Positions 1-64,000 of a stretch of 64,000 nt of DNA are shown here, piece after piece. The DNA is from Coniochaeta sp. PMI_546 (taxonomy: Eukaryota > Ascomycota > Sordariomycetes > Coniochaetales > Coniochaetaceae). Each line of letters opens with the position of its first letter. The first letter of the stretch is position 1. The stretch covers positions 2,724,606-2,788,605 of the forward strand of contig MU271144.1 in the NCBI GenBank assembly GCA_021432605.1. The letters run 5' to 3'. Position numbers and translations under genes: made by a program. Below the pieces are notes generated by a model. That model did not search any database and was not told where the DNA came from. It saw nothing but the letters and a program-made list of their open reading frames with translations.

Positions 1-2915
1 CTCGGTCTCGAACAGGTCGAAATGAACTCCGGCAGCGAGGTTCTTTACCAAGTAGAGATATCATCCAATCCCTCCTGAAACGAAATTGCAAGCGTGGGCG
101 TTTTCTCATTATGGCCAAGAACTGTTCAGATAGTAAAGAGTTTTCTGCGATCTTTCAGCTCTCAGGCATGGCACATGGCGATAGCATCAGAATGTGGTAC
201 ATACAATTCTTCGAGCCTCTGCATCATCTGAGACAGACTTTCAAGTTTAATCAACGTGGAAATGGGCACTGAAACCGGATCACCACGTCGGGGTACTTCA
301 GCAGTTTTCTGCTGTCCTACAACATCATTATGGAAGGCGTGAAATAATCAGGAGAGGGTAGCCGTGCAACTGTCCTTGAATGCATTGCACCGATGATGCC
401 TCGCGATTCACTGATCCGCGGTAAGCATGAAGCAATCCCACTGTCGTTGTAGCGCAACCCCTGCCCGTATACTTAACCTTTCCATGTCCCAGAGCTGGAT
501 GGCCCATATATTGTGTAGACATGGTTTCCTCCAGAACTACCTTATGTTCGTGCAAGTTTGTACTCTCGTTCCAAAACCGGTGACTGCAACAAGGCCGTGG
601 TAGATGATCGTGCTTCTAGACCTCACCATTGGAAGGTACAGGACGCTACGCAATCTTCCTTTGGCATCTTGGAATTCATCTGACAACATCGGAGAAGCGC
701 TGCAGTCAACTCTCTTGAGACATCAGGGCTCCTCTTCACACCATGTCTGTCACGACGAGCAGTTCTGTTGATAACACCCACCCTGGCGTAGGGCTTGCCG
801 AAGCCTGGTCTCTGCATAGCATCCATCGAGGTCAGGAGATGCCCATCGGGCCCTTTCCGGTACGAGGATTGGAGCGGACGTAGTGAGCGTAGGACTGGTC
901 ACGCGGTGGTCACATGCAGAAGCAGGGCCTTGAGTGTAAGTTCGGGCAGTTTTGAGCGCAGCCATACTCGAGCTCTGCAGATCGACTCTTTTCCTGCTTA
1001 CAATGTACAGACGGACATGCGTGTCCTTGAATTAGGCGTCTTTGGCCAGCTCTCGAGAATGCCTGATCACAACATTACAGTCTCAGCATACTGTGTAAGC
1101 GAGGGACCAGGGCTACGCTCCATTCGCATCGTGGACCATTCCCCTGTACAATATGTGGCCCCTCGGGAGGTGCATCGTTGGGCGCGGAAAATGATCCGAT
1201 TCAGACACGATATGCGAATAAAAGTTGGTGTTGAGCCGCTGTGATGCATGTCATTGCGTTAGCCGTCATGCAAGGCCGGGCCTATGGCCTCGTCGCCCGG
1301 TCATGTCAGATGGACAAGGAACACGGCACGGACATGGGTGCTCCAAGCTCGGGCTTCTAGAATCATGTGGGTACTCCAGTGACAGCGCCGACGAGCGGTT
1401 ACAGCCGCTGTCGTCGGTGCATTACGGCGACCAACTGGAGGCCACGAAGGTCCGCTTCGGCGCCCGAGGTAGCCAGGGTTTTCGTTATCTGGAACATTAA
1501 TTCGATCGGGATCAGCAACACATGTTACAACGATGATGGAGCGGGATGGAATTTCCGGCCGCCCGTGTGCTCTGCGAACGCTCTTGCCCATGATGGTCTC
1601 GACGTCTCGTATGGAGCTCGTTTATCTCGCGCTAGTCAAGGCTGTCAGGTGTGTGGAGATGCTCAAATGCAGCAAAGTGGAAACTCGGCGGCAGCAATCA
1701 TTTGTGGCATGCCGGGGTAGGTGTGGATCATCACCACACCACAGTATGCACAACTCGGGAAGAATATTTGGAGGATGGAGCCGAGTTCGGCATGCCGATG
1801 AATCCTACGGAAACCAAGTAGTCTTAGGCCGGTCTCTCCGACAGTCATTTAATGGTTCCATTTCACGCCGGTTATACCACACTGGAGTACAGGTGCGGCT
1901 ATACTAGAGGTCTATGGGCGGGTGTCCGGACATCGGCCGTTGGTTACACAGCATCATGAGAGTCGCAGCAACAGAGCACATGTTGATTGTGGTTCCTCGC
2001 AGAATGCTTGTGCCACGTGCGACGGTCGCATGGCGCTGTCCTAGCTTTGCCGTTGCGATGCTTCCGGCACCCTTGTCTAAGCGAAGCAAACTCTGCCCGC
2101 CAGACTGCCATTCCGCCTTTCATATGCGGTTCAGTGACGTGCTTATCAACCTGTAACTGGCTGGATGCCAATGTTCTTGCTTCCAACTTTCCAATGGAGG
2201 CGGCTGGGTCGTCCTCCCGGACCAGTAACCGATAAGCAATACAGAAATCGGCCCTCTGACCAAAGCCGAGGATGGATGACACTAGCTCGCTAGCGTAGGA
2301 GTTTCCGACAAGGATCTCGACTTGATGCTTGATTGTGTTCCAAAGTGAGGCCTTGAAGGCAGCATGCATTTTTGGAGTCAAGTGGCAGCACAACGGCTTC
2401 ACTAGGTTCCTTGTGTCTGGACAACCTGCCGGCTCGAAGACGGGTACTTAGAAAGTGATAGTAGAGATATCAAGGGTGGCAACCTAGTGTGTTTCCGGAG
2501 CCATCCTGACATCCAGTAATGCTCCCCCGGAGGGACCTTGGCCCGTCCTTGGCCGAGTGTGGTAGAACGCAGGACAAGTGGGATTTGCGGAGCCATCTGG
2601 ATCCAACACATCGCCGGCCCGAGCTCTGAGACCAGGTGGACGGCTCGCACCTGCCCGATCTTTTTGTTTAGGGGGGCACTCGTCTGATACCAGTCTACCT
2701 ACTATTTAGTGCTCTTTGTTCCCCCCACATTCCTCCAATTTCAAACTCAAGCAGCTGGAAGGCGGAGGACTAGATGAACCTCAAGTACATAGGTCGCAAC
2801 CCGCCCCTCGACTAGACATACTTTCGTGGCAAGGTCTCATCAGGGGTCCACAAGCTCACTGTCATACGACTACGCAGAGATTCTTCAGATTTCGCTGAGA
2901 CTTCGGACATCGACC
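1..2915. other. Left-edge region, no recognisable gene
   Basis: No open frame here resembles a family I know. The longest open frames are about 150 codons (795-1244 on plus, 1944-2402 on minus), and the minus one begins with GTG, not ATG. Neither has a convincing fungal start context or introns that would extend it into a recognisable protein. The last 200 bases before 2916 should include the promoter and leader of the aminotransferase gene. Decayed gene fragments or non-coding transcripts cannot be excluded. Confidence 0.5.
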
Positions 2916-4482
2916 ATGGTACTCGTCAACAAAGGAGCGGGCACGCCGCAAAAACAGGAGAAGTCAGCGGTATTACACAGGCATCTGGACCACCAGTTTC
3001 TCCCATTGGAGAGAACTGCAGGTAACTACCTCTACACCGAACATGGCCAGAAGATTTTCGACGGGTCAGGCGGTCCCTCAGTGGCTTGCTTAGGCTGGGG
3101 CAATGAGAGAGTTGTCGATGCAATCGTGAAACAGCTACGAAGCACTCCCTATTGTGCCACCGTTTTCTATACGACACGTGTGGCCGAAGAACTGGGGCGA
3201 TTCTTGGTCGATTCTACCAAAGGCCATATGGCACGAGCCTATATCGTTAATTCTGGTCAGTCTTGAGCCTGCAATCAGTAACAATCGGTGACAATCACTA
3301 ATACAGTACAGGCTCTGAGGCAATGGAAGCTGCTGTGAAGTTGGCGCGGCAGGTCTTCCTGGAGAAAAGCCCTCCCGAGCCACAGCGGACACGATTCATA
3401 GCTCGACAGCAATCCTACCACGGCACGACCCTTGGGGCCTTGGCGATCGGGGGTCATGCCTACCGTCGGGAGCACTTCGAGCCGCTTCTACCGCACAACG
3501 TGTCCCATGTGTCGCCGTGCTATGCATACAGACAGAAGCAATCATCGGAGACGGACAACGAGTACGTTGCAAGACTGGCAAGAGAACTTGATGATGAGTT
3601 TCAGAGAGTCGGACCAGACACAGTCTGCGCTTTTGTTGCTGAACCGGTAGTCGGAGCTGTACGTATTGCTTCGATGACCGTCCCCACGAAGCGGAAATAG
3701 ATGACTAACAAGTAGAACAAGGCGCTTGGATGCGTGCCTGCGGTCCCTGGATATTTCAAGGCTGTGAAGGCAGTGTGTGATAAGTATGGCGCGCTTCTGA
3801 TACTCGATGAAGTGATGTGCGGCATGGGTCGCACAGGAACACTCCATGCTTGGGAGCAGGAGGGAGTGGCACCGGATATCCAGACCATTGGGAAATGTCT
3901 AGGCGGCGGATATCAGCCGGTTTCAGGTGTGCTCGCAAGCCACAAGGTTATCGATGCACTGGCGGGAGGTAGCTCGTAAGTCGAAGATGTTTAAGTCAGT
4001 CCCTTCCAGTCATACTGACATTGGCCAGGGTATTCGTTCATGGCCACACTTACCAAGGCCACCCAGTCGGCTGTGCTGCAGCCCTTGAAGTGCAACGTAT
4101 AATCCAGGACGACAATCTCCTGGACAATGTCAAAGAGATGGGACTGTTGCTTTCCAAGCTTCTTGTTGAGAAGCTTTCCAGCCATCCCCACGTCGGCGAC
4201 ATCCGAGGCCGAGGCCTGTTCTGGGGACTCGAACTGGTGGCAGATAAGAAGACAAAAGCTGCATTTCCCTCGGCAGCCCATGTGTCAATGGAAATTTGTG
4301 AGAGGGGATTGTCGGAAGAGTACGCTCTCAGCGTGTATCCCGCGGGAGGGGGAGGGGCTGAAGGTCTTCAAGGAGATGCTATCATCATATCGCCTCCGTA
4401 TACGGTGACCAAGGAACAGATCGAAATGCTCGTCACCACGCTGGCACGTATGATCGATGACTACTTCAAAGCTCGAGACTGA
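2916..4482 (+). CDS. Class-III (PLP-dependent) aminotransferase
   Basis: Predicted PLP enzyme of the acetylornithine/ornithine/omega-amino-acid aminotransferase class, moving an amino group from an amine or omega-amino acid to a keto acid. Four exons join in frame to 464 residues: 2916-3255, 3312-3658, 3722-3975 and 4029-4482. The start is the ATG just before VLVNKGAG. Family marks are the early G-N-Y-L-Y-T-E-H-G segment, N-S-G-S-E-A-M-E for cofactor phosphate binding, and L-I-L-D-E-V with Asp258, expected to contact the pyridine nitrogen. I-G-K-C-L-G-G-G follows, with Lys287 as the expected Schiff-base lysine, 29 residues after the Asp as in the family. The length is normal for the family and nothing looks broken. 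No N-terminal targeting signal is obvious, so a cytosolic location is inferred. The substrate cannot be read from the sequence, and the neighbours do not suggest a pathway. Confidence 0.9.
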
Positions 4483-5152
4483 GGAAGTTGCCGAGGCCGA
4501 TTCAAACGAGGGATTGATGATAGGCCAGTAGTTCAGACGCATCTGGTGCTCTGTGACAAGTACGTTGATGTTGCTGCAGGAGGTGGGGTCCTTAGGGAAG
4601 CAAGTACTTCCAGGTATGACCTGGAAGGCTGGCTGCGACGGACCATGTTTGGGACGATAGTGATGCTGTACTTCGAGTTATTCCTCATTGGTACTGAGAA
4701 TTGATGTCTGAGCAAAGTAATCTTCCCTGAGCAACGGTCTCAATGGTGCCGGCACAAGCACTGTGGTAAGACTGAGGAATGCGGCAGACGGGAAATTCAA
4801 AGAAGGGATGCCGCTCAAGTAACTTTAGGCTCCGCACTAACTGAAAGACATAGTGAGACCGGCTAGATTACACCTTGCAGGAACGCACTCTCCATCTCTT
4901 TTCTTCTTCCTGAGAGTATTCATGATTTTGCTGAAGATGTCTTTCAATGTCCGATGTCCATCATGATATTTGTGTAACGACCACCACACTGCCAAACTGC
5001 TAATCCCTGATAGTCGTATTTCCGCTTTCGGTCTAGCGTCATTTCTTGGCCCCCACTACCAGGGCCAAGCTCCCGCTCGTGTCATGATGTCCTCCACCAA
5101 GCAGCCGCCGGCTCCCCAGCGCTACATCTTCGCACAACTCCTGGCAGGAACC
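4483..5152. other. Intergenic: aminotransferase 3' end and EXO70 promoter
   Basis: This holds the 3' flank of the aminotransferase gene and the upstream region and leader of the exocyst gene. Two further ATGs at 5084 and 5087 are in frame with EXO70 and would add 22-23 residues. I prefer the downstream ATG because the fungal Exo70 proteins I know start there. No repeat or RNA gene is visible. Confidence 0.6.
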
Positions 5153-7166
5153 ATGGCGGTTGGTCTCACCAACGGTCGCCATGCGGCCGACGAAGAGGCG
5201 CGTGCTGAGGTTGATGTCCTCAACTCGCGACTTGAAAAGACCACCCAGTTGACCAAGAAAATCCAAGCTTCTTTGGGCAGACTCGAGGCTACAGGCAAGA
5301 GCGTGCGCGAGGTCGCAGGGCCTCTCAATGGGGAGACGAAGAGGCTACAGACGCTCAGCCACAGTAAGATCTCATTGTTCCATCGTCTGAGCTCTCCGAG
5401 CTCATGCGCACCCCTAGCAGCATGCTCTGGCAGATTACTTACGAGGCCTGTCCACAGACATTGATTCAGTCATTGCAGCCATCGAGCGACTTCGCCAGCC
5501 AGCAGATAGCAAGAATGACGAGGAGCAGATCATTCGTATGGGTCCGGATAAGGCTGGGCTGTCGCGTTACCTGGATTCCATCAAACGACTCAACAGGGCA
5601 CTTTCGAACATGAAAGCATCCAACCTACGGTCAACCCAGCAGACCATGTCCGAGCTCCAACGGCTGGTAAAGTCAGGCAACATGGCACTTGAGAATCACT
5701 TCGACAAAATCCTGCGCGCCGAGACGCCACCTGCCATCGAACCCTTACACTTCGTCACCAAGAAACAGCCGTTTCCGGTGCTTTCACAGGACAAGATAAA
5801 CAGGCTCGGTCTGGTGAACTCGTACGTTGCGGGAGTCTACCGCGAGAGTGGTGGCGCAGCAGCACCGCAGGAGTCGCCGGTAGCAAAGATTTATGCCGAG
5901 ATCAGGGGCCCGTACCTCTCCGCGACTCTTGCCAATCTAGCACAAGCCAGCGTCAACACGGCCAAGAAGAAGAACGACGCCATCTACAAGGCAGAGACGA
6001 ACGGCATGAAAACATATGCCGAGGCAATGGAGGGTCTCTTCCTCGCGGAGTACGAAAATATCTGCAACATCTTCATGAGGGATGACTGGGGACCTGTGTT
6101 CCAGTCGACCTGTCAGGCGGCACTCATGGAGCTCGGCCGCACTGTGCGCGAACTGAACAATCACATCAAGGCGCATCTGCAGACGGACTGTTATCTCGCC
6201 TATGAAATTGTCGAAATCATCTCCAACCTCTCCAACAACCTGGAGAGTCGCACAGGCGAGTTGAAGGGCTCGCTTGCCGCGTCCCTGAAGCCTGTCCGGG
6301 AGACAGCCAAGTCCTCGCTCGCCGAGCTGCTCGAGGACACTAAGCGGAGGGTGCAAAACCTGCAGACTCTACCATCAGACGGAGCACCAATTCCGATCGT
6401 ATCGGATACAATCCAGCGACTGCAAACCATGGTCAACTTCCTCAGGCCAATATCAAGCATCATGATATCCCTCGGCGACGGGGGTTGGAAATCTGCAGCC
6501 GCGTCGCGTGGGGGCGCAAGCGACACCATTCCCAGCCTGGCGTCCTTCGATATCGGCGCAGACGGCAAAGAGATCTTCGCGCATTACTGCACGGACACCA
6601 TCGACGTGCTGATGGGAGCGCTGGATGCACGGGCGCGGGCGCTCCTGCAGAAGAAATCCGTGATAGGCGTCTTCCTAGCCAATAGCGTGACCATAATCGA
6701 GCGGATGATCGCAGACTCCGATCTGGCTTCCCTGCTGGAGGGACGGCTGGGCGTGCTGGACCAGTGGCGCAAGAAGGCGACGAGCTTCTACACTGAGACG
6801 TGCAAGGACGTCAGCGTCCACCTCTTTGACGTGATCCACACGAACCGCTCGCAGCGGCCGCCGAGCGGCGGCGGCGGGATGATCGACTCGGCTTCCATCA
6901 TGAAGGCGCTCAGCTCGAAGGACAAGGAGCAGATCAAAGCCAAGTTCACGGCGTTCAACGCTTCGTTCGACGACATGGTTGCCCGCCACAGACAGTACAG
7001 CATGGAGCGCGAGGTCCGGCAGATGTTCGCCAAGGACATGCAGAGTCTGATCGAGCCGCTTTACAACCGGTTTTGGGACCGCTATCACGAGATTGACAAG
7101 GGGAAGGGGAAGTACGTCAAGTATGACAAGGCGTCGATTGCTGCCGTGTTCAGCGGCTTGTACTGA
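5153..7166 (+). CDS. EXO70: Exocyst complex subunit Exo70
   Basis: Exo70 is a subunit of the octameric exocyst, which tethers secretory vesicles to the plasma membrane at growth sites such as the hyphal tip. It binds PI(4,5)P2 and Rho GTPases. Two exons (5153-5363 and 5458-7166) join in frame to 639 residues, the normal fungal length. The start M-A-V-G-L-T-N-G-R-H-A-A-D-E-E-A-R-A-E and the following heptad-rich segment match fungal Exo70 N-termini. The intron falls in the early part of the coding sequence, after L-S-H and before I-D-S-V-I-A-A-I-E-R-L-R-Q-P. The rest is the helical-rod Exo70 domain, ending with a basic segment G-K-G-K-Y-V-K-Y-D-K-A-S, as expected for the lipid-binding C-terminal tip. 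It sits in tandem with the aminotransferase gene, with no functional link apparent. Confidence 0.93.
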
Positions 7167-9631
7167 GAGGGGGTGTTTCTTCATACCATCGGGGCCCGGA
7201 ACAGTCGCCACCACGACGTATTATCGAGGACCCCCATGCTTGGAGGTGGTAAAAATCAGGCCACTTTCGCAGATGTGATGATTTACACTACGCATCACAC
7301 CGCTCGCGGCTCGGTTTCCGGCTCAGTTCACTGGCTGCGGCCGTCGGTAACAACACGACGATCTACGATTGGGACGACCGGCAGACAATAGACCGCGGTT
7401 TGCGGAGAACGGGAAGCTCGGCATTCCGTGCGTAACATGCGTGGCTCGACGATCGTAACGGCTATCATCGCGGGACATCGGCCTTAGCCATGTTGCCTTG
7501 GCGGATTGATCGGTCGGGACCGGTTTGGTATCCGGTCTGTCTCATTGGCAGCAGATTACGGTCTATGGTGTGCTATCACGACAGCATCGTCGATCGGCTA
7601 GGGGTTTGAGCACGATCGTGTGTAACCGATTTGGTGTGGATTGTTCAGAGCAAGAGTGGCTCGGGCAACTCGAGGTGACAGTGAGCGGAAACTGCATAAT
7701 GATGTGTCGGTTTTGGAACTGCTGATGTTCTCTGGTGCGTGTTTCGATTCTTTTGGGAAGGCCGGACGGCCATTATGACATGATACCACCTCTTTTGGAA
7801 GCCGGGCGTTGCAGGTGTCGGCTCGATTCGGAGATTGTTAGTTTGCTACCTTCTACAAACACGATTGTTGGTTTTGTTCTTGATATGAGATGTGAGATGT
7901 GATATTGAGCTCTGGCGAATCATGGGTCGGCCCGGAGGGCAGGCATCCGTGGTTGATCGATATCCGGGTGCGGATACTACGTTGGTGGCCGAGTATAAGA
8001 TGCACAACTATGTTAGGAATGTTATATCAACAGCATGTAGCGTGGAACACAGCCCTCCTGCTAACTGCAGTCAGCTCCAGACTGTCTAGTCGGCCCATCA
8101 GGGTTCTCCAGTGTTGGCGTTTCCAGAAGATGACTGTTCCTCATAAGAGGGGCTAAGAATGCTCACCGGTTTCAATGTTTGTGACAAGTAATCTCGAGAC
8201 TCAGGTCATAGTCAAGATAAAGCAGGTGAGTCACACTGGCCATCACGGCTCATGTTGTATTGTCTGGTCGGTGTATGCATACCTAGGAGGGTACTTCGGT
8301 GTACTGCGTCGTCGAGATGCAATAGGACCCACCTCTTTGAGGGCCACGAGGCAGACAGCAAGGTAAATTCAATAGATCTCACTCTTTCGCAGAGCTGGTT
8401 GGGCTATTTCGGAGTGGAGTTGGAGGTTGTGCAATGGAGTCGTTACAGGTGTGCAGCAGAGGTAGGGATGCATGTATACTCGCATGCCACGCACATAAAG
8501 ACCTATCGACTGCGAGTTGCGGGGTTGGATCACCTCGAAGTGGCATTGGCTGTGTAACCTTGACTTACATGAGCATAGTGCTGCGCCCTGGATGTTGAGA
8601 GGGGGTGAGGGGTGATAAACATGTCTATGTCACCCCCATGGTGGCTGCAGATATGCAGCCTTGTGGTTGCCCATGCGGAGAAGGGCGGTGATGAACAAAA
8701 GTGGAAGATATCATAGGGTTCCAACCTCGATATCAAGACACGATCGCAAGCATGAGCCTACATATCGCACCTATCATAACGTGCCTCAGTCGAAGCAGCT
8801 TCCCCTCTCCTGCGTTGCGGCGTGGGTGCCTGGGATCACTCAAAGCCCGATATCAGTTGGAGAAAGTGGAAGTGTGGTATCAGTTGTTCTGTGTTTGATC
8901 TCAAGTACACGATGCGAAGCTCCGCTGGAGCTCAGCAGATTTCAACGACATCCTTTCCGCCATCCCCGAGGTATCATATCTCATCCAAAGTGCCGTATTG
9001 ACCAACCAACACCATCCTACCAAGAAAAACGCCAGACCAGTTCTGCAAGCGCAGTCCACGGTGTCCTTGCCTCGTGAAAAGCAACATATGCCGCCTGAGT
9101 GCAACAGATACAGAATGCAGAAGGAGACGGTAACGTAAAACGCCAGAGCTCCCATCGTCCTCCCAGGTCAAAATCGAGAAAAATAGCAAGGCAGGGTATC
9201 GTAAGACGCACAGCTCTCTCGGTACATGGTGGCGCGAGTTGTTCTTTAATGTAACAAAAGGGTGCAGTTACAGCGCATCGACCACCACGCCCGCAGATCG
9301 TGTCGGGCGGGGATGGATGGCGGTGCAGGTCACGGTGTAGCAACTAGGTCGTCTCGTAGCTCAACGCGACGCTGAAAGGTCCAGGTCACAGTTGGCGATT
9401 CCAGTTGGGGAGAGCGAGCCTGAAGGAGCGTGTTCATTTGTCGAAACGTCGGTTGATGGCGAGAGATCTCGTCAACGACGTGACAGAGTAGCCAGGAATG
9501 AAGGTCGAGGACTCCAGAAATGACGGGCATCTCCATATTAAGAGAACCGGTGAATGAAAGGCTTGGCGAGCAGGGCTGCAGAACAGCTTGCAGCCCTGCA
9601 GGCTCCTCAATTGAGTGCGTCTGCATCGAGC
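7167..9631. other. Gene-poor stretch, left part
   Basis: About 2.5 kb downstream of EXO70 without an ORF I recognise. Open frames are short, overlap each other on both strands, and lack a good start context or family motifs. A TGAGTCA heptamer occurs at 8227-8233 and an 11-bp perfect hairpin at 9570-9599, listed separately. I see no transposon, tRNA or rRNA. Confidence 0.5.
9570..9599. repeat. Perfect 11-bp inverted repeat (hairpin)
   Basis: The arms gcagggctgca (9570-9580) and tgcagccctgc (9589-9599) are perfect inverse complements separated by eight bases. On the minus strand the hairpin begins about 30 bases after the stop codon of the possible small Cys-rich ORF, so it would lie in that transcript's 3' region if the gene is real. 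Confidence 0.6.
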
Positions 9632-9751
9632 CTATGGGCAGCGAGCGCAGTGGGAGCTCCCAGGGCAGTAGTCATGGGTGCCAAAGTCGATCGCCTTGCA
9701 GCAGAAGGAGCAGCAGTGGTTGACAAGGGGCTGGTATTCTTTGACGGCCAT
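9632..9751 (-). CDS. Possible 39-residue cysteine-rich small protein
   Basis: A short ATG-to-TAG frame of 39 codons on the minus strand. The start has a good context (A at -3, GCC after the ATG) and is preceded by a C/T/A-rich stretch of the kind that often forms fungal leaders. The product has seven cysteines: C13, C14, C17, C18, C29, C35 and C38. C14-x2-C17 and C35-x2-C38 are arranged like the two knuckles of a zinc ribbon, and His34 precedes the last pair. There is no signal peptide and no membrane segment, so a secreted effector is unlikely from sequence alone. I do not recognise a family. It could equally be a chance ORF, or one exon of a larger gene whose remaining exons I cannot see. 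A 97-codon frame on the opposite strand (9554-9847) overlaps it and looks less gene-like. Confidence 0.3.
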   Translation of the reverse strand: MAVKEYQPLVNHCCSFCCKAIDFGTHDYCPGSSHCARCP

Positions 9752-10171
9752 CTTGACAAGATTGGGGGATTAGGTTTGGGAGTGGATTGTATCAGGTATT
9801 TGAAGTGGGTAATGGGTGAGAAAGAGGTGCTATTTGTCTCGGCGTAAGGCGGGTGAGCAAGTCGGACAGTGGCAGAGATTATGTATAGGAAGATGAACAG
9901 GATTGCTGGGATGGAGGAGAGTTTAAGTACTCGGGCTTCGATGCCGTTGAAGGATCTACAGAACTTTCTGAGTCTTGGTGGTCGTACTACTGGGAGATGG
10001 ACATGCGGGACAAGGATCCTTCATATAGCTATGACTTGACGCTCAAACCCCAGCAAGGGGTGGTATCTGGTTAAGGCGGAGAGGAATGGACGGGCAGTGG
10101 TGAGAGGCAACATGTCGAGGGAGAGGGTGGGGTGGCCGCATTCAGGAACAAAGAAAACAAGAGAGGTGATG

Positions 10172-10181
10172 TACACGTGTA
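10172..10181. repeat. TACACGTGTA palindrome, copy 1
   Basis: One of four exact copies in the window of a 10-base palindrome with a CACGTG E-box core. CACGTG is a typical basic helix-loop-helix binding core, but function here is inference. Confidence 0.45.
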
Positions 10182-10457
10182 GACAGGGCCAGTAAGAAGA
10201 TGCCCAGCAATTTGCGCCAAGGGGATGAATGAAATAGAGTTTCGTTGCTGATGGACAAACCCACGGACACTTAGCTCACCCCCTCGATGATTAAGGCCAG
10301 GGTCAGGGGCTGACGTGAAAAGAAGTTAGACTTGAAGATAGGACGGAGATGCAGCGGTGTGGCACAAGGAGGGTCACGAGGCAGCGGAACGGAAGAGACT
10401 GACAGACTGTCGGGATGAAAATTGGACTGTGAGCTGCTTTGGCCTCTAGTGTAGACC

Positions 10458-10467
10458 TACACGTGTA
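10458..10467. repeat. TACACGTGTA palindrome, copy 2
   Basis: Second exact copy. The bases flanking it differ from those around the copy at 10172, so the two are not parts of a longer obvious repeat. Confidence 0.45.
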
Positions 10468-13400
10468 CTATGGTGGTACATGTCCCTACCTTGGGTACAA
10501 AGTAGGATGACTTCTCCGATGTCAACGCTTTAGTCCTTAACAAGGAAAGACCTACCAGATGGACCTTTCCTTCCTCGCCATGGAGCATGCGTCTCGTCTT
10601 CATCGACGTCTATCTCAAGCCTCTCCTTGTCGCAATCTCTTCGTTTGCCCCCGCGGTACCAGACGAGTAGTAGATCTTGGGGGCAACCTCTGCAGGCGCT
10701 GCATAAGGTACGTGGTTATACATCCGAAATAGTCCTCTCAACAATGAGGGGCAGCGGTGTCGTTACTGTTACCCCGCGGTACGATAAAAGCTTCTCATGA
10801 TATGACGATACAAGGGTATCTCTTAGCACAACGGCAACGACGACAAACTGCTCTCTCCAGCAAGAGGATCTCGCACGAAAGTACCCATAATTAGGCTCCT
10901 GCATATTCCAGAGGGCACAGCAACAACAACGGCCCATCAGAGACCGAGTTAAGACAGCATGCATGTGGTTTTTGTCCTTCTGATTGGGCATTTCCATTCT
11001 GCAGTGCTCAGCAGCCACTGCAGCTGACGACGTGCGATTCCTTCCTCTCCAAACTGCTTGAGCGCCGTTGCTATTCTCAAAACTCAACTAACTGCGCAGT
11101 AATGAGTACTTGCTATTCGAGCGGCGTGCTGCCAGATTAGCATCCTGAAGGCTTGTAGGGTCGCCGTCCCGGGCCTATCAAACGTATCCTGTTGAAAGCG
11201 AGGCCAACCTTCCAAGTTTGTTGGTAAGCTGCCGTTGTCGCAAGACAAGAATACCGGTTCAGACTCGGACCACCTGTATGCCTGATGATCATAATCTAGG
11301 GCTGCAAGACATTGACCTCTGTTCTAATCCCTTGGTCCGGGTGAATCGGCAAATGCGTTAACGAGAGAATCAATGTAGTGCCGTCTGGACGGCAACTTCC
11401 CGTGACCAAGCTCCGCACTATTCCAGTGATGCTCGACTGGGTTCAAGACGTTAGCTGCGGCTCTCGTCCCGACCGCCTTGTCCAACGACGACACGCAGTC
11501 CAACAGTCGATCTTCTCCACAGGAAGCTAAGTCGTCATTTCCTGGCCAGTCTGACCACCACGAGTTCCATCCTTCTGAAACATTCCGTCTTCTAGCTTAT
11601 CGATAACCGAACGTTTTGATCCTGCGCTAGAATCCTACGAGCCCCGGCGACTGCACGCTGACGTCGTCATCATCGGCTCATTCAGCAGCCTTCGCAAAGA
11701 CTAACCTGGAAGTTCTTTTGTCTGCACGTCGACGTTGTCGGCGAAGGTCAAAAACATACCGTCCTCTTTGTGCCCAAGTCATGCTAACCTCGAGCCAGTG
11801 GGCAGCTAGGTGATTTCTTCGTTGGATATCAGAGAGGGGTGATGATACCCGAGGACGTGGATGCCCAGATCTGGCTTCAGTTCTGTGACGTCTGTTCTCG
11901 ATCCGCCCCCTGTCAATAATAACGGCGCGCTAAGCAAGAATCGAAAGCCAATGAATTGTGCTTCTGTTCACCGCCGTGGTAGCCCGACAGTTTTTACTGC
12001 GTGGTCTAGTCACTGGTATCGCTCGTCCGATCATATGTCCTTGCTTTGTATGTGGTTCAGCCGCTTCGAGCCCAGACATGTTACGTCAACCCCCTAGCCT
12101 GGTTGGCACGACCGTCGTTCTTACAGTAAAGTCGCACCAGAAGCGGTGAAGGAAACGGCGGTTACCACAAAGAAGTTACGGCTCTCCCTCCGGCACGCCA
12201 ACAAGGAAAACTAGCAGTACGTGCTTTTGCCTTCAAACAGCTACCGAAGGGAGCGTGGGACAACCTAACACTTTGGGCGTCGGCAAATAGAAGAGCTGGA
12301 TGCAATGAGACGCTATCTTCGATAATCCATGGTGACCTGTTGGCGCCATCGATATCGTCGTACTAAACTGACGTGGACATGGTCGGGCACCCCGGACCCT
12401 TCTTTGCAGCTTACATACATATGTACCATGTGAGTAACGACATGATAAACGTGGCAGAGCCGAAGCAAAGGGGCTGTCCCACACGCGTATACGGGTTTCC
12501 TGCCTGACTCGAAGTTCTGGAAGAAGCTTCTGTCATCCGAGCTTTTATCATATAGTCTCGTTGTCATGGTCCGCATCTAGGCAGCCACAATCCAGCATAT
12601 TAGATATTGGTCTCGTGGTCTGTTCATCACAGCGAAAAGACAATGCACAGAGATGTGATCCCATACACGATGCTTCAACAGCTTCCGGTGAGCTTACTGA
12701 CTCCAACGAGACCCGGCCAAGGTAGGAAAGTGGTTTGCACTTTTTGGTACCTGATGTGTTCGCCGCTGTCGCACATTGGGCTTAGGACTTGTATGGTCGC
12801 ACAGTATTGTAAGACAGTCTATCGCGTGCCATAAGCAAGTCGATATCACGTCTGGAAGGATGCAGAGACAACTTCTCAACTCGCGTACGCTTCGAAAGAC
12901 GATAACGTGGCCCATAAGCGGAGTTCACATGAGACCTTGTCATCCGATAGTTGCATGTTGAGGACCCGAGGGATTGGAACGAGGTTTCACAAGCATATGC
13001 AGTCATCCGAAATGTCGGTGAACCAGTGCAGCTACCAGAGTTCGAAGGCCAGACACGCCCGGCTGCAGCCATCGTGAACCCGGACACGCCCGACTGTGGT
13101 CGTTGTGTTGTCCGACATGCAGCCAACGATCGTACAAGACGTCAAAACACAACCGTGCTTTGTACGACATCCCCGATGGGTACATGTCAGGCAATGTGCT
13201 CGGCACCCGTGGACTTCAGACACATCTCGGCTCCGGCTCCGAAAAGCCGGTTCATTCGTCTTGCATACTCCTCCGGTGCTCGTCTTTTGATCTCTTATTA
13301 TCTAATTTCGCTCCAAATTTCTGAACAAGCAATCGACCTTTTGCCCTTATTACCATTCTTTCGCAATAGGCCATTTTCCTTTCCAAGAAGTCCGTTACTT

Positions 13401-13728
13401 TGTCCCTGTTGCCAAATGATCCATCAGTGCTGTTCCATCCGGGCAAACTATTTACCTGGGATAGTGGCACCGGGTGAGCGGCGGCATGATGAAATCCCTT
13501 AGCGGGCCCGTTAGTGACGTGCTTCGCGGCCCCCCACGCAAACTACCGCCAGCTACCTACCGAGGCCGGCGCGGTCGGTCCTACTTTAGGATGTGTGAGA
13601 ACGACGGATATTGCTGTAGTTGTTTGTAGTAAATATCAACGTTTAGACACTCAATACAGACTCAGACCAAGAATCTTGCTAGTGCTATCAAAGTCGTATT
13701 GTTACCATTGCGTTCCAATCAGTTAAAC

Positions 13729-14210
13729 ATGGCTCCCGCAGGTCCTTACAAGCTTGTCACCGTCAACACAGCGCCGGAGCGGGCGTTCAGGCTCATCGGA
13801 AGAGTTGTGGAAGATGTTAAGGACAAGTATACCATCATCCACTCGGCCAATGTCGACTGTAAGCGCTGTCCTCCCCGGTCACTCACGTCATGTACCCCAT
13901 ATACTAACAAGAATCACCTAGCCATCGAAGGTGTCCGGGCGAAGGTTGAGGAGGTGAAGCCTGATATCCTTGTATGCCTCGGCCAAGACTTGATCTGCAA
14001 TTCCCACGCAAAAGATTGGGTGCTAACCGCTCTCAGTTCACCGCGTCCATGTGGACGCCAGAAGAGTCTCAGAAGATCATTGCCATTGCGAAGGAGGTTG
14101 TGCCAAATCTGAAGACTTTCTCTCTCCCACAAGGTCTGCAGGTGCAGAAAGGGCCGGGTGCGGTTGTTGAGTATATTGAAGAGAACTTGCCTTCACTATT
14201 GGATGCATAG
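13729..14210 (+). CDS. Small hypothetical protein of conserved fungal type
   Basis: Three exons (13729-13858, 13922-13971, 14037-14210) join in frame to 117 residues. The first intron contains a good CTAAC branch sequence before its acceptor. The protein starts M-A-P-A-G-P-Y-K-L-V-T-V-N-T-A-P-E-R-A and goes on with G-R-V-V-E-D-V-K-D-K-Y and A-S-M-W-T-P-E-E-S. It looks like a compact alpha/beta fold with no signal peptide, transmembrane segment or cysteine cluster. I recall similar short uncharacterised proteins across filamentous ascomycetes but know no function. Preservation of splice sites and reading frame over three small exons argues that this is a working gene. It converges on the FAH-family gene. 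Confidence 0.75.
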
Positions 14211-14474
14211 ATGCGATGTAGCAAGCTCAGGGAGCTCCTCATATACAGTTTCCTATTTATAAATCAATTAGACTCAAATGTCGAGATGCTCTATCGTTCG
14301 AGGGTTCACTGTCGTATCGTGGTGAACCGGAACTGCATTGAATAGCTATCGGACACGCAAGAGTGTCACTACCTGATACAATGTGCCATAGAATGATGTA
14401 CCGACTCTTCGTCAACTGACACAATTCCATCTTATCTATACTCTAAATCTAACTTGACATCTATATAAATCTCC

Positions 14475-15528
14475 CTATTCCTCGAACTTCATGACATTAT
14501 ACAAACTTCCAATATGCGGCAAGATCTCAACCACAAACTCGTCCCCGTCCTTGAACCACTCCTTCGGCGTCCTGCCCGCGCCGATACCAGCCGGGGTTCC
14601 AGTGATAATAATCGTACCAGCCGGCAGTGTCGTGCCCTGCGACACAAAACTGACCAGCTGCGGAATCGTGAAGATCATGTCGTCCAGCCCGCAGTCCTGC
14701 AGGACCTTGTCGCCATTCTTGATCCCCCTCATCTTCAACTGGCCGACGTCCTTCACCAGATCCTTCGACACCAGCACGGGGCCGATGGGGCACGACTTGT
14801 CGAACCCTTTCGAATAGCACCACTGACTCTGCGCGAACTGGCTGGCGCGGGACGAGATGTCGTTCGCCGCCGTGTAGCCGAGGACGTAGTCCATCGCTTC
14901 GGCCTCGGAGACATTCTTGGCCGTCTTGCCGATTATGACGGCCAGCTCGGACTCGTAGTCTGCGGAGTTGGATTCCAGCGTGTGTTTTGGGATGGGAGTT
15001 GGTGCAGGCCAGGGATCTGCTAGGGCTGCGGCAGGCTTGCTGGGTGGGATTGTTAGTAGTGGTAATTGATTGCGGTTGAGGAGAGTAAAGACTCACAGGA
15101 AGACGGTGGGCACGTCGGGGAGGGGAATGGACATCTCCTCGGCGTGTTGGCGGTACTGAGCTTGTTAGCTTGCCGTTTTGTGCCGTAGAAGTTGTGAGAA
15201 GAGGCTGGAACTCACGTTCAGACCTATGCACCTGATGCTACCACCGATCTCTTCTTCGGCAAGAGGAGACAGGACTCTGTCGATGGTCTCGACTTTGTCG
15301 GTGGGCGAGCCTGGGCTCAGCACAGACTTGCCGCTGTAAACCTTGACCTTCACTTCCTCGCCCTTGCGGAGCGCCGCGCCGACATCCACTGAGCTGTCGA
15401 CTGGCTCGCCAAGGAGAACGGAGCTCGAGTCGCTCTTGGGCACGAAACGTACGAGACCTGGGGTGCGTCAGCATCTTTCACACTAGGGCCTGGGGCGTGA
15501 AGGGGCATCCCGTACGTTGGAAGGACAT
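14475..15528 (-). CDS. Fumarylacetoacetate hydrolase family protein (FAHD type)
   Basis: Predicted metal-dependent hydrolase/decarboxylase/isomerase of the FAH superfamily, which acts on 3-oxo-acids such as acylpyruvates or oxaloacetate in aromatic and central carbon metabolism. Minus-strand exons 15516-15528, 15216-15457, 15097-15155 and 14475-15039 join in frame to 292 residues. The first coding exon is only 13 bases (Met-Ser-Phe-Gln and the first base of an Arg codon). Metal-binding marks are the E-S-E of Y-E-S-E-L-A-V-I-I-G-K and the Asp of G-Y-T-A-A-N-D-I-S-S-R. They are followed by S-K-G-F-D-K-S-C-P-I-G-P and, near the end, T-G-T-P-A-G-I-G. The substrate cannot be assigned. It is transcribed in the same direction as the F-box gene upstream of it. 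Confidence 0.88.
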
Positions 15529-16085
15529 CTTGAAGGAGTCTCTGGTGTTCCTTGTGGTTTCTTCTCGTGTAAAGGTTTGTTTTGTCTACAACAAATGGCA
15601 AGTAAACAATAAGAAGATGAGCAACATGTCAGAACCTACAGATCACCATCAATATAACCAGGGAGTTGCCATCTCGGGCGTACAATTACACGCCGGTTAC
15701 GCTGCGGGGGAACTTGGACCCTGAGATGGAGCCCCCCACACAACCCCGCAGGCACCGTCCTCGGCATTGGGGAAGCAGATCCCGAGACGCCAATCCAGGG
15801 GCAAGAAGGCATCAAACATTCCTGGATCGGAGATGACAAAGAACGCTACCAAGAAGTGCAGGTTTCATCGGTGATATGAGCGACCGAGGCCAAGCAAATA
15901 TAATACCATTAAACAACGTTCACGCGTGTTGAACGCGATTGCTGAAATACAATAAACAAAGGGGGCTGTGAAGTGCTCCCATTAACCGTCGAATATTATC
16001 CCCATTGGAGAACAAGGCGAAACAAAGTCAACATCGTAGCAAGCACCATACCTGGCCGACCCAAGTGCAAAGGGCGTCGACGGCC
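15529..16085. other. Intergenic: FAH-family promoter and F-box gene 3' flank
   Basis: This holds the leader and promoter of the FAH-family gene and the 3' region of the F-box gene; both are on the minus strand. A near-palindrome, gttcacgcgtgttgaac, lies around 15919-15935. No ORF of interest is visible. Confidence 0.6.
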
Positions 16086-19000
16086 TCATGCCACTCCCTT
16101 CCCCTTCCCTTTGCCCTGAGGACTAAGCGGGGGAAATTCATCAGTCTGTATGCCCAGCCCAACAGCAGCCGCAGCAGCCGCAGTTGCCTGTCGTGTCTCT
16201 TCCTCTTCCAAGCTCAACCGTAGAGCCAGCTCCAGGTCCTCGTCCGGGTTGATCCCGGGACTGATTGACAAGGGCGCTGCCGTCACCGACACCCCTCGGC
16301 TTGCCTCTCCGTAATGTACAACCGGCGTGTGAGCCTCACTAGCCCCCATCGAGATAGGCAGGGAGCCGGACGACATATTGCCCTTTTTTTTCTTTTCCTT
16401 GACTGTGACAGGGAATTCGTAGTCCCCTGAGCTGTTTCCGCGCGGCGACTGGCCGGCATCATTGACACCCTCCATGAGAGACAGGCGAATAGCACGCTGA
16501 ATCTGCGCCTCGTAGTCATCTTCCGTCTCCTCCTCCAGCACAGGTAGTGCTGACGGACCGGATGGACTGCGACCTGAAATACTGGGTTCTGGCGTAAGAG
16601 TATCTGTGCTCGACATGCTGCTCCCAGTTGACGAGGCAGTCTCGCCAATGTCCGCCGCGGACCCCGTGTCGCTGGCGCTGAAGCGGCGCTGCTCGTCCAT
16701 CATATACGACTCTTGAGAGATCATCTCGGCGTACCTGATCGCCTCCTCCTCGGTCAGATCGCCTAATCCCACGCCGAAGCGGTTACGAAGCCGGACCTGC
16801 TCCTTTGCCCTATGTTCCCGCTCACGACGGAGCTCCGCCTCCTCGGCCGCAATATAGCCGGAGACTGTGCCGTAGAGCCGCCGACTGGCAAGACGACCGT
16901 TGACATCAGAGTGACGGACCCGTCGCTTGCGGCCGGTGCCGTGGTGGGTAGAGTTGTACGCCCAGTAGCGGATGAAGGTACCAAAAGACAGTACTCCTCG
17001 GAGAACAGCTGGGTCAGGGTCCAAGTAGATTGCACCAACAGCGGAATAGTCCGCATGCCGAAGGACTGGGTTGGCGTTGACAATATGGCGAGGCACACGC
17101 CCTGAAGATTTGGCGTTGAGTGTCCGTATCGGATCCAAAATAGACGCCAACGGGTCCCAGGCTTGAACAAGGCCATCGCTGCCTCCGTGGATGATGTACA
17201 AGGCCGACAGAGCTAGGCATGATATCTCGGGAGAATCAGTCTGAATACATCTGAGGGGCTTTACGGCTGCCCTCGCCTCGGCTGATCGCATGTTCCACAC
17301 ATAGATAGCCCCGGAATCAGTTCCAATAGCGAACAGGCGTGCACGGCGACCTGGGACCTCACCAACGCTCTGCTTCGTCGCAAATGTATTTGGGGTCGAC
17401 GTGCCAGAACCAGTGAGGAGGGGGTCCTCAAACGCAGCCATCACGGCATAGGTAGTAGCATCTGCCGCACTTGCCGTGATCTCCGCATTAAAGTTGGGCT
17501 TCAGTTCAAATGCTGATATTGCCCACTCTTCAGTGCCCTGTTCTTGCGATCCACCTTCCACAGCACTGACACCAGAATCAGCCGCAGGATACCCAGAGGC
17601 TGATATAGAAGCGGGGGCGTCGATATTCGGACCACCGAAGAGAGAGGTCGTCCCTCCGGCGTTTGAGCAGTAAGCAGCCTCTTCCGTTGCTGCCTCAGCG
17701 ACCGAAACAGTTGCCGCCGAGGCACGTCTAGTGTAGCGCGTGATCCCAGATGGTTCGCCTTTCTCGATCCCGCAGGTAATCACGAAGATGCCTTCACCGC
17801 CTCCCGGTTCATCACCACCGGCAAAGTCGACCTCCAGCTTTCTCCGCATATCCCAGCCTTCACAGGCTTTTCTGAAATGCGACGGCTTGTGCCGCAGGAA
17901 TTTCTCAATCTCTCGAGCCTCCGCAACCACTTGATTCTTGCCAAGGTTCATGGAGTTGGAAGGCGACCTCGGCGAGTAAGCGCCGCGAATAGCGTTCTTG
18001 TCAAACTCATCCGGCCGGGCCTTACGCCGCGTAGGTTTAACGAGCTCCCAGTAAGCAGTACGGCCAGACATCCACGCAGTCCGCGTGGCATTCTCTCCTT
18101 TGGCTCTCGTAAGAAGCGGTGTCGGAATATCCTTAAGATAGTACACCTCACCAAGGGCATTCAAAACGACTGCCCAGACGCGCCCGAGTAGCTTTCGGCG
18201 TTGATTGTAGTTGTCGTCAATCTTGATTGCAATGATTGGTACGCCTGGGCTCAGCACCCATCTAGCGGTGATCTCTCCGTTTGAATACTGCGATCCAGAT
18301 GTCTCAAAGTTAAGGGCATACGTTGTCACTACTCCGAGCGACGATCCTGTCATCATTCCAATCATGGCCTGAGTCATGGACGGGACGGCCGATGACTTGG
18401 CAATCCAGACAGAGCAGATTGCTTCCGACATCTCCGGTACTTTCGGAATCTCAGGCGCCATGTCAATGATGGCACTATCGTGTCCTAGATATCGGCCACG
18501 AATCTCACTGGCGGCACGGTAATAGGCACGACCTCCGGGGAAGCCTTCGCCGCCAAGAATACCGTACGGCTGGCTTACATCCATCACATTAGGCACGGCA
18601 GCAGGCCCATCTCCGACAACGCCATACGGCTCCAAGTCCGGGAAGGCCTCATCCAGCTGCGCAAAGGCAAAAGGGTCGTCAAGACCCCATTTATCGACCT
18701 TGCCGATAGTCGGGTCGCTGCTGGTACCAACCGCAAGAGCAGCAGTGCCGCTGATGACTTTGGGAGGCTTCTTGCCATTCGAGAACACCGCGTGTAAGTT
18801 GGATACCGTCCAAGGTAGCTTGGAATTGTAGGTGAGGACGGCACTCGAACGCTTCCCTAGCTGGGATGACTTCGCCGACGAGCCAACGCCACCGATATTT
18901 GTCCCGGGCTTGCCTCGAGCGACACTCCGCAAGAGACGAGTGCGAAGAAGGTATTCACTGCGCCAGGAAGCGAGTGGCGAAAGGCGTGAGAAGTACCGTA

Positions 19001-19679
19001 GCTCGGACCTGATCAAATCGGGGTCCTCCTGTTGAGACCAGATCTCGTGCCCGGCTTTTTCGGCTGAGCGTAGCATTACATCCTGACCAGGGAAGTAGCG
19101 CAGAAAGGCCATCCGCCATGCATGGGGAGTCGTGACGAGAGCATAGAAACGCTTCGACACGAGGGCCACTGCGGCATGAGAGTCGGGATGTAGATGTGAC
19201 AGTATGTGGGTAAGGATTTCTTTGGTGACAATGTTAGCCGAGAACTGAAGGTAATTCAGTCAAGAGAGCATCTAACCATTTGGGAAATCCGTCAACTGCA
19301 CGCCGTCAGACGGAGACTGAGATCTCTTGGTAACCTTAAAGCCAAGAGCCTGTCGAGGCGCTGACGGTGTCAAGGCTTTCTCATACTCAGAAATACGTTG
19401 TCCAGCAAGCGAGGGGCGACCTTTGCCAGCCGAACGATGGCTGCCATGGCTCAGCCGGCGAAGCCGCTCCTCGAGCTGGTCCGCATCGAGGCCGTCCGAA
19501 CTTGCTGTTCCGGCGACGGAATCGGACCGAGGCGAGGAGCTTCGCGTCCGGAAGAGCGGGTGGCCATCGAGGCCATCGGGATGAGAGCGAGGGAAGCCAT
19601 GTTGGGAGGAGGAGCGGGTGGAAGATGGCGAACCGGAGGTCTGGTATACTTGGGAAGCCGCAGTCAACTCTTGTTGCAT
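16086..19679 (-). CDS. F-box protein with WD40-like region and two C-terminal UIMs (Ufo1-like layout)
   Basis: Predicted substrate receptor of an SCF ubiquitin ligase. Exons 19277-19679 and 16086-19219 join in frame to 1178 residues. The intron cuts the F-box itself: L-T-D-F-P-N is encoded before it and E-I-L-T-H-I-L-S-H-L-H-P-D-S after it (about residues 129-170), so the exon-2 frame alone misses the domain start. A serine-rich tail precedes the F-box. The central part has WD40-like strands, for example I-G-T-D-S-G-A-I-Y-V-W-N and H-G-G-S-D-G-L-V-Q-A-W-D. Two ubiquitin-interacting motifs follow: Q-I-Q-R-A-I-R-L-S-L (about 1040-1050) and D-L-E-L-A-L-R-L-S-L-E-E-E (about 1130-1145). F-box, WD40 and UIMs in this order is the layout of yeast Ufo1. 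Orthology is only suggested, since this protein is much longer. UIMs in F-box proteins are known to promote self-turnover. Confidence 0.85.
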
Positions 19680-19943
19680 AAAGTAGGGTTCGGAGACGGG
19701 GCAAAGAGCAGGGTCAGACTGTGCGACTTGAAATGCACAGTCAATGAGTTTGATATTCTAAGGACGTTGAATAAAGCTGACTTGAAATTGAGGAGGTTTG
19801 TTGGCAGATGCTTTCGGATAGGAGGCAAGATTTGATGAAGTTGAGTTGACGTGTTTGATTTCGCGTCAAGAATTTCGGGACCACAGTCACATCCTTCCTG
19901 CATCTTCCGACAAAAGGCCGAGTGCCAGAGCGCCAAACACTTG

Positions 19944-19957
19944 AAACCCTAACCCTT
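19944..19957. promoter_or_regulatory. Telobox-like motif upstream of F-box gene
   Basis: The sequence aaaccctaaccctt contains nearly two telomere-type repeat units. It lies about 265 bases before the F-box gene ATG. Such motifs bind Tbf1/Teb1-type Myb proteins in yeasts; a role here is inferred. Confidence 0.4.
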
Positions 19958-20155
19958 GATCTGAATGGCTTCATTTTGTCAGTGCCCAGACCAACATCTG
20001 GAGCAACTGGTGACACGTCTCACTCCCATTATTTGTCTGGCAGAGTCAGCTGGGAAGAATTCAACAGTGACAGTTGCTTCTGTATAAACGCCGGTAGGCT
20101 CTTGTATCCTCACGACGAGCGGCCTATCGGCATTTGAGAGGCTAACGAAGAGGCC

Positions 20156-20172
20156 GAGACCTGACAGGTCTC
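20156..20172. repeat. Short perfect inverted repeat
   Basis: The arms gagacctg and caggtctc flank a single central base. It lies in the gene-poor region, with no adjacent ORF to give it a role. Confidence 0.4.
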
Positions 20173-21815
20173 CCGTCTTGCCTGGCAGGTTTCAAATCCT
20201 CGACAGTTGTGTCTGATGTAGAGCTAGCTCGAGTGATACGCACCAGAGCTAACAAAGCATGCTGGGCACCCGCTAAACTCGATAAAGTGAGTTCAATGAT
20301 AGATAGGTGTAGGCGCAGTTCAGGCAATTGTGATGAACACGAGTCGCAGAAACAATGGAAGCAAATGTTTACCCGGCTTCTTCTGGTGCGGAACTTCACA
20401 AAGATTGCGAGAGAGAGAGAGATGCCGCGGACCCGGAGCAGCGTCCGTTATTAGAAACTGTCTCTTCGGTGAGCTGGCTACGTGGCGCAGTAGTTGCATA
20501 GACTCTACTAAAAGTAAAGTTCGTGAGAGTTGCCGGTCCTGCACTCTGCTATCCAGCTTTCGATATCTGTCTCTCCAGTACTCAAACACACGAAGCCCTA
20601 AGAAGAAAATCGTACGATAAAGCTGACAAGAGATGGCCCGGGTACAGTCAGAGGCGCCTCGGACAAAACCTGAACTTGCGGGATGCGGGAAGGCCCGTCC
20701 ATAGTGTCACTCAGCCGTTCAGAGACAAGTGCCGAGGCAACTCATTGGCAACACTCTCACTTCCACCTACTGTGGTAGACTGGCGATGAGGTAATTCTGG
20801 TAATCGGACCATCCGAGTGGTATGCCTCGGCGCTCCAGCGGCAACGAACAGGAAAGCATCAGGAGCACGAAGCGCGAGCTGTCCGCTAGCATGACGGGAT
20901 GCCCACTTATGAACTTCCGGGCCGCAGCAACAAGGGGCGGGGAAGCAAGAGTGGCTGCCGCCCAACGTTACTTCGATTGGGTGGCGAGACATCAGTCTGC
21001 ATTTTCTTGACTGGAAATGTCTGGAGGTGCTGTCCCGCGAACATGAGATATGACGGGTTTGCTGCCGAATGCTGCGTTGTCGGCGAGCTGCTAAAAAAGG
21101 GAGACCGCCCGATATCAATATACTAACCGTAGTGGCAGTTGTAGCCGGTTCGCGGTCGGGATGCTGATCTCATCCTTTATTCATCATTTGAGCCGGGCCA
21201 TTTGACTTTCTCCGGGGTTGAAGCCGACCGGTACTGTATCCTATGTATGTGTCAGTTCAAGGGGTAGATTACTACAATACCTAGTCATGCTTGATGTCTG
21301 GTACTCGGGGCCGCAACATGGATGGAGAGCATCGTAACACGACCCATTTTGGCTGTTGTCCGCCCCCAACCAATGACCGACTGGCAAAGTGCCAACGGAC
21401 CACAGTCTGAAGCGGCGGTGAAGCGTGAACGGCACCGTCTTTCGTTAGCGCCATTTCCATCCTCCTGGACTGAAATTCTCTGACCCGACAGTCTGGCTCG
21501 AGAGAGGTGGCACAAAGTCCCACCAAGACAACAAAGCGGAGAGATTGCGCGACTTGGCGGCGCATGCATGGATGCCAACACGGCGGTTTAGGAAGGTGGC
21601 AAAAGACTGAACAACAAGAGCGAAAGATGTCGTTGGAGGCGATGATTCGTTCCTCGTTGTTGCCGGCCCGATGGGTTAACAATCAGACAACTACACGTTA
21701 GGCACTGGAAAGTGTGTTGGTTGGACGTGCCATTTGGAGCATCTGCTGATCGGGACCTTGTGTGGGCGGGACGGGATTTCGCCGAGATAGCGTACCTTCC
21801 ACACCTCTACCACAG

Positions 21816-21835
21816 TACACTACACGTGTAGTGTA
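21816..21835. repeat. 20-bp perfect palindrome with E-box core
   Basis: A perfect palindrome centred on ACACGTGT, extending the TACACGTGTA element to 10 bases per half. This is the longest perfect palindrome I noticed in the window. It may be a site for a dimeric bHLH regulator; no gene starts nearby. Confidence 0.5.
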
Positions 21836-22046
21836 GCTTCCGTGGTCATGGAAACTCGTTCTGCGGCTTTCTCGACTTATCACCAAGCGGGACGTCCCGC
21901 ACGTTGGCCTAAGTCTACGACGCACAACTAGAAGGGATTTCAGGCGGTGGCCATTCTTCAAGCGAAGGAACCAAAGCCTTCGGAAGCACGAAACTGAGAT
22001 GCGTATGAAACAACCTCGTGTCCTAAAGCAAGAGATGCGCCGAGCC

Positions 22047-22055
22047 TTAGGGTTT
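22047..22055. promoter_or_regulatory. Telobox-like motif in gene-poor region
   Basis: ttagggttt, the reverse of the AAACCCTAA telobox. It lies about 2.2 kb upstream of the zinc-ribbon gene, so assignment to a promoter is uncertain. Confidence 0.3.
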
Positions 22056-24257
22056 CGAGCGCGTAGCGCGGCGCTTTCTACACGAGAGCATGCTGGCGGC
22101 GCCAAACTTCAGCCTCTAATCCGGTCAATACATACAGGCACAACAAGATGCTGCTGAACCATGACATCAATGACTTCTGCCTTGGGATCAAACACAACGA
22201 TACCTACGAGAGAGAGAAAAAAGAAGGAGAAAGAAAATGCTGTATGTATCATATTATCGGTGCTGGAAACGTAAATAGAGTGGCAAAGTTGTTGTTGGAA
22301 GTTTGCAACCCTGTCGCAGATGCTTCAGTGATTTGCTGGATTTTGTGATCCGTGTGTGGTTGCAAAAGGGACACCGAAAAACTTGACATGTCGAAATCGC
22401 GGAAAGTGTCCAAAAACGACCCACAGATCAAAGGCCGTGTTTATTCCCGGTGTTCAACGATTTGTTTTTATCATCTCGAGCATGTGCTGCACCTTGCCGA
22501 CCAGGAAGTCGGAGGTATATATCTGTATACATGTGTTCAATTGAGAAATCCCCCAGTGCCGGCACTACCATAGTACCAGACGGGTATGAAAGCCTGCTAT
22601 TGCGATCCCTTGTCAGTTGCACATCTCACTGTCCGGTTCATCGGGACACTAGAAACTTTGTGCAACTTATGCCTAATAGTAGTAGGCTACTTGATGATAC
22701 CAGCACCTTTCATGGTTTCAGTTACACAATAAAAGTACCCCCTTAGCAACGGTGCATGTCCACCTTCACGATTCGGCTGCCTTATCCGGTTAGCTGACGG
22801 GGTTGAAAGCCTTGGAACATCAATACCAGCACCAATCAAGAAGCTGGCACGTTTACTGTGGTAAGATTTGGGGTTGTACGGCCGTAAGTCAGCGTCCGGT
22901 GTCCCGACTGTTGAGATGATGGAATGCATGTGCGCAAGTTCGTATCCGAGCTGTCGGAGCACTGTCCATCCTGTGCTTGCTGAATGAGTGATTGGATTCC
23001 GGCACCAGCTGTGGGAGTTTGAGAATCTAAAGAAGTTGATTATCTGTTCTTGCCATCCATAAGGTATTCTCTGAACTGTAGAGACGTGAGATGGTCATAC
23101 AGGGGCGGCGTATTCGTACTCCACCAGACCGCATGGTTCGGATGATTCTCCCATTTGGACGGTAACTGGTTGATTGCATGGGTGATCCCAGGCCCGGCGC
23201 CCCGCACCCTAGGATCCCGCCGGGAGAGACACAGTTTTGGGAATTGGGACCCCAGTCAATCCAGTTGTCCCAAACAGCGCTGTTCCAACTTTGCAAGATG
23301 GCCCGCCGCCCGCTGCCCGCACCAAACCTTCCTGCCCATTCCTAGCGACATGCACCTCCTTGCGTAGAGGCGAAGCGTTAATTTACCGTCACGCCATGGA
23401 AGCTGTGACGCTTCAACTCTGGAGTCCAGGCCCTGGAATGTTATTTGGCCGATGCCTTTCTCGCTTGCAAGAGAGGGCACAGAGACGCTGTTTGATAGGC
23501 CCAACACCTGAACAAAATGTGACGGCAGCGGCAGGCTTGTGGAGAGCAGCCCACCGTGCCGGTTCTGTCCAGCAATTGTACTCTACAGGTACCAAGCAAC
23601 AACCTGACTCCCCTAGACTAGCGTGCTGCATGCTGTTCCGTCCATATCAGCGCTGGTTTGTTGCGGGCTTTGCAGGAACAGCAAAGCGGTTAGCTTCTTT
23701 TTACTACCCGTCTTCTCCTCATCAGCAGAGAGTGTGCTGGCTCTCCTCCTTCACTACCCTGGCTCCGCTCTTTGCTTCCTTCCTCGTACAACTCACTGCG
23801 AGGACAAGACAGCTTTCGTCGGGCTGTTGTCGTCCCTTTTGCACCATCTATCCCTTGATCAGGGTGGACCTTGAAGCAGGCACTCTTACGATACTGCAGT
23901 TTCGAGAGTTTTGGGTCATTACTTCACCCCATTGCGCCTGGTTGAGGACAGCATATCGGCGAGCCAATTCTTAGGATCGGCAGTCTTTGGCTCGCTAGTT
24001 TAAGGACTTCGTTATCGACTTGTGGGTTTCCGTGGCGCGTGTTGCCCAAGTCACCTATACAACACATTGCACGTCGATTCGTGCCATTGTTGTTCTTGAG
24101 GATACGGTTCTGGCACCAGCAGATGTCGCTGCGCCAATTATTCTTCACTAGTTGAACCTTATATCGCTCTACGGCTTGACAGACTTCGCTCACTGCGGAT
24201 TATCGATGGTATACGCCAAAGTTTAAATCACCACTTCCGAGACCAACCACTGCCACA

Positions 24258-25460
24258 ATGAGTTCGCCGGCTCAAGGAGGACCTGCGGTCCCGAAGGATA
24301 AGGAGAAGAGGCTCAGTAGGGTCCTCACCAGGGTGAAGACAGTCTTCAAGAAATCGGATGGAAAGCGTCCCACCAAGGCCGAGCCCTCGACAGCTGCTGC
24401 AGGTACCGCTGCCGCAACCACGTCTGCGCCCGTCGAAGCAGAGGCTTCTTCTACCAGGTATTACGACATATTTCCTCAGGCTGCTTCAAGTGGAGATGGT
24501 CGTCATCGTCTGGTTCTACCGTGACGTTGTATCACATTGCACAAAAAAGGGCAGCTTACTAACCAAACCCTTCCAGTAAACCGACCGCTGAGACTACCAA
24601 GGCACCCAAGACACCCGACGGTGCCATCAGGATTCCTCGAACCCAGATCTTTGAGGAGCGGGCCAAGAAGCTCAGCGAGCGATTCGGCATCGAGATCACG
24701 CCCAGCGAATGGCATTCGACCGAGGGTCATGCGCTGCGTGTCGAGAAGCCCATCAGGATGCGGGTTCACCGCGAGTGCCATAAGTGCGGCCACAGCTTCG
24801 GGCTGGCCAAGGAGTGCCCCAATTGCAAGCATCCTCGTTGCAAGGAATGCCAGCGCCGTCCGCCCAAGCGATCCGAGGCGGAGAAGGCCGAAAGCCGCAA
24901 GAAGAGGGCTGCCTTGGAGAAAGAGCGCGCCGAGAACCCCCCGATTATCGCCGACTGGGACCTGTCTGGCAAGAACGTCACCCTGACTCGACCGAGCAAG
25001 CATGGTGGGCAGGACTTGGTTCACAAGAAGCCTCGTCAACGTGTGCGCAGGACGTGCTGCCAGTGCTCCTCGTTATTCCACGGAGCGGAGAAAACTTGCC
25101 CAGGGTGCCAGCACGCCCGTTGCACGGATTGTCCCCGCGACCCGTCAGTCTATTACTTCTCGTTACATTGGTGTGCTGCATACTGACTAACTTCACCGCA
25201 GAGCCAAGAAAGACAGGTACCCCTACGGATACCCAGGTGACGAGTTCGGCCCCAAGTCAATCCCCCATTACGAGTGCCACGAATGCAAGACAAAATTCCC
25301 TCCGAATCCTCCGGACGGAACAGAGTGTTCCAAGTGCTCCCATCAGAAGTGCGAATCATGTCCGCGCCTCACCCCTCGCAAGGTCGAACCAGAGCCTGAC
25401 CCGGAAATATGGCAACGTGTGCAAGAAAGACTGAGCGCCCTCGACATAAAAAACAAGTGA
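24258..25460 (+). CDS. Protein with three tandem six-cysteine zinc-ribbon-like modules
   Basis: Exons 24258-24457, 24577-25143 and 25202-25460 join in frame to 341 residues. After a low-complexity Lys/Ala/Thr-rich N-terminus come three modules of the form C-x2-C, a 9-13 residue spacer, then C-x2-C-x-H-x2-C-x2-C. The cysteines are C134/137/147/150/155/158, C227/230/241/244/249/252 and C281/284/298/301/306/309. A highly charged K/R/E segment (about 160-190), probably a helix, separates modules one and two. The intron before exon 3 falls between modules two and three. The pattern suggests structural zinc binding. Similar uncharacterised Cys-rich proteins occur in filamentous ascomycetes, but I know no function. 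It has no signal peptide or membrane segment, and the basic composition would suit nucleic-acid or protein binding, which is inference. Confidence 0.8.
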
Positions 25461-26516
25461 CGAAGGCTTTGACCTCACAATTCTCCCCCCTCCTGGATTA
25501 GCTTTGGCTAAGCGATATGGGATCATTGGAAGTGTTGGGAATTTCCTTGGATATCGAGCGTCTTCACTGTTTCTTTGGCATGATTACGAGTATGCAACGA
25601 TCAACACAATACCCTACGGATGAGACGGGGATGTCGGAACAGGGCACTGCTGCACGCCACTCAAACCCCACGACCGCTACCGCCTAATCAATCTACTACC
25701 TAACAATACACGCTCTGCACCGTGACGGCTTGGCTTAGCGAGAGGAGATCTCTGGATGCTTTCGACACTTGGATTGTTTTGCACCCACCATCACGATTGC
25801 GAGCTCAATTGGCTGTCGACAAGCGACAGAAGTTGTTGGGGCATCTTGGACGATATAGCTGGTATGGGGGCAGGATGGATGGTTCTTCGACTCAGCATCG
25901 TTGATGACTCCGCAGACCGATCTATTTGTTCATACAAAAATTGATATGCTGGTTGTCGGACTGGCTTGATACGACGTCTCACAAACCTGACTGTTCCTGT
26001 TCCTGTTCCGTCTTGTCCTGATACTTGCTAACATAGGCTAACATGGGCTAACATGGGCTAACATGGGAGAGGCTTACTTTGGTGAACACCAGATCAACAG
26101 CATGTGGGCTCCAATGGGACATTATGGCCGCTTCCACCCAAACCTGATTGATGCCCACACCTCTGTCCAACTCTGCCAACTTCGGAGCCGAGCGAATTCT
26201 TCGACGGACCTTCCATACATTCCGTTGGCCCCCTGGTAGGTCGGTAGGTGTGGCTGCATAACCCACGGATGTCTTGCATGTTTTGTGCTCCGGCTAAATG
26301 GAAGTGGGAAAGGCCATCGTTTCCCGAAAGTGTGCGGCGGGTCTTTGGGAAAGCACATGGACAGCACATGGCAACCTGATTCGTAGTGTGGCCGGGATAT
26401 ATACCATATCTCATATTGCCAGGTTCGTTACATCCGGTCCCCTGGGTACTGGTACCAATTTCGTGATTGAACCCCCCCTCCAAGACACCAGATTACCACC
26501 TCTACCACCTGCGCCT
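25461..26516. other. Intergenic between convergent zinc-ribbon and formamidase genes
   Basis: About 1 kb holding both 3' flanks. No convincing ORF. It contains a short tract of tgttcc units around 25992-26009 and a 10-bp tandem repeat at 26027-26066. Confidence 0.6.
26027..26066. repeat. 10-bp tandem repeat, four units
   Basis: Four head-to-tail copies of gctaacatgg; the first differs at one base (gctaacatag). The unit is not a telomere repeat. It lies between two convergent genes and looks like a minisatellite. Confidence 0.85.
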
Positions 26517-27554
26517 TCAATCCAGAAACACGCTCAGCGGCAGAGCACAACTGACGGCATAGTTCGGCATGTCCACCACCTCGCTCATCCGAAGCTTGCT
26601 CGCAACAGAGCAGAGCATGTACCCCTCCACCCTGCTCAGTCCCTTCTCCGACTCGAGCCAATCAATGACCCCCCTGACCGCCATGCGGCTCGCCTCGCGG
26701 ATATCCTCGTGGATGCCCAGGGCGGCATACTCGCCCTTGTCCGCCTCGACCTCGTCCTCGACCTCCTCCCTGCCCTTCCGGGGCGTGACGTAGTGCGGAC
26801 AATCCAGCCCGCGCCCGTCCCTCCACCCTTTAGCCTCCCGCTCCGCCCTCTTCTCCACCGTAAGCCGCAGCCTGGCCCTCATGGGCGTCTCGATGGCCGT
26901 CCCGCACACCTCGCCGTCGCCCTGGGCGGCGTGGCCGTCGCCGCACGAGAACAGCGCCCCGGCGACGTTGACGGGGAGGTACAGCGTGGCCCCCACGGTG
27001 CTGAGGTCGCGGCAGTCCATGTTTCCGCCGCTCGCGGCGTAGGGCGGGATGGTGCTCAGCTCCACCCCGGCCAGGGCGGGGGCGACCCCGCACACGCCCA
27101 GGAAGGGCCGGACGGGCACCGCCACCGAACCGGGCTTGAGGACGGCCAGCCGCCTCCTCCCGCTGGCGTTGGGCAGGGTGCCGGTCTCGGTCAGGTCCCA
27201 CATCTTGAGCTGGGGCGTGGCGGCGACGAACTCTGGGTCGTCGGCCAGGAGGCCGAAGCCGGGAAGGAGCGCGGTCCAGCCGTAGTCGCCGGGCACGAGG
27301 TCGAGGAAGTCGACGCGCAGGACGTCGCCTGGCTCGGCGGACTGGACGTAGACGGGGCCGAAGGCCGGGTCGGTCATCTGGAAGTCGAAGTCGCGCAGGG
27401 CTGTGGCCTCGTTGTCGGGCCGGATCTGGTTGTGGCCGCCGTCGAGGAGGTCGAATGTTATTTCTGACCCTGAGGGGACGGTGAGGGCTGGGGTGAGGGA
27501 TTGGGACCACTTCAGGTGCCGCTGGTGGGGGGAGATGTGGAAGGAGTGTGCCAT
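26517..27554 (-). CDS. Formamidase/acetamidase family amidohydrolase
   Basis: Predicted FmdA/AmdA-family amidase that releases ammonia from formamide or a related short amide, letting the fungus use amides as nitrogen source. A single intact exon encodes 345 residues from ATG to stop. Family marks are the opening segment H-L-K-W-S-Q-S-L-T-P-A with F-D-L-L-D-G-G-H-N-Q-I, the stretch P-G-D-V-L-R-V-D-F-L-D-L, and P-F-L-G-V-C-G-V-A-P. G-G-N-M-D-C-R-D and S-C-G-D-G-H-A-A-Q-G-D-G-E-V-C-G-T-A-I-E-T follow, the last carrying metal and active-site residues in this family. Fungal members are usually about 350-420 residues, so this one is at the short end. Three GATA motifs upstream fit AreA-type nitrogen control. 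Formamide, acetamide and other substrates cannot be told apart from the sequence. Confidence 0.88.
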   Translation of the reverse strand: MAHSFHISPHQRHLKWSQSLTPALTVPSGSEITFDLLDGGHNQIRPDNEATALRDFDFQMTDPAFGPVYVQSAEPGDVLRVDFLDLVPGDYGWTALLPGFGLLADDPEFVAATPQLKMWDLTETGTLPNASGRRRLAVLKPGSVAVPVRPFLGVCGVAPALAGVELSTIPPYAASGGNMDCRDLSTVGATLYLPVNVAGALFSCGDGHAAQGDGEVCGTAIETPMRARLRLTVEKRAEREAKGWRDGRGLDCPHYVTPRKGREEVEDEVEADKGEYAALGIHEDIREASRMAVRGVIDWLESEKGLSRVEGYMLCSVASKLRMSEVVDMPNYAVSCALPLSVFLD

Positions 27555-28390
27555 TTTGAGCCTTCTTGCGGTGTCTCGTCTGGCTTGGTAGTGGTGTATT
27601 TAATTCTCACGTTGGTAAATAGCCACCCAAAAAAAGAATGGCGGGTTGGGCATGTTGATTGATATATTATATATAGCTCTTACACTCATAGGACATTGTT
27701 ATCGCTACTTCCCCTCTCCGGCATCGCTTACATTTTGACTAATTGATAGCCGTGATAGCGTTCGGGCTAGTCCGCACTTCTCGAGAGATGACATAGTCGG
27801 CAAAACTGAAGCCGCATCGGTCATGTTCCTCCGGGAGATCGAGCTAGTTGTCTGTAGCTTGCCGGCATTGTGGAAACTATATGTCTCGGGCATTCCACAA
27901 CCATTGTGTCACTAAACGTGTTACTGCCCAGGTCAACTGGGAGAGTAGAGATGAATAATACAGGTCAATTCGTGCCTCTGATTGGCTGCAGGATGTTGCT
28001 GCAATGGAAAGATCTCGACTCGACTTTGACTCTTTAGATGTTCAGCATCTGCCGAGATATTCAGTCGGATTTGCATGTCATGCAGGCGATGCTGGCGAGT
28101 GACACAGGTGGATTTGGATAGAAACTGAGGATCGAAGCACCAGTGTAATACAGAGCTTGGTTTCGTAGATTTAGTAGAGGAGCACAGAAAAAGCTTAATC
28201 AAACTCAGCTTAGCCTATTTCAACCTCCACTGAGGAATTATTCAACTCCAACCATACTCACTGTGAGAGAGAGAGCTTGACCAACACATCCTGATATCAC
28301 CACCCTCTTCTTTCAACTTATCACTTTTCTAAGACTTTTGTTTCTTTGACGCTGGCAACTAATGGTGGACACATTGTAGTTGAACACAAG
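27555..28390. promoter_or_regulatory. Divergent promoter region, formamidase / histidinol-phosphatase
   Basis: The two start codons are 836 bases apart and both genes should be driven from this segment. Close to the formamidase gene there is an AT-rich palindromic stretch around 27659-27676 and a cluster of GATA motifs. A TGACTCT near 28026-28032 is one base off the Gcn4/CPC1 site TGACTCA and might serve the histidine gene. No ORF of interest. Confidence 0.6.
27699..27758. promoter_or_regulatory. Cluster of three HGATAR motifs
   Basis: CGATAA (reverse strand, 27699-27704) and two direct TGATAG sites (27744-27749 and 27753-27758) lie within 60 bases, 145-205 bases upstream of the formamidase ATG. 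Closely spaced HGATAR sites are the known signature of AreA/NIT2 nitrogen-catabolite control in Aspergillus and Neurospora. Binding here is inferred. Confidence 0.55.
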
Positions 28391-29375
28391 ATGGCCTTCA
28401 CAATGCATTCCCACTCCGGGCAATTCTGCCCGGGCCACGCAAAGGACCAGCTCGAAGACATCATCAAGCACGCGATAAGCATAGGCTACAGGACAATGGG
28501 TCTAACAGAGCACATGCCGCGGTACTCGCCCTCAGACCTATACCCAGAAGAGGTAATCATCACCCCTTCACTCCTCATCAGTATATATTTCATACTCACA
28601 AATCCTCCAGCTCGACGACCCAGAAGCCCTCTCCTCCCTGCCCCCCCGGCACGCCGCCTTCCTCTCGGAGGCAGCCCGGCTACGGCAGCTCTACTCGCCC
28701 CAGCTGCAGATCCTGATTGGCTTCGAGTCCGAGTGGATCCGGCCCTCGGATCTCCCCCGCATCCAAGCCCTGGCCGCCGATCCGGCGGTGGACTATTTCA
28801 TTGGCAGCGTGCACCACGCGGCCGGGATCCCGATAGACTTTGACGCCGCGTTCTACGCCAAGGCAGTGGCTGCCTGTGGGGGCACGGAGGAGGGGCTCTA
28901 TGCGAGTTACTACGATAGTCAGATGGAGATGTTGGCGGCTCTCAGGCCGAGGGTTGTGGGCCACTTTGATCTGATTAGGTTGCTGAGTGCTGAGCCTGGT
29001 AGGAAGATGAAGGGCTGGGAGGGTGGGAGGGTGTGGGAGAAGGTGAGGCGGAATCTGGAGTTTGTCAGTGGCTATGGGGGTTGGTTGGAGTGTAATACCA
29101 GTGCGCTGCGGAAGGGGCTGGAGGAGCCGTATCCGACTCGGGAGATTGCGGAGGAGTGGCTTAGATTGGGGGGTAGGTTTACGATGAGCGATGATAGCCA
29201 CGGGATCGCCCAGGTTGGGACGAACTATGGGAGGGGACTGGAGTTTTTGGAGTCCATTGGAGTGGAGGAGGTTTGGACGTTTGAGAGAACAGGTGGTGAT
29301 GGGAAGGAGGAATTGGTGGAGAAGAGGGTGTCGCTGAGGGAATTCAAGAGCAGTTTGAAGTTGGAAAGTGCCTGA
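28391..29375 (+). CDS. HIS2: Histidinol-phosphatase, PHP type
   Basis: Predicted histidinol-phosphate phosphatase, the penultimate activity of histidine biosynthesis, of the fungal His2 type in the PHP metallophosphoesterase family. Exons 28391-28552 and 28611-29375 join in frame to 308 residues. PHP metal ligands are visible as M-H-S-H-S-G-Q-F at the start, T-E-H-M-P-R-Y-S-P, F-E-S-E-W, G-S-V-H-H, G-H-F-D-L-I-R-L and D-D-S-H-G near the end. The ATG just before A-F-T-M-H-S-H-S is chosen because the metal motif must lie near the N-terminus and no ATG-started extension is needed. The length is close to yeast His2 (about 335). It is divergent from the formamidase gene. A cytosolic location is inferred. 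Confidence 0.93.
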
Positions 29376-29699
29376 TGCGATGAAATGTCGGATGATTGAA
29401 TACACGCGTAGACCTGGTCCATAGACAGTGTGAATAGATAGACATAGACAGATCTAGGAGTTGGCCAAGTGAGGCATGTCATGGCGGCCTGGGTTGGGGT
29501 TTCGTGCAACCACACAACATTTGGTCCATGCAGGCACGTGTGAACTTAAGTAAGTTCTTGTCTTCCATCGATTTGCTACTTCGGCCACTGTGTCTGTATA
29601 GCCCTCTCCGCCCTCGGTAGACTTCTGAGCCATTGGTGATGCTATTTATACATTGGCTGACCCAAAACCAAGTACTCTCCGCTAGTCTGCCCTACCAAG
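29376..29699. other. Intergenic, convergent 3' flanks
   Basis: Space between the 3' ends of the histidinol-phosphatase and 2EXR genes. I see nothing in it beyond presumed 3' untranslated sequence. Confidence 0.6.
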
Positions 29700-30617
29700 T
29701 CACAACTGCAGAGATTCCATGGACCCCGTGAGTCCATGAAATCCCCTCCGATAGTACCAGACGCCATTCCTCGTCCGATAGTTGGCTCCATCCGGCGTGT
29801 CTACCCAGCCCAAGTCGGACCTTCGCTCCGTGCTCCACCACTCCGACTCGGATCCGTACGCGGTCACATGCGCCTCACGACACTTCCACAACTGCTTCCA
29901 CTGGTTTCCCCTCCTGGCGCGCAAGATAGTGGACAGGAACTTGTTGCTCCTGATCTCCTCGTTGAGCTCAAAGGCCGAGCCCCATCCAGAGTTCACGGCC
30001 AGGTCGTACATCCACGACTCGACGAAATCTTCCAGCTCCTTGTTGGCGCTGTCCTTGCTGCCGCTGGGTTCGACGAATTCGATGGTCTGGTGCTTTCCCA
30101 TGCCCTCGCGCTTCTTCTCCGTCTCCAGGTAGTTATCGCGCTCCAGCCCGCCCAGGACGAGGTACGCCTCGTCCAGCTGGGGGAAGCTCTTGAACAGACA
30201 CCACTTGCTGTACGTCTCCCACTCCTTGCGCTCGGTGGGGCTGACGTGGTCGACGGCCAGGCTGCGGACGATGTCCGGGGCGAACTTGAGGTTGTGTGCG
30301 ATGTTGCGCACGGGATCGGCGTAGCCTATGTAGCGGTTGCGGGCGATGTAGAGCGTGTCGAGGTCGGGCGCGAAGAAGACCGGGTGCGTGGTGAAGAAGC
30401 AGGTGTAGACTTTTGCCAGGGCTTCGACGCGAGACTCGGAGCTCACCTGCAGGATGGCGGGATTGGTGGTGAAGTGGACGCCGTAGTTCTCTGTCCTGAT
30501 GTCCCAGCTCACGGTCACCACGCGGGGAGTGCAGGAGAGGCGCCATATCTGGAGGCGGATCTCGGTTGGGAGGTTTGGGAACAGGGCGAATGTGGGCTCG
30601 TCTGGAGGGTCTGACAT
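29700..30617 (-). CDS. 2EXR domain protein
   Basis: A single exon encodes 305 residues. The N-terminus carries the F-x-L-F-P-N-L-P-T-E-I-R-L-Q-I-W pattern followed by P-R-V-V-T-V, and then a segment P-A-I-L-Q-V-S-S-E-S-R, which together define the fungal 2EXR family. These are large families in Pezizomycotina, often present in dozens of copies, and are distantly like F-box leaders, but no biochemical role is established. The C-terminal half is charged and rich in Trp, with no recognisable domain. There are no membrane segments and no signal peptide. It is divergently arranged with the tRNA-guanine transglycosylase gene, about 1.2 kb away. Confidence 0.85.
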   Translation of the reverse strand: MSDPPDEPTFALFPNLPTEIRLQIWRLSCTPRVVTVSWDIRTENYGVHFTTNPAILQVSSESRVEALAKVYTCFFTTHPVFFAPDLDTLYIARNRYIGYADPVRNIAHNLKFAPDIVRSLAVDHVSPTERKEWETYSKWCLFKSFPQLDEAYLVLGGLERDNYLETEKKREGMGKHQTIEFVEPSGSKDSANKELEDFVESWMYDLAVNSGWGSAFELNEEIRSNKFLSTILRARRGNQWKQLWKCREAHVTAYGSESEWWSTERRSDLGWVDTPDGANYRTRNGVWYYRRGFHGLTGSMESLQL

Positions 30618-31841
30618 GGTGATCGGGCCGCAATGAGGGTTGATGGAGAAGGTCGAGGTTCAGAAGTGAGGTTGACGGAGTGAGTGAGGGAGGAGTGAGT
30701 TTGATAGAGTGAGGAGTCTGAGGGAGGAAGTGGACGAAATGGAAATGTATTTCCGACCTAACGAATATCTTGTGAAGAAGAGACTGGAGCAGAGAAAAAC
30801 CGAGCAAGAGAAAGATTCGAAAATGGCAGGGAGGTGAGGACGCAGTGACTGCAAGCTCCTGTATCGGCCTCCTGGTGAGTAGCAAGTAACGACACACTGA
30901 CCGTGCAGCTGGTTTCAAGGAGGTCAATTGGGTCGCGTGCGGTCTTGTAGGTCCTAGGCCACCATTTGGATCCTACACGAACTATTCGACGCTCGTTGTA
31001 ACTTCCCAAGGTAGAGAGACGATACCGGCGCAGCCTTGCATAGATGCCCAGGGCAGAAATGCAACAACCTGGAAATTACCTGGATCCCGTGGCCCGCCGT
31101 TTCTCGTAGTAAGTAAAATGGTGAAGACAACGGAACAACGAAAGCAACGAGATAGGTACCGAGTTCCTTCTACAAACAGCACATCACGGAGGCGAACAAC
31201 TTGCCATTTGCACTAGGAGCACGTCTCCAGGTTTCACCAACACAATATCCATATTAGAACTCCTTTCTCAGGTCATGCTCAAAAGCCCTGTTTGTCGATC
31301 GATCTAGACGCTCAGCGGCACAGGAGCGGAGCAGCGACATGCCCGGGGTTTGGCCAATCCCAGGACCTCGGGACCAGAACTATTTCGCTATTTCACAGGA
31401 TGAAGCGATGGAGGTGTGGTGCCATGAAGAAAATCGGGCCTCATTCGCCGTCGTATGATTTAGGCAAGAACCCCACCACCGCACGCCACACGGTATATCC
31501 ACACGCTCCCCACCACGAATCCCGACCGAGCTGCGGCCTGTGCGGGTGGGCAGCCCCAGGCCCCACAGCGGGAGCGATGCCGAAGTGGGTCCGGGCGGTG
31601 TCAAGTGTCAATTGATCTTGTGTTTGGCGAATTGGCATCTTAGTGAACTCGAGGCACATGTCGACAGCAGCATCTCGACGTTCGTCAGTTTCCACGACCT
31701 CATTTCCACGCGGAGTGTTCTTTGGTCTCAGGGGCGCAGGTCGAGTTTGGTGTCAGGAGTTGAGGAGTTACGGTTGCTGGCGTCTACCATTCGTTCTTTC
31801 TTTTTTAACCCCCACGGCCAATGTGGGCGACAGCTCGAAGG
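30618..31841. other. Intergenic, divergent promoters of 2EXR and TGT genes
   Basis: About 1.2 kb upstream of both genes. Short open frames exist on both strands but none resembles a protein. The segment just before 31842 includes a T-rich run and should be the TGT leader. Confidence 0.6.
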
Positions 31842-33177
31842 ATGGCCTCGACAATGACACCAAAAATCACATCGCCGGCCTCCAAGCCAGCTCTCAAGTT
31901 TGAGCTGCTGGCTAAGTGCTCCGTAAGCTTCACCTCCTCCCCTCCGTTTCCCTCGGATCAGGTAAACTCCCTCACTACAATTACGCTAAACAAATGACAC
32001 TCAGACAACCCGCGCCCGCGCCTCCAACCTCACCCTCCCCCACGGCCCCGTGCCCCTCCCAATCTTCATGCCCGTCGCCACGCAAGCATCCCTCAAGGGC
32101 CTCACCCCAGCCCAGCTCGAAGCGACCACCTGCCGCCTCTGCCTAAACAACACCTACCACCTTGGCCTGCGCCCGGGCCAGCCCGTCCTCGACGCCGTCG
32201 GAGGCGCCCACGCCTTCCAGGGCTGGAACCACAACCTCCTCACCGACAGCGGCGGGTTCCAGATGGTCTCCCTGCTCAAGCTAGCCAACATCACGGAGGA
32301 GGGTGTGAGGTTCCTGTCGCCGCACGACGGGAGCCCCATGCTGCTCACCCCGGAACACAGCATCAACCTGCAGAACAGCATCGGGAGCGACATCATCATG
32401 CAGCTGGATGACGTGCTCGTCACGACCAGCCCGGATAAGGAGCGGATGAGGGAGGCGATGCTGAGGAGTGTGAGGTGGCTGGACCGGTGTATGGCAGCGC
32501 ACGCGAGGCCGCACGACCAGAATCTGTTCTGTATCATCCAGGGCGGACTGGACCTGGAGATGCGGAGGGAGTGCACGGCCGCCATGCTGGAGAGGGACAC
32601 CCCCGGTATCGCCATCGGTGGTCTATCGGGCGGAGAAGCAAAGGACGACTACTGCCGCGTCGTCAAAGCCGTTACGGAACTGCTGCCGGAGGGGAAGCCG
32701 CGGTACGTGATGGGCATCGGGTACCCGGAGGACCTCGTCGTGAGCGTCGCTCTGGGGGCGGACATGTTCGACTGCGTGTGGCCGACGCGCACGGCGCGCT
32801 TCGGCAACGCCGTCACCAGGCACGGGGTGCTCAACCTCAAGCATGCGAGGTACGCGGACGACTTCGGGCCGATAGAGGACGGGTGCGGGTGCGTCTGCTG
32901 CCGGCCCGCGGGCGAGGAGGGCGCGCTGGCGGTGACGAGGGCCTTTGTGCACCATAACTCGGCCAAGGAGACGGTCGCGGCACATCTGCTGACTATGCAT
33001 AATGTTTGGTATCAGATTCACCTGATGAAGGAGGCGAGGGAGGCGATCATCGAGGACCGGTATCCGGCTTTTCTGAGGACGTTCTTCAGGGATCTACATG
33101 GAGATAAGGAGAAGTATCCGTCGTGGGCAGTCGAGGCGCTCAGGGGGGTGGGTGTTGATATAATACAAGACGATTGA
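31842..33177 (+). CDS. Queuine tRNA-ribosyltransferase catalytic subunit (TGT)
   Basis: Predicted catalytic subunit (eukaryotic QTRT1 type), which exchanges guanine-34 for queuine in the GUN anticodons of tRNA-Asp, -Asn, -His and -Tyr. Exons 31842-31922 and 32005-33177 join in frame to 417 residues. The motifs are intact: T-D-S-G-G-F-Q-M with the general-acid Asp108, C-I-I-Q-G-G-L, I-A-I-G-G-L-S-G-G-E for base binding, and M-F-D-C-V-W-P-T-R-T-A-R with nucleophilic Asp283. The zinc site is C-G-C-V-C-C (C321, C323 and C326 as ligands) with a following His in T-M-H-N near 359. Baker's yeast lacks queuosine, but many filamentous fungi keep the salvage enzyme, with queuine taken from bacteria. It would work with a QTRT2-type partner encoded elsewhere. 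Confidence 0.93.
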
Positions 33178-33446
33178 GCAAGGCGTATCCGATTCATACA
33201 TGTGTGATGTTTTGAGAAGTGAGCATACTATCTTCACACGGCAGAACTTGGCATCAAATTGCCGTTCCAAGTACATTACGCATGTCTCTTGTTCATATTA
33301 AGATCATCCAGGCCATCTCCTCATAAACCCCAAAAATCATCAATAAATGGTCTGGGTATCAAGGAGAGTTTCGAACGTCAATCATCTTCTCTTCCGTCCT
33401 CTGGATAACACCAGCACACAAGACCTACTTGGCATCAACTCTCCCC

Positions 33447-34582
33447 TCATATCAGGAGGAAGAACGACAACACAAGAGAAAAGAACTCGGCAGTCCGCAC
33501 CACCAGCCCTCCAGCCCCGACAGGAGACGCAACATTACCCGTGGCCCTCGTTGACGTGGTCGACGTGGCAGACGTAGTCGACGTCCGGCTCGAGGTCGTG
33601 GTACCGCTGCCTCCGATCCCTACCCCAGTCGTCGTGGGCGTCGGCGTGGAAGAGCCAGTGCCCTCGGTATCGGTCGTGCTGCTGGTTGTGGATGACGTCT
33701 TAGTACGCGTGCTCGTGGGCGAGTAGCTCTCGCAAAAGTCCTCAAAGGCCACGACGGCGCTGTAGGCCGTGGGGGCGGCTGCCGTCTTGGCCCAGGGGGC
33801 GCAGGAGCTGGCTAGGTCGTCTATCTCCGTCGTGAAGGATGATTTGCCGGCACTAGTTGTGTAGCTGCGCGGTGGGTTAGACTTGGTGAGGTGTTCCATT
33901 CTGGATGGCAGTGGCACTTACCAGATACAGGACGCGGCGACCCTGTCTGGCGCAGCGGTAATAGAGGGCGTTGCAGCTACGCAGGAAGAGAGGATGTCCT
34001 GGAACGACGTGCACGCGTCCGGGATATCGGTAGCACTAGACCCGCTTCCGCCACCGCCGCCTGTCGTCCTTGTGGCCGAAGTTACTGTCGTTGCAGTTAT
34101 TCTGGTGTTAGTAGTAGCGGTGTTTGTCACTGTCGACGAAGCTGAGGTGACGCTGCCAGCGCCAGCAGCGCAGACTGGCACCTCGGAAGCGCAAGCACGT
34201 GCCAGTCCGGTGAAAGCTATGTCTGGTCAGTACGGAGTGCTTTGCTCATGAATCTGTCCTGTTTATGGTGCGCACCAGAATACTGTGTGGTGCTCTTAGG
34301 AAAGGAGGCAGAAATGTAGGCGGCACAGCTGCTGTAGTACTCGTCAATCTCCACCGTCGAATGACAGCAGTAACACGAGGCCGCGTCGGACTCGGCCGCC
34401 GTGCTCAACCCGGGACTGGCGGAGTAGCAGGAGTCGATCACTGCGTAGGCAATGCTGCAGGCTGTCACGGCTGGGTCTGTTGTGGCCGCGGCTGCTGCTA
34501 AGTTGGCGAAGTTGCCCGGGATCTCTAGGGCGTTGGCCACATTTTGCGCCAGGAGGAGGGCGGTGACCAATGCTCGTCCCAT
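33447..34582 (-). CDS. Secreted GPI-anchor-type Ser/Thr-rich protein with duplicated Cys module
   Basis: Exons 34276-34582, 33922-34216 and 33447-33864 join in frame to 339 residues. Residues 1-19 form a signal peptide (M-G-R-A-L-V-T-A-L-L-L-A-Q-N-V-A-N-A), and the last dozen residues are hydrophobic (F-F-S-L-V-L-S-F-F-L-L-I) after a small-residue stretch, as in GPI-anchored wall proteins. Two cysteine modules are visible: C42, C52, C70, C72, C86, C111, and C171, C181, C199, C201, C222, C245. The first three spacings (10, 18 and 2) are identical, so the protein arose by internal duplication. Long Thr/Ser stretches after each module look like O-glycosylated stalks. The start at 34582 puts the signal peptide at the N-terminus. 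The function is unknown; a cell-wall or adhesion role is inference. It is convergent with the TGT gene. Confidence 0.78.
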
Positions 34583-35616
34583 TGTGCTTGTGATGAATGG
34601 TTTCTGATGTGAGAGCAGCTTCTGATGCATGCACTATTGGATACGAGAGATACTCAGGGGACAGCAACACAGACAAGGCAGACAGAATCTAGAGTGACCG
34701 TGAACCGAGCTTGCGGTAGAGGGGAGACGGACAGGTCATTTAAGAGCCGCGGTCCGTTCTGTGGTTTGAGCCTCATCCACCCTCGATGCCCTTGGCGCTC
34801 TCAGCCCAAGACGCAGCTAGTGATAACATGTTCCCGCAGACTCTTCTCTCAATGGTCGGCATCGCAGACTGGTTACCCAGATCGGAGTAGAGGCTGCTGC
34901 GGCTGAGATATATTGGATCCGCTAGACAAACGGCCCAATCCGATGATGTGACAGCCTTGCACCGTCTGGTGCCACGGCCCGCAGGAGCAAATGGAGCCGC
35001 CACTTCATTCGAGCAGGGCTGTGAGGCATTAAGAAAATCAGGAAACTGGAATCCGAGCTCGTGTCATATGAGATGAAGTTTGGTGTATCTGATCCCGTTT
35101 GCTCGATGGGATGCCGGGGGCCGGAGAGCGAGTGCACATCTTTCAGCTCGCCCTCTCTTTTACCAACGCACACGCTGAGACCGGCCCTCGGAGCCTTGTA
35201 CCGGAGATCATAGGGGACTAATGTAGGGGCTAATGCAGCTTCCAAAAAGAGCTACCGAATCGCCAGAGAGCTTACCGTGAGACAAACTTTATTCTGCAGT
35301 TAGCTTCTACCGTGTACAATAGTAAGTTTTGAGAATGGCATCATAATAAAGGTAGTTTCTGCAAGAGTCCCATTTCCTCGACGCCCAAAAGCCGAGTCAA
35401 AAATAGCAGCATTACACAAAGATGGAATGAGGACGCACACTGCTTTTGCAGCAGGAATTCCCAACAATTAAAAGCCAAAAGCAGAGGAAAGCAAGGGGTA
35501 TCGACATGGCATTTTACGCCAAAGACCATCCCAAAACAGTACGAATCAAACGCCAAACTCGTTTCCACATTGGGAGCTCCTCGCTGGCAGAAAGATCAGC
35601 CTCTCTCTTCTTTCTC
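34583..35616. other. Intergenic: wall-protein promoter and HDAC 3' flank
   Basis: About 1 kb with short open frames only, none protein-like. It should contain the promoter of the GPI-type protein gene and the 3' untranslated region of the deacetylase gene. Confidence 0.6.
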
Positions 35617-38600
35617 TCAGTGCTGCGGTGTCTCCGGCACTTCCCAAACACTCTTATCAGCCGCTGCCTCCTTCTGCGGCAAGGACGTCGCACTCCCCGG
35701 GCGCGGAGCGAAAGGGATGGCCGAAGTGGAAGTAAAGACCGGTAGCTCTCGTCTCGCGGGGGTAGGAACCGGCGTGGCGCTGTTCGGCGGCAGCCACTGG
35801 AGCGGCTGCTGCTGCTGAACCACGGGAGGGGTCGGGCCTTCCGGCTGGTACTGGATGAACATGTCGTTCCCTGGGGCCGGAGACTGCATCATCGGCGAGC
35901 TAGGGGGGAGAGGTGTCTGTGCCGGGAAGCTGGGTGCCGTGACCGCGATCTCGTCCTTGGAAGGCGTGACGGGCGCGAAGGGGGCGGTGAGCACTGGTGG
36001 ATTTGGCGCGGCTGGAGACACGGTCTGCTCCGGTTGCCCTGCAACGCCAGCGTTAGACGGGACCTCAGATAAGTCGTCCAGGGACGGGACAGATGGAGAC
36101 ATGGCGACGGAGTGCTCTTTGTCGGCAACGGGGTCGCCTAGTTGAACGGCCGGAATATCTGACATGGCATGGCTGAAAGTAGGTGCTTGGTTCTCGGCCT
36201 TGGCCTTCAGTTCGCGCTCCCTGCGCTCCCGTTCACGTGCATCACGCTGCGCTTGCGTGATGACGGTAATCTTGATCTTCTTCATATCGCCCGTCAGCCT
36301 GTCCATATCGTCGCCCGACTGTCCCGACGACACACCCGATGTGGTCGCGCTGGTAGTGCGACTCATTGCGGGTCTTGCGGGTTGCTTCGAGGACAGTTCA
36401 GCTGCGGGCTTCTTCTGTGTTCGTGGCTGGCGGGGAACAGGTTCCTTCTTAGTGGCGGGCACCACTCTCGTCTTCTTCACCGCCAAGGGGGTCGTTCTTG
36501 CACTCATGGAGGACTCCGGCCGGATACTCTGTGAGGTCTCGGGTCGTAAAGACACGCCGCTGGCGACGTCCGAGACCACGACAGTCGACGCCGCACTAAG
36601 ACGTCGACTGGGCGCCCTCATCTTCTGCGGCACTTTATCGGCAGCAAGAACCGGCCCGGCAACGGTCTTCCGCCTGTTCTTGCTGTCGTCTTCAACCTCT
36701 AGCGGAAGACTTGGCTTCGCCTTGCGCTCGCGTAGCGCCATTCTGGCCGGTGCCGCTCGAGGTTCGGGCGTCGACAAGGCGCTGGTACCCGTGAGACCTG
36801 CCGTTTGGGAGAGGGCAGACTGTCGTGCCTGTCGTGCCCGCGTGGCTTCCGCAGCGAGGTCTTCATGCGTGCAGCTTCCAGTCTGGCGGTCTGCAGGTAT
36901 GAGGAGTTTGCTCAGCTCATATGCTGCGATTGCCCAGGGCACCTCTGGTGGTGGTGGTGTAGGTGGTCGTGATGCGGTCGCATTGCTGAGAGCTGATAGA
37001 CCGGATATACTCCGGCGGACCTTCAAACCTGCAACTACCTTGGCCGAGGAAGCCGCGGTCGGAGAAGAGTAGGTTGGCGGAGTTTGGTTGCGGGGCTTCT
37101 TCGGTTCTTCCACCGGGGCCGGCGCGACCGTAGCCTCAATCCTCTCCAGTTCGGGAAGCGACCACCAAGACGGCTCGTAGGGGCGCGTACCCCGTTCACT
37201 CGCCGACGAGTCCTTTCTCCCGCGTATCTGCCCTGACGATCCCATTCTCTGGGTACCTGACGACACAACCCCCTGAGCGCCCGATGACCCGATTCTCTGA
37301 CCCATCTCGTAGCCAAGTCCGTTGAAGTCCTGATCCTTCACCGTGGGGTCATCGCCCGCCAGTCCGCTCAGGTGGCTGAGGATGCCAGAATAGAGGGCTC
37401 GGTCGCTATAGCCTCCCTCGAGGACACTGATAATGCGACCCTCCACACTTGTTCCCTCCTCAGCTGCAATCCTCACGACATCGCGGGTGAATCGAGCGTA
37501 GAAGTCGGTGGGCACGTTCACATTATGACGCTGCATACCGGCACCCTCCCACTCACTCGCGTCGAAACCTGCTGAAAGGAATATCGCCGCCTTGGAATTC
37601 TGGCCCGCTGCCCGCAGGCGATCCGTCTGGGTCTGGAGGTAGGTGCGAGTCTTGTCCAGTAAGATTGAGTACTTGGACTCGTAAAGCTTCCAGAATTCGG
37701 CCTCGGATCTCCAGGGCTGCAAATGGACGTTCCATACGTTCTGCCCGTGGGCATTGTCGATACACAAACTTGCGTTCTTGACTTTCTCCTCGTCACCCAT
37801 CTCACAGGGGTACGAGTTGATATCGTGGAGACTGAAGTAGCCGATCGACGTCTTCTTCCACCATGCCGCGTTCTTGGAGAGGCCGACGCTCCTCGAATTG
37901 TGCTGCCAGGCTACGGACTGGGACCCGTCGCCGTGGTGCAGATCGAAGTCGATGATAGCGGCGTGAGTGAGACCATGGCTTAGGATCGCGTGCATTATCC
38001 CCACATGGACGTTGTTGATCCAGCAGAAACCAGACGGGTAAGAAGCTGAGCAGTGATGTCCGGGTGGTCGGATGGCAACAAAGGCACGTTTGGGGCCGTT
38101 GCTGTTGTTGAACACGGCGTCGACTGCCTCGCAAACGCCTCCTAGAGCTCCTTCTAAGGCGTCCAAGGACTCCGAGCATAGGTAGAGATCGCCCTCGTGG
38201 AATTTCTTAGGCGTCTCCTGGTCTGGATCGCGTTTCATGTCCGGTCGCTGGAGCTCTTTCCCATTCATGGCGAGCCGCGACTCGGCCGCATCGCACATGA
38301 TTTTCAGCTCCTCCATCCACTTCGTGCCGTGTACATTTGTGACAGTCTGCGACTGCAGTGGTACTCGCCTTGTCGTCTTGTGAATACGGAACGGCACTGT
38401 GGGAATGGAAGCCGAGTTGAGGTTCGGGTGAAGAGGATGTGCGCCTTCCGCATGGCGTTCCCCTAGACGCACGTAAGCAGCAGAAACCCCAAGAACACTA
38501 GCTTTTATTCTCTCTGGTCGTTCGACGATAGTGCTCAGAGCGGCTCGTGAGGTCCGTGGGCGCGAGTATCGGTGCCCATAAACGGAATCGTTTAGCACGA

Positions 38601-39123
38601 CGATGGTCTCGGGTGCCACTTCCGCGCCTGTGGCACTTGTCGCGCCATGGCGTAAGCTTAACTCGTCCTTGAAAAAGTTACTCGCGATAGATTCCGCTGT
38701 ATGCACTGGTCGCTCGGGTATATCGGGTGGGGAGATACTGCGTAGAGGAGATCGTGCGATGCTGGTGTTTGGTGATCGTGGCATCGTGGTGGATAGGTTT
38801 ACCGAGCTGGCGCGCCGTGGGGGGACGACACCGTTCGAAGAATGGAGAGAATTAAGAGAGGCTTTTCGCAGCAGGGTTGGCGTAGAAGAGCGAGATCGAT
38901 TTCCATTGGCGGTGGATGGCGCATTCAAAGGGCTCCGGAGAGCACTACCAGGACGTGGAGTACTAGGTGACCGGTCAACAGCAGGCTTATAAGCTCGTGG
39001 TGATTTAGCTGGTGTCGCGAGTGAAAGATGTTTCAACGACTGCGCCAAGTCGCTATCATTGTTGTTTGGCTTCACCGGCGACCTCCTTGAGGGAGACGGC
39101 GAGGGAGAGAAAGACGACGCCAT
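35617..39123 (-). CDS. Histone deacetylase, Hos3/HosB type
   Basis: Predicted zinc-dependent lysine deacetylase of the fungus-specific Hos3 branch. One uninterrupted exon encodes 1168 residues. Residues 1-170 are a Ser/Pro-rich tail with many S-P sites. The deacetylase domain runs about 170-600 and has all catalytic marks: R-P-P-G-H-H (His356/357), I-D-F-D-L-H-H-G-D-G with zinc ligands Asp394 and His396, S-A-G-F-D with Asp521, and L-E-G-G-Y with Tyr572. After it comes about 550 residues of low-complexity Ala/Pro/Ser/Arg-rich sequence with a charged helix of R-E-R-E-R-R-E-R-E type near 980. Yeast Hos3 is about 700 residues, so the C-terminal extension makes this protein much longer. Nuclear or septal location cannot be decided from the sequence. 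Confidence 0.92.
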   Translation of the reverse strand: MASSFSPSPSPSRRSPVKPNNNDSDLAQSLKHLSLATPAKSPRAYKPAVDRSPSTPRPGSALRSPLNAPSTANGNRSRSSTPTLLRKASLNSLHSSNGVVPPRRASSVNLSTTMPRSPNTSIARSPLRSISPPDIPERPVHTAESIASNFFKDELSLRHGATSATGAEVAPETIVVLNDSVYGHRYSRPRTSRAALSTIVERPERIKASVLGVSAAYVRLGERHAEGAHPLHPNLNSASIPTVPFRIHKTTRRVPLQSQTVTNVHGTKWMEELKIMCDAAESRLAMNGKELQRPDMKRDPDQETPKKFHEGDLYLCSESLDALEGALGGVCEAVDAVFNNSNGPKRAFVAIRPPGHHCSASYPSGFCWINNVHVGIMHAILSHGLTHAAIIDFDLHHGDGSQSVAWQHNSRSVGLSKNAAWWKKTSIGYFSLHDINSYPCEMGDEEKVKNASLCIDNAHGQNVWNVHLQPWRSEAEFWKLYESKYSILLDKTRTYLQTQTDRLRAAGQNSKAAIFLSAGFDASEWEGAGMQRHNVNVPTDFYARFTRDVVRIAAEEGTSVEGRIISVLEGGYSDRALYSGILSHLSGLAGDDPTVKDQDFNGLGYEMGQRIGSSGAQGVVSSGTQRMGSSGQIRGRKDSSASERGTRPYEPSWWSLPELERIEATVAPAPVEEPKKPRNQTPPTYSSPTAASSAKVVAGLKVRRSISGLSALSNATASRPPTPPPPEVPWAIAAYELSKLLIPADRQTGSCTHEDLAAEATRARQARQSALSQTAGLTGTSALSTPEPRAAPARMALRERKAKPSLPLEVEDDSKNRRKTVAGPVLAADKVPQKMRAPSRRLSAASTVVVSDVASGVSLRPETSQSIRPESSMSARTTPLAVKKTRVVPATKKEPVPRQPRTQKKPAAELSSKQPARPAMSRTTSATTSGVSSGQSGDDMDRLTGDMKKIKITVITQAQRDARERERRERELKAKAENQAPTFSHAMSDIPAVQLGDPVADKEHSVAMSPSVPSLDDLSEVPSNAGVAGQPEQTVSPAAPNPPVLTAPFAPVTPSKDEIAVTAPSFPAQTPLPPSSPMMQSPAPGNDMFIQYQPEGPTPPVVQQQQPLQWLPPNSATPVPTPARRELPVFTSTSAIPFAPRPGSATSLPQKEAAADKSVWEVPETPQH

Positions 39124-40002
39124 GGCGATGTTGACAGAAAGTAGGTGGGTATGTCTCAGTGCGTCTCAGTGCGCCTCTACTGGACGAGATGCCCGTTCAG
39201 CAGTAAGGTAATGTTTATGTATCAAGGGCTAAGTGGTTTCAGTCGTTGTCGCATGAAGTCATTGTGCATGGCGCAGAATGTCAAGACAAAGCAGTGGTGG
39301 CAGGACGATCGCGCCGCGTGGTTATATGCAAGGTACAGGCACAGAATGAGTGTTCATCTAAACAGAGGCTTGATAAAAAAAAAGGGAGTCGCGTAAACTT
39401 GGTTGCAGCTGCGCAACCCACGCGTAGACATCCCTGTCGTCATAGTAGCCACTGCACGTGAGAACCACAGCAAAGACATCTTCTGTCTATCTCAGCCATG
39501 TCGTCGTCCCGTTGACGACTCTGCAGTATGCCTCTATTCGTAAACCACTTAGTAACTCGCAATGTTGAACTGGTAGGCTTCAAACCCTTAAAGTAATATT
39601 CCTTCTCTGTCACTTGAAAGCAAATCGTCGCTTTAGTTGGTTTGCTTGCCGCCAGACTGAGAGTGACTGCAAGGCATCGACCGCACCTCTACGCCAAGTA
39701 CCTTCAAAGTCTTACACCTGAGGGTCTTCCACCTTTTACTGCATTGCATGCCAGAACGACGGTTAGCATACACAAGGCTACCTATAGGTTCAATAGCCGT
39801 TTGAATCACTTCATATCAAGTATCGCAAATCAGAAGCTCAATTTGATGTGCTTATATCAACAGCCTTGCGTATCTGAACTGCTCACAGATTCAACCCGAC
39901 ATAACAAGAAAAACAGCTGTGCTAAAAGCGAAACGCCACCCTAGTTCTCATCAAGAAAAACAAGAAATGCACTTTCCAAAACAACCTGAGCATGGCGCAA
40001 TC
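39124..40002. other. Intergenic: HDAC promoter and CPSase 3' flank
   Basis: This contains the deacetylase gene's upstream region and the 3' end of the next minus-strand gene. A run of nine A is present at 39376-39384. No ORF of interest. Confidence 0.6.
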
Positions 40003-41454
40003 TTAAGCGGCGGTGCTAGCCAGAGGCGAAGGCTCAACACCAACACGCTCCTTGCTGAGGATGTCCAACAACAGCCGAGATGGCCTGTTGTCCCGGTACA
40101 CCTTCTCGTTGTCCTTGAACATCTTGACGCTGTTGATATACTTGTCGAACAGGAACGAGCTGTCCATAGGGCCACCCTTCGCCTCGGGGTGGAACTGGGT
40201 CGAGAAGATGGGGCGGGTCTTGTGCAGCATGCCCTCGTTGCTGCCGTCGTTGAGGTTGACGAAGTACTCCTTGAAGTCGCTGGGCAGTGTGCTCGAGTCG
40301 ACAGCGTAGCCGTGGTTCTGCGAAGTGATGTGGCACTGACCAGTGGTCAAGTCCAGAGCAGGGATATTGTGAGCACGATTTCCGTACTTCATCTTGATGG
40401 TCCGGGCACCAATGGCAAGGGCCAGAAGTTGGTGTCCAAGACAGATGCCCATGACAGGGACCGGTGAAGTTTCCATCAGCCGGGCCAAGTTGTAGACAGT
40501 CTCCTGGCAATGAGTCGGGTCACCAGGTCCGTTGGAGATGAAGACGCCGTCAAAGTTATCGGCCACCTTGTGAATGGGATAGTTGTACGGGAAGACCGTG
40601 ACGGAGGCGCCGCGGCTAACCAAGCTCCGGAGAATGTTCTCCTTGACACCACAGTCGATCAGGGCAATGTGGAAGGAAGCATTCGGAGCTTCAACCACGA
40701 AGGGGGCCTTGGTGCTAACCCGCTTGACAAGGTTGATCTGGCCGGGGTCGACGAAGCTCTCATCCTCGTCCGCGTCGTACTCGTCACCAATGGAGATGCG
40801 GGCAAGCGACGAACCCCGCTCGCGGAGATAGGTGACAATAGCACGCGTATCAACGCCAGAGATGGCTGGAACGCCCTCGCGGGCGCACCAGTCGCTCAAG
40901 CTCTCCACCGCCGTCCAATGGCTGTATTGCAGAGCCACATCGGACACGACAACACCGGCGCACTGAATATGAGGCGACTCGAAGTACTTCAGCAGATTGT
41001 ACTCGTCGCGTTCGCTGGAGGGGACACCGTAATTGCCGATAAGCGGCTGGGTGAAGACCAGGATCTGGCCGCGGTACGAGGGATCGGTCATGGACTCGGG
41101 GTATCCCACGAGGGACGTGGTGAACACGGCTTCTCCAGAGATATTGGAGTTTGCTCCAAAGGCAGTGCCATGGAAAACGGGGCCGTCCTACAGTGGAGAG
41201 GGTTAGCGTGAATCTCGCGTGCATTTTGCAAGCAGAACACCGGGGATCAGGCCTACCCTGATGGTGAAGGTGGCTTCCATGTTCTCGGAGACAGGAGCAG
41301 TGGTGCGGTAATTGTGAGCAGGCATGGTCCTGCCCTTGCTACCAGCAGCAACCTTCTGGCTCATGAAGCGGGCATTGTTCGCGAGGCGAGACGAGAGGCC
41401 GGCGGCACCCAAAGCCGAGGGCCGATAGGCACGAACTGCAAAGCGGGAGAACAT
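40003..41454 (-). CDS. CPA1: Carbamoyl-phosphate synthase, arginine-specific small chain
   Basis: Glutaminase subunit (CPA1; arg-2 in Neurospora) that supplies ammonia to the large subunit to make carbamoyl phosphate for arginine synthesis. Exons 41257-41454 and 40003-41187 join in frame to 460 residues. The first 40-50 residues ([14 protein letters not shown]) are basic, hydroxylated and lack acids, a mitochondrial presequence as known for Neurospora ARG-2. The C-terminal class-I glutamine amidotransferase has its triad intact: Cys315 in M-G-I-C-L-G-H-Q, and His399 and Glu401 in Q-F-H-P-E-A. The N-terminal half is the CPSase small-chain domain. The ATG at 41454 is the first ATG after the uORF stop and has A at -3. 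Expression should be controlled by the arginine attenuator peptide encoded just upstream. Confidence 0.95.
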
Positions 41455-41517
41455 ATTGTCGGGGTTTTGATGTTCGGAGAGAATGTGGTCAAATGTGCTC
41501 TGAAGCAAGAGTAGACC

Positions 41518-41857
41518 TTAAGCGGAAAGGGACCTCCACAGATGGTCTGTCATGCAAGTTAGTAAAACGAAGCGGTGAGTCAGTGCGAGTTCTGGAGCCG
41601 AAAAGACCGACCTGAGAGATAATCCTGCAAAGAATGCGTTAGCCAAACTCATTCTCAAGGTATGATATTCGACTTGGATGAGTGATAGAGGGCAATTGGC
41701 TTGTTTGGGGCCTGGAGTCTGGTGTTTGCTCAACATCCAGAGACACTCCTTCAACGAGGCCAAGTGACGCATGCGGGGGGTCGACATTGGACAGACAAGG
41801 ACGACACCAACAATGAAAACGTACCTGAGAGGTGAAGACTGACGGGCGACCGTTCAT
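41518..41857 (-). CDS. Spliced uORF: arginine attenuator peptide (AAP)
   Basis: A 24-residue leader peptide encoded upstream of CPA1. In Neurospora this nascent peptide stalls the ribosome at its own stop codon when arginine is plentiful, blocking reinitiation at the main ORF and exposing the mRNA to decay. Here it is split over three exons: 41825-41857 (M-N-G-R-P-S-V-F-T-S-Q), 41612-41624 (13 bases, D-Y-L-S and one base) and 41518-41546 (rest of Asp, then H-L-W-R-S-L-S-A and TAA). The joined length is exactly 24 codons plus stop. It matches the Neurospora peptide as I remember it except for Ser at 21 and 23. Asp12, whose change abolishes regulation in Neurospora, is present. The uORF start context is weak (C at -3), as leaky scanning would need. 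The stop lies 63 bases before the CPA1 ATG, with no ATG between. Confidence 0.92.
41576..41582. promoter_or_regulatory. TGAGTCA Gcn4/CPC1-type site inside uORF intron
   Basis: A perfect TGA(C/G)TCA palindrome, the binding consensus of Gcn4 and Neurospora CPC1, which activate amino-acid biosynthetic genes under cross-pathway control. It lies inside the second intron of the AAP uORF, downstream of the presumed transcription start. Function is inferred from the motif and the gene it serves. Confidence 0.45.
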
Positions 41858-42710
41858 AAGCGCAGATTTACGAGGTCAGTTCAAGATAGAAAAGGAGGAC
41901 TTGTCGTCCGAGATGTGTTGGAGGCGAAAGTCGACAGAAATTCGAGGCGAGAATGTGTGAGTGCGAGATTTTGCAGGTTGATGTTGAGGTGGAAGAGAGC
42001 CGAGTCCGCGCAGATAGAAAAATGGATTTTGTCACTCGAGACCCAGAATTCTTCTGATGGCGGGGTCATGCTTTGTTCGCAATCAGTTCATTGGTCATTG
42101 GCACTTGTCAAGGTGCGTCACTTCCACAGGGGTTGATAGCACACCTTTTCCGCCGCCTTCAGGACCCTAGTCCAAAGCTTGTGGAGAGGCCGATATCGTT
42201 GTGGGGCATTTTTCAAGTCGAGCAACAGGTCGCAACAGGTCGCAACAGGTCGCACCAAGCTCGCGATAACTTGCCTGTCCAGAGAAGAATAAATGCACAC
42301 CGCTCTGCGTACGAGTGCGTCGTAACAGACCAGCCGCAGACGATCGAGGCACTGTGTTCTTCACGAATAGCTTGTTCTCGAACAGACTTGATCGCGATTG
42401 TAGCTTCACGACATGACCAAGATTGATGTGTCTTGCCTGGCTTAGTCTTCCGTTTGTCGCCCTGAGGAATACGTTCATGAAGGGCGGACTGTGTAGCAAA
42501 AGATGGCTATTTGATCTGACACAGTTTTACCCTTGAAAATGTCGAGTGTTATATATTCTGGTCCACAATCGCCATCAGTGACAATGAACCATGTCTTGGA
42601 ACCACACAAGCATGAACCTATGGCTGCAGCATCGCATGGCACCGCCGGCATATAGTGAAGCACTTCATTTTTACAAGGATATTAACAGGCCTTTCATCCC
42701 ATCTATGTCT
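41858..42710. other. Intergenic: CPA1 promoter/leader and ETF-beta 3' flank
   Basis: About 0.85 kb between the AAP start codon and the 3' end of the ETF-beta gene. It holds the CPA1 promoter and the beginning of its leader, and a three-unit tandem repeat at 42222-42251. A 62-codon ATG frame at 41881-42069 on the minus strand precedes the AAP ORF but may lie outside the transcript. Confidence 0.6.
42222..42251. repeat. 10-bp tandem repeat, three units, in CPA1 promoter
   Basis: Three exact head-to-tail copies of gcaacaggtc, about 365 bases upstream of the AAP start codon. The number of units is likely to vary between strains. Confidence 0.85.
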
Positions 42711-43623
42711 CTATAGTGCACCTAGTTCCTTAAGCTTCGAGATAAGACCATCGACATCGTCGACCTTACCGCCTCCTTGCCTCGGTGGTGGTTCTGTAGC
42801 ACACCGTCAGTCAACACGTAGATGTAATGGAAACCGGAGCATTCCAGCCTAGAGAAAGAGGGGACATACCTGTAACCTTGACAATCTTCAACCTCCTCTC
42901 GGCCGTAATGCCAAAGTCTTCCAGCTTCTTCTTCTCCAAGGGCTTCTTCTTCGCCTTCATGATATTCGGCAGACTCGCATACCGCGGCTCGTTCAACCGC
43001 AAATCCGTCGTGATAACCATCGGCAGCTTAGCCCGCACCGTCTCGGACCCGCCATCGACCTCTCGAGTGACAGTGACCGCATCGCCCTCCTTCTCAAACG
43101 TGACCTTGCTCGCCTGTGTCGCCTGCGGCCAGCCAAGCAGACCAGCAAGCATCTGGCCCGTCTGGTTGGCGTCGTCGTCGATGCTCTGCTTGCCGAGGAT
43201 TACGAGGTTGCTCTTCTGCTGCTCAACGGCAGCCTTCAGCAGTTTAGCGACGGACAGCGGCTCGAGGTCCTCGCCCTCCTTCGTCTCGACGTGGATAGCA
43301 CGGTCGGCGCCCATGGCCATTGCTGTTCGAAGAATGTCTTGTGCCTTGGGTGGTCCGGCCGAGATGACACAGATGTCCTCCACACCGCCGGGGGCGGACT
43401 TCTTCTCCCGGATGCGCACGCTTTCCTCGACTGATAGCTCGTCAAAGGGGTTCATGCTGTGCTTGACGTTGGTCTCGACGCCCGTTTGGGCCTTGTTGAC
43501 GCGAGGTTTGACCTGGGAGAGGCAGCTGTTAGTACGTCAAGGCGACGCCGTCCCAGGTTTCTTTTCACCTACAGCATAGTCAATCACCCGCTTGACGGGG
43601 ACGAGAATTCGTAATGCAGACAT
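42711..43623 (-). CDS. Electron transfer flavoprotein beta subunit
   Basis: Mitochondrial matrix ETF-beta, which with ETF-alpha carries electrons from acyl-CoA and other dehydrogenases to ETF-ubiquinone oxidoreductase. Exons 43573-43623, 42870-43512 and 42711-42793 join in frame to 258 residues, the usual length. Marks are the N-terminal M-S-A-L-R-I-L-V-P-V-K-R-V-I-D-Y, then K-P-R-V-N-K-A-Q-T-G-V and N-P-F-D-E-L-S-V-E-E-S-V-R-I. The nucleotide-binding and recognition-loop part is L-G-K-Q-S-I-D-D-D-A-N-Q-T-G-Q-M and L-P-M-V-I-T-T-D-L-R-L-N-E-P-R-Y-A-S-L-P-N-I-M-K-A-K-K-K. As in other ETF-beta proteins there is no long cleavable presequence. The C-terminal exon ends in a coiled L-I-S-K-L-K-E-L segment. 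A telomere-type motif lies about 160 bases upstream. Confidence 0.95.
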
Positions 43624-44106
43624 CGCGACGACTGTGCGGTTCAATTGGGGGTTTGAAGATGCGCGAGACGGATCGACGAGAGAAAGCTCCGAAGTCTTGA
43701 TGACGGCTGCACTGCCGGCACTAACCGAGGTCGGATTCACAGGTTTCCGGGCTCGCAAAATCCCCTCTCCTTACTTAGATGACCCTAACCCTAAACCAGA
43801 GGAAGCATATGACAGGGAGCTCTTCCAGCCCTCGTCGCCGAAATCGACAGAGGAAGGGAGATCCAGCCGAACACTTATTTTAGCGGTGCGATATCAAGCA
43901 CTGGCAAAGCAGCTTCATTTTGACATAAAGCATACATATAGCACCAGTTTATGCCCCCTGTCATCCAATACTTGTAGCCAGTCACATGTTGCCAAACATT
44001 TCTCCTTTCGCCGTGCATACAAGATCAAGTGCCACATGATAGAAACGGTAAACAATTGCGAACCTCACATATACTCCGCGCATTATCAAGGCTTGATCAA
44101 TAAAGC
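43624..44106. other. Intergenic: ETF-beta promoter and ArfGAP 3' flank
   Basis: No ORF of interest. The main visible element is the telomere-type repeat at 43783-43797. Confidence 0.6.
43783..43797. promoter_or_regulatory. Telobox-like motif upstream of ETF-beta
   Basis: ccctaaccctaaacc, about two and a half telomere repeat units (TTAGGG on the other strand), 160 bases before the ETF-beta ATG. The spacing fits a promoter site for a Tbf1/Teb1-like Myb factor; that role is inferred. Confidence 0.45.
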
Positions 44107-45351
44107 TCACCAGTCATCCCACTCATCTTGCGATTTGTTTGCCGATCCAGACGGGCGCGTACTGCTGCTCCCCTTGCCCATTGCGGCAGTCCCTATCGAG
44201 CTGTTCTCCTGCTTCCGCTGATCCGCCAAGCTCGAGAAGTCGTCCCAGAAGCCCTTCTTGCTCTCGTCGATCGGCACCTCTCTGTAGCCGCCCGAACTAG
44301 GGCCCTCAACGAAGCGAGTGATCCCTTGCTGAGCGGTCTTTGCGCCTGCCTGTGCTGTCTTCGCGGCATTGAGCGCCGCAACTCTTGCTTGTGCTGCGAG
44401 GTCCGAATCCGCGATCTGTAGAGTTCCCGTCAGCATATAGCCACACACCTCCCATGCAATCCACATACCTGCTTAGCAGTAGGCTGAATATAATCATCGT
44501 TGACCGTCTTCGCCGTCTTCGTAACCGTGGAAGCAAACCACCCGAATCCCTTGGTAAGCGCCCCAAGTGGATCCTTCTGAAGCTCGTCCACGCCCGGGAG
44601 CCCAACCTCTCTCTTCTGCACCGGCGCCGGCATGTTTCCGAACCCGGCGTATTTCCCGCCCTGACTAGGCGGCAGATCTTCCGGTCTGCTCGCGTTGTCC
44701 TGCCCCAGTCGCGCAAAGTACTTGTCGTCAACCTTCACTTTTCCTCCTCCCACGCCACCAGCACCACCACCGCCGCTGCTGATAGACGGACTGGCCGTCC
44801 GACTCCCGCCCAAGGGGGTCTGCTCTCTGACCTTCTCCTTCCGCGCAGCCGGTTTCTTCTCGCTAGGGACATACTCCCGCCCCTCGACCTTGGCACTCAG
44901 TCTCTCCTTCCACTCCTCCCCAGCCTCCCCGCTATACCGCTCGGCAATGGTCGCGTCCTCCCACGTAATGCCCCTCATCTTGGTGTCCTCGTGCTCCTCG
45001 AAGAATTTCCTCCAGGCGGCGTTGCCGCCCAGCCGCATGCGCTCGATCTCGACCGGCTTGAAGGCGTCCATGCTGATGGACCGCACGAAGCTGATGTGTA
45101 CCCCCAGTCCGCGGTGGACGCCTGCGCATGACAGGCAGATGAAGATGCCGAATTTGGGCGAGGCCCATTGCGGAGAAGGGGCGCCGCAGTCGCAGCAGAT
45201 GGAGTTGTTGGATTCTTTTTGGATTGCGAGGAGCTGTGGATTGTCCACATTGTCAGTTTACATATTTTTGGAGTGTGATGTTGGAACCTGCGTAATTGCG
45301 AACCTTTGACCTCGTCTCCGGGTCGACTTCCCACATGGCTTTTGACGCCAT
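44107..45351 (-). CDS. ADP-ribosylation factor GTPase-activating protein (Gcs1/ArfGAP1 type)
   Basis: Predicted ArfGAP that stimulates GTP hydrolysis by Arf1 on Golgi membranes during COPI vesicle traffic. Exons 45304-45351, 44469-45233 and 44107-44415 join in frame to 373 residues. The zinc finger C-C-D-C-G-A-P[17 protein letters not shown] follows C-x2-C-x16-C-x2-C. It is followed by the catalytic-arginine segment [19 protein letters not shown]. The first exon (16 codons) supplies the N-terminus before the finger. The middle is low-complexity. About residue 240 there is a [14 protein letters not shown] segment resembling the amphipathic lipid-packing-sensor helix of ArfGAP1/Gcs1. The tail ends in D-E-W-D-D-W, an acidic-tryptophan motif of the kind that binds coat adaptors. 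Confidence 0.93.
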
Positions 45352-46322
45352 TGCCAGGTTTGGTTTGCAGGACTGCGCCTATCTCGACTTGGCTTTCGGG
45401 TTCGATTTATTGTGACTGATTGAAGGAAAAGGAGTGGCTTGTATATTGGAATGCAAATGCAGGCCAGATTCGAATGTCGGCAACGTCTACGAGTGTTGAC
45501 CTCCGGAGACACTTGAGGACTGCCAAGACTCCCTTTGCTACAGCGACTGGGGACGTGGTGGGAGGGTGAGGCCCACAAATCGAGTCCGACCCTGAATCAC
45601 TGGGAGGCGGCTCCAGAGTCCCTTAGCTCAGCCTATCATAGGCACCGAGCGCCACACGATTGCAGCCTCGCCCCTGAGTGCATGACGAACTGGCCTTTGA
45701 GGCTGCCCTCTAGGAAGCACGTACGGCGATGTACCAGAGTCGTCACAGCTAAGTCATGTTAAGAGCACATCGATGCACACTCCGCAGGTCAGGTAAAGAG
45801 TCAGTCTAAATAGAGAATCAGTCACTCTACCCGATGCTCACGGTTCGCATTCCACGTCCCATACCAGCTCTCCAGCGTGTACCATGTAGGCTATATTGTA
45901 CATCCCAGGAGAAACCAACCGAAAAGACGAAACTTTTGGCTATCAAAGACACAGGGTGAAGATAAGCAAGCACGTAGAAATGATCAAGGGAAGTTTTTTG
46001 TGTGCTCAAAAGAAGCCGCGAGATAATGATTCCTGAAGTCTACCACCAGCAATAGAGCCTTTTTGGATGAGAGCCCAAAGCAATCCCAGACGCCACGAAA
46101 TATGTCCGCCCGCGCGATCTGCTCCCATCTCCCACCAAATATCTAAGGCCTGCTCGTAGTAGGAGAAAACGTCTCGTAGAATCCATGCCGAAATCGTTAA
46201 GTTTATCGAGGAAGAATGCGCACCAAGGACGAATTATAGAGCACGAAGCGTGCGAAGCACCCTAAGTAATCACTGCCAGGGTAGCTCCACGCCCATTCGA
46301 AAGGATGGCCATTGGTGGACGC
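45352..46322. other. Intergenic: ArfGAP promoter and RRM gene 3' flank
   Basis: Nearly 1 kb with only short random-looking frames. I see no repeat or RNA gene in it. Confidence 0.6.
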
Positions 46323-47754
46323 TTAGGCAGCAGTTGTAGCGCTAGCCTCCTCGGCACCGCTGTTACCAGCGTGCTCACCCTCAGCAGGGGCATTGGCCTC
46401 CTCGTCCGTCTTGTCCGGGGAGTCGATAGCCACCTTGACGGCAATCTCCCGTCCCTCAATCTCCTTGCCGTTCATCTCAGCAACAGCCTTCTGCTGCATC
46501 TCCTCGGAAGCCAGGGTGACGAATCCGAAGCCGCGGCCCTTGCGGGGCTCACCGCGAGCCTGGAGCTTCTTGATCATGAAGCGGGGGATAGGGCGCAGGG
46601 CAATCTTGGCCGATGAAGGCTCATAAGCGGCGAAAAGCTCCTTGAGCTGCAGCGGTGGGTCAGCAATCCTTCTTTTGTTCTTCTCTCTTTCATCACACTG
46701 GTTTTGCGTCTCTGTGAAACACTTACCTTCTCCTCGGTCAGGTCATAGGGAAGGTTAGCAACCATGACCTTGTTCTTGGATGGAATGCCGTCGGCAGGCG
46801 GGCCACGCTCACGGCGCTCACGCGGAGCTTTGGGCTGGGTCTTGTGCTTCCCATCGTTGTCAGCGGCTTTCTTCTCAGTCTCGGTGGACAGTTGCTGCAC
46901 CTCTCCAGTGGCAGCTCCCTCGGCAGCAGTGCCCTCGGTAGCGGCTGACTCCTCCTTCTTCTCGTCGTCCTAAGTCCCTTTGTCAGCACTCGTCGAACAT
47001 CCGTCACATGCGATGTGATTGTTCGTGGGTCTACTTACTCCGCTTCCGGTACGGCCACCGCGGGCACGACCAGACCGGCCGCGACCAGCACGGCCACGGC
47101 CACGGGTTGACTGACGACGGCGAGTTCCCTCACCGTGCTCACCGTTGGCACCCTCAGTCTTCTCACCAGCAGCCTCGGGCTTGCGGGCAAGCTGGACAGA
47201 GACCTTGCGCTCAAGGATCTCCTTGCCGGACAGCTCAGCAATAGCGCGCTCGGCCTCAGTCGGGGTCGACAGATCGACAAAGGCATAGCCGACAGGGCGG
47301 TCGGTACGCGGGTTCTTGGGAATGGAGACAGACTCACTGTACGCCAGGGGGCTTTGATTAGCAGATGCTCACAGGTCGAGGCGACATGACAAAGGGTGAC
47401 TGTGTCACTCAATATGGGCAAATATGACGACATATCGAAACACATCAAGGATGCAGATCCGGAACAAGCAGGTGCCCACGCGGCAAGTACGCAGACATGA
47501 GGAGACAAAGGAAGACGGGACAATACTCACACAAGGTAACCCTTGAAAAAGTCCTTCAACTCCCCCTCAGTTGTCGCGTAAGCCAGGTTGCCGATGTACA
47601 GGCGGCGACCTTCGGCTGCGCTGGCAAGGACAGCATCGTTGGCGGACTTGTTCTCGTCAGCCTTGCCAGTCAGAGAGGTATTGGCCAGAGCGTTGGTGAC
47701 GTCGTTCATGGCGGTCGACGCAGCATCGGCTACTTTCTCAACAACGGAAGACAT
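46323..47754 (-). CDS. RNA-binding protein with two RRMs and an RG-rich linker
   Basis: Exons 47531-47754, 47039-47336, 46727-46969 and 46323-46646 join in frame to 362 residues. RRM1 (about 51-130) has RNP2 L-Y-I-G-N-L and RNP1 V-G-Y-A-F-V-D-L, with the first intron inside it. An Arg/Gly-rich linker (about 147-174: R-G-R-G-R-A-G-R-G-R-S-G-R-A-R-G-G-R) looks like a substrate of protein arginine methyltransferase. RRM2 has M-V-A-N-L-P-Y-D-L and G-R-G-F-G-F-V-T-L and is split by the last intron. The tail is acidic and Ala-rich. The N-terminus has an A/N-rich helix without targeting features. The layout is that of fungal nucleolar or cytoplasmic RNPs; I cannot name its RNA target. Confidence 0.9.
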
Positions 47755-50084
47755 TGTGGATGATGGTTGAGATTTGGATGAAGTAGAAAGGTTTGTGTTG
47801 GTGCGATGATGAGGTGACGGTCTGTTTGTTGACTCGCTAAGAACAGGTTGTCGGTATTGACGGGTGGTGGAGCGAGTCAAGAGTTGAACTCTGGAACAAT
47901 CGGGGGAGTTAGGAAGAGGGTAGCTACGTGCCCTAGAGGTCTGGGGAAGAGGGATTAGAGTTGGGTTGTTCTTGTGGTCGATGGATGATGGTTTGATATG
48001 GGAGAGGAAAAAGAGGAGAAGGGGGAAGAAGATGGATGAATCTCGGTCGCGTTCAAATTCAAATAAATTTTGCGATGGCCTGGAGGTTTGGGGCAGCCTG
48101 GTTCGGGGAAATAAGCGAGAATGGAAGGAGTGGCGTTGGTACGTACCTCCCCTGAATAGCGTGCAGCCAGCTAACCAGCTGCAGGGGTCCAACTACCTCT
48201 CAAGTCCTTAACTGAGATCAGGCAGGCACTCCAGGCAACGTGACTTAGCAGGAGCTGAATGTCGAGACTCGATATACCGATGGCGAGGCAGTCGCTGCAT
48301 CAATCTGGCTTCTTTGCTTTTGCAGCAGCTTAGGGATAATGAGGCAATAGCAGTTCACAAACTCTATTGTGCTTCAGTGTGAATGTGGAGAGGAGGAGAG
48401 TAAGGTACTAATGGGTGAATCGAGATATTAGGAGAGAGAGAGGAAGGTCGGGAGAGGAAGAGCCAGTGGTTGTTGTTACCGGTCACTCCAAGACCCTTCG
48501 TGCTGTGGTCTTCAATAGGAAGTAACTAAGGTGTTGCTTTGGAAGGTTCGACCTGATACTGGTGAGTTCAACGGTCGGTCAGGTTGGGGAAGTCATCCTG
48601 ATACATCTATGACAAGAGTGACCACTTAAGGCAGGTAGGGCCTGGTACGTAGGGCCTGGCACCCTTTGACATCTATTGTGGTAGATCATCATGAGCTCTC
48701 CAAGGCTTACTAGGCTGCACAAAGAGAATTGCCGTAAGGTTTCCAGTGGAGAGCCGGGTTATCAAGTGACGCGCACTTTGATAAGCAGTAAATATCATCT
48801 CTCTGGTTCCCCTTACAAGCCTCGCGACACTTCGTCACTCGTATCTGATGTAGGCGACCATGCACTTCAGCCTCAACAAAGGTTAGAAATACGCACATCT
48901 GCATTGTACTCAGCTCATAGAAAACTTGGTCTTCCCCAGCTTTAGCTGCGCATTCAACAGGCTGTTGGAATTATGTCGGGAAACAACACAATCAATTTGC
49001 GGTAGGCCCCTGAAGGCAGGGAACGAGCTGGAAGAGCTTTGTATGGATGGCATGTGTGAGCATAAGCCGCCTTACCAAGTGGACCTTACCCGCAAAGTTG
49101 ATGGGGCCTGGGGGCAAGCAAAGTTTAGCACGTCAGTTGTAAAGCAAGTACAGGTACCACAGTACTACTGTAGTAGAGTAAGGTATTGATTCTACACGTG
49201 TAATTGTCCATGTACAATGCACAGAGCACGACTACAACCAGAGGACAGTGGGCACCGGTAGCGCAAGCTTGGAGCTCATGGCTTCTTGATGGCGTATGCA
49301 GTTTGCTGTGGTACAGTGTAGCTTGTATGTCACCCATCAGTCGAGAATGAAGAAAGACGATGTAGGTAAGGTAAGTATCAAAAAAGGATGTCGTGCCTTC
49401 GACTCCTGCTGGCGGTTTCGCCGAAATTGTGCCTCTTAAGGAAATTTCCGAGCCAATCTTAAAGAGACGTCAACCTTTATGCGCCCATCAAATATCCGAA
49501 AGTGTCATGGTTACTGTCCGCAAAAAGTCTTGCCCAACTGTTTACACTATTTATCTGATAGTGAAGCGAAGTCTTGTAGCTCGATTTATATAGGTATTTA
49601 ATTATTTTTTACCAACATCTCAGAGCTTGTTGAGTGCAACGGCAATTCTGAAGGTCTAAAAATGGCCTCGACAAAGATTACAGAAGGCTCAAATGTTCAG
49701 TCCGATTTTCGGCTTCTAACAGTGGATACAATGCAATATGTACTCTACCACAGAATGTATAGCACAAAAGTACTTAAGTCATTCTTAATCGTGGTGGAAG
49801 GGGACTTGATCGAATTTACGAAAGAGAAGTCCGAATCTCCGCCTATTAACAATATACCAACCACAATAAGCAGTTGGAGGACAATTTTGCTGAAGGCATC
49901 ATACAGTGTTTCCCGGTGAAGCAAGGACTTTGCTCTGCCCTGATATGAGCCATTTGAGCTGGCAGACCGATCAGGAGAAAGCTGCTTGCAACCAAAACTG
50001 CACTCTGAATCAGATCCTCTCACCCTGAACAACGAACTTTGCTGAGATAGCAAGCAGATCAGGGACCCGAGATCTAGTAGTGAG
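47755..50084. other. Intergenic: RRM gene promoter and region upstream of TAH18
   Basis: A 2.3-kb divergent region. The part next to the RRM gene is C/T-rich on the minus strand, as in highly expressed fungal promoters, and includes a long purine-rich plus-strand stretch at about 48407-48470. The part from about 49400 to 49900 is visibly AT-richer than its surroundings. It carries an 85-codon ATG frame (49662-49919, plus) with a fair start context but no recognisable family, which I do not call as a gene. A palindrome TACACGTGTA lies at 49193-49202. Confidence 0.55.
49193..49202. repeat. TACACGTGTA palindrome, copy 4
   Basis: Fourth exact copy of the E-box-cored 10-base palindrome; the third is inside the longer palindrome at 21816-21835. 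Confidence 0.45.
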
Positions 50085-52205
50085 ATGGCCGAGACAGATG
50101 GCTCCGAGCTGGATGCACAGCCCATGGTAATCCCTGGCAGAAGTATGGCAATTCTGTACGGAACCGAGACTGGCAACAGCGAGGACATTGCACGTGAATT
50201 GGGAGATATGGCTGAGCGCCTTCACTTCCAGACCATAGTGGATGAAATGAACAGTTTCAACTTGGTATGTGATCTGCATATTCCCCTAGTCTTGTGTCAC
50301 GAGCTGACTGATGGGTAGAAAGATTTCCTCCACTACAACCTAGTCATATTCGTCTGCTCAACTACAGGTCAAGGCGATATGCCTGGCAATGCTTTGGATC
50401 TATGGAAGAACCTCCTGAGAAAGAGGCTTCGGCCGGGATGTCTGAGCACTCTGAAATTCACGATCTTTGGGCTGGGGGACAGCTCATACCCAAAGTTCAA
50501 CTGGGCAGCCAGGAAACTCCACAAACGTCTCACTCAACTTGGGGCATCGGAGTTCTACGCATCTGGAGAAGGTGATGAGAGGCACGATGATGGTATTGAC
50601 AGCATTTACCTGCCCTGGCATCAAGGGCTTCGGGCTGCCTTATTGGCAGATTATCCTCTCCCTGCGTCGATTGAGCCGATGCCAGAAGATGTTCAACTGC
50701 CGCCAAAAATGCTTTTACGGTTTGCCTTCGACGCGAATGGCGAGACGGCAGTGTCCCAAAGTACGAAAGCTGCCGGAGTCGACGGTGTTCTGAAACAAGT
50801 GGCTAGCTGTTTGCCCGAAACCCTCCAACCAAAGAGCATCGACCTTGACAGCTTGAAGTCCACACCAGTCCCGGAACTGCCTCCGCCAGACCTCCTCCCT
50901 ATTCCTGGAAGCCGAGTCGCCCGTGTGGCTCAGAATAAACGCATCACTCCCCAAGCTCACTGGCAAGATGTGCGTGAGCTGAGATTCTCGGTGGAGCTGG
51001 ATCCCGCGGACCATATAGACGTTGGCCCTGGTTCTACTCTGACCATCTACCCTAAGAACTACCCCCAGGATGTCCAGGCTTTGATCGACATGATGGAGTG
51101 GAGAGAAGTAGCCGACCAGCCACTTAGCTGGGTTTCCTACATTGGACCTCCTTCTGTATCACACAGTTCGGAGCACGATGTTACAACCCACTTCCCGAAG
51201 CCGGGTAAGATCCGTGCCAGCCAAGGGGCGACGCTTCGATACCTGCTGACGAACATCTTTGATATCACTGCCGTTCCGACACGGAATTTTCTCAAGGAAC
51301 TCATCTACTATACCTCGGACCCTCTAGAAAGGGAACGGCTGCTGGAATTCACCAGCAAGGGAAATGCGGATGAGTTTTACGACTACACGTTCCGCCCACG
51401 ACGAACGATCCTTGAAGCACTTAGTGACTTCCCAAAGGTCAAGATACCGTTCGAGAGAGTCATCGATACCTTCCCAGTCATCAGAGGGCGCGAATTCAGT
51501 ATTGCGAACGGGGCTGAGACTCTAAAGTCAGGCCCTGAGGCGAACATCATCAACGTGCATATCCTGGCAGCATTGGTCGAGTATAGGACCATCATACGGA
51601 AACCCAGACAAGGTTTATGTTCCCGTTATCTCAAGACTCTACCAGAAGGAACGTCGATCAACGTCAAGATAAAGCGCAATTCGAGCTCGTTGATGGCAGA
51701 CCACAGCTTGGACTCACGCCCTCTGATCACCATCGCCACAGGCACAGGTATAGCACCGATCAAGCACATGATCGAGGATCGGTTCAGTCGAACGACTCCA
51801 TCAACACGGGGGGAGACGGTGCTGTTCTTTGGCTGCCGGAATGAGCACGCCGACTACTACTATCGGGATTACTGGGAGTCGCAACAAGGACTGAAGGTCA
51901 TCCCGGCTTTTTCGCGAGACCCAGTACCGGCGACCATCAGCGATACAATTGTTTCGACCAGTCAAACACCAGACTATGATGCTGGCAAGAACTACGTCCA
52001 ACACCAAATCCGCCGCCATGCTCGCCTAGTCGCAGAGCTCGTCGCCAAAGATGCTATGATCTGTGTATGCGGAAACTCGGGTCGTATGCCAAAGAGTGTG
52101 AGAGAGGCGCTAATAGACAGCATTGTCCTTGGAGGCTTGACCGATAACAAGGAGGAAGCTGAGAAGATCTTCCTTAAGCTGAGATTCTGGCAGGAAACGT
52201 GGTAA
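50085..52205 (+). CDS. TAH18: NADPH-dependent diflavin oxidoreductase (Tah18 type)
   Basis: Predicted NADPH-FAD-FMN reductase that passes electrons to Dre2 in cytosolic iron-sulfur protein assembly. Exons 50085-50264 and 50319-52205 join in frame to 688 residues. The flavodoxin part starts with I-L-Y-G-T-E-T-G-N-S-E-D and has C-S-T-T-G-Q-G-D-M-P-G-N and F-G-L-G-D-S-S-Y-P-K-F-N. The FAD-binding part follows, with the characteristic T-R-N-F-L-K-E-L segment around residue 380 and a C-S-R-Y-L-K-T-L-P-E-G-T stretch. The NADPH part has A-T-G-T-G-I-A-P-I-K, F-F-G-C-R-N and C-G-N-S-G-R-M-P. It ends with F-W-Q-E-T-W, giving the usual terminal aromatic. There is no membrane anchor, which separates it from cytochrome P450 reductase. 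Confidence 0.93.
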
Positions 52206-53035
52206 AGAAGGATGCTGGAAGAATGCTGATCGAGGGACTTGTGCTCTCCCAACACGGTCTAAACTAGAATTCTCGCTCCTGTTGATCAAGCCATTGAAAT
52301 TCAACGCGAAGTGTCACTTCATCACTTTCGGTTCATATGATGCCACATTGTACCATCCATCGAGGCTACACGATTCCGAGCTTCCTGCTTTATGATTTCT
52401 CTTCTTCTGTTTACACTTTTCTCAAAGCTCACGGTCATTGATATTATCCCTCATTCCTTGCCCCAGTTCCCGCTCAGCCGCGGCTCCGGCACTGAACCCA
52501 CTATCCACTTCCTCCACACTTGCATGCACGACCCTATCCAGACCCTTGGAGATTTTAAACAGGGCCCCAGTATCTCGGCGAACATCACATGCGGAACGTC
52601 ATTGCCCAGACGGTGATGTTGTCTACTCTCGGCTAGGCATTTTTCTGTGTACCTTTGCTGACAAGGCGATCCTTGGGGATCGTCAGTGGGTCAATTCCGA
52701 TCCCATTTTCCTCCACACTTTGTATTTACTGGATTGTCTTAAGTTGGCACATCCCTCGAGATCCATCCTTTCCTCTGCTGTCCTCACTAACACCGCCTGG
52801 CTACTTGTAACTCAAGCTGAGCGCTGCAGCCGAGACTGACTCTGAGCAACCGCCACGACAACAACTCCTTGTTCAGGTTCAGTTAGCAACAGGACACCAA
52901 TGGAGTACATCGTCGAGTTCTTTTCCCTCCTTCTCAAACAAATATATTAGCCCATTTAGACTTATACAAGTATACCATTATACCATTCCCAGGCAGCTAA
53001 TTACTTCCGTGTAACCAACGGGATATCACAAAATC
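52206..53035. other. Intergenic: TAH18 3' flank and permease promoter
   Basis: The stretch is C/T-rich from about 52400 onward, as in a fungal promoter and leader. Short frames only, no recognisable product. Confidence 0.6.
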
Positions 53036-54873
53036 ATGGCCTCAACCTCAGTGAATGTTCCGGGCGTGGCGCCGCCTACGTACCGAGCGGCTGCCCCCGG
53101 AGCAGACGAAGAAAAGAAAGCCGTCGTCCAGGATGAGACGGCCTCCATCGGGGTTGGTGATCATACCCACCGCAAGCTGAAGTCGCGCCACATCCAACTC
53201 ATCGGTAGTCTCCCCTCCTCCTTTGCGGCTCAAATCACGCTCTAACGCAAACCTCAGGCATCGGCGGCACAATCGGCACGGCCCTCTTCGTGCAGATAGG
53301 CAAGGGCATCCTCAACGGCGGCCCTGGCTCGCTCTTCATCGCCTTTACGTTCTGGTGTACCTTCATCCTGGCCATCACCGTGAGCCTCGCAGAGATGGTG
53401 ACCTACCTGCCCATCTCCTCGCCCTTCATCCGCTTCGCGGGGCGGTACGTCGATCCCGCCTTCGGCTTCGCGGCGGGCTGGAACTTTTTCATTTTCGAGG
53501 CGATGCTGGTCCCCTTCGAGATAACGGCATGCAACGTGATCATCCACTACTGGAGCGATGCTGTCCCCGCCGGGGGCATGATTGCGATCATCATCTGTCT
53601 GTACGGGTTGATCAATGTGTTGGCGGTGGAGTGGTACGGCGAGAGCGAGTTCTGGGCCGCCCTGGGCAAGTTCTTGCTCGTTGTCGGACTGATCATCTTC
53701 ACTTTTGTCGTCATGCTGGGCGGGAACCCCTTGCACGACCGCTTCGGATTCCGGTACTGGCGCGACCCGGGCGCGTTCACGGAGCTGTACTACGAGGGCA
53801 CCCTGGGGCGGTGGGTCGGATTCCTGTCGTGCCTCATCCAGGCGTCCTTCACCATCGCCGGACCCGACTATGTCTCCATGGCTGCTGGCGAGACGGAGAA
53901 TCCGAGGGTAGTGATGCCGAGGGCCTTCAACGCGGTTTTCTTCCGGTTGACTGCCTTCTTTGTGCTGGGTTCGCTGGCCGTGGGCATCTTGGTGCCGTAC
54001 AACGATAAGGAGATGAAGGCCGCCTTCACTTCCGGTGCCCCTGGTGCGGCAGCGAGTCCGTATGTGGTGGCCATGAATCGGCTGCAGATCCGTGTGCTGC
54101 CCGATATCGTCAACGCGATGGTTCTCACGGCCGCGTTCAGCGCGGGGAACAGCTACGTATACTGCGCGAGTCGCAGTCTGTTTGGTCTTGCCCTCGAGGG
54201 GAAGGCGCCGGCATTCCTGACCAAGTGTACCCGTAATGGTGTTCCGGTGTACTGCGTCTGCGTGGTGCTGATGATTGCGCTGCTGAGTTTTCTCCAGGTG
54301 TCGAACAATGCGGCGGTCGTGCTGCAGTGGTTCGTCAATCTCGTCACGGCGAGCCAACTGTTGAACTACAGCGCCATCAGCGTCACGTACCTGTGCTGGT
54401 ATGCGGCGCTCAAGGCACAGGGGGTCAGTCGGGACAGCTTGCCGTACAAGAGCCCGTTGCAGCCGTATGCGGCGTGGTACAGTCTTACTGGGTGTTTTGT
54501 TATGACATTCGTGGGAGGGTACACTGTCTTCTTGCCGGGAAACTGGGATGTGCCGAGTTTCCTGTTTTCGTGAGTTAGCCCCCTTACTGAGTTGACTGTG
54601 TGGGATTACGGACTGACGATGTTTGCACAGATATACCATGATTGGTGTCTTTCCGTTGCTGTATCTTGGCTGGAAGTTCTTGAAGCGGACAAAGATCTAT
54701 AAGAGTGAGGAGGTCAATCTCACAGAGAACCTGAAAGAGATCGAGGACTATCAGGCGACATATGTTCCGACTCCACCACGGTATGTTTTGTTGGTTCAAG
54801 GATATGTGAAATTCGATGCTGACGACGGCGCAGAAATTTCGTCGATAGGGCCCTAGACTGGGTATTCGGATGA
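53036..54873 (+). CDS. Amino acid permease (YAT/AAP family)
   Basis: Predicted proton-coupled amino-acid importer of the fungal YAT branch of the APC superfamily, with about twelve membrane segments, in the plasma membrane. Exons 53036-53204, 53258-54569, 54631-54780 and 54834-54873 join in frame to 556 residues. The hydrophilic N-tail ends in L-K-S-R-H-I-Q-L-I-G, split by the first intron. G-G-T-I-G-T-A-L-F-V-Q-I-G-K-G in TM1 is the family's substrate-backbone binding signature. It is followed by A-E-M-V-T-Y-L-P in TM2 and F-A-G-R-Y-V-D-P-A-F-G-F-A-A-G-W-N. The last coding exon is only 40 bases and gives a tail ending D-W-V-F-G. N-terminal and C-terminal lysines would serve ubiquitin-driven endocytosis. 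Substrate range cannot be read from the sequence. It is convergent with the xylanase regulator gene. Confidence 0.92.
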
Positions 54874-55605
54874 GACAAAGGGCAAGGAGGCGCAGCGCAG
54901 CAGAGAGAACCCAGTGCCAGACAGGTACAAGTGGTGGCAGGGTGGCATACGATGGTATAAACCCGTCCTCTAGAAGGCAGGACTCACCCTGCTCGATTGG
55001 GATGGGTCAAATTTCCATGCCTCGTCAAGAAGGTGGTAGTAGTAGTAGTAGTAATAGTTTGCAAACAGTCAGTCCATTGCTCTTTTTGGATTTGAACACC
55101 ATCAATCACAGGTATTTTATACAAGTCTGATATCAGAGAAGAAAAGCCATGTCCCGCCAAAACGTGTATCGTAGGGAGTGTCAAGAAGTCCCCAGATCAA
55201 CAGAAATACAGGCACAATGCCTCCCTTTTTTCCATGGAGAGCATCCACCAAAGCCACAGCGGCAAAAAGAATCCAATAAGTCAAAGACCCAACAAAACAC
55301 CCCAGATTGAGTCCGTCCATCATTGCTCACCATCTTGGTAGAGCTATCCGTATCTCATCGCCGTCGACCTGGAACCGACCATACCAGGCCGGGTGTTCCT
55401 ACCGCCCGCCACCGGGAATCCTTTTTGAATTCGCGAACTTGTAGCAAAGTAAGCACTAACCATACGCCAGACCGTGTATATGACGACCGTAGGAAATTGA
55501 TAAGCCAAAGCAATAGCGAGAAGCCAGACGCAAAAACCTTACTCCGCCGCGGAAAGCAATTATATGTATAAGAAAGTAGAAAGTAGAAGCTCGCAATAGC
55601 AAAGT
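54874..55605. other. Intergenic between convergent permease and XlnR genes
   Basis: Both 3' flanks and a (gta)6 microsatellite at 55036-55053. No ORF of interest. Confidence 0.6.
55036..55053. repeat. (GTA)6 microsatellite
   Basis: Six uninterrupted gta units in the 3' flank of the permease gene. Confidence 0.9.
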
Positions 55606-58549
55606 TCAGAGCGCCAGACCGGTCCCATCACCGGTCCAGCGGTACAGAGATAGTAGCTCCCTTCTCCGCTGGTGTTGCTCGCCTAGGTCCTCAGGCACGC
55701 GGCCGCGGACCTGAGCGAGAGCGCTGCGCATCACTCTGCTGAAGTTACGCTAGAGGAAATGTCAGTATGTGTCGATTGTACTCTACGGTATCTGGAGTAA
55801 CGTACCTGGTACTCGGTGTTCAGCGTAACCACGCAGGCCTCGTGAGCGCGAATGATGGTCTCGCACGCCTTGACTACGCTGGGCGAGGCCTCGCTCTGGA
55901 GCTTGTCGGCGATGAGAAGAAGGAGGAAGGATCCCTGGAGGAGGTAGATGCCGAAGAAGAATGGCATGAACTCAAGCCCAGGATCAAACTCGAGAATGTG
56001 GCTTATCGCCTCAGCTGCCGAGACGGCATGTCCGGTGGCGGTGATAAAACCCTGGCTACTGATCCAAAGGTCGTTGTCGTCCAGCAGATTGATAGGATCC
56101 CACTTGCCTGTCAGCAGGATATGCAAGACGTGCATAACGTGTGTACCGTAGGCAAACACGATGCGGGTCTGGATGTCGCTCTCCGTCATTCGGCTGGAGC
56201 TGGTATGCACGCTGTGGACCGAATGCACCGACGGGGTGCCGATGTCATGCGGCATCCCGTCGTCGGCCTTGTCCTCGCCGTGCTGTCCGAGCGTTCTCAT
56301 GTGACGCTGCTCGAACATCTTCAGACTGCGCTCGTAGGCCTCGAGGTGGCGCACGATCTCGGCTGTCTGCTCCTCCCATTCACGCGAAGATCGGAAAGCC
56401 ACCCCAAATCGTGGATGGTTGCGGGCGTGGTGCAGATCGACGATCTCGCCCAGAATCGTCATCAGAGGTAAAAAATAGCCGAAGATGCTGTGGCCGGTGC
56501 ACTCGAATGTCGGGCTTTTTGGCCTGAGCTGCTGGCCGCCGCTTGGATCCGAGGCGAGGACGTTTGGGTCTGTAGAGTACGGGTAGAACTCCCCGTTTTG
56601 CCAGGCAGTGTCGTCCATGGGCTGGAGAAGGCCCTCACACTCGATATCTAGAAGGAATAATGGACGGTTGTAGCAGAGTGCTAGATGTCGGTCCACAATG
56701 TAGACCAACCACCAAATGCGCCTCCGCTCCTCCCGCTCTTCTTCTGTGATCATGCCAGGCGCACCCATATCCTCCTCCGCCTCGCCGTCAGCGTCCATGT
56801 CGTTGTGGTGGGACTGCATGGATGGGGCATTCTGAGGCAGCTCTCGACTGAGCTTCAGCTCACGGGCCAGAGACCACGCAGCGTTCCACCACCGTATACT
56901 TGCACCCTTGTACTCGCTCGCCGAGACGACGGTGGCAAGGTGGATGTATGTGACAACATCGTCGAGTGTCCCTGCGGCACCAAACGCGCCAGACTCGCCG
57001 GATAAAGCATCCATGCTGATGCTGCCAGGCAGGGCGACGCCCAGCCCTCCGAGGGCAACACCATCGACGATAGGGCTGGAGACCGGCGAGACGTCTCCGG
57101 AGGGCGTGTGGATGAGCGGCTTGAGGAGACTGACGGTCAACTCGAGGAGTTTCTGGCAGATCTTGCCGCGGGCCGACGGGACGCTCGTGAGGAAAGGTGC
57201 GTCGCTGGTTTGCGCTGCTACCCAGAGCATGCTCGCTAGGAGAGCTGGCTGACACTGTCTCGGCTTAGTAGGGTGCAGGAAGGACCTCTTTCGGAAGACG
57301 AACCCCAATACGTACGGCGACATGGGGTGCATCTGGGCGGATGACGAGCTGGCAAAGTAGAGATCAATAAGATCGCATGCCAGCGAGACCGGCATCAGGT
57401 TGCCCAGATGCGGAAGCAAAGGTTCCAAGACCGGGTATCGTAGTTGTGAATGACCATAGTTGTTCTGAGGGATGTGCGATGCGTACTGGGTAGGAGGAGA
57501 GGACATGTTCATCCAACCAGGTGATGCTGGCTCACCAGCCATTGGGTAGGCACTCAACGGGCTCGTTCCAAGGCGGAAAGAGTTTCCAGCATTGCCCGAA
57601 TATGTTGTTGGGCTCTGAGTTTGTAACGCATAAGGAAGGTCTGGATAGTTGGACATGTGCCCTTGATTCGAGGCGTATGCTGCGTTTGGACCACCTGTCA
57701 TCATGTGCGAAGCCATGGCTTGTCGGTCGTAGGCAGCGTGTACATTGCCGTACCCATTGAGGTCCAATGTCGTCGGGCTATCAAGATGATCGCGGTCCAA
57801 CGACCCTGGGTGGTGGTGGCTCGTCATATGTGGTTGGTGCCCGCCCATCTCAGACATGCTGTCCATGCTTCCTGTGCGCTGGCTTCTCTGCATGGCGTCT
57901 TCGTGGATGTCGCTTAGTCCCTTGTCACTGCCGTTCGCCGCTTGATCATTGGACGAAGACTTCATCGTTGAGACGCTATCATTTCGACCCTCGGTTTGAC
58001 CCTGATCATTGGTCTGACTCGGTGACTTGCCGCCGTTCTGAGCTGCCGCTGCTTGCGCCGCCGCTTGCTGAGCCAAGTCCTTTCGAGAAGCCTTGCCACG
58101 CTTCTTGCGCTCCCTGATATATTCACAACCGAGTCCGAATTCTTAAACTATTAGCTGAGCTCTATCCCTACCACATGAGCATGGCTGAACCGCGTTTGGT
58201 GGGACTTACCAATGCAATGAGCACAAGGATGTTGGCCATCACACTTTGTCCGGAGCTGGTTACATTGGTCACAGGCTCTGCTGATTCTCCTCCTGATGGG
58301 CCCAGACGCGCTTGCGGACCTGCCAGTTGGCCCATAGGGGTGTTGGCGGTGCTTCTGCTGTGGACCTGCCCTGGCAAGATGTGGGTTGTGGACTCCGACA
58401 TGTTGCTGTAACTGCTGTAGCGCGTAGTGAGACCCCTGTGCCAGAGTATCTAGGCCATTGAGGTGGTGACCGGGATGCCCATTGGACATCAAGGTGGACG
58501 ACGGCATACTGTGATACGGCGAGAACCGATGAAGCGGATTGGACAGCAT
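55606..58549 (-). CDS. xlnR: Xylanolytic/cellulolytic transcriptional activator XlnR/Xyr1
   Basis: Zn(II)2Cys6 regulator that switches on xylanase, cellulase and D-xylose catabolic genes (XlnR in Aspergillus, Xyr1 in Trichoderma, XLR-1 in Neurospora). Exons 58210-58549, 55806-58141 and 55606-55749 join in frame to 939 residues, the expected length. The binuclear cluster is C93, C96, C103, C109, C112, C119, in [13 protein letters not shown]. The first intron falls between the fifth and sixth cysteine. Just after it come the basic [14 protein letters not shown] and a short Gln/Ala run. The fungal-specific TF domain covers the middle. The C-terminal third has [19 protein letters not shown] and the tail ends [13 protein letters not shown], both very typical of this family. 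I recall no closer paralogue (AraR is shorter and different). Confidence 0.96.
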
Positions 58550-61500
58550 CTTGACGGCGCTCAGTAAGAGCTACTTTGAAAGGCTTCGAGAGGATGAGAT
58601 ATGATGTTGGTGGTGAGGTGGTATTAGTTTAAGAACAACAAGTGGACTACGAAACCACGTATTGGACCGGAGATGATAGCAGCTGCTTCAAGCGAGTGAG
58701 TGCAGTTGGTTGAAGCTCTGTTACACCTAGGCAGGAGATGCGAGATGGAAAGAGAGCTCGGGATGGTCGAAGGCGGGTGGGTGCAAGCTATCTATATCTC
58801 TTAGCTTGGCGAGGAGGTTGGCGAGCGCTGTAGATGAACCGACCTTAGACCCTGTCAGCGGTACTCGGACGGACCGAGGAGAAGTTTGTGGGGAAGATGA
58901 AAGGAAAGGAGCATGAGCATTGATGGTATGTTTAAGAAGCATAACGGATAACCACAACATGGAAGGTGATCAACACGGTTGTTGGAGAGAGCACGGCACA
59001 GTCATCTGCACGAGGGATGCAAAGGACCAGCACCGCATGGCGGGGTTGGTGGTGTGTAGGAGACTTGAATGGGCAGGACGGGCCAGTGACAGGGGGGGAG
59101 GGGTGTGCGCAGAGACGTCCCTCGTCGAGTGAAGAAACGTGGATGGCAGGGAATATGAACTTGAACGTACGGGACGTGATTCGAGAGATCCGGCTGGCCC
59201 CTGGCCCAGAACCGAGCGGGCCTCTGTCTCTCCTTGCCTCGTTTGCTTCGAGGTGCAGTACAGTCTTCCGATGCCGTCACCGTCACCTGAAGGACGAGGA
59301 CTCGCTGGGTCCGTCTCAGGTCCTCGACCTCCACGTTATGTGCCGTATAGTGCGGTCAGAGTGGTCGGAAGGAGTCAAGGTGGCCCAAAGGGCCAAAGGA
59401 TAGCTCTTTTGGGAAGTAAATCGGTAGATTCTTCTCGACAGTCGGACCTTGTTGCACTCGGGACGGCTTTCCCAACTCTCTATGAGGTCTTGGCGTGCAT
59501 ATACAGGAGTGAGGATGTCAGAGGAGCTTGTTGATCGGGCCAGAATCGATTGGCGACAGCGTTTCCACTTCTCATTCAACACAATATCAAGTATCGTATT
59601 TATATTGGGGAGATAATATACGCGGCGGGACGGGAGCGTGTAGCGTGGGAAACGAAGACTGTGTGCCACTGTATGAGTGAGGGTTGCAGGAGTAAAATAT
59701 TACACCTCGTGCTGGATACTGGAGGCGGGACCCTAGGACCTTAACAATGGTCTGTCAACAACGAGCGTGAAAATGGAAAGTGAGCGACAAGCGTCAAGAC
59801 CAAGGATTGGGGCGGCGCTGGCAAGGGTCCTTAAAGGCCGCTTGTGCAGTGGAGTCTGAAGACTAAGAGAGCCACCTCCATCATGACCACACAGGGAGGA
59901 AGAGTCTTCTCGGTACTGCAGGACGGCGCACTAGCATCTACGTATCCTGTGGTATGTTGCACCACAACGGCGCAGAGAAAGCGGCTCCTACGAATCGCTT
60001 GTGTTGAACAGTCGTGACCCAAACGGAACTCTATCGTCCTTCCGTCCCTGACATATCGGCATGCTACTTCGGTGAGGCGTCGCTTTGCCCTGACAGGCAC
60101 AGTATACTAGAGGTACCAAAAGCAACATTCGATGTCGCTGTTGATCGATCTCTTTTCTCCATACATCCCCGGACTCAAAAAAGACGCTATGCCGAGCGGG
60201 CAACCAAATCGCAGGTTGTGACAGAGCTGGAGAAACTGCAGTCGGAGTCCACTCCTGGTGGCTCCGGGTGGACTGTGCCATCCTTACCAATAGCAAGCTT
60301 GGCGCGCAGTTCGTTCGGCCAGAGTGTCGCCGAGGTACTCCAGCAAGGAACCCAGCATCCACCCCAAATTTGGCGATGTCGCTGTGGCTCACAAGAGAAG
60401 TTGGGGTCAAGCCTTCCAACTGCTCAACCACAACTTCTTGCACGCTGCTTTCCTCGTCCTCCAAGACACGAGAACCCCCTGCAACGCGTTGGCTGCTATG
60501 CCGCATCATCACCGGCAGCAGGATACGATGCTCGAGGACGATAGACCTGCGTCCAGCAAAGGTACGCTAGATCTGCCCCAGTCATAGGTGAGCTCGCTAA
60601 TGCATATATGTGCCTGTCTGTATGCTTCTAGATGACGGAGGGGGCGACCTTCCATCTTCCATGGAGTTCAGGAACCATACTTGACTTAAATCTGGAGCAG
60701 ACAGAGCTTAGAACCAATGTTCGTCCGTCCAGAATCTATTAGTTGTTTGTCGTTATGGTGTAATTACTCTTCGTGTGGTTCGAAACCTAGACTCCAGATC
60801 TGCTCGTCATGTGGCTCGGTCTGGGGTCGCCGGCCGGGGTAATAGTTATGCCCTACCCCATTTTCCTCCACTGTTTTCCCACCTGTGGCGAGTCAGCGAG
60901 TGGTTCGGACCCGAAAAGGGCGAAATGCACACTAGTGTACATAGTAGCGGCCTCCATGATGAGTGATGATGACCTGAACATCATTTTTTGCCTTCTTTCG
61001 ACAGTGAGGGTGTCAGGGTGAAGCACGGCAGATGATGCGAAATTCTCTTGTGAGAGAAGCCAGAAAGCTGCTTCGTAATTCTGCTGTGAACACCCTGTGT
61101 GTGACATGTGTGACATCTGCCCTAAAAAAGCAAGCAAGACTCGTGTATTGTCAAGTATTCCAACCATTAAGCTCAAGCAATCTCGATTAACTTCATGAGA
61201 GTTGTGTGCATCGGTTACTCACCCTCTACCGTGCAATAAATGAGATTTCCTACTGGAAATGTGATCATGTCTTGACTGTGCCATGGCTTGAATTCTAAGA
61301 AAGGCAGGTGCATCTCTACATGCACGTCCGTCACGGAGATGGAAAGGATGTCCTCATGTTCCCTAAGCCGTTTGAATCCCTTCTATAAGCTATCTAACAA
61401 GCCACAATATCTTGTGCATTGAAAATCCACTGGTTGACGCCATGGACCGTGCCACCTGACAATTTCTCACGACCTGTTTTGCTCCAGCGTTGAGCTTCGG

Positions 61501-64000
61501 ACGGGCTGATCGTGACGTCCGGATGCTCCAACAGGAGATGATGCGCTCGACCGACGTGTTGGAGACATCAAAAGCTGGTAAGGGTGGTAGGCCACTATCA
61601 AGTAATCAAGTGTTCCTGAGGACCATGAAAGGTCTACTTAAAGTGGTGGTCTGCTTCTAGCTAAGCGTGCAGGAGCACAGAGTATATGATATGCTTACTC
61701 GACGAGTTAATGGCCGAAATACCTCCTCGGAACATTAAGCGCGTAGCGACCAACCACAACTCAGGACTAGATACAGTTACTCAACCAAACGGCACAGAGC
61801 TCAATGCTTCAAAAATCAAGGCTGCTGGATCAGGGACACCGATATGAACGATTACAATGCACTTGTCAAGCGTGGAAATACGCTTTGAATTCGGTAGTAT
61901 TATTCCACTCCTTCGACTTCGACAGCCTGCGTGCTCAGAGCAGCGACTGGGGTGGAAATTGATATTTCTGGTACCCAAAATTATGACACCCTGACCACCA
62001 AGACTTCGCAGCTTCAAGAAGTCGGTGAAGTAAGTCAGGAACCAGCCCGGACTTCGCTTCCGCCACCCATATGGTGTGCAGCATGTCTTTCTCAGCTGCA
62101 GGATCCCGAGCAAGGCTGCCCAGTAATAGCTTGCCGTCCCTGAGTCTGTGCTTAGGGAAGGATTCCTGCCATGCCGGCCAAATCCAGTATCGCCGTTGCG
62201 TTGTCATCCAACAAAGCCTTGACATCGTGAGGAGGAGAGCTCTTGATATACAACGGGCCCGGTTGTAAGCTGGGGTCGTCCGCTCGCTGTCAGAGGCTCA
62301 TGGCTCCAGACATGACGAGTGACGATTGCTTCATCGGTGAAGACACTCCCGTCGCACCACGATTGTCGACCGACATAAACTTGATCCTCATCGTAACCCC
62401 GAACGACCAAAGTGAGCCACTTCATTCAATATACCAAAGAAGGGACGTAAACCTACATGGCACCCTTCTGCTTTCTTGAAATGTTCTGCGGTACCTGTAA
62501 CGCTAGAACAATCACAGAAGCTGGAAGATCTGACTAGTGTCTTTCCGGCAGCCATCCGAGATCCCTGTCGTCATGGGCGTTCTGACCCTTCCAACGGCCA
62601 CCGGACCGATACTCCACAATCGAAAGCGCGCCGCCACCCCGCCAACCCATGATTCGTCCAGACGACACCAGAGGAGAGAAACAGACCAATGAGAGCCTGG
62701 CAGCATCCCAGAGAGATTCCCGCTCGCCCGGCTGGCTATCCGATCGAAGTGGCAGCCGTCACTTGCCCAAATCTTGATTGGGCAGGCGCCCAATCTAGCA
62801 ACAGACTAGGACCGATTGACACCAGTGCCTGGCGTAGTCAGCAAGTGGTTCGCGCACACGATGTTCGGCAGTTCTCTTTCAAGCTTTTGGTGGCTTTCCA
62901 CCCTTGCGATGTTTGACCCAATCGTGACAGACGGCGCATGACACTTGTTGACAGGCCAAAACACGTCAAACGTCAAATTCCTTTTATGAAGTCCTAGTGT
63001 ACGCGTGTAGTATAACATCGAATTCCAGCCTCATGGCGCACGTTTCCGAACGAGGTTGCACCACTAGGCCCATTCGGGTGTAATCCTATCGGCACTCACT
63101 CCCCGTCTCCCGGCTTTCCGCTCTTCCATCTACTCCACGTGGCATTGCTGGCAGCTTGTCTGTTGTAAATCTGGAGGCAACGTGATTTAAGCGGTACGTA
63201 TTGATGAGATTACATTACGCTATCGCATCCATCCACGCTTCGTCGTCGTTGGAGGCCGGTGCCTCCTCTGACTGCCCTGCCGACCGCGATAACGTAGCCT
63301 CTAGCTCACCGTCGAGGCCGTGTGTTTCATGTTTCGTTCAGCCGCGTTTCGATGGGGCAGGAACCTCCGCCGCCACGTGAAACGAACAGTAGTGGCTACT
63401 CGCGTTCTCAGCACCTTTCTCTAGGCGACATGCGAGATCCCATTCCGCACGGGAAGTACACGAAAGCCGCCCGTCTTGCTTCCAGGAACTGGGGTACGAT
63501 AGAGCAAGACCAAGGCATCCTCCCGTCCCGATTTGCAATCTATTACCTGTTACACAACCTGACCCTCTTACATGCTGGCTGCTAGACTGTATCTCGAGAT
63601 CCACCACACGGCCTGCCACCCTCTGCACGAGGAGTACTGTGTTTGCAGCTTTCTCATGGGACCGCCAATTTTCACATCAGATGCCGATGGAAATTCCCCG
63701 ACGCCCGTACATCCCACTACTCTCGGCGTGGAGTGCATGCAGGCCAAGCAGGCCTGGCAGGATCTGGTACAACTGTCAGGTTGACATATTCATCAACTGG
63801 TGCATGGCACATGGCGTCAATATGGCAATCTATATTAATGGGCCGTGCCTGGGCCTCAGGTACTATCGTGGCAGAGGCTGCACAGACGTGTGCCAACACT
63901 GTCTCTTACTACATTTGTGCCCGGTGCAATATATTGCCCTGTTATTTTCATCACGAAAGCCCGCGGGAAAGGGACCGTCTTTCCACCCCGATTCTTCACG
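58550..64000. other. Long region upstream of XlnR, no recognisable gene
   Basis: About 5.4 kb to the window edge. The first 500-1000 bases should be the XlnR leader and promoter. The rest has short overlapping frames on both strands with no family motif. The best of them, around 59988-60590, is open on both strands but has no recognisable product. A gene could begin at the right edge outside the window. No tRNA, rRNA or obvious repeat was seen. Confidence 0.5.
58889..59045. promoter_or_regulatory. Two CreA-type SYGGRG sites upstream of XlnR
   Basis: GTGGGG at 58889-58894 and GCGGGG at 59040-59045 fit the CreA/CRE1 consensus, about 340 and 490 bases upstream of the start codon. Carbon-catabolite repression of this regulator by CreA is known in Aspergillus and Trichoderma. 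The six-base sites are weak evidence on their own. Confidence 0.3.

Follow-up and report, generated by a model that had tools for sequence, protein, structure and literature searches.

The arginine attenuator peptide (AAP) is a well-studied nascent peptide that senses a metabolite. For the N. crassa and yeast genes, both ribosome stalling and nonsense-mediated decay (NMD) have been described (PMC11550727, PMC7049704), and ribosome footprints have been reported on the upstream open reading frame (uORF) of N. crassa arg-2 (PMC5487733). A review gives Asp12, Tyr13, position 14 (printed as Lys14) and Trp19 as critical for AAP stalling, as far as the excerpt of that source goes (PMC3130931). In the accessible part of the report on the Trichoderma virens Xlr2 microexon, functional microexons in filamentous fungi are called previously undescribed, and reads joining exon 1 to exon 3 were absent, so that Xlr2 does not represent simple skipping (PMC11121469).

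The window analysed here, meaning the whole stretch of 64 kb, carries a uORF of the AAP type on its minus strand. Its parts, as placed by a peptide-guided splice model, are the following.

41825 to 41857, minus strand: putative AAP uORF exon 1, 33 nt, encoding M1 to Q11
41625 to 41824, minus strand: putative uORF intron 1, in phase 0 between Q11 and D12, 200 nt, with donor CAG/GTACGT, branch site GCTAAC and acceptor GCAG
41612 to 41624, minus strand: putative microexon GATTATCTCTCAG, 13 nt, encoding D12, Y13, L14 and S15, plus base 1 of the D16 codon
41547 to 41611, minus strand: putative uORF intron 2, interrupting codon 16 in phase 1, 65 nt, with donor CAG/GTCGGT, branch site TACTAAC and acceptor ACAG
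41518 to 41546, minus strand: putative uORF exon 3, 29 nt, encoding the rest of D16 and H17 to A24, with the TAA at 41518-41520

Joined and translated, the minus-strand exons 41857-41825, 41624-41612 and 41546-41518 give MNGRPSVFTSQDYLSDHLWRSLSA followed by a stop. This peptide is identical at 22 of 24 residues to PDB 2xl1_A, named 'ARGININE ATTENUATOR PEPTIDE' (E 2e-12), and Pfam family PF08252 (Leader_CPA1) matches its residues 1-23 with an E value of 1.5e-14 and 53.5 bits, the cut-off being 18.5. On these comparisons a chance match to the AAP is excluded, and the identification of the uORF as the arginine attenuator peptide uORF of CPA1 is supported. The original prediction had placed an AAP upstream of CPA1 in three exons, the middle one of 13 nt, separated by two introns, and both the peptide and the coordinates stood. 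Neither viral nor bacterial/archaeal contigs contained an exact match to a degenerate pattern of the AAP's first 11 codons. D12, Y13, L14 and W19 are all present in the spliced MNGRPSVFTSQDYLSDHLWRSLSA; position 14 is Leu both here and in 2xl1, as against the Lys14 printed in the excerpted review (PMC3130931).

The splice model was compared with alternatives by enumerating GT-AG models from the uORF ATG, with the first donor at most 75 nt from the ATG, introns of 40-350 nt and a middle exon of 3-75 nt. The enumeration covered the model with no intron, 202 one-intron models and 2438 two-intron models (2640 intron-containing). A score of 22/24 was unique to the three-exon model among those enumerated, the runner-up reaching 17, so a single good solution is left when the sequence is read against the conserved peptide. 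That solution needs both introns removed, in line with the earlier claim that the peptide is complete only once two introns are taken out. Within the enumerated models, we infer from the peptide that the three AAP exons are spliced together. The best of the 2640 intron-containing models thereby includes a very short internal exon of 13 nt, placed under the guidance of the peptide. Exon 1 (at 41825-41831) and the microexon (at 41612-41618) both end in CTCTCAG and are then followed by GT, so a junction made at the microexon's end would restore the CAG/GTCGGT donor, a possible instance of recursive splicing.

The same enumeration also produced a look-alike made with one intron. When a donor lying 13 nt inside intron 1, at 41811, is joined to exon 3 (at 41546), the product is the 24-residue MNGRPSVFTSQVRFHYHLWRSLSA, which has the length and both ends of the AAP, and which carries VRFHY in place of DYLSD and would be without the sensing core. 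That cells make this product is extremely improbable. Its donor, ATT/GTTGGT, scores by matrix above only 1 of 45 putative introns in a self-trained comparison set, with U1 pairing stronger than 7 of the 45; a 265-nt intron would be required; and one such product in 202 one-intron models may be due to chance.

The AAP and its mechanism are already known, and what the three-exon uORF adds is the finely split code. A partial literature search gave no description of introns inside an AAP uORF, which is weak evidence. Introns in the AAP uORF of other filamentous ascomycetes may have been discussed before, and no novelty is claimed for the split.

Following the uORF on the same strand is the CPA1 gene, with these features.

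41455 to 41517, minus strand: spacer from the uORF stop to the CPA1 ATG, 63 nt
41257 to 41454, minus strand: CPA1 coding exon 1, 66 codons, with A at -3 of the ATG
41188 to 41256, minus strand: CPA1 coding intron, 69 nt
40003 to 41187, minus strand: CPA1 coding exon 2, 394 codons and the stop

The CPA1 ATG at 41454 is the next start codon after the uORF in the spliced leader, and the protein of 460 residues contains the CPSase small-chain (PF00988) and class-I glutamine amidotransferase (GATase, PF00117) domains. The uORF and CPA1 are presumably carried on one transcript. The uORF starts in the context GCGCTT/ATG, with C at -3, and the CPA1 AUG has A at that position. C at -3 is a poor start context, and the uORF start would by this measure permit leaky scanning. 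A second CPA1 homologue, 52-53% identical, was found on contig C1 of the genome examined (33.5 Mb, 24 contigs). Matches to the CPSase large chain and to OTCace_N lie on its strand within 7 kb, and this homologue is probably the pyrimidine enzyme. The neighbours of CPA1 on the minus strand include two ORFs, a long one with a histone deacetylase domain (35617-39165) and another with an electron transfer flavoprotein domain (42811-43536).

The account that we consider very likely is a three-exon AAP uORF of CPA1 that is constitutively spliced, with arginine acting through ribosome stalling. CPA1 encodes the small subunit of the arginine-specific carbamoyl-phosphate synthetase, and ordinary intron definition would most likely suffice to remove both uORF introns constitutively. 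In the mature mRNA, the poor-context uORF AUG would be used by part of the ribosomes. At high arginine, the nascent AAP, to which the microexon contributes D12-Y13-L14 and exon 3 contributes W19, would stall the ribosome at the uORF stop, which would block scanning to CPA1 and probably expose the mRNA to nonsense-mediated decay. At low arginine, ribosomes would terminate at the uORF or scan past it, and CPA1 would be translated. Arginine sensing would presuppose splicing, and mis-spliced leaders would be non-sensing and poorly translated. The peptide, the gene context, the splice anatomy and the isoform products form the observed part of this account; the actual splicing, stalling and decay are its expected part.

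Four mis-spliced leaders were translated, one with the microexon skipped and the others with intron 1, intron 2 or both introns kept. Skipping the microexon gives a 72-codon uORF that overruns the CPA1 AUG in a different frame. With intron 1 kept, the uORF again has 72 codons and is accompanied by four further upstream AUGs; with both introns kept there are six upstream AUGs in total. When intron 2 alone is kept, the uORF has 25 codons, the first 15 of which are those of the AAP, and is joined by a second uORF, MTDHLWRSLSA, starting at an AUG within intron 2 (41547-41611) in frame with exon 3. The original prediction had held that incompletely spliced leaders share the same first eleven codons and cannot stall. 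The number needs correction, since a leader in which intron 2 alone is kept has 15 codons in common with the AAP. The loss of stalling agrees with the translations, in which the four forms lose W19, or both D12 and W19, and arginine stalling is therefore not expected of them. Because they carry a longer, overlapping or extra uORF, they point to a constitutively low CPA1 level, not to an arginine-insensitive high state. Such leaders should reduce CPA1 translation and invite NMD, and any splicing switch would be an off-switch, not an arginine-blind on-switch.

Incomplete splicing is plausible, given the very small size of a 13-nt exon, and the strength of the splice signals was compared with that of other introns. 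The comparison set was self-trained on 264 kb with introns up to 130 nt, and the 45 higher-scoring of 60 putative introns were used. The 60-intron set required a branch-site motif, and the donor matrix, with its bias towards consensus donors, itself had a part in choosing the 45; the set of 45 is small and noisy and has false members, so percentiles drawn from it are rough. Without the donor matrix, G at +5 occurred in only 32 of 70 putative introns, which suggests that an appreciable share of the raw intron set is false. CAGGTCGGT scored above 59% of 64 putative introns in an earlier, noisy-looking set, and above 67% of 60 once the branch-site motif was required.

The donor of intron 2 had been called weak on account of its GTCGGT. 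The hexamer is indeed uncommon, with C at +3 in 4 of the 45 putative introns and G at +4 in 8 of them, but taken as the 9-mer CAG/GTCGGT the donor exceeds 25 of the 45 by matrix score and 35 of the 45 by strength of U1 pairing, both within the small, self-trained set. The U1 pairing energies of the intron 2 and intron 1 donors are about alike (-7.5 vs -7.4 kcal/mol). On this rough comparison, 'ordinary to slightly unusual' probably describes the intron 2 donor better than weak. Both uORF introns have a CTAAC branch site (GCTAAC in intron 1, TACTAAC in intron 2) and both donors read CAG/GT; the branch-to-acceptor distances are 15 nt in intron 1 and 13 nt in intron 2, with a median of 14 in the 45 putative introns. 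Intron 1, at 200 nt, is long against the median of 66 nt in the same set, which reached only 130 nt.

These signals bear on the idea, raised in the original prediction, that leader splicing is itself regulated: conditions would govern whether the microexon is included or intron 2 retained, and with that the arginine-sensing share of CPA1 mRNA. The microexon holds 3 of the 4 positions listed as critical (D12, Y13 and position 14) in the excerpted review (PMC3130931), a point absent from the original prediction and the strongest argument for a coupling of splicing and sensing, at least a passive one, and its loss would remove D12-Y13-L14. The C at +3 of intron 2, with only 4 counterparts among 45 putative introns, speaks for regulation as well. 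Precedents come from the glucose-controlled 20-nt microexon of Trichoderma virens Xlr2 (PMC11121469) and from the N. crassa SAM decarboxylase (SDC) leader, which is spliced with and without its uORFs (PMC5640933), each as given in the accessible part of its source. According to the same part of the latter, the SDC hairpin does not act through leader splicing, and the regulation of that splicing is left open (PMC5640933). Against a switch at the present locus stand the intron 2 donor, apparently ordinary as a 9-mer, its TACTAAC branch site and the ordinary branch spacing in both uORF introns. A search for riboswitches or known ligand-binding RNAs covered 4227 Rfam families, none of which reached gathering score in the 64-kb window, and the predicted fold of the 506-nt leader region is no better than those of its shuffles (z 0.73; 73 of 100 shuffles at least as good). 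All four mis-spliced forms, in addition, predict low CPA1. Regulated leader splicing is therefore rated improbable beside constitutive splicing with control at the ribosome.

A different kind of control is suggested by a motif inside uORF intron 2. The sequence TGASTCA, the cross-pathway control element (CPRE), is described as the CPC-1/CpcA site (PMC7289440, PMC3199737), and one exact match was found.

41576 to 41582, minus strand: TGACTCA, exact match to the CPRE (TGASTCA), a candidate element inside uORF intron 2

The match lies about 120 nt before the CPA1 ATG and is the only TGASTCA within 42810-41400. In the 64-kb window there are 3 copies, fewer than the 11.5 predicted by shuffles, and the whole-genome density was used instead for this reason. 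With 2415 copies in 33.48 Mb, or 1 per 13.9 kb, the expected number in the 404-nt CPA1 leader is 0.03. Intron 2 may thus contain a CpcA/Gcn4-type element of CPA1 that, under amino-acid starvation, would either enhance the upstream promoter from within the intron or serve as an internal promoter, giving transcripts that skip the AAP. In the internal-promoter form, CPA1 mRNA would start after the AAP AUG and escape arginine attenuation. Yeast Gcn4 is able to act within transcribed regions.

As a rough control, the upstream spans of six amino-acid genes, 5258 bases in all, were scanned; they contain 5 TGASTCA where 0.38 would be expected (Poisson P 5e-5), with two copies each at CPA2 and ILV5, one at HIS4 and none at HIS3, TRP3 or OTC. 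The gene families were chosen by the author, a clear candidate ATG was required, and the spans ran from 532 to 1000 nt, being shortened for two genes; the 1-kb span and the clear-ATG rule were fixed after the sites were already known. ARG1 (L026) and HIS1 (L032) were left out for an unclear ATG. The ARG1 site is 450 nt ahead of the first codon that matched; the HIS1 site is 177 nt ahead of its match and runs out of a GTGAGT, itself a possible donor. Also left out were a histidinol dehydrogenase paralogue (L030, site within the match), L029 (site at the far side of the gene), a URA2-type region with no site (L042) and a CPA2 site 1034 nt before the ATG; eight loci (L023, L025, L027, L031, L035 and L037 to L039) lay outside the motif scan. 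Sites 326, 324 and 411 nt after the candidate ATG in CPA2, ILV5 and OTC were likewise not counted, and they indicate that intragenic copies are not special to CPA1. The OTC copy, a TGAGTCA in gene sense on the minus strand of its locus (L036, 1822-1828), lies just after a donor-like CAG/GT, and OTC has no copy in the 1 kb upstream.

The exact TGACTCA, standing alone in an otherwise empty 42810-41400, and the enrichment before the six genes are what the intron 2 element has in its favour. It is, however, a single 7-mer with a chance of about 3% for any site in a 404-nt leader, half of the control genes lack an upstream copy, and genome-wide the motif is about as common as the reversed control pattern (2415 vs 2319). 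We regard an active element in intron 2 as tentative and somewhat unlikely. A more elaborate version is doubtful to a higher degree: in amino-acid starvation, CpcA on the intron 2 TGACTCA would fire an internal promoter and so yield transcripts with no AAP AUG, leader replacement would override arginine attenuation, and the microexon would keep the sensing residues from incompletely spliced transcripts. If a starvation element does lie in the AAP intron, general amino-acid control and arginine-specific control would be joined in one short stretch of DNA, in a form that can be tested directly. If the sensing residues of the AAP are indeed carried on a 13-nt exon, every shift in splicing would directly determine how much of the mRNA can sense arginine. 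Gene finders that disregard leader introns would overlook the AAP.

Compared with known systems, the locus resembles Trichoderma virens Xlr2 in belonging to a filamentous fungus and in placing functionally important residues on a tiny exon (20 nt there, 13 nt here). In the accessible part of the Xlr2 report, RNA-seq showed expression to depend on glucose, and the microexon belongs to a transcription factor (PMC11121469), whereas the AAP microexon is predicted from DNA sequence. The N. crassa SDC and TPP riboswitch leaders, in the excerpt that describes them, likewise have their uORF content set by leader splicing (PMC5640933); they differ from the CPA1 leader, which was deduced from genomic sequence and lies in a window with no Rfam match. 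The closest relative is the AAP of N. crassa arg-2 and fungal CPA1, with which MNGRPSVFTSQDYLSDHLWRSLSA shares 22 of the 24 residues of 2xl1, the length and the position before the CPSase small subunit. The peptide departs from PDB 2xl1 at two positions close to the C-terminus (A21S and N23S), and the code is here split by two introns around an exon of 13 nt.
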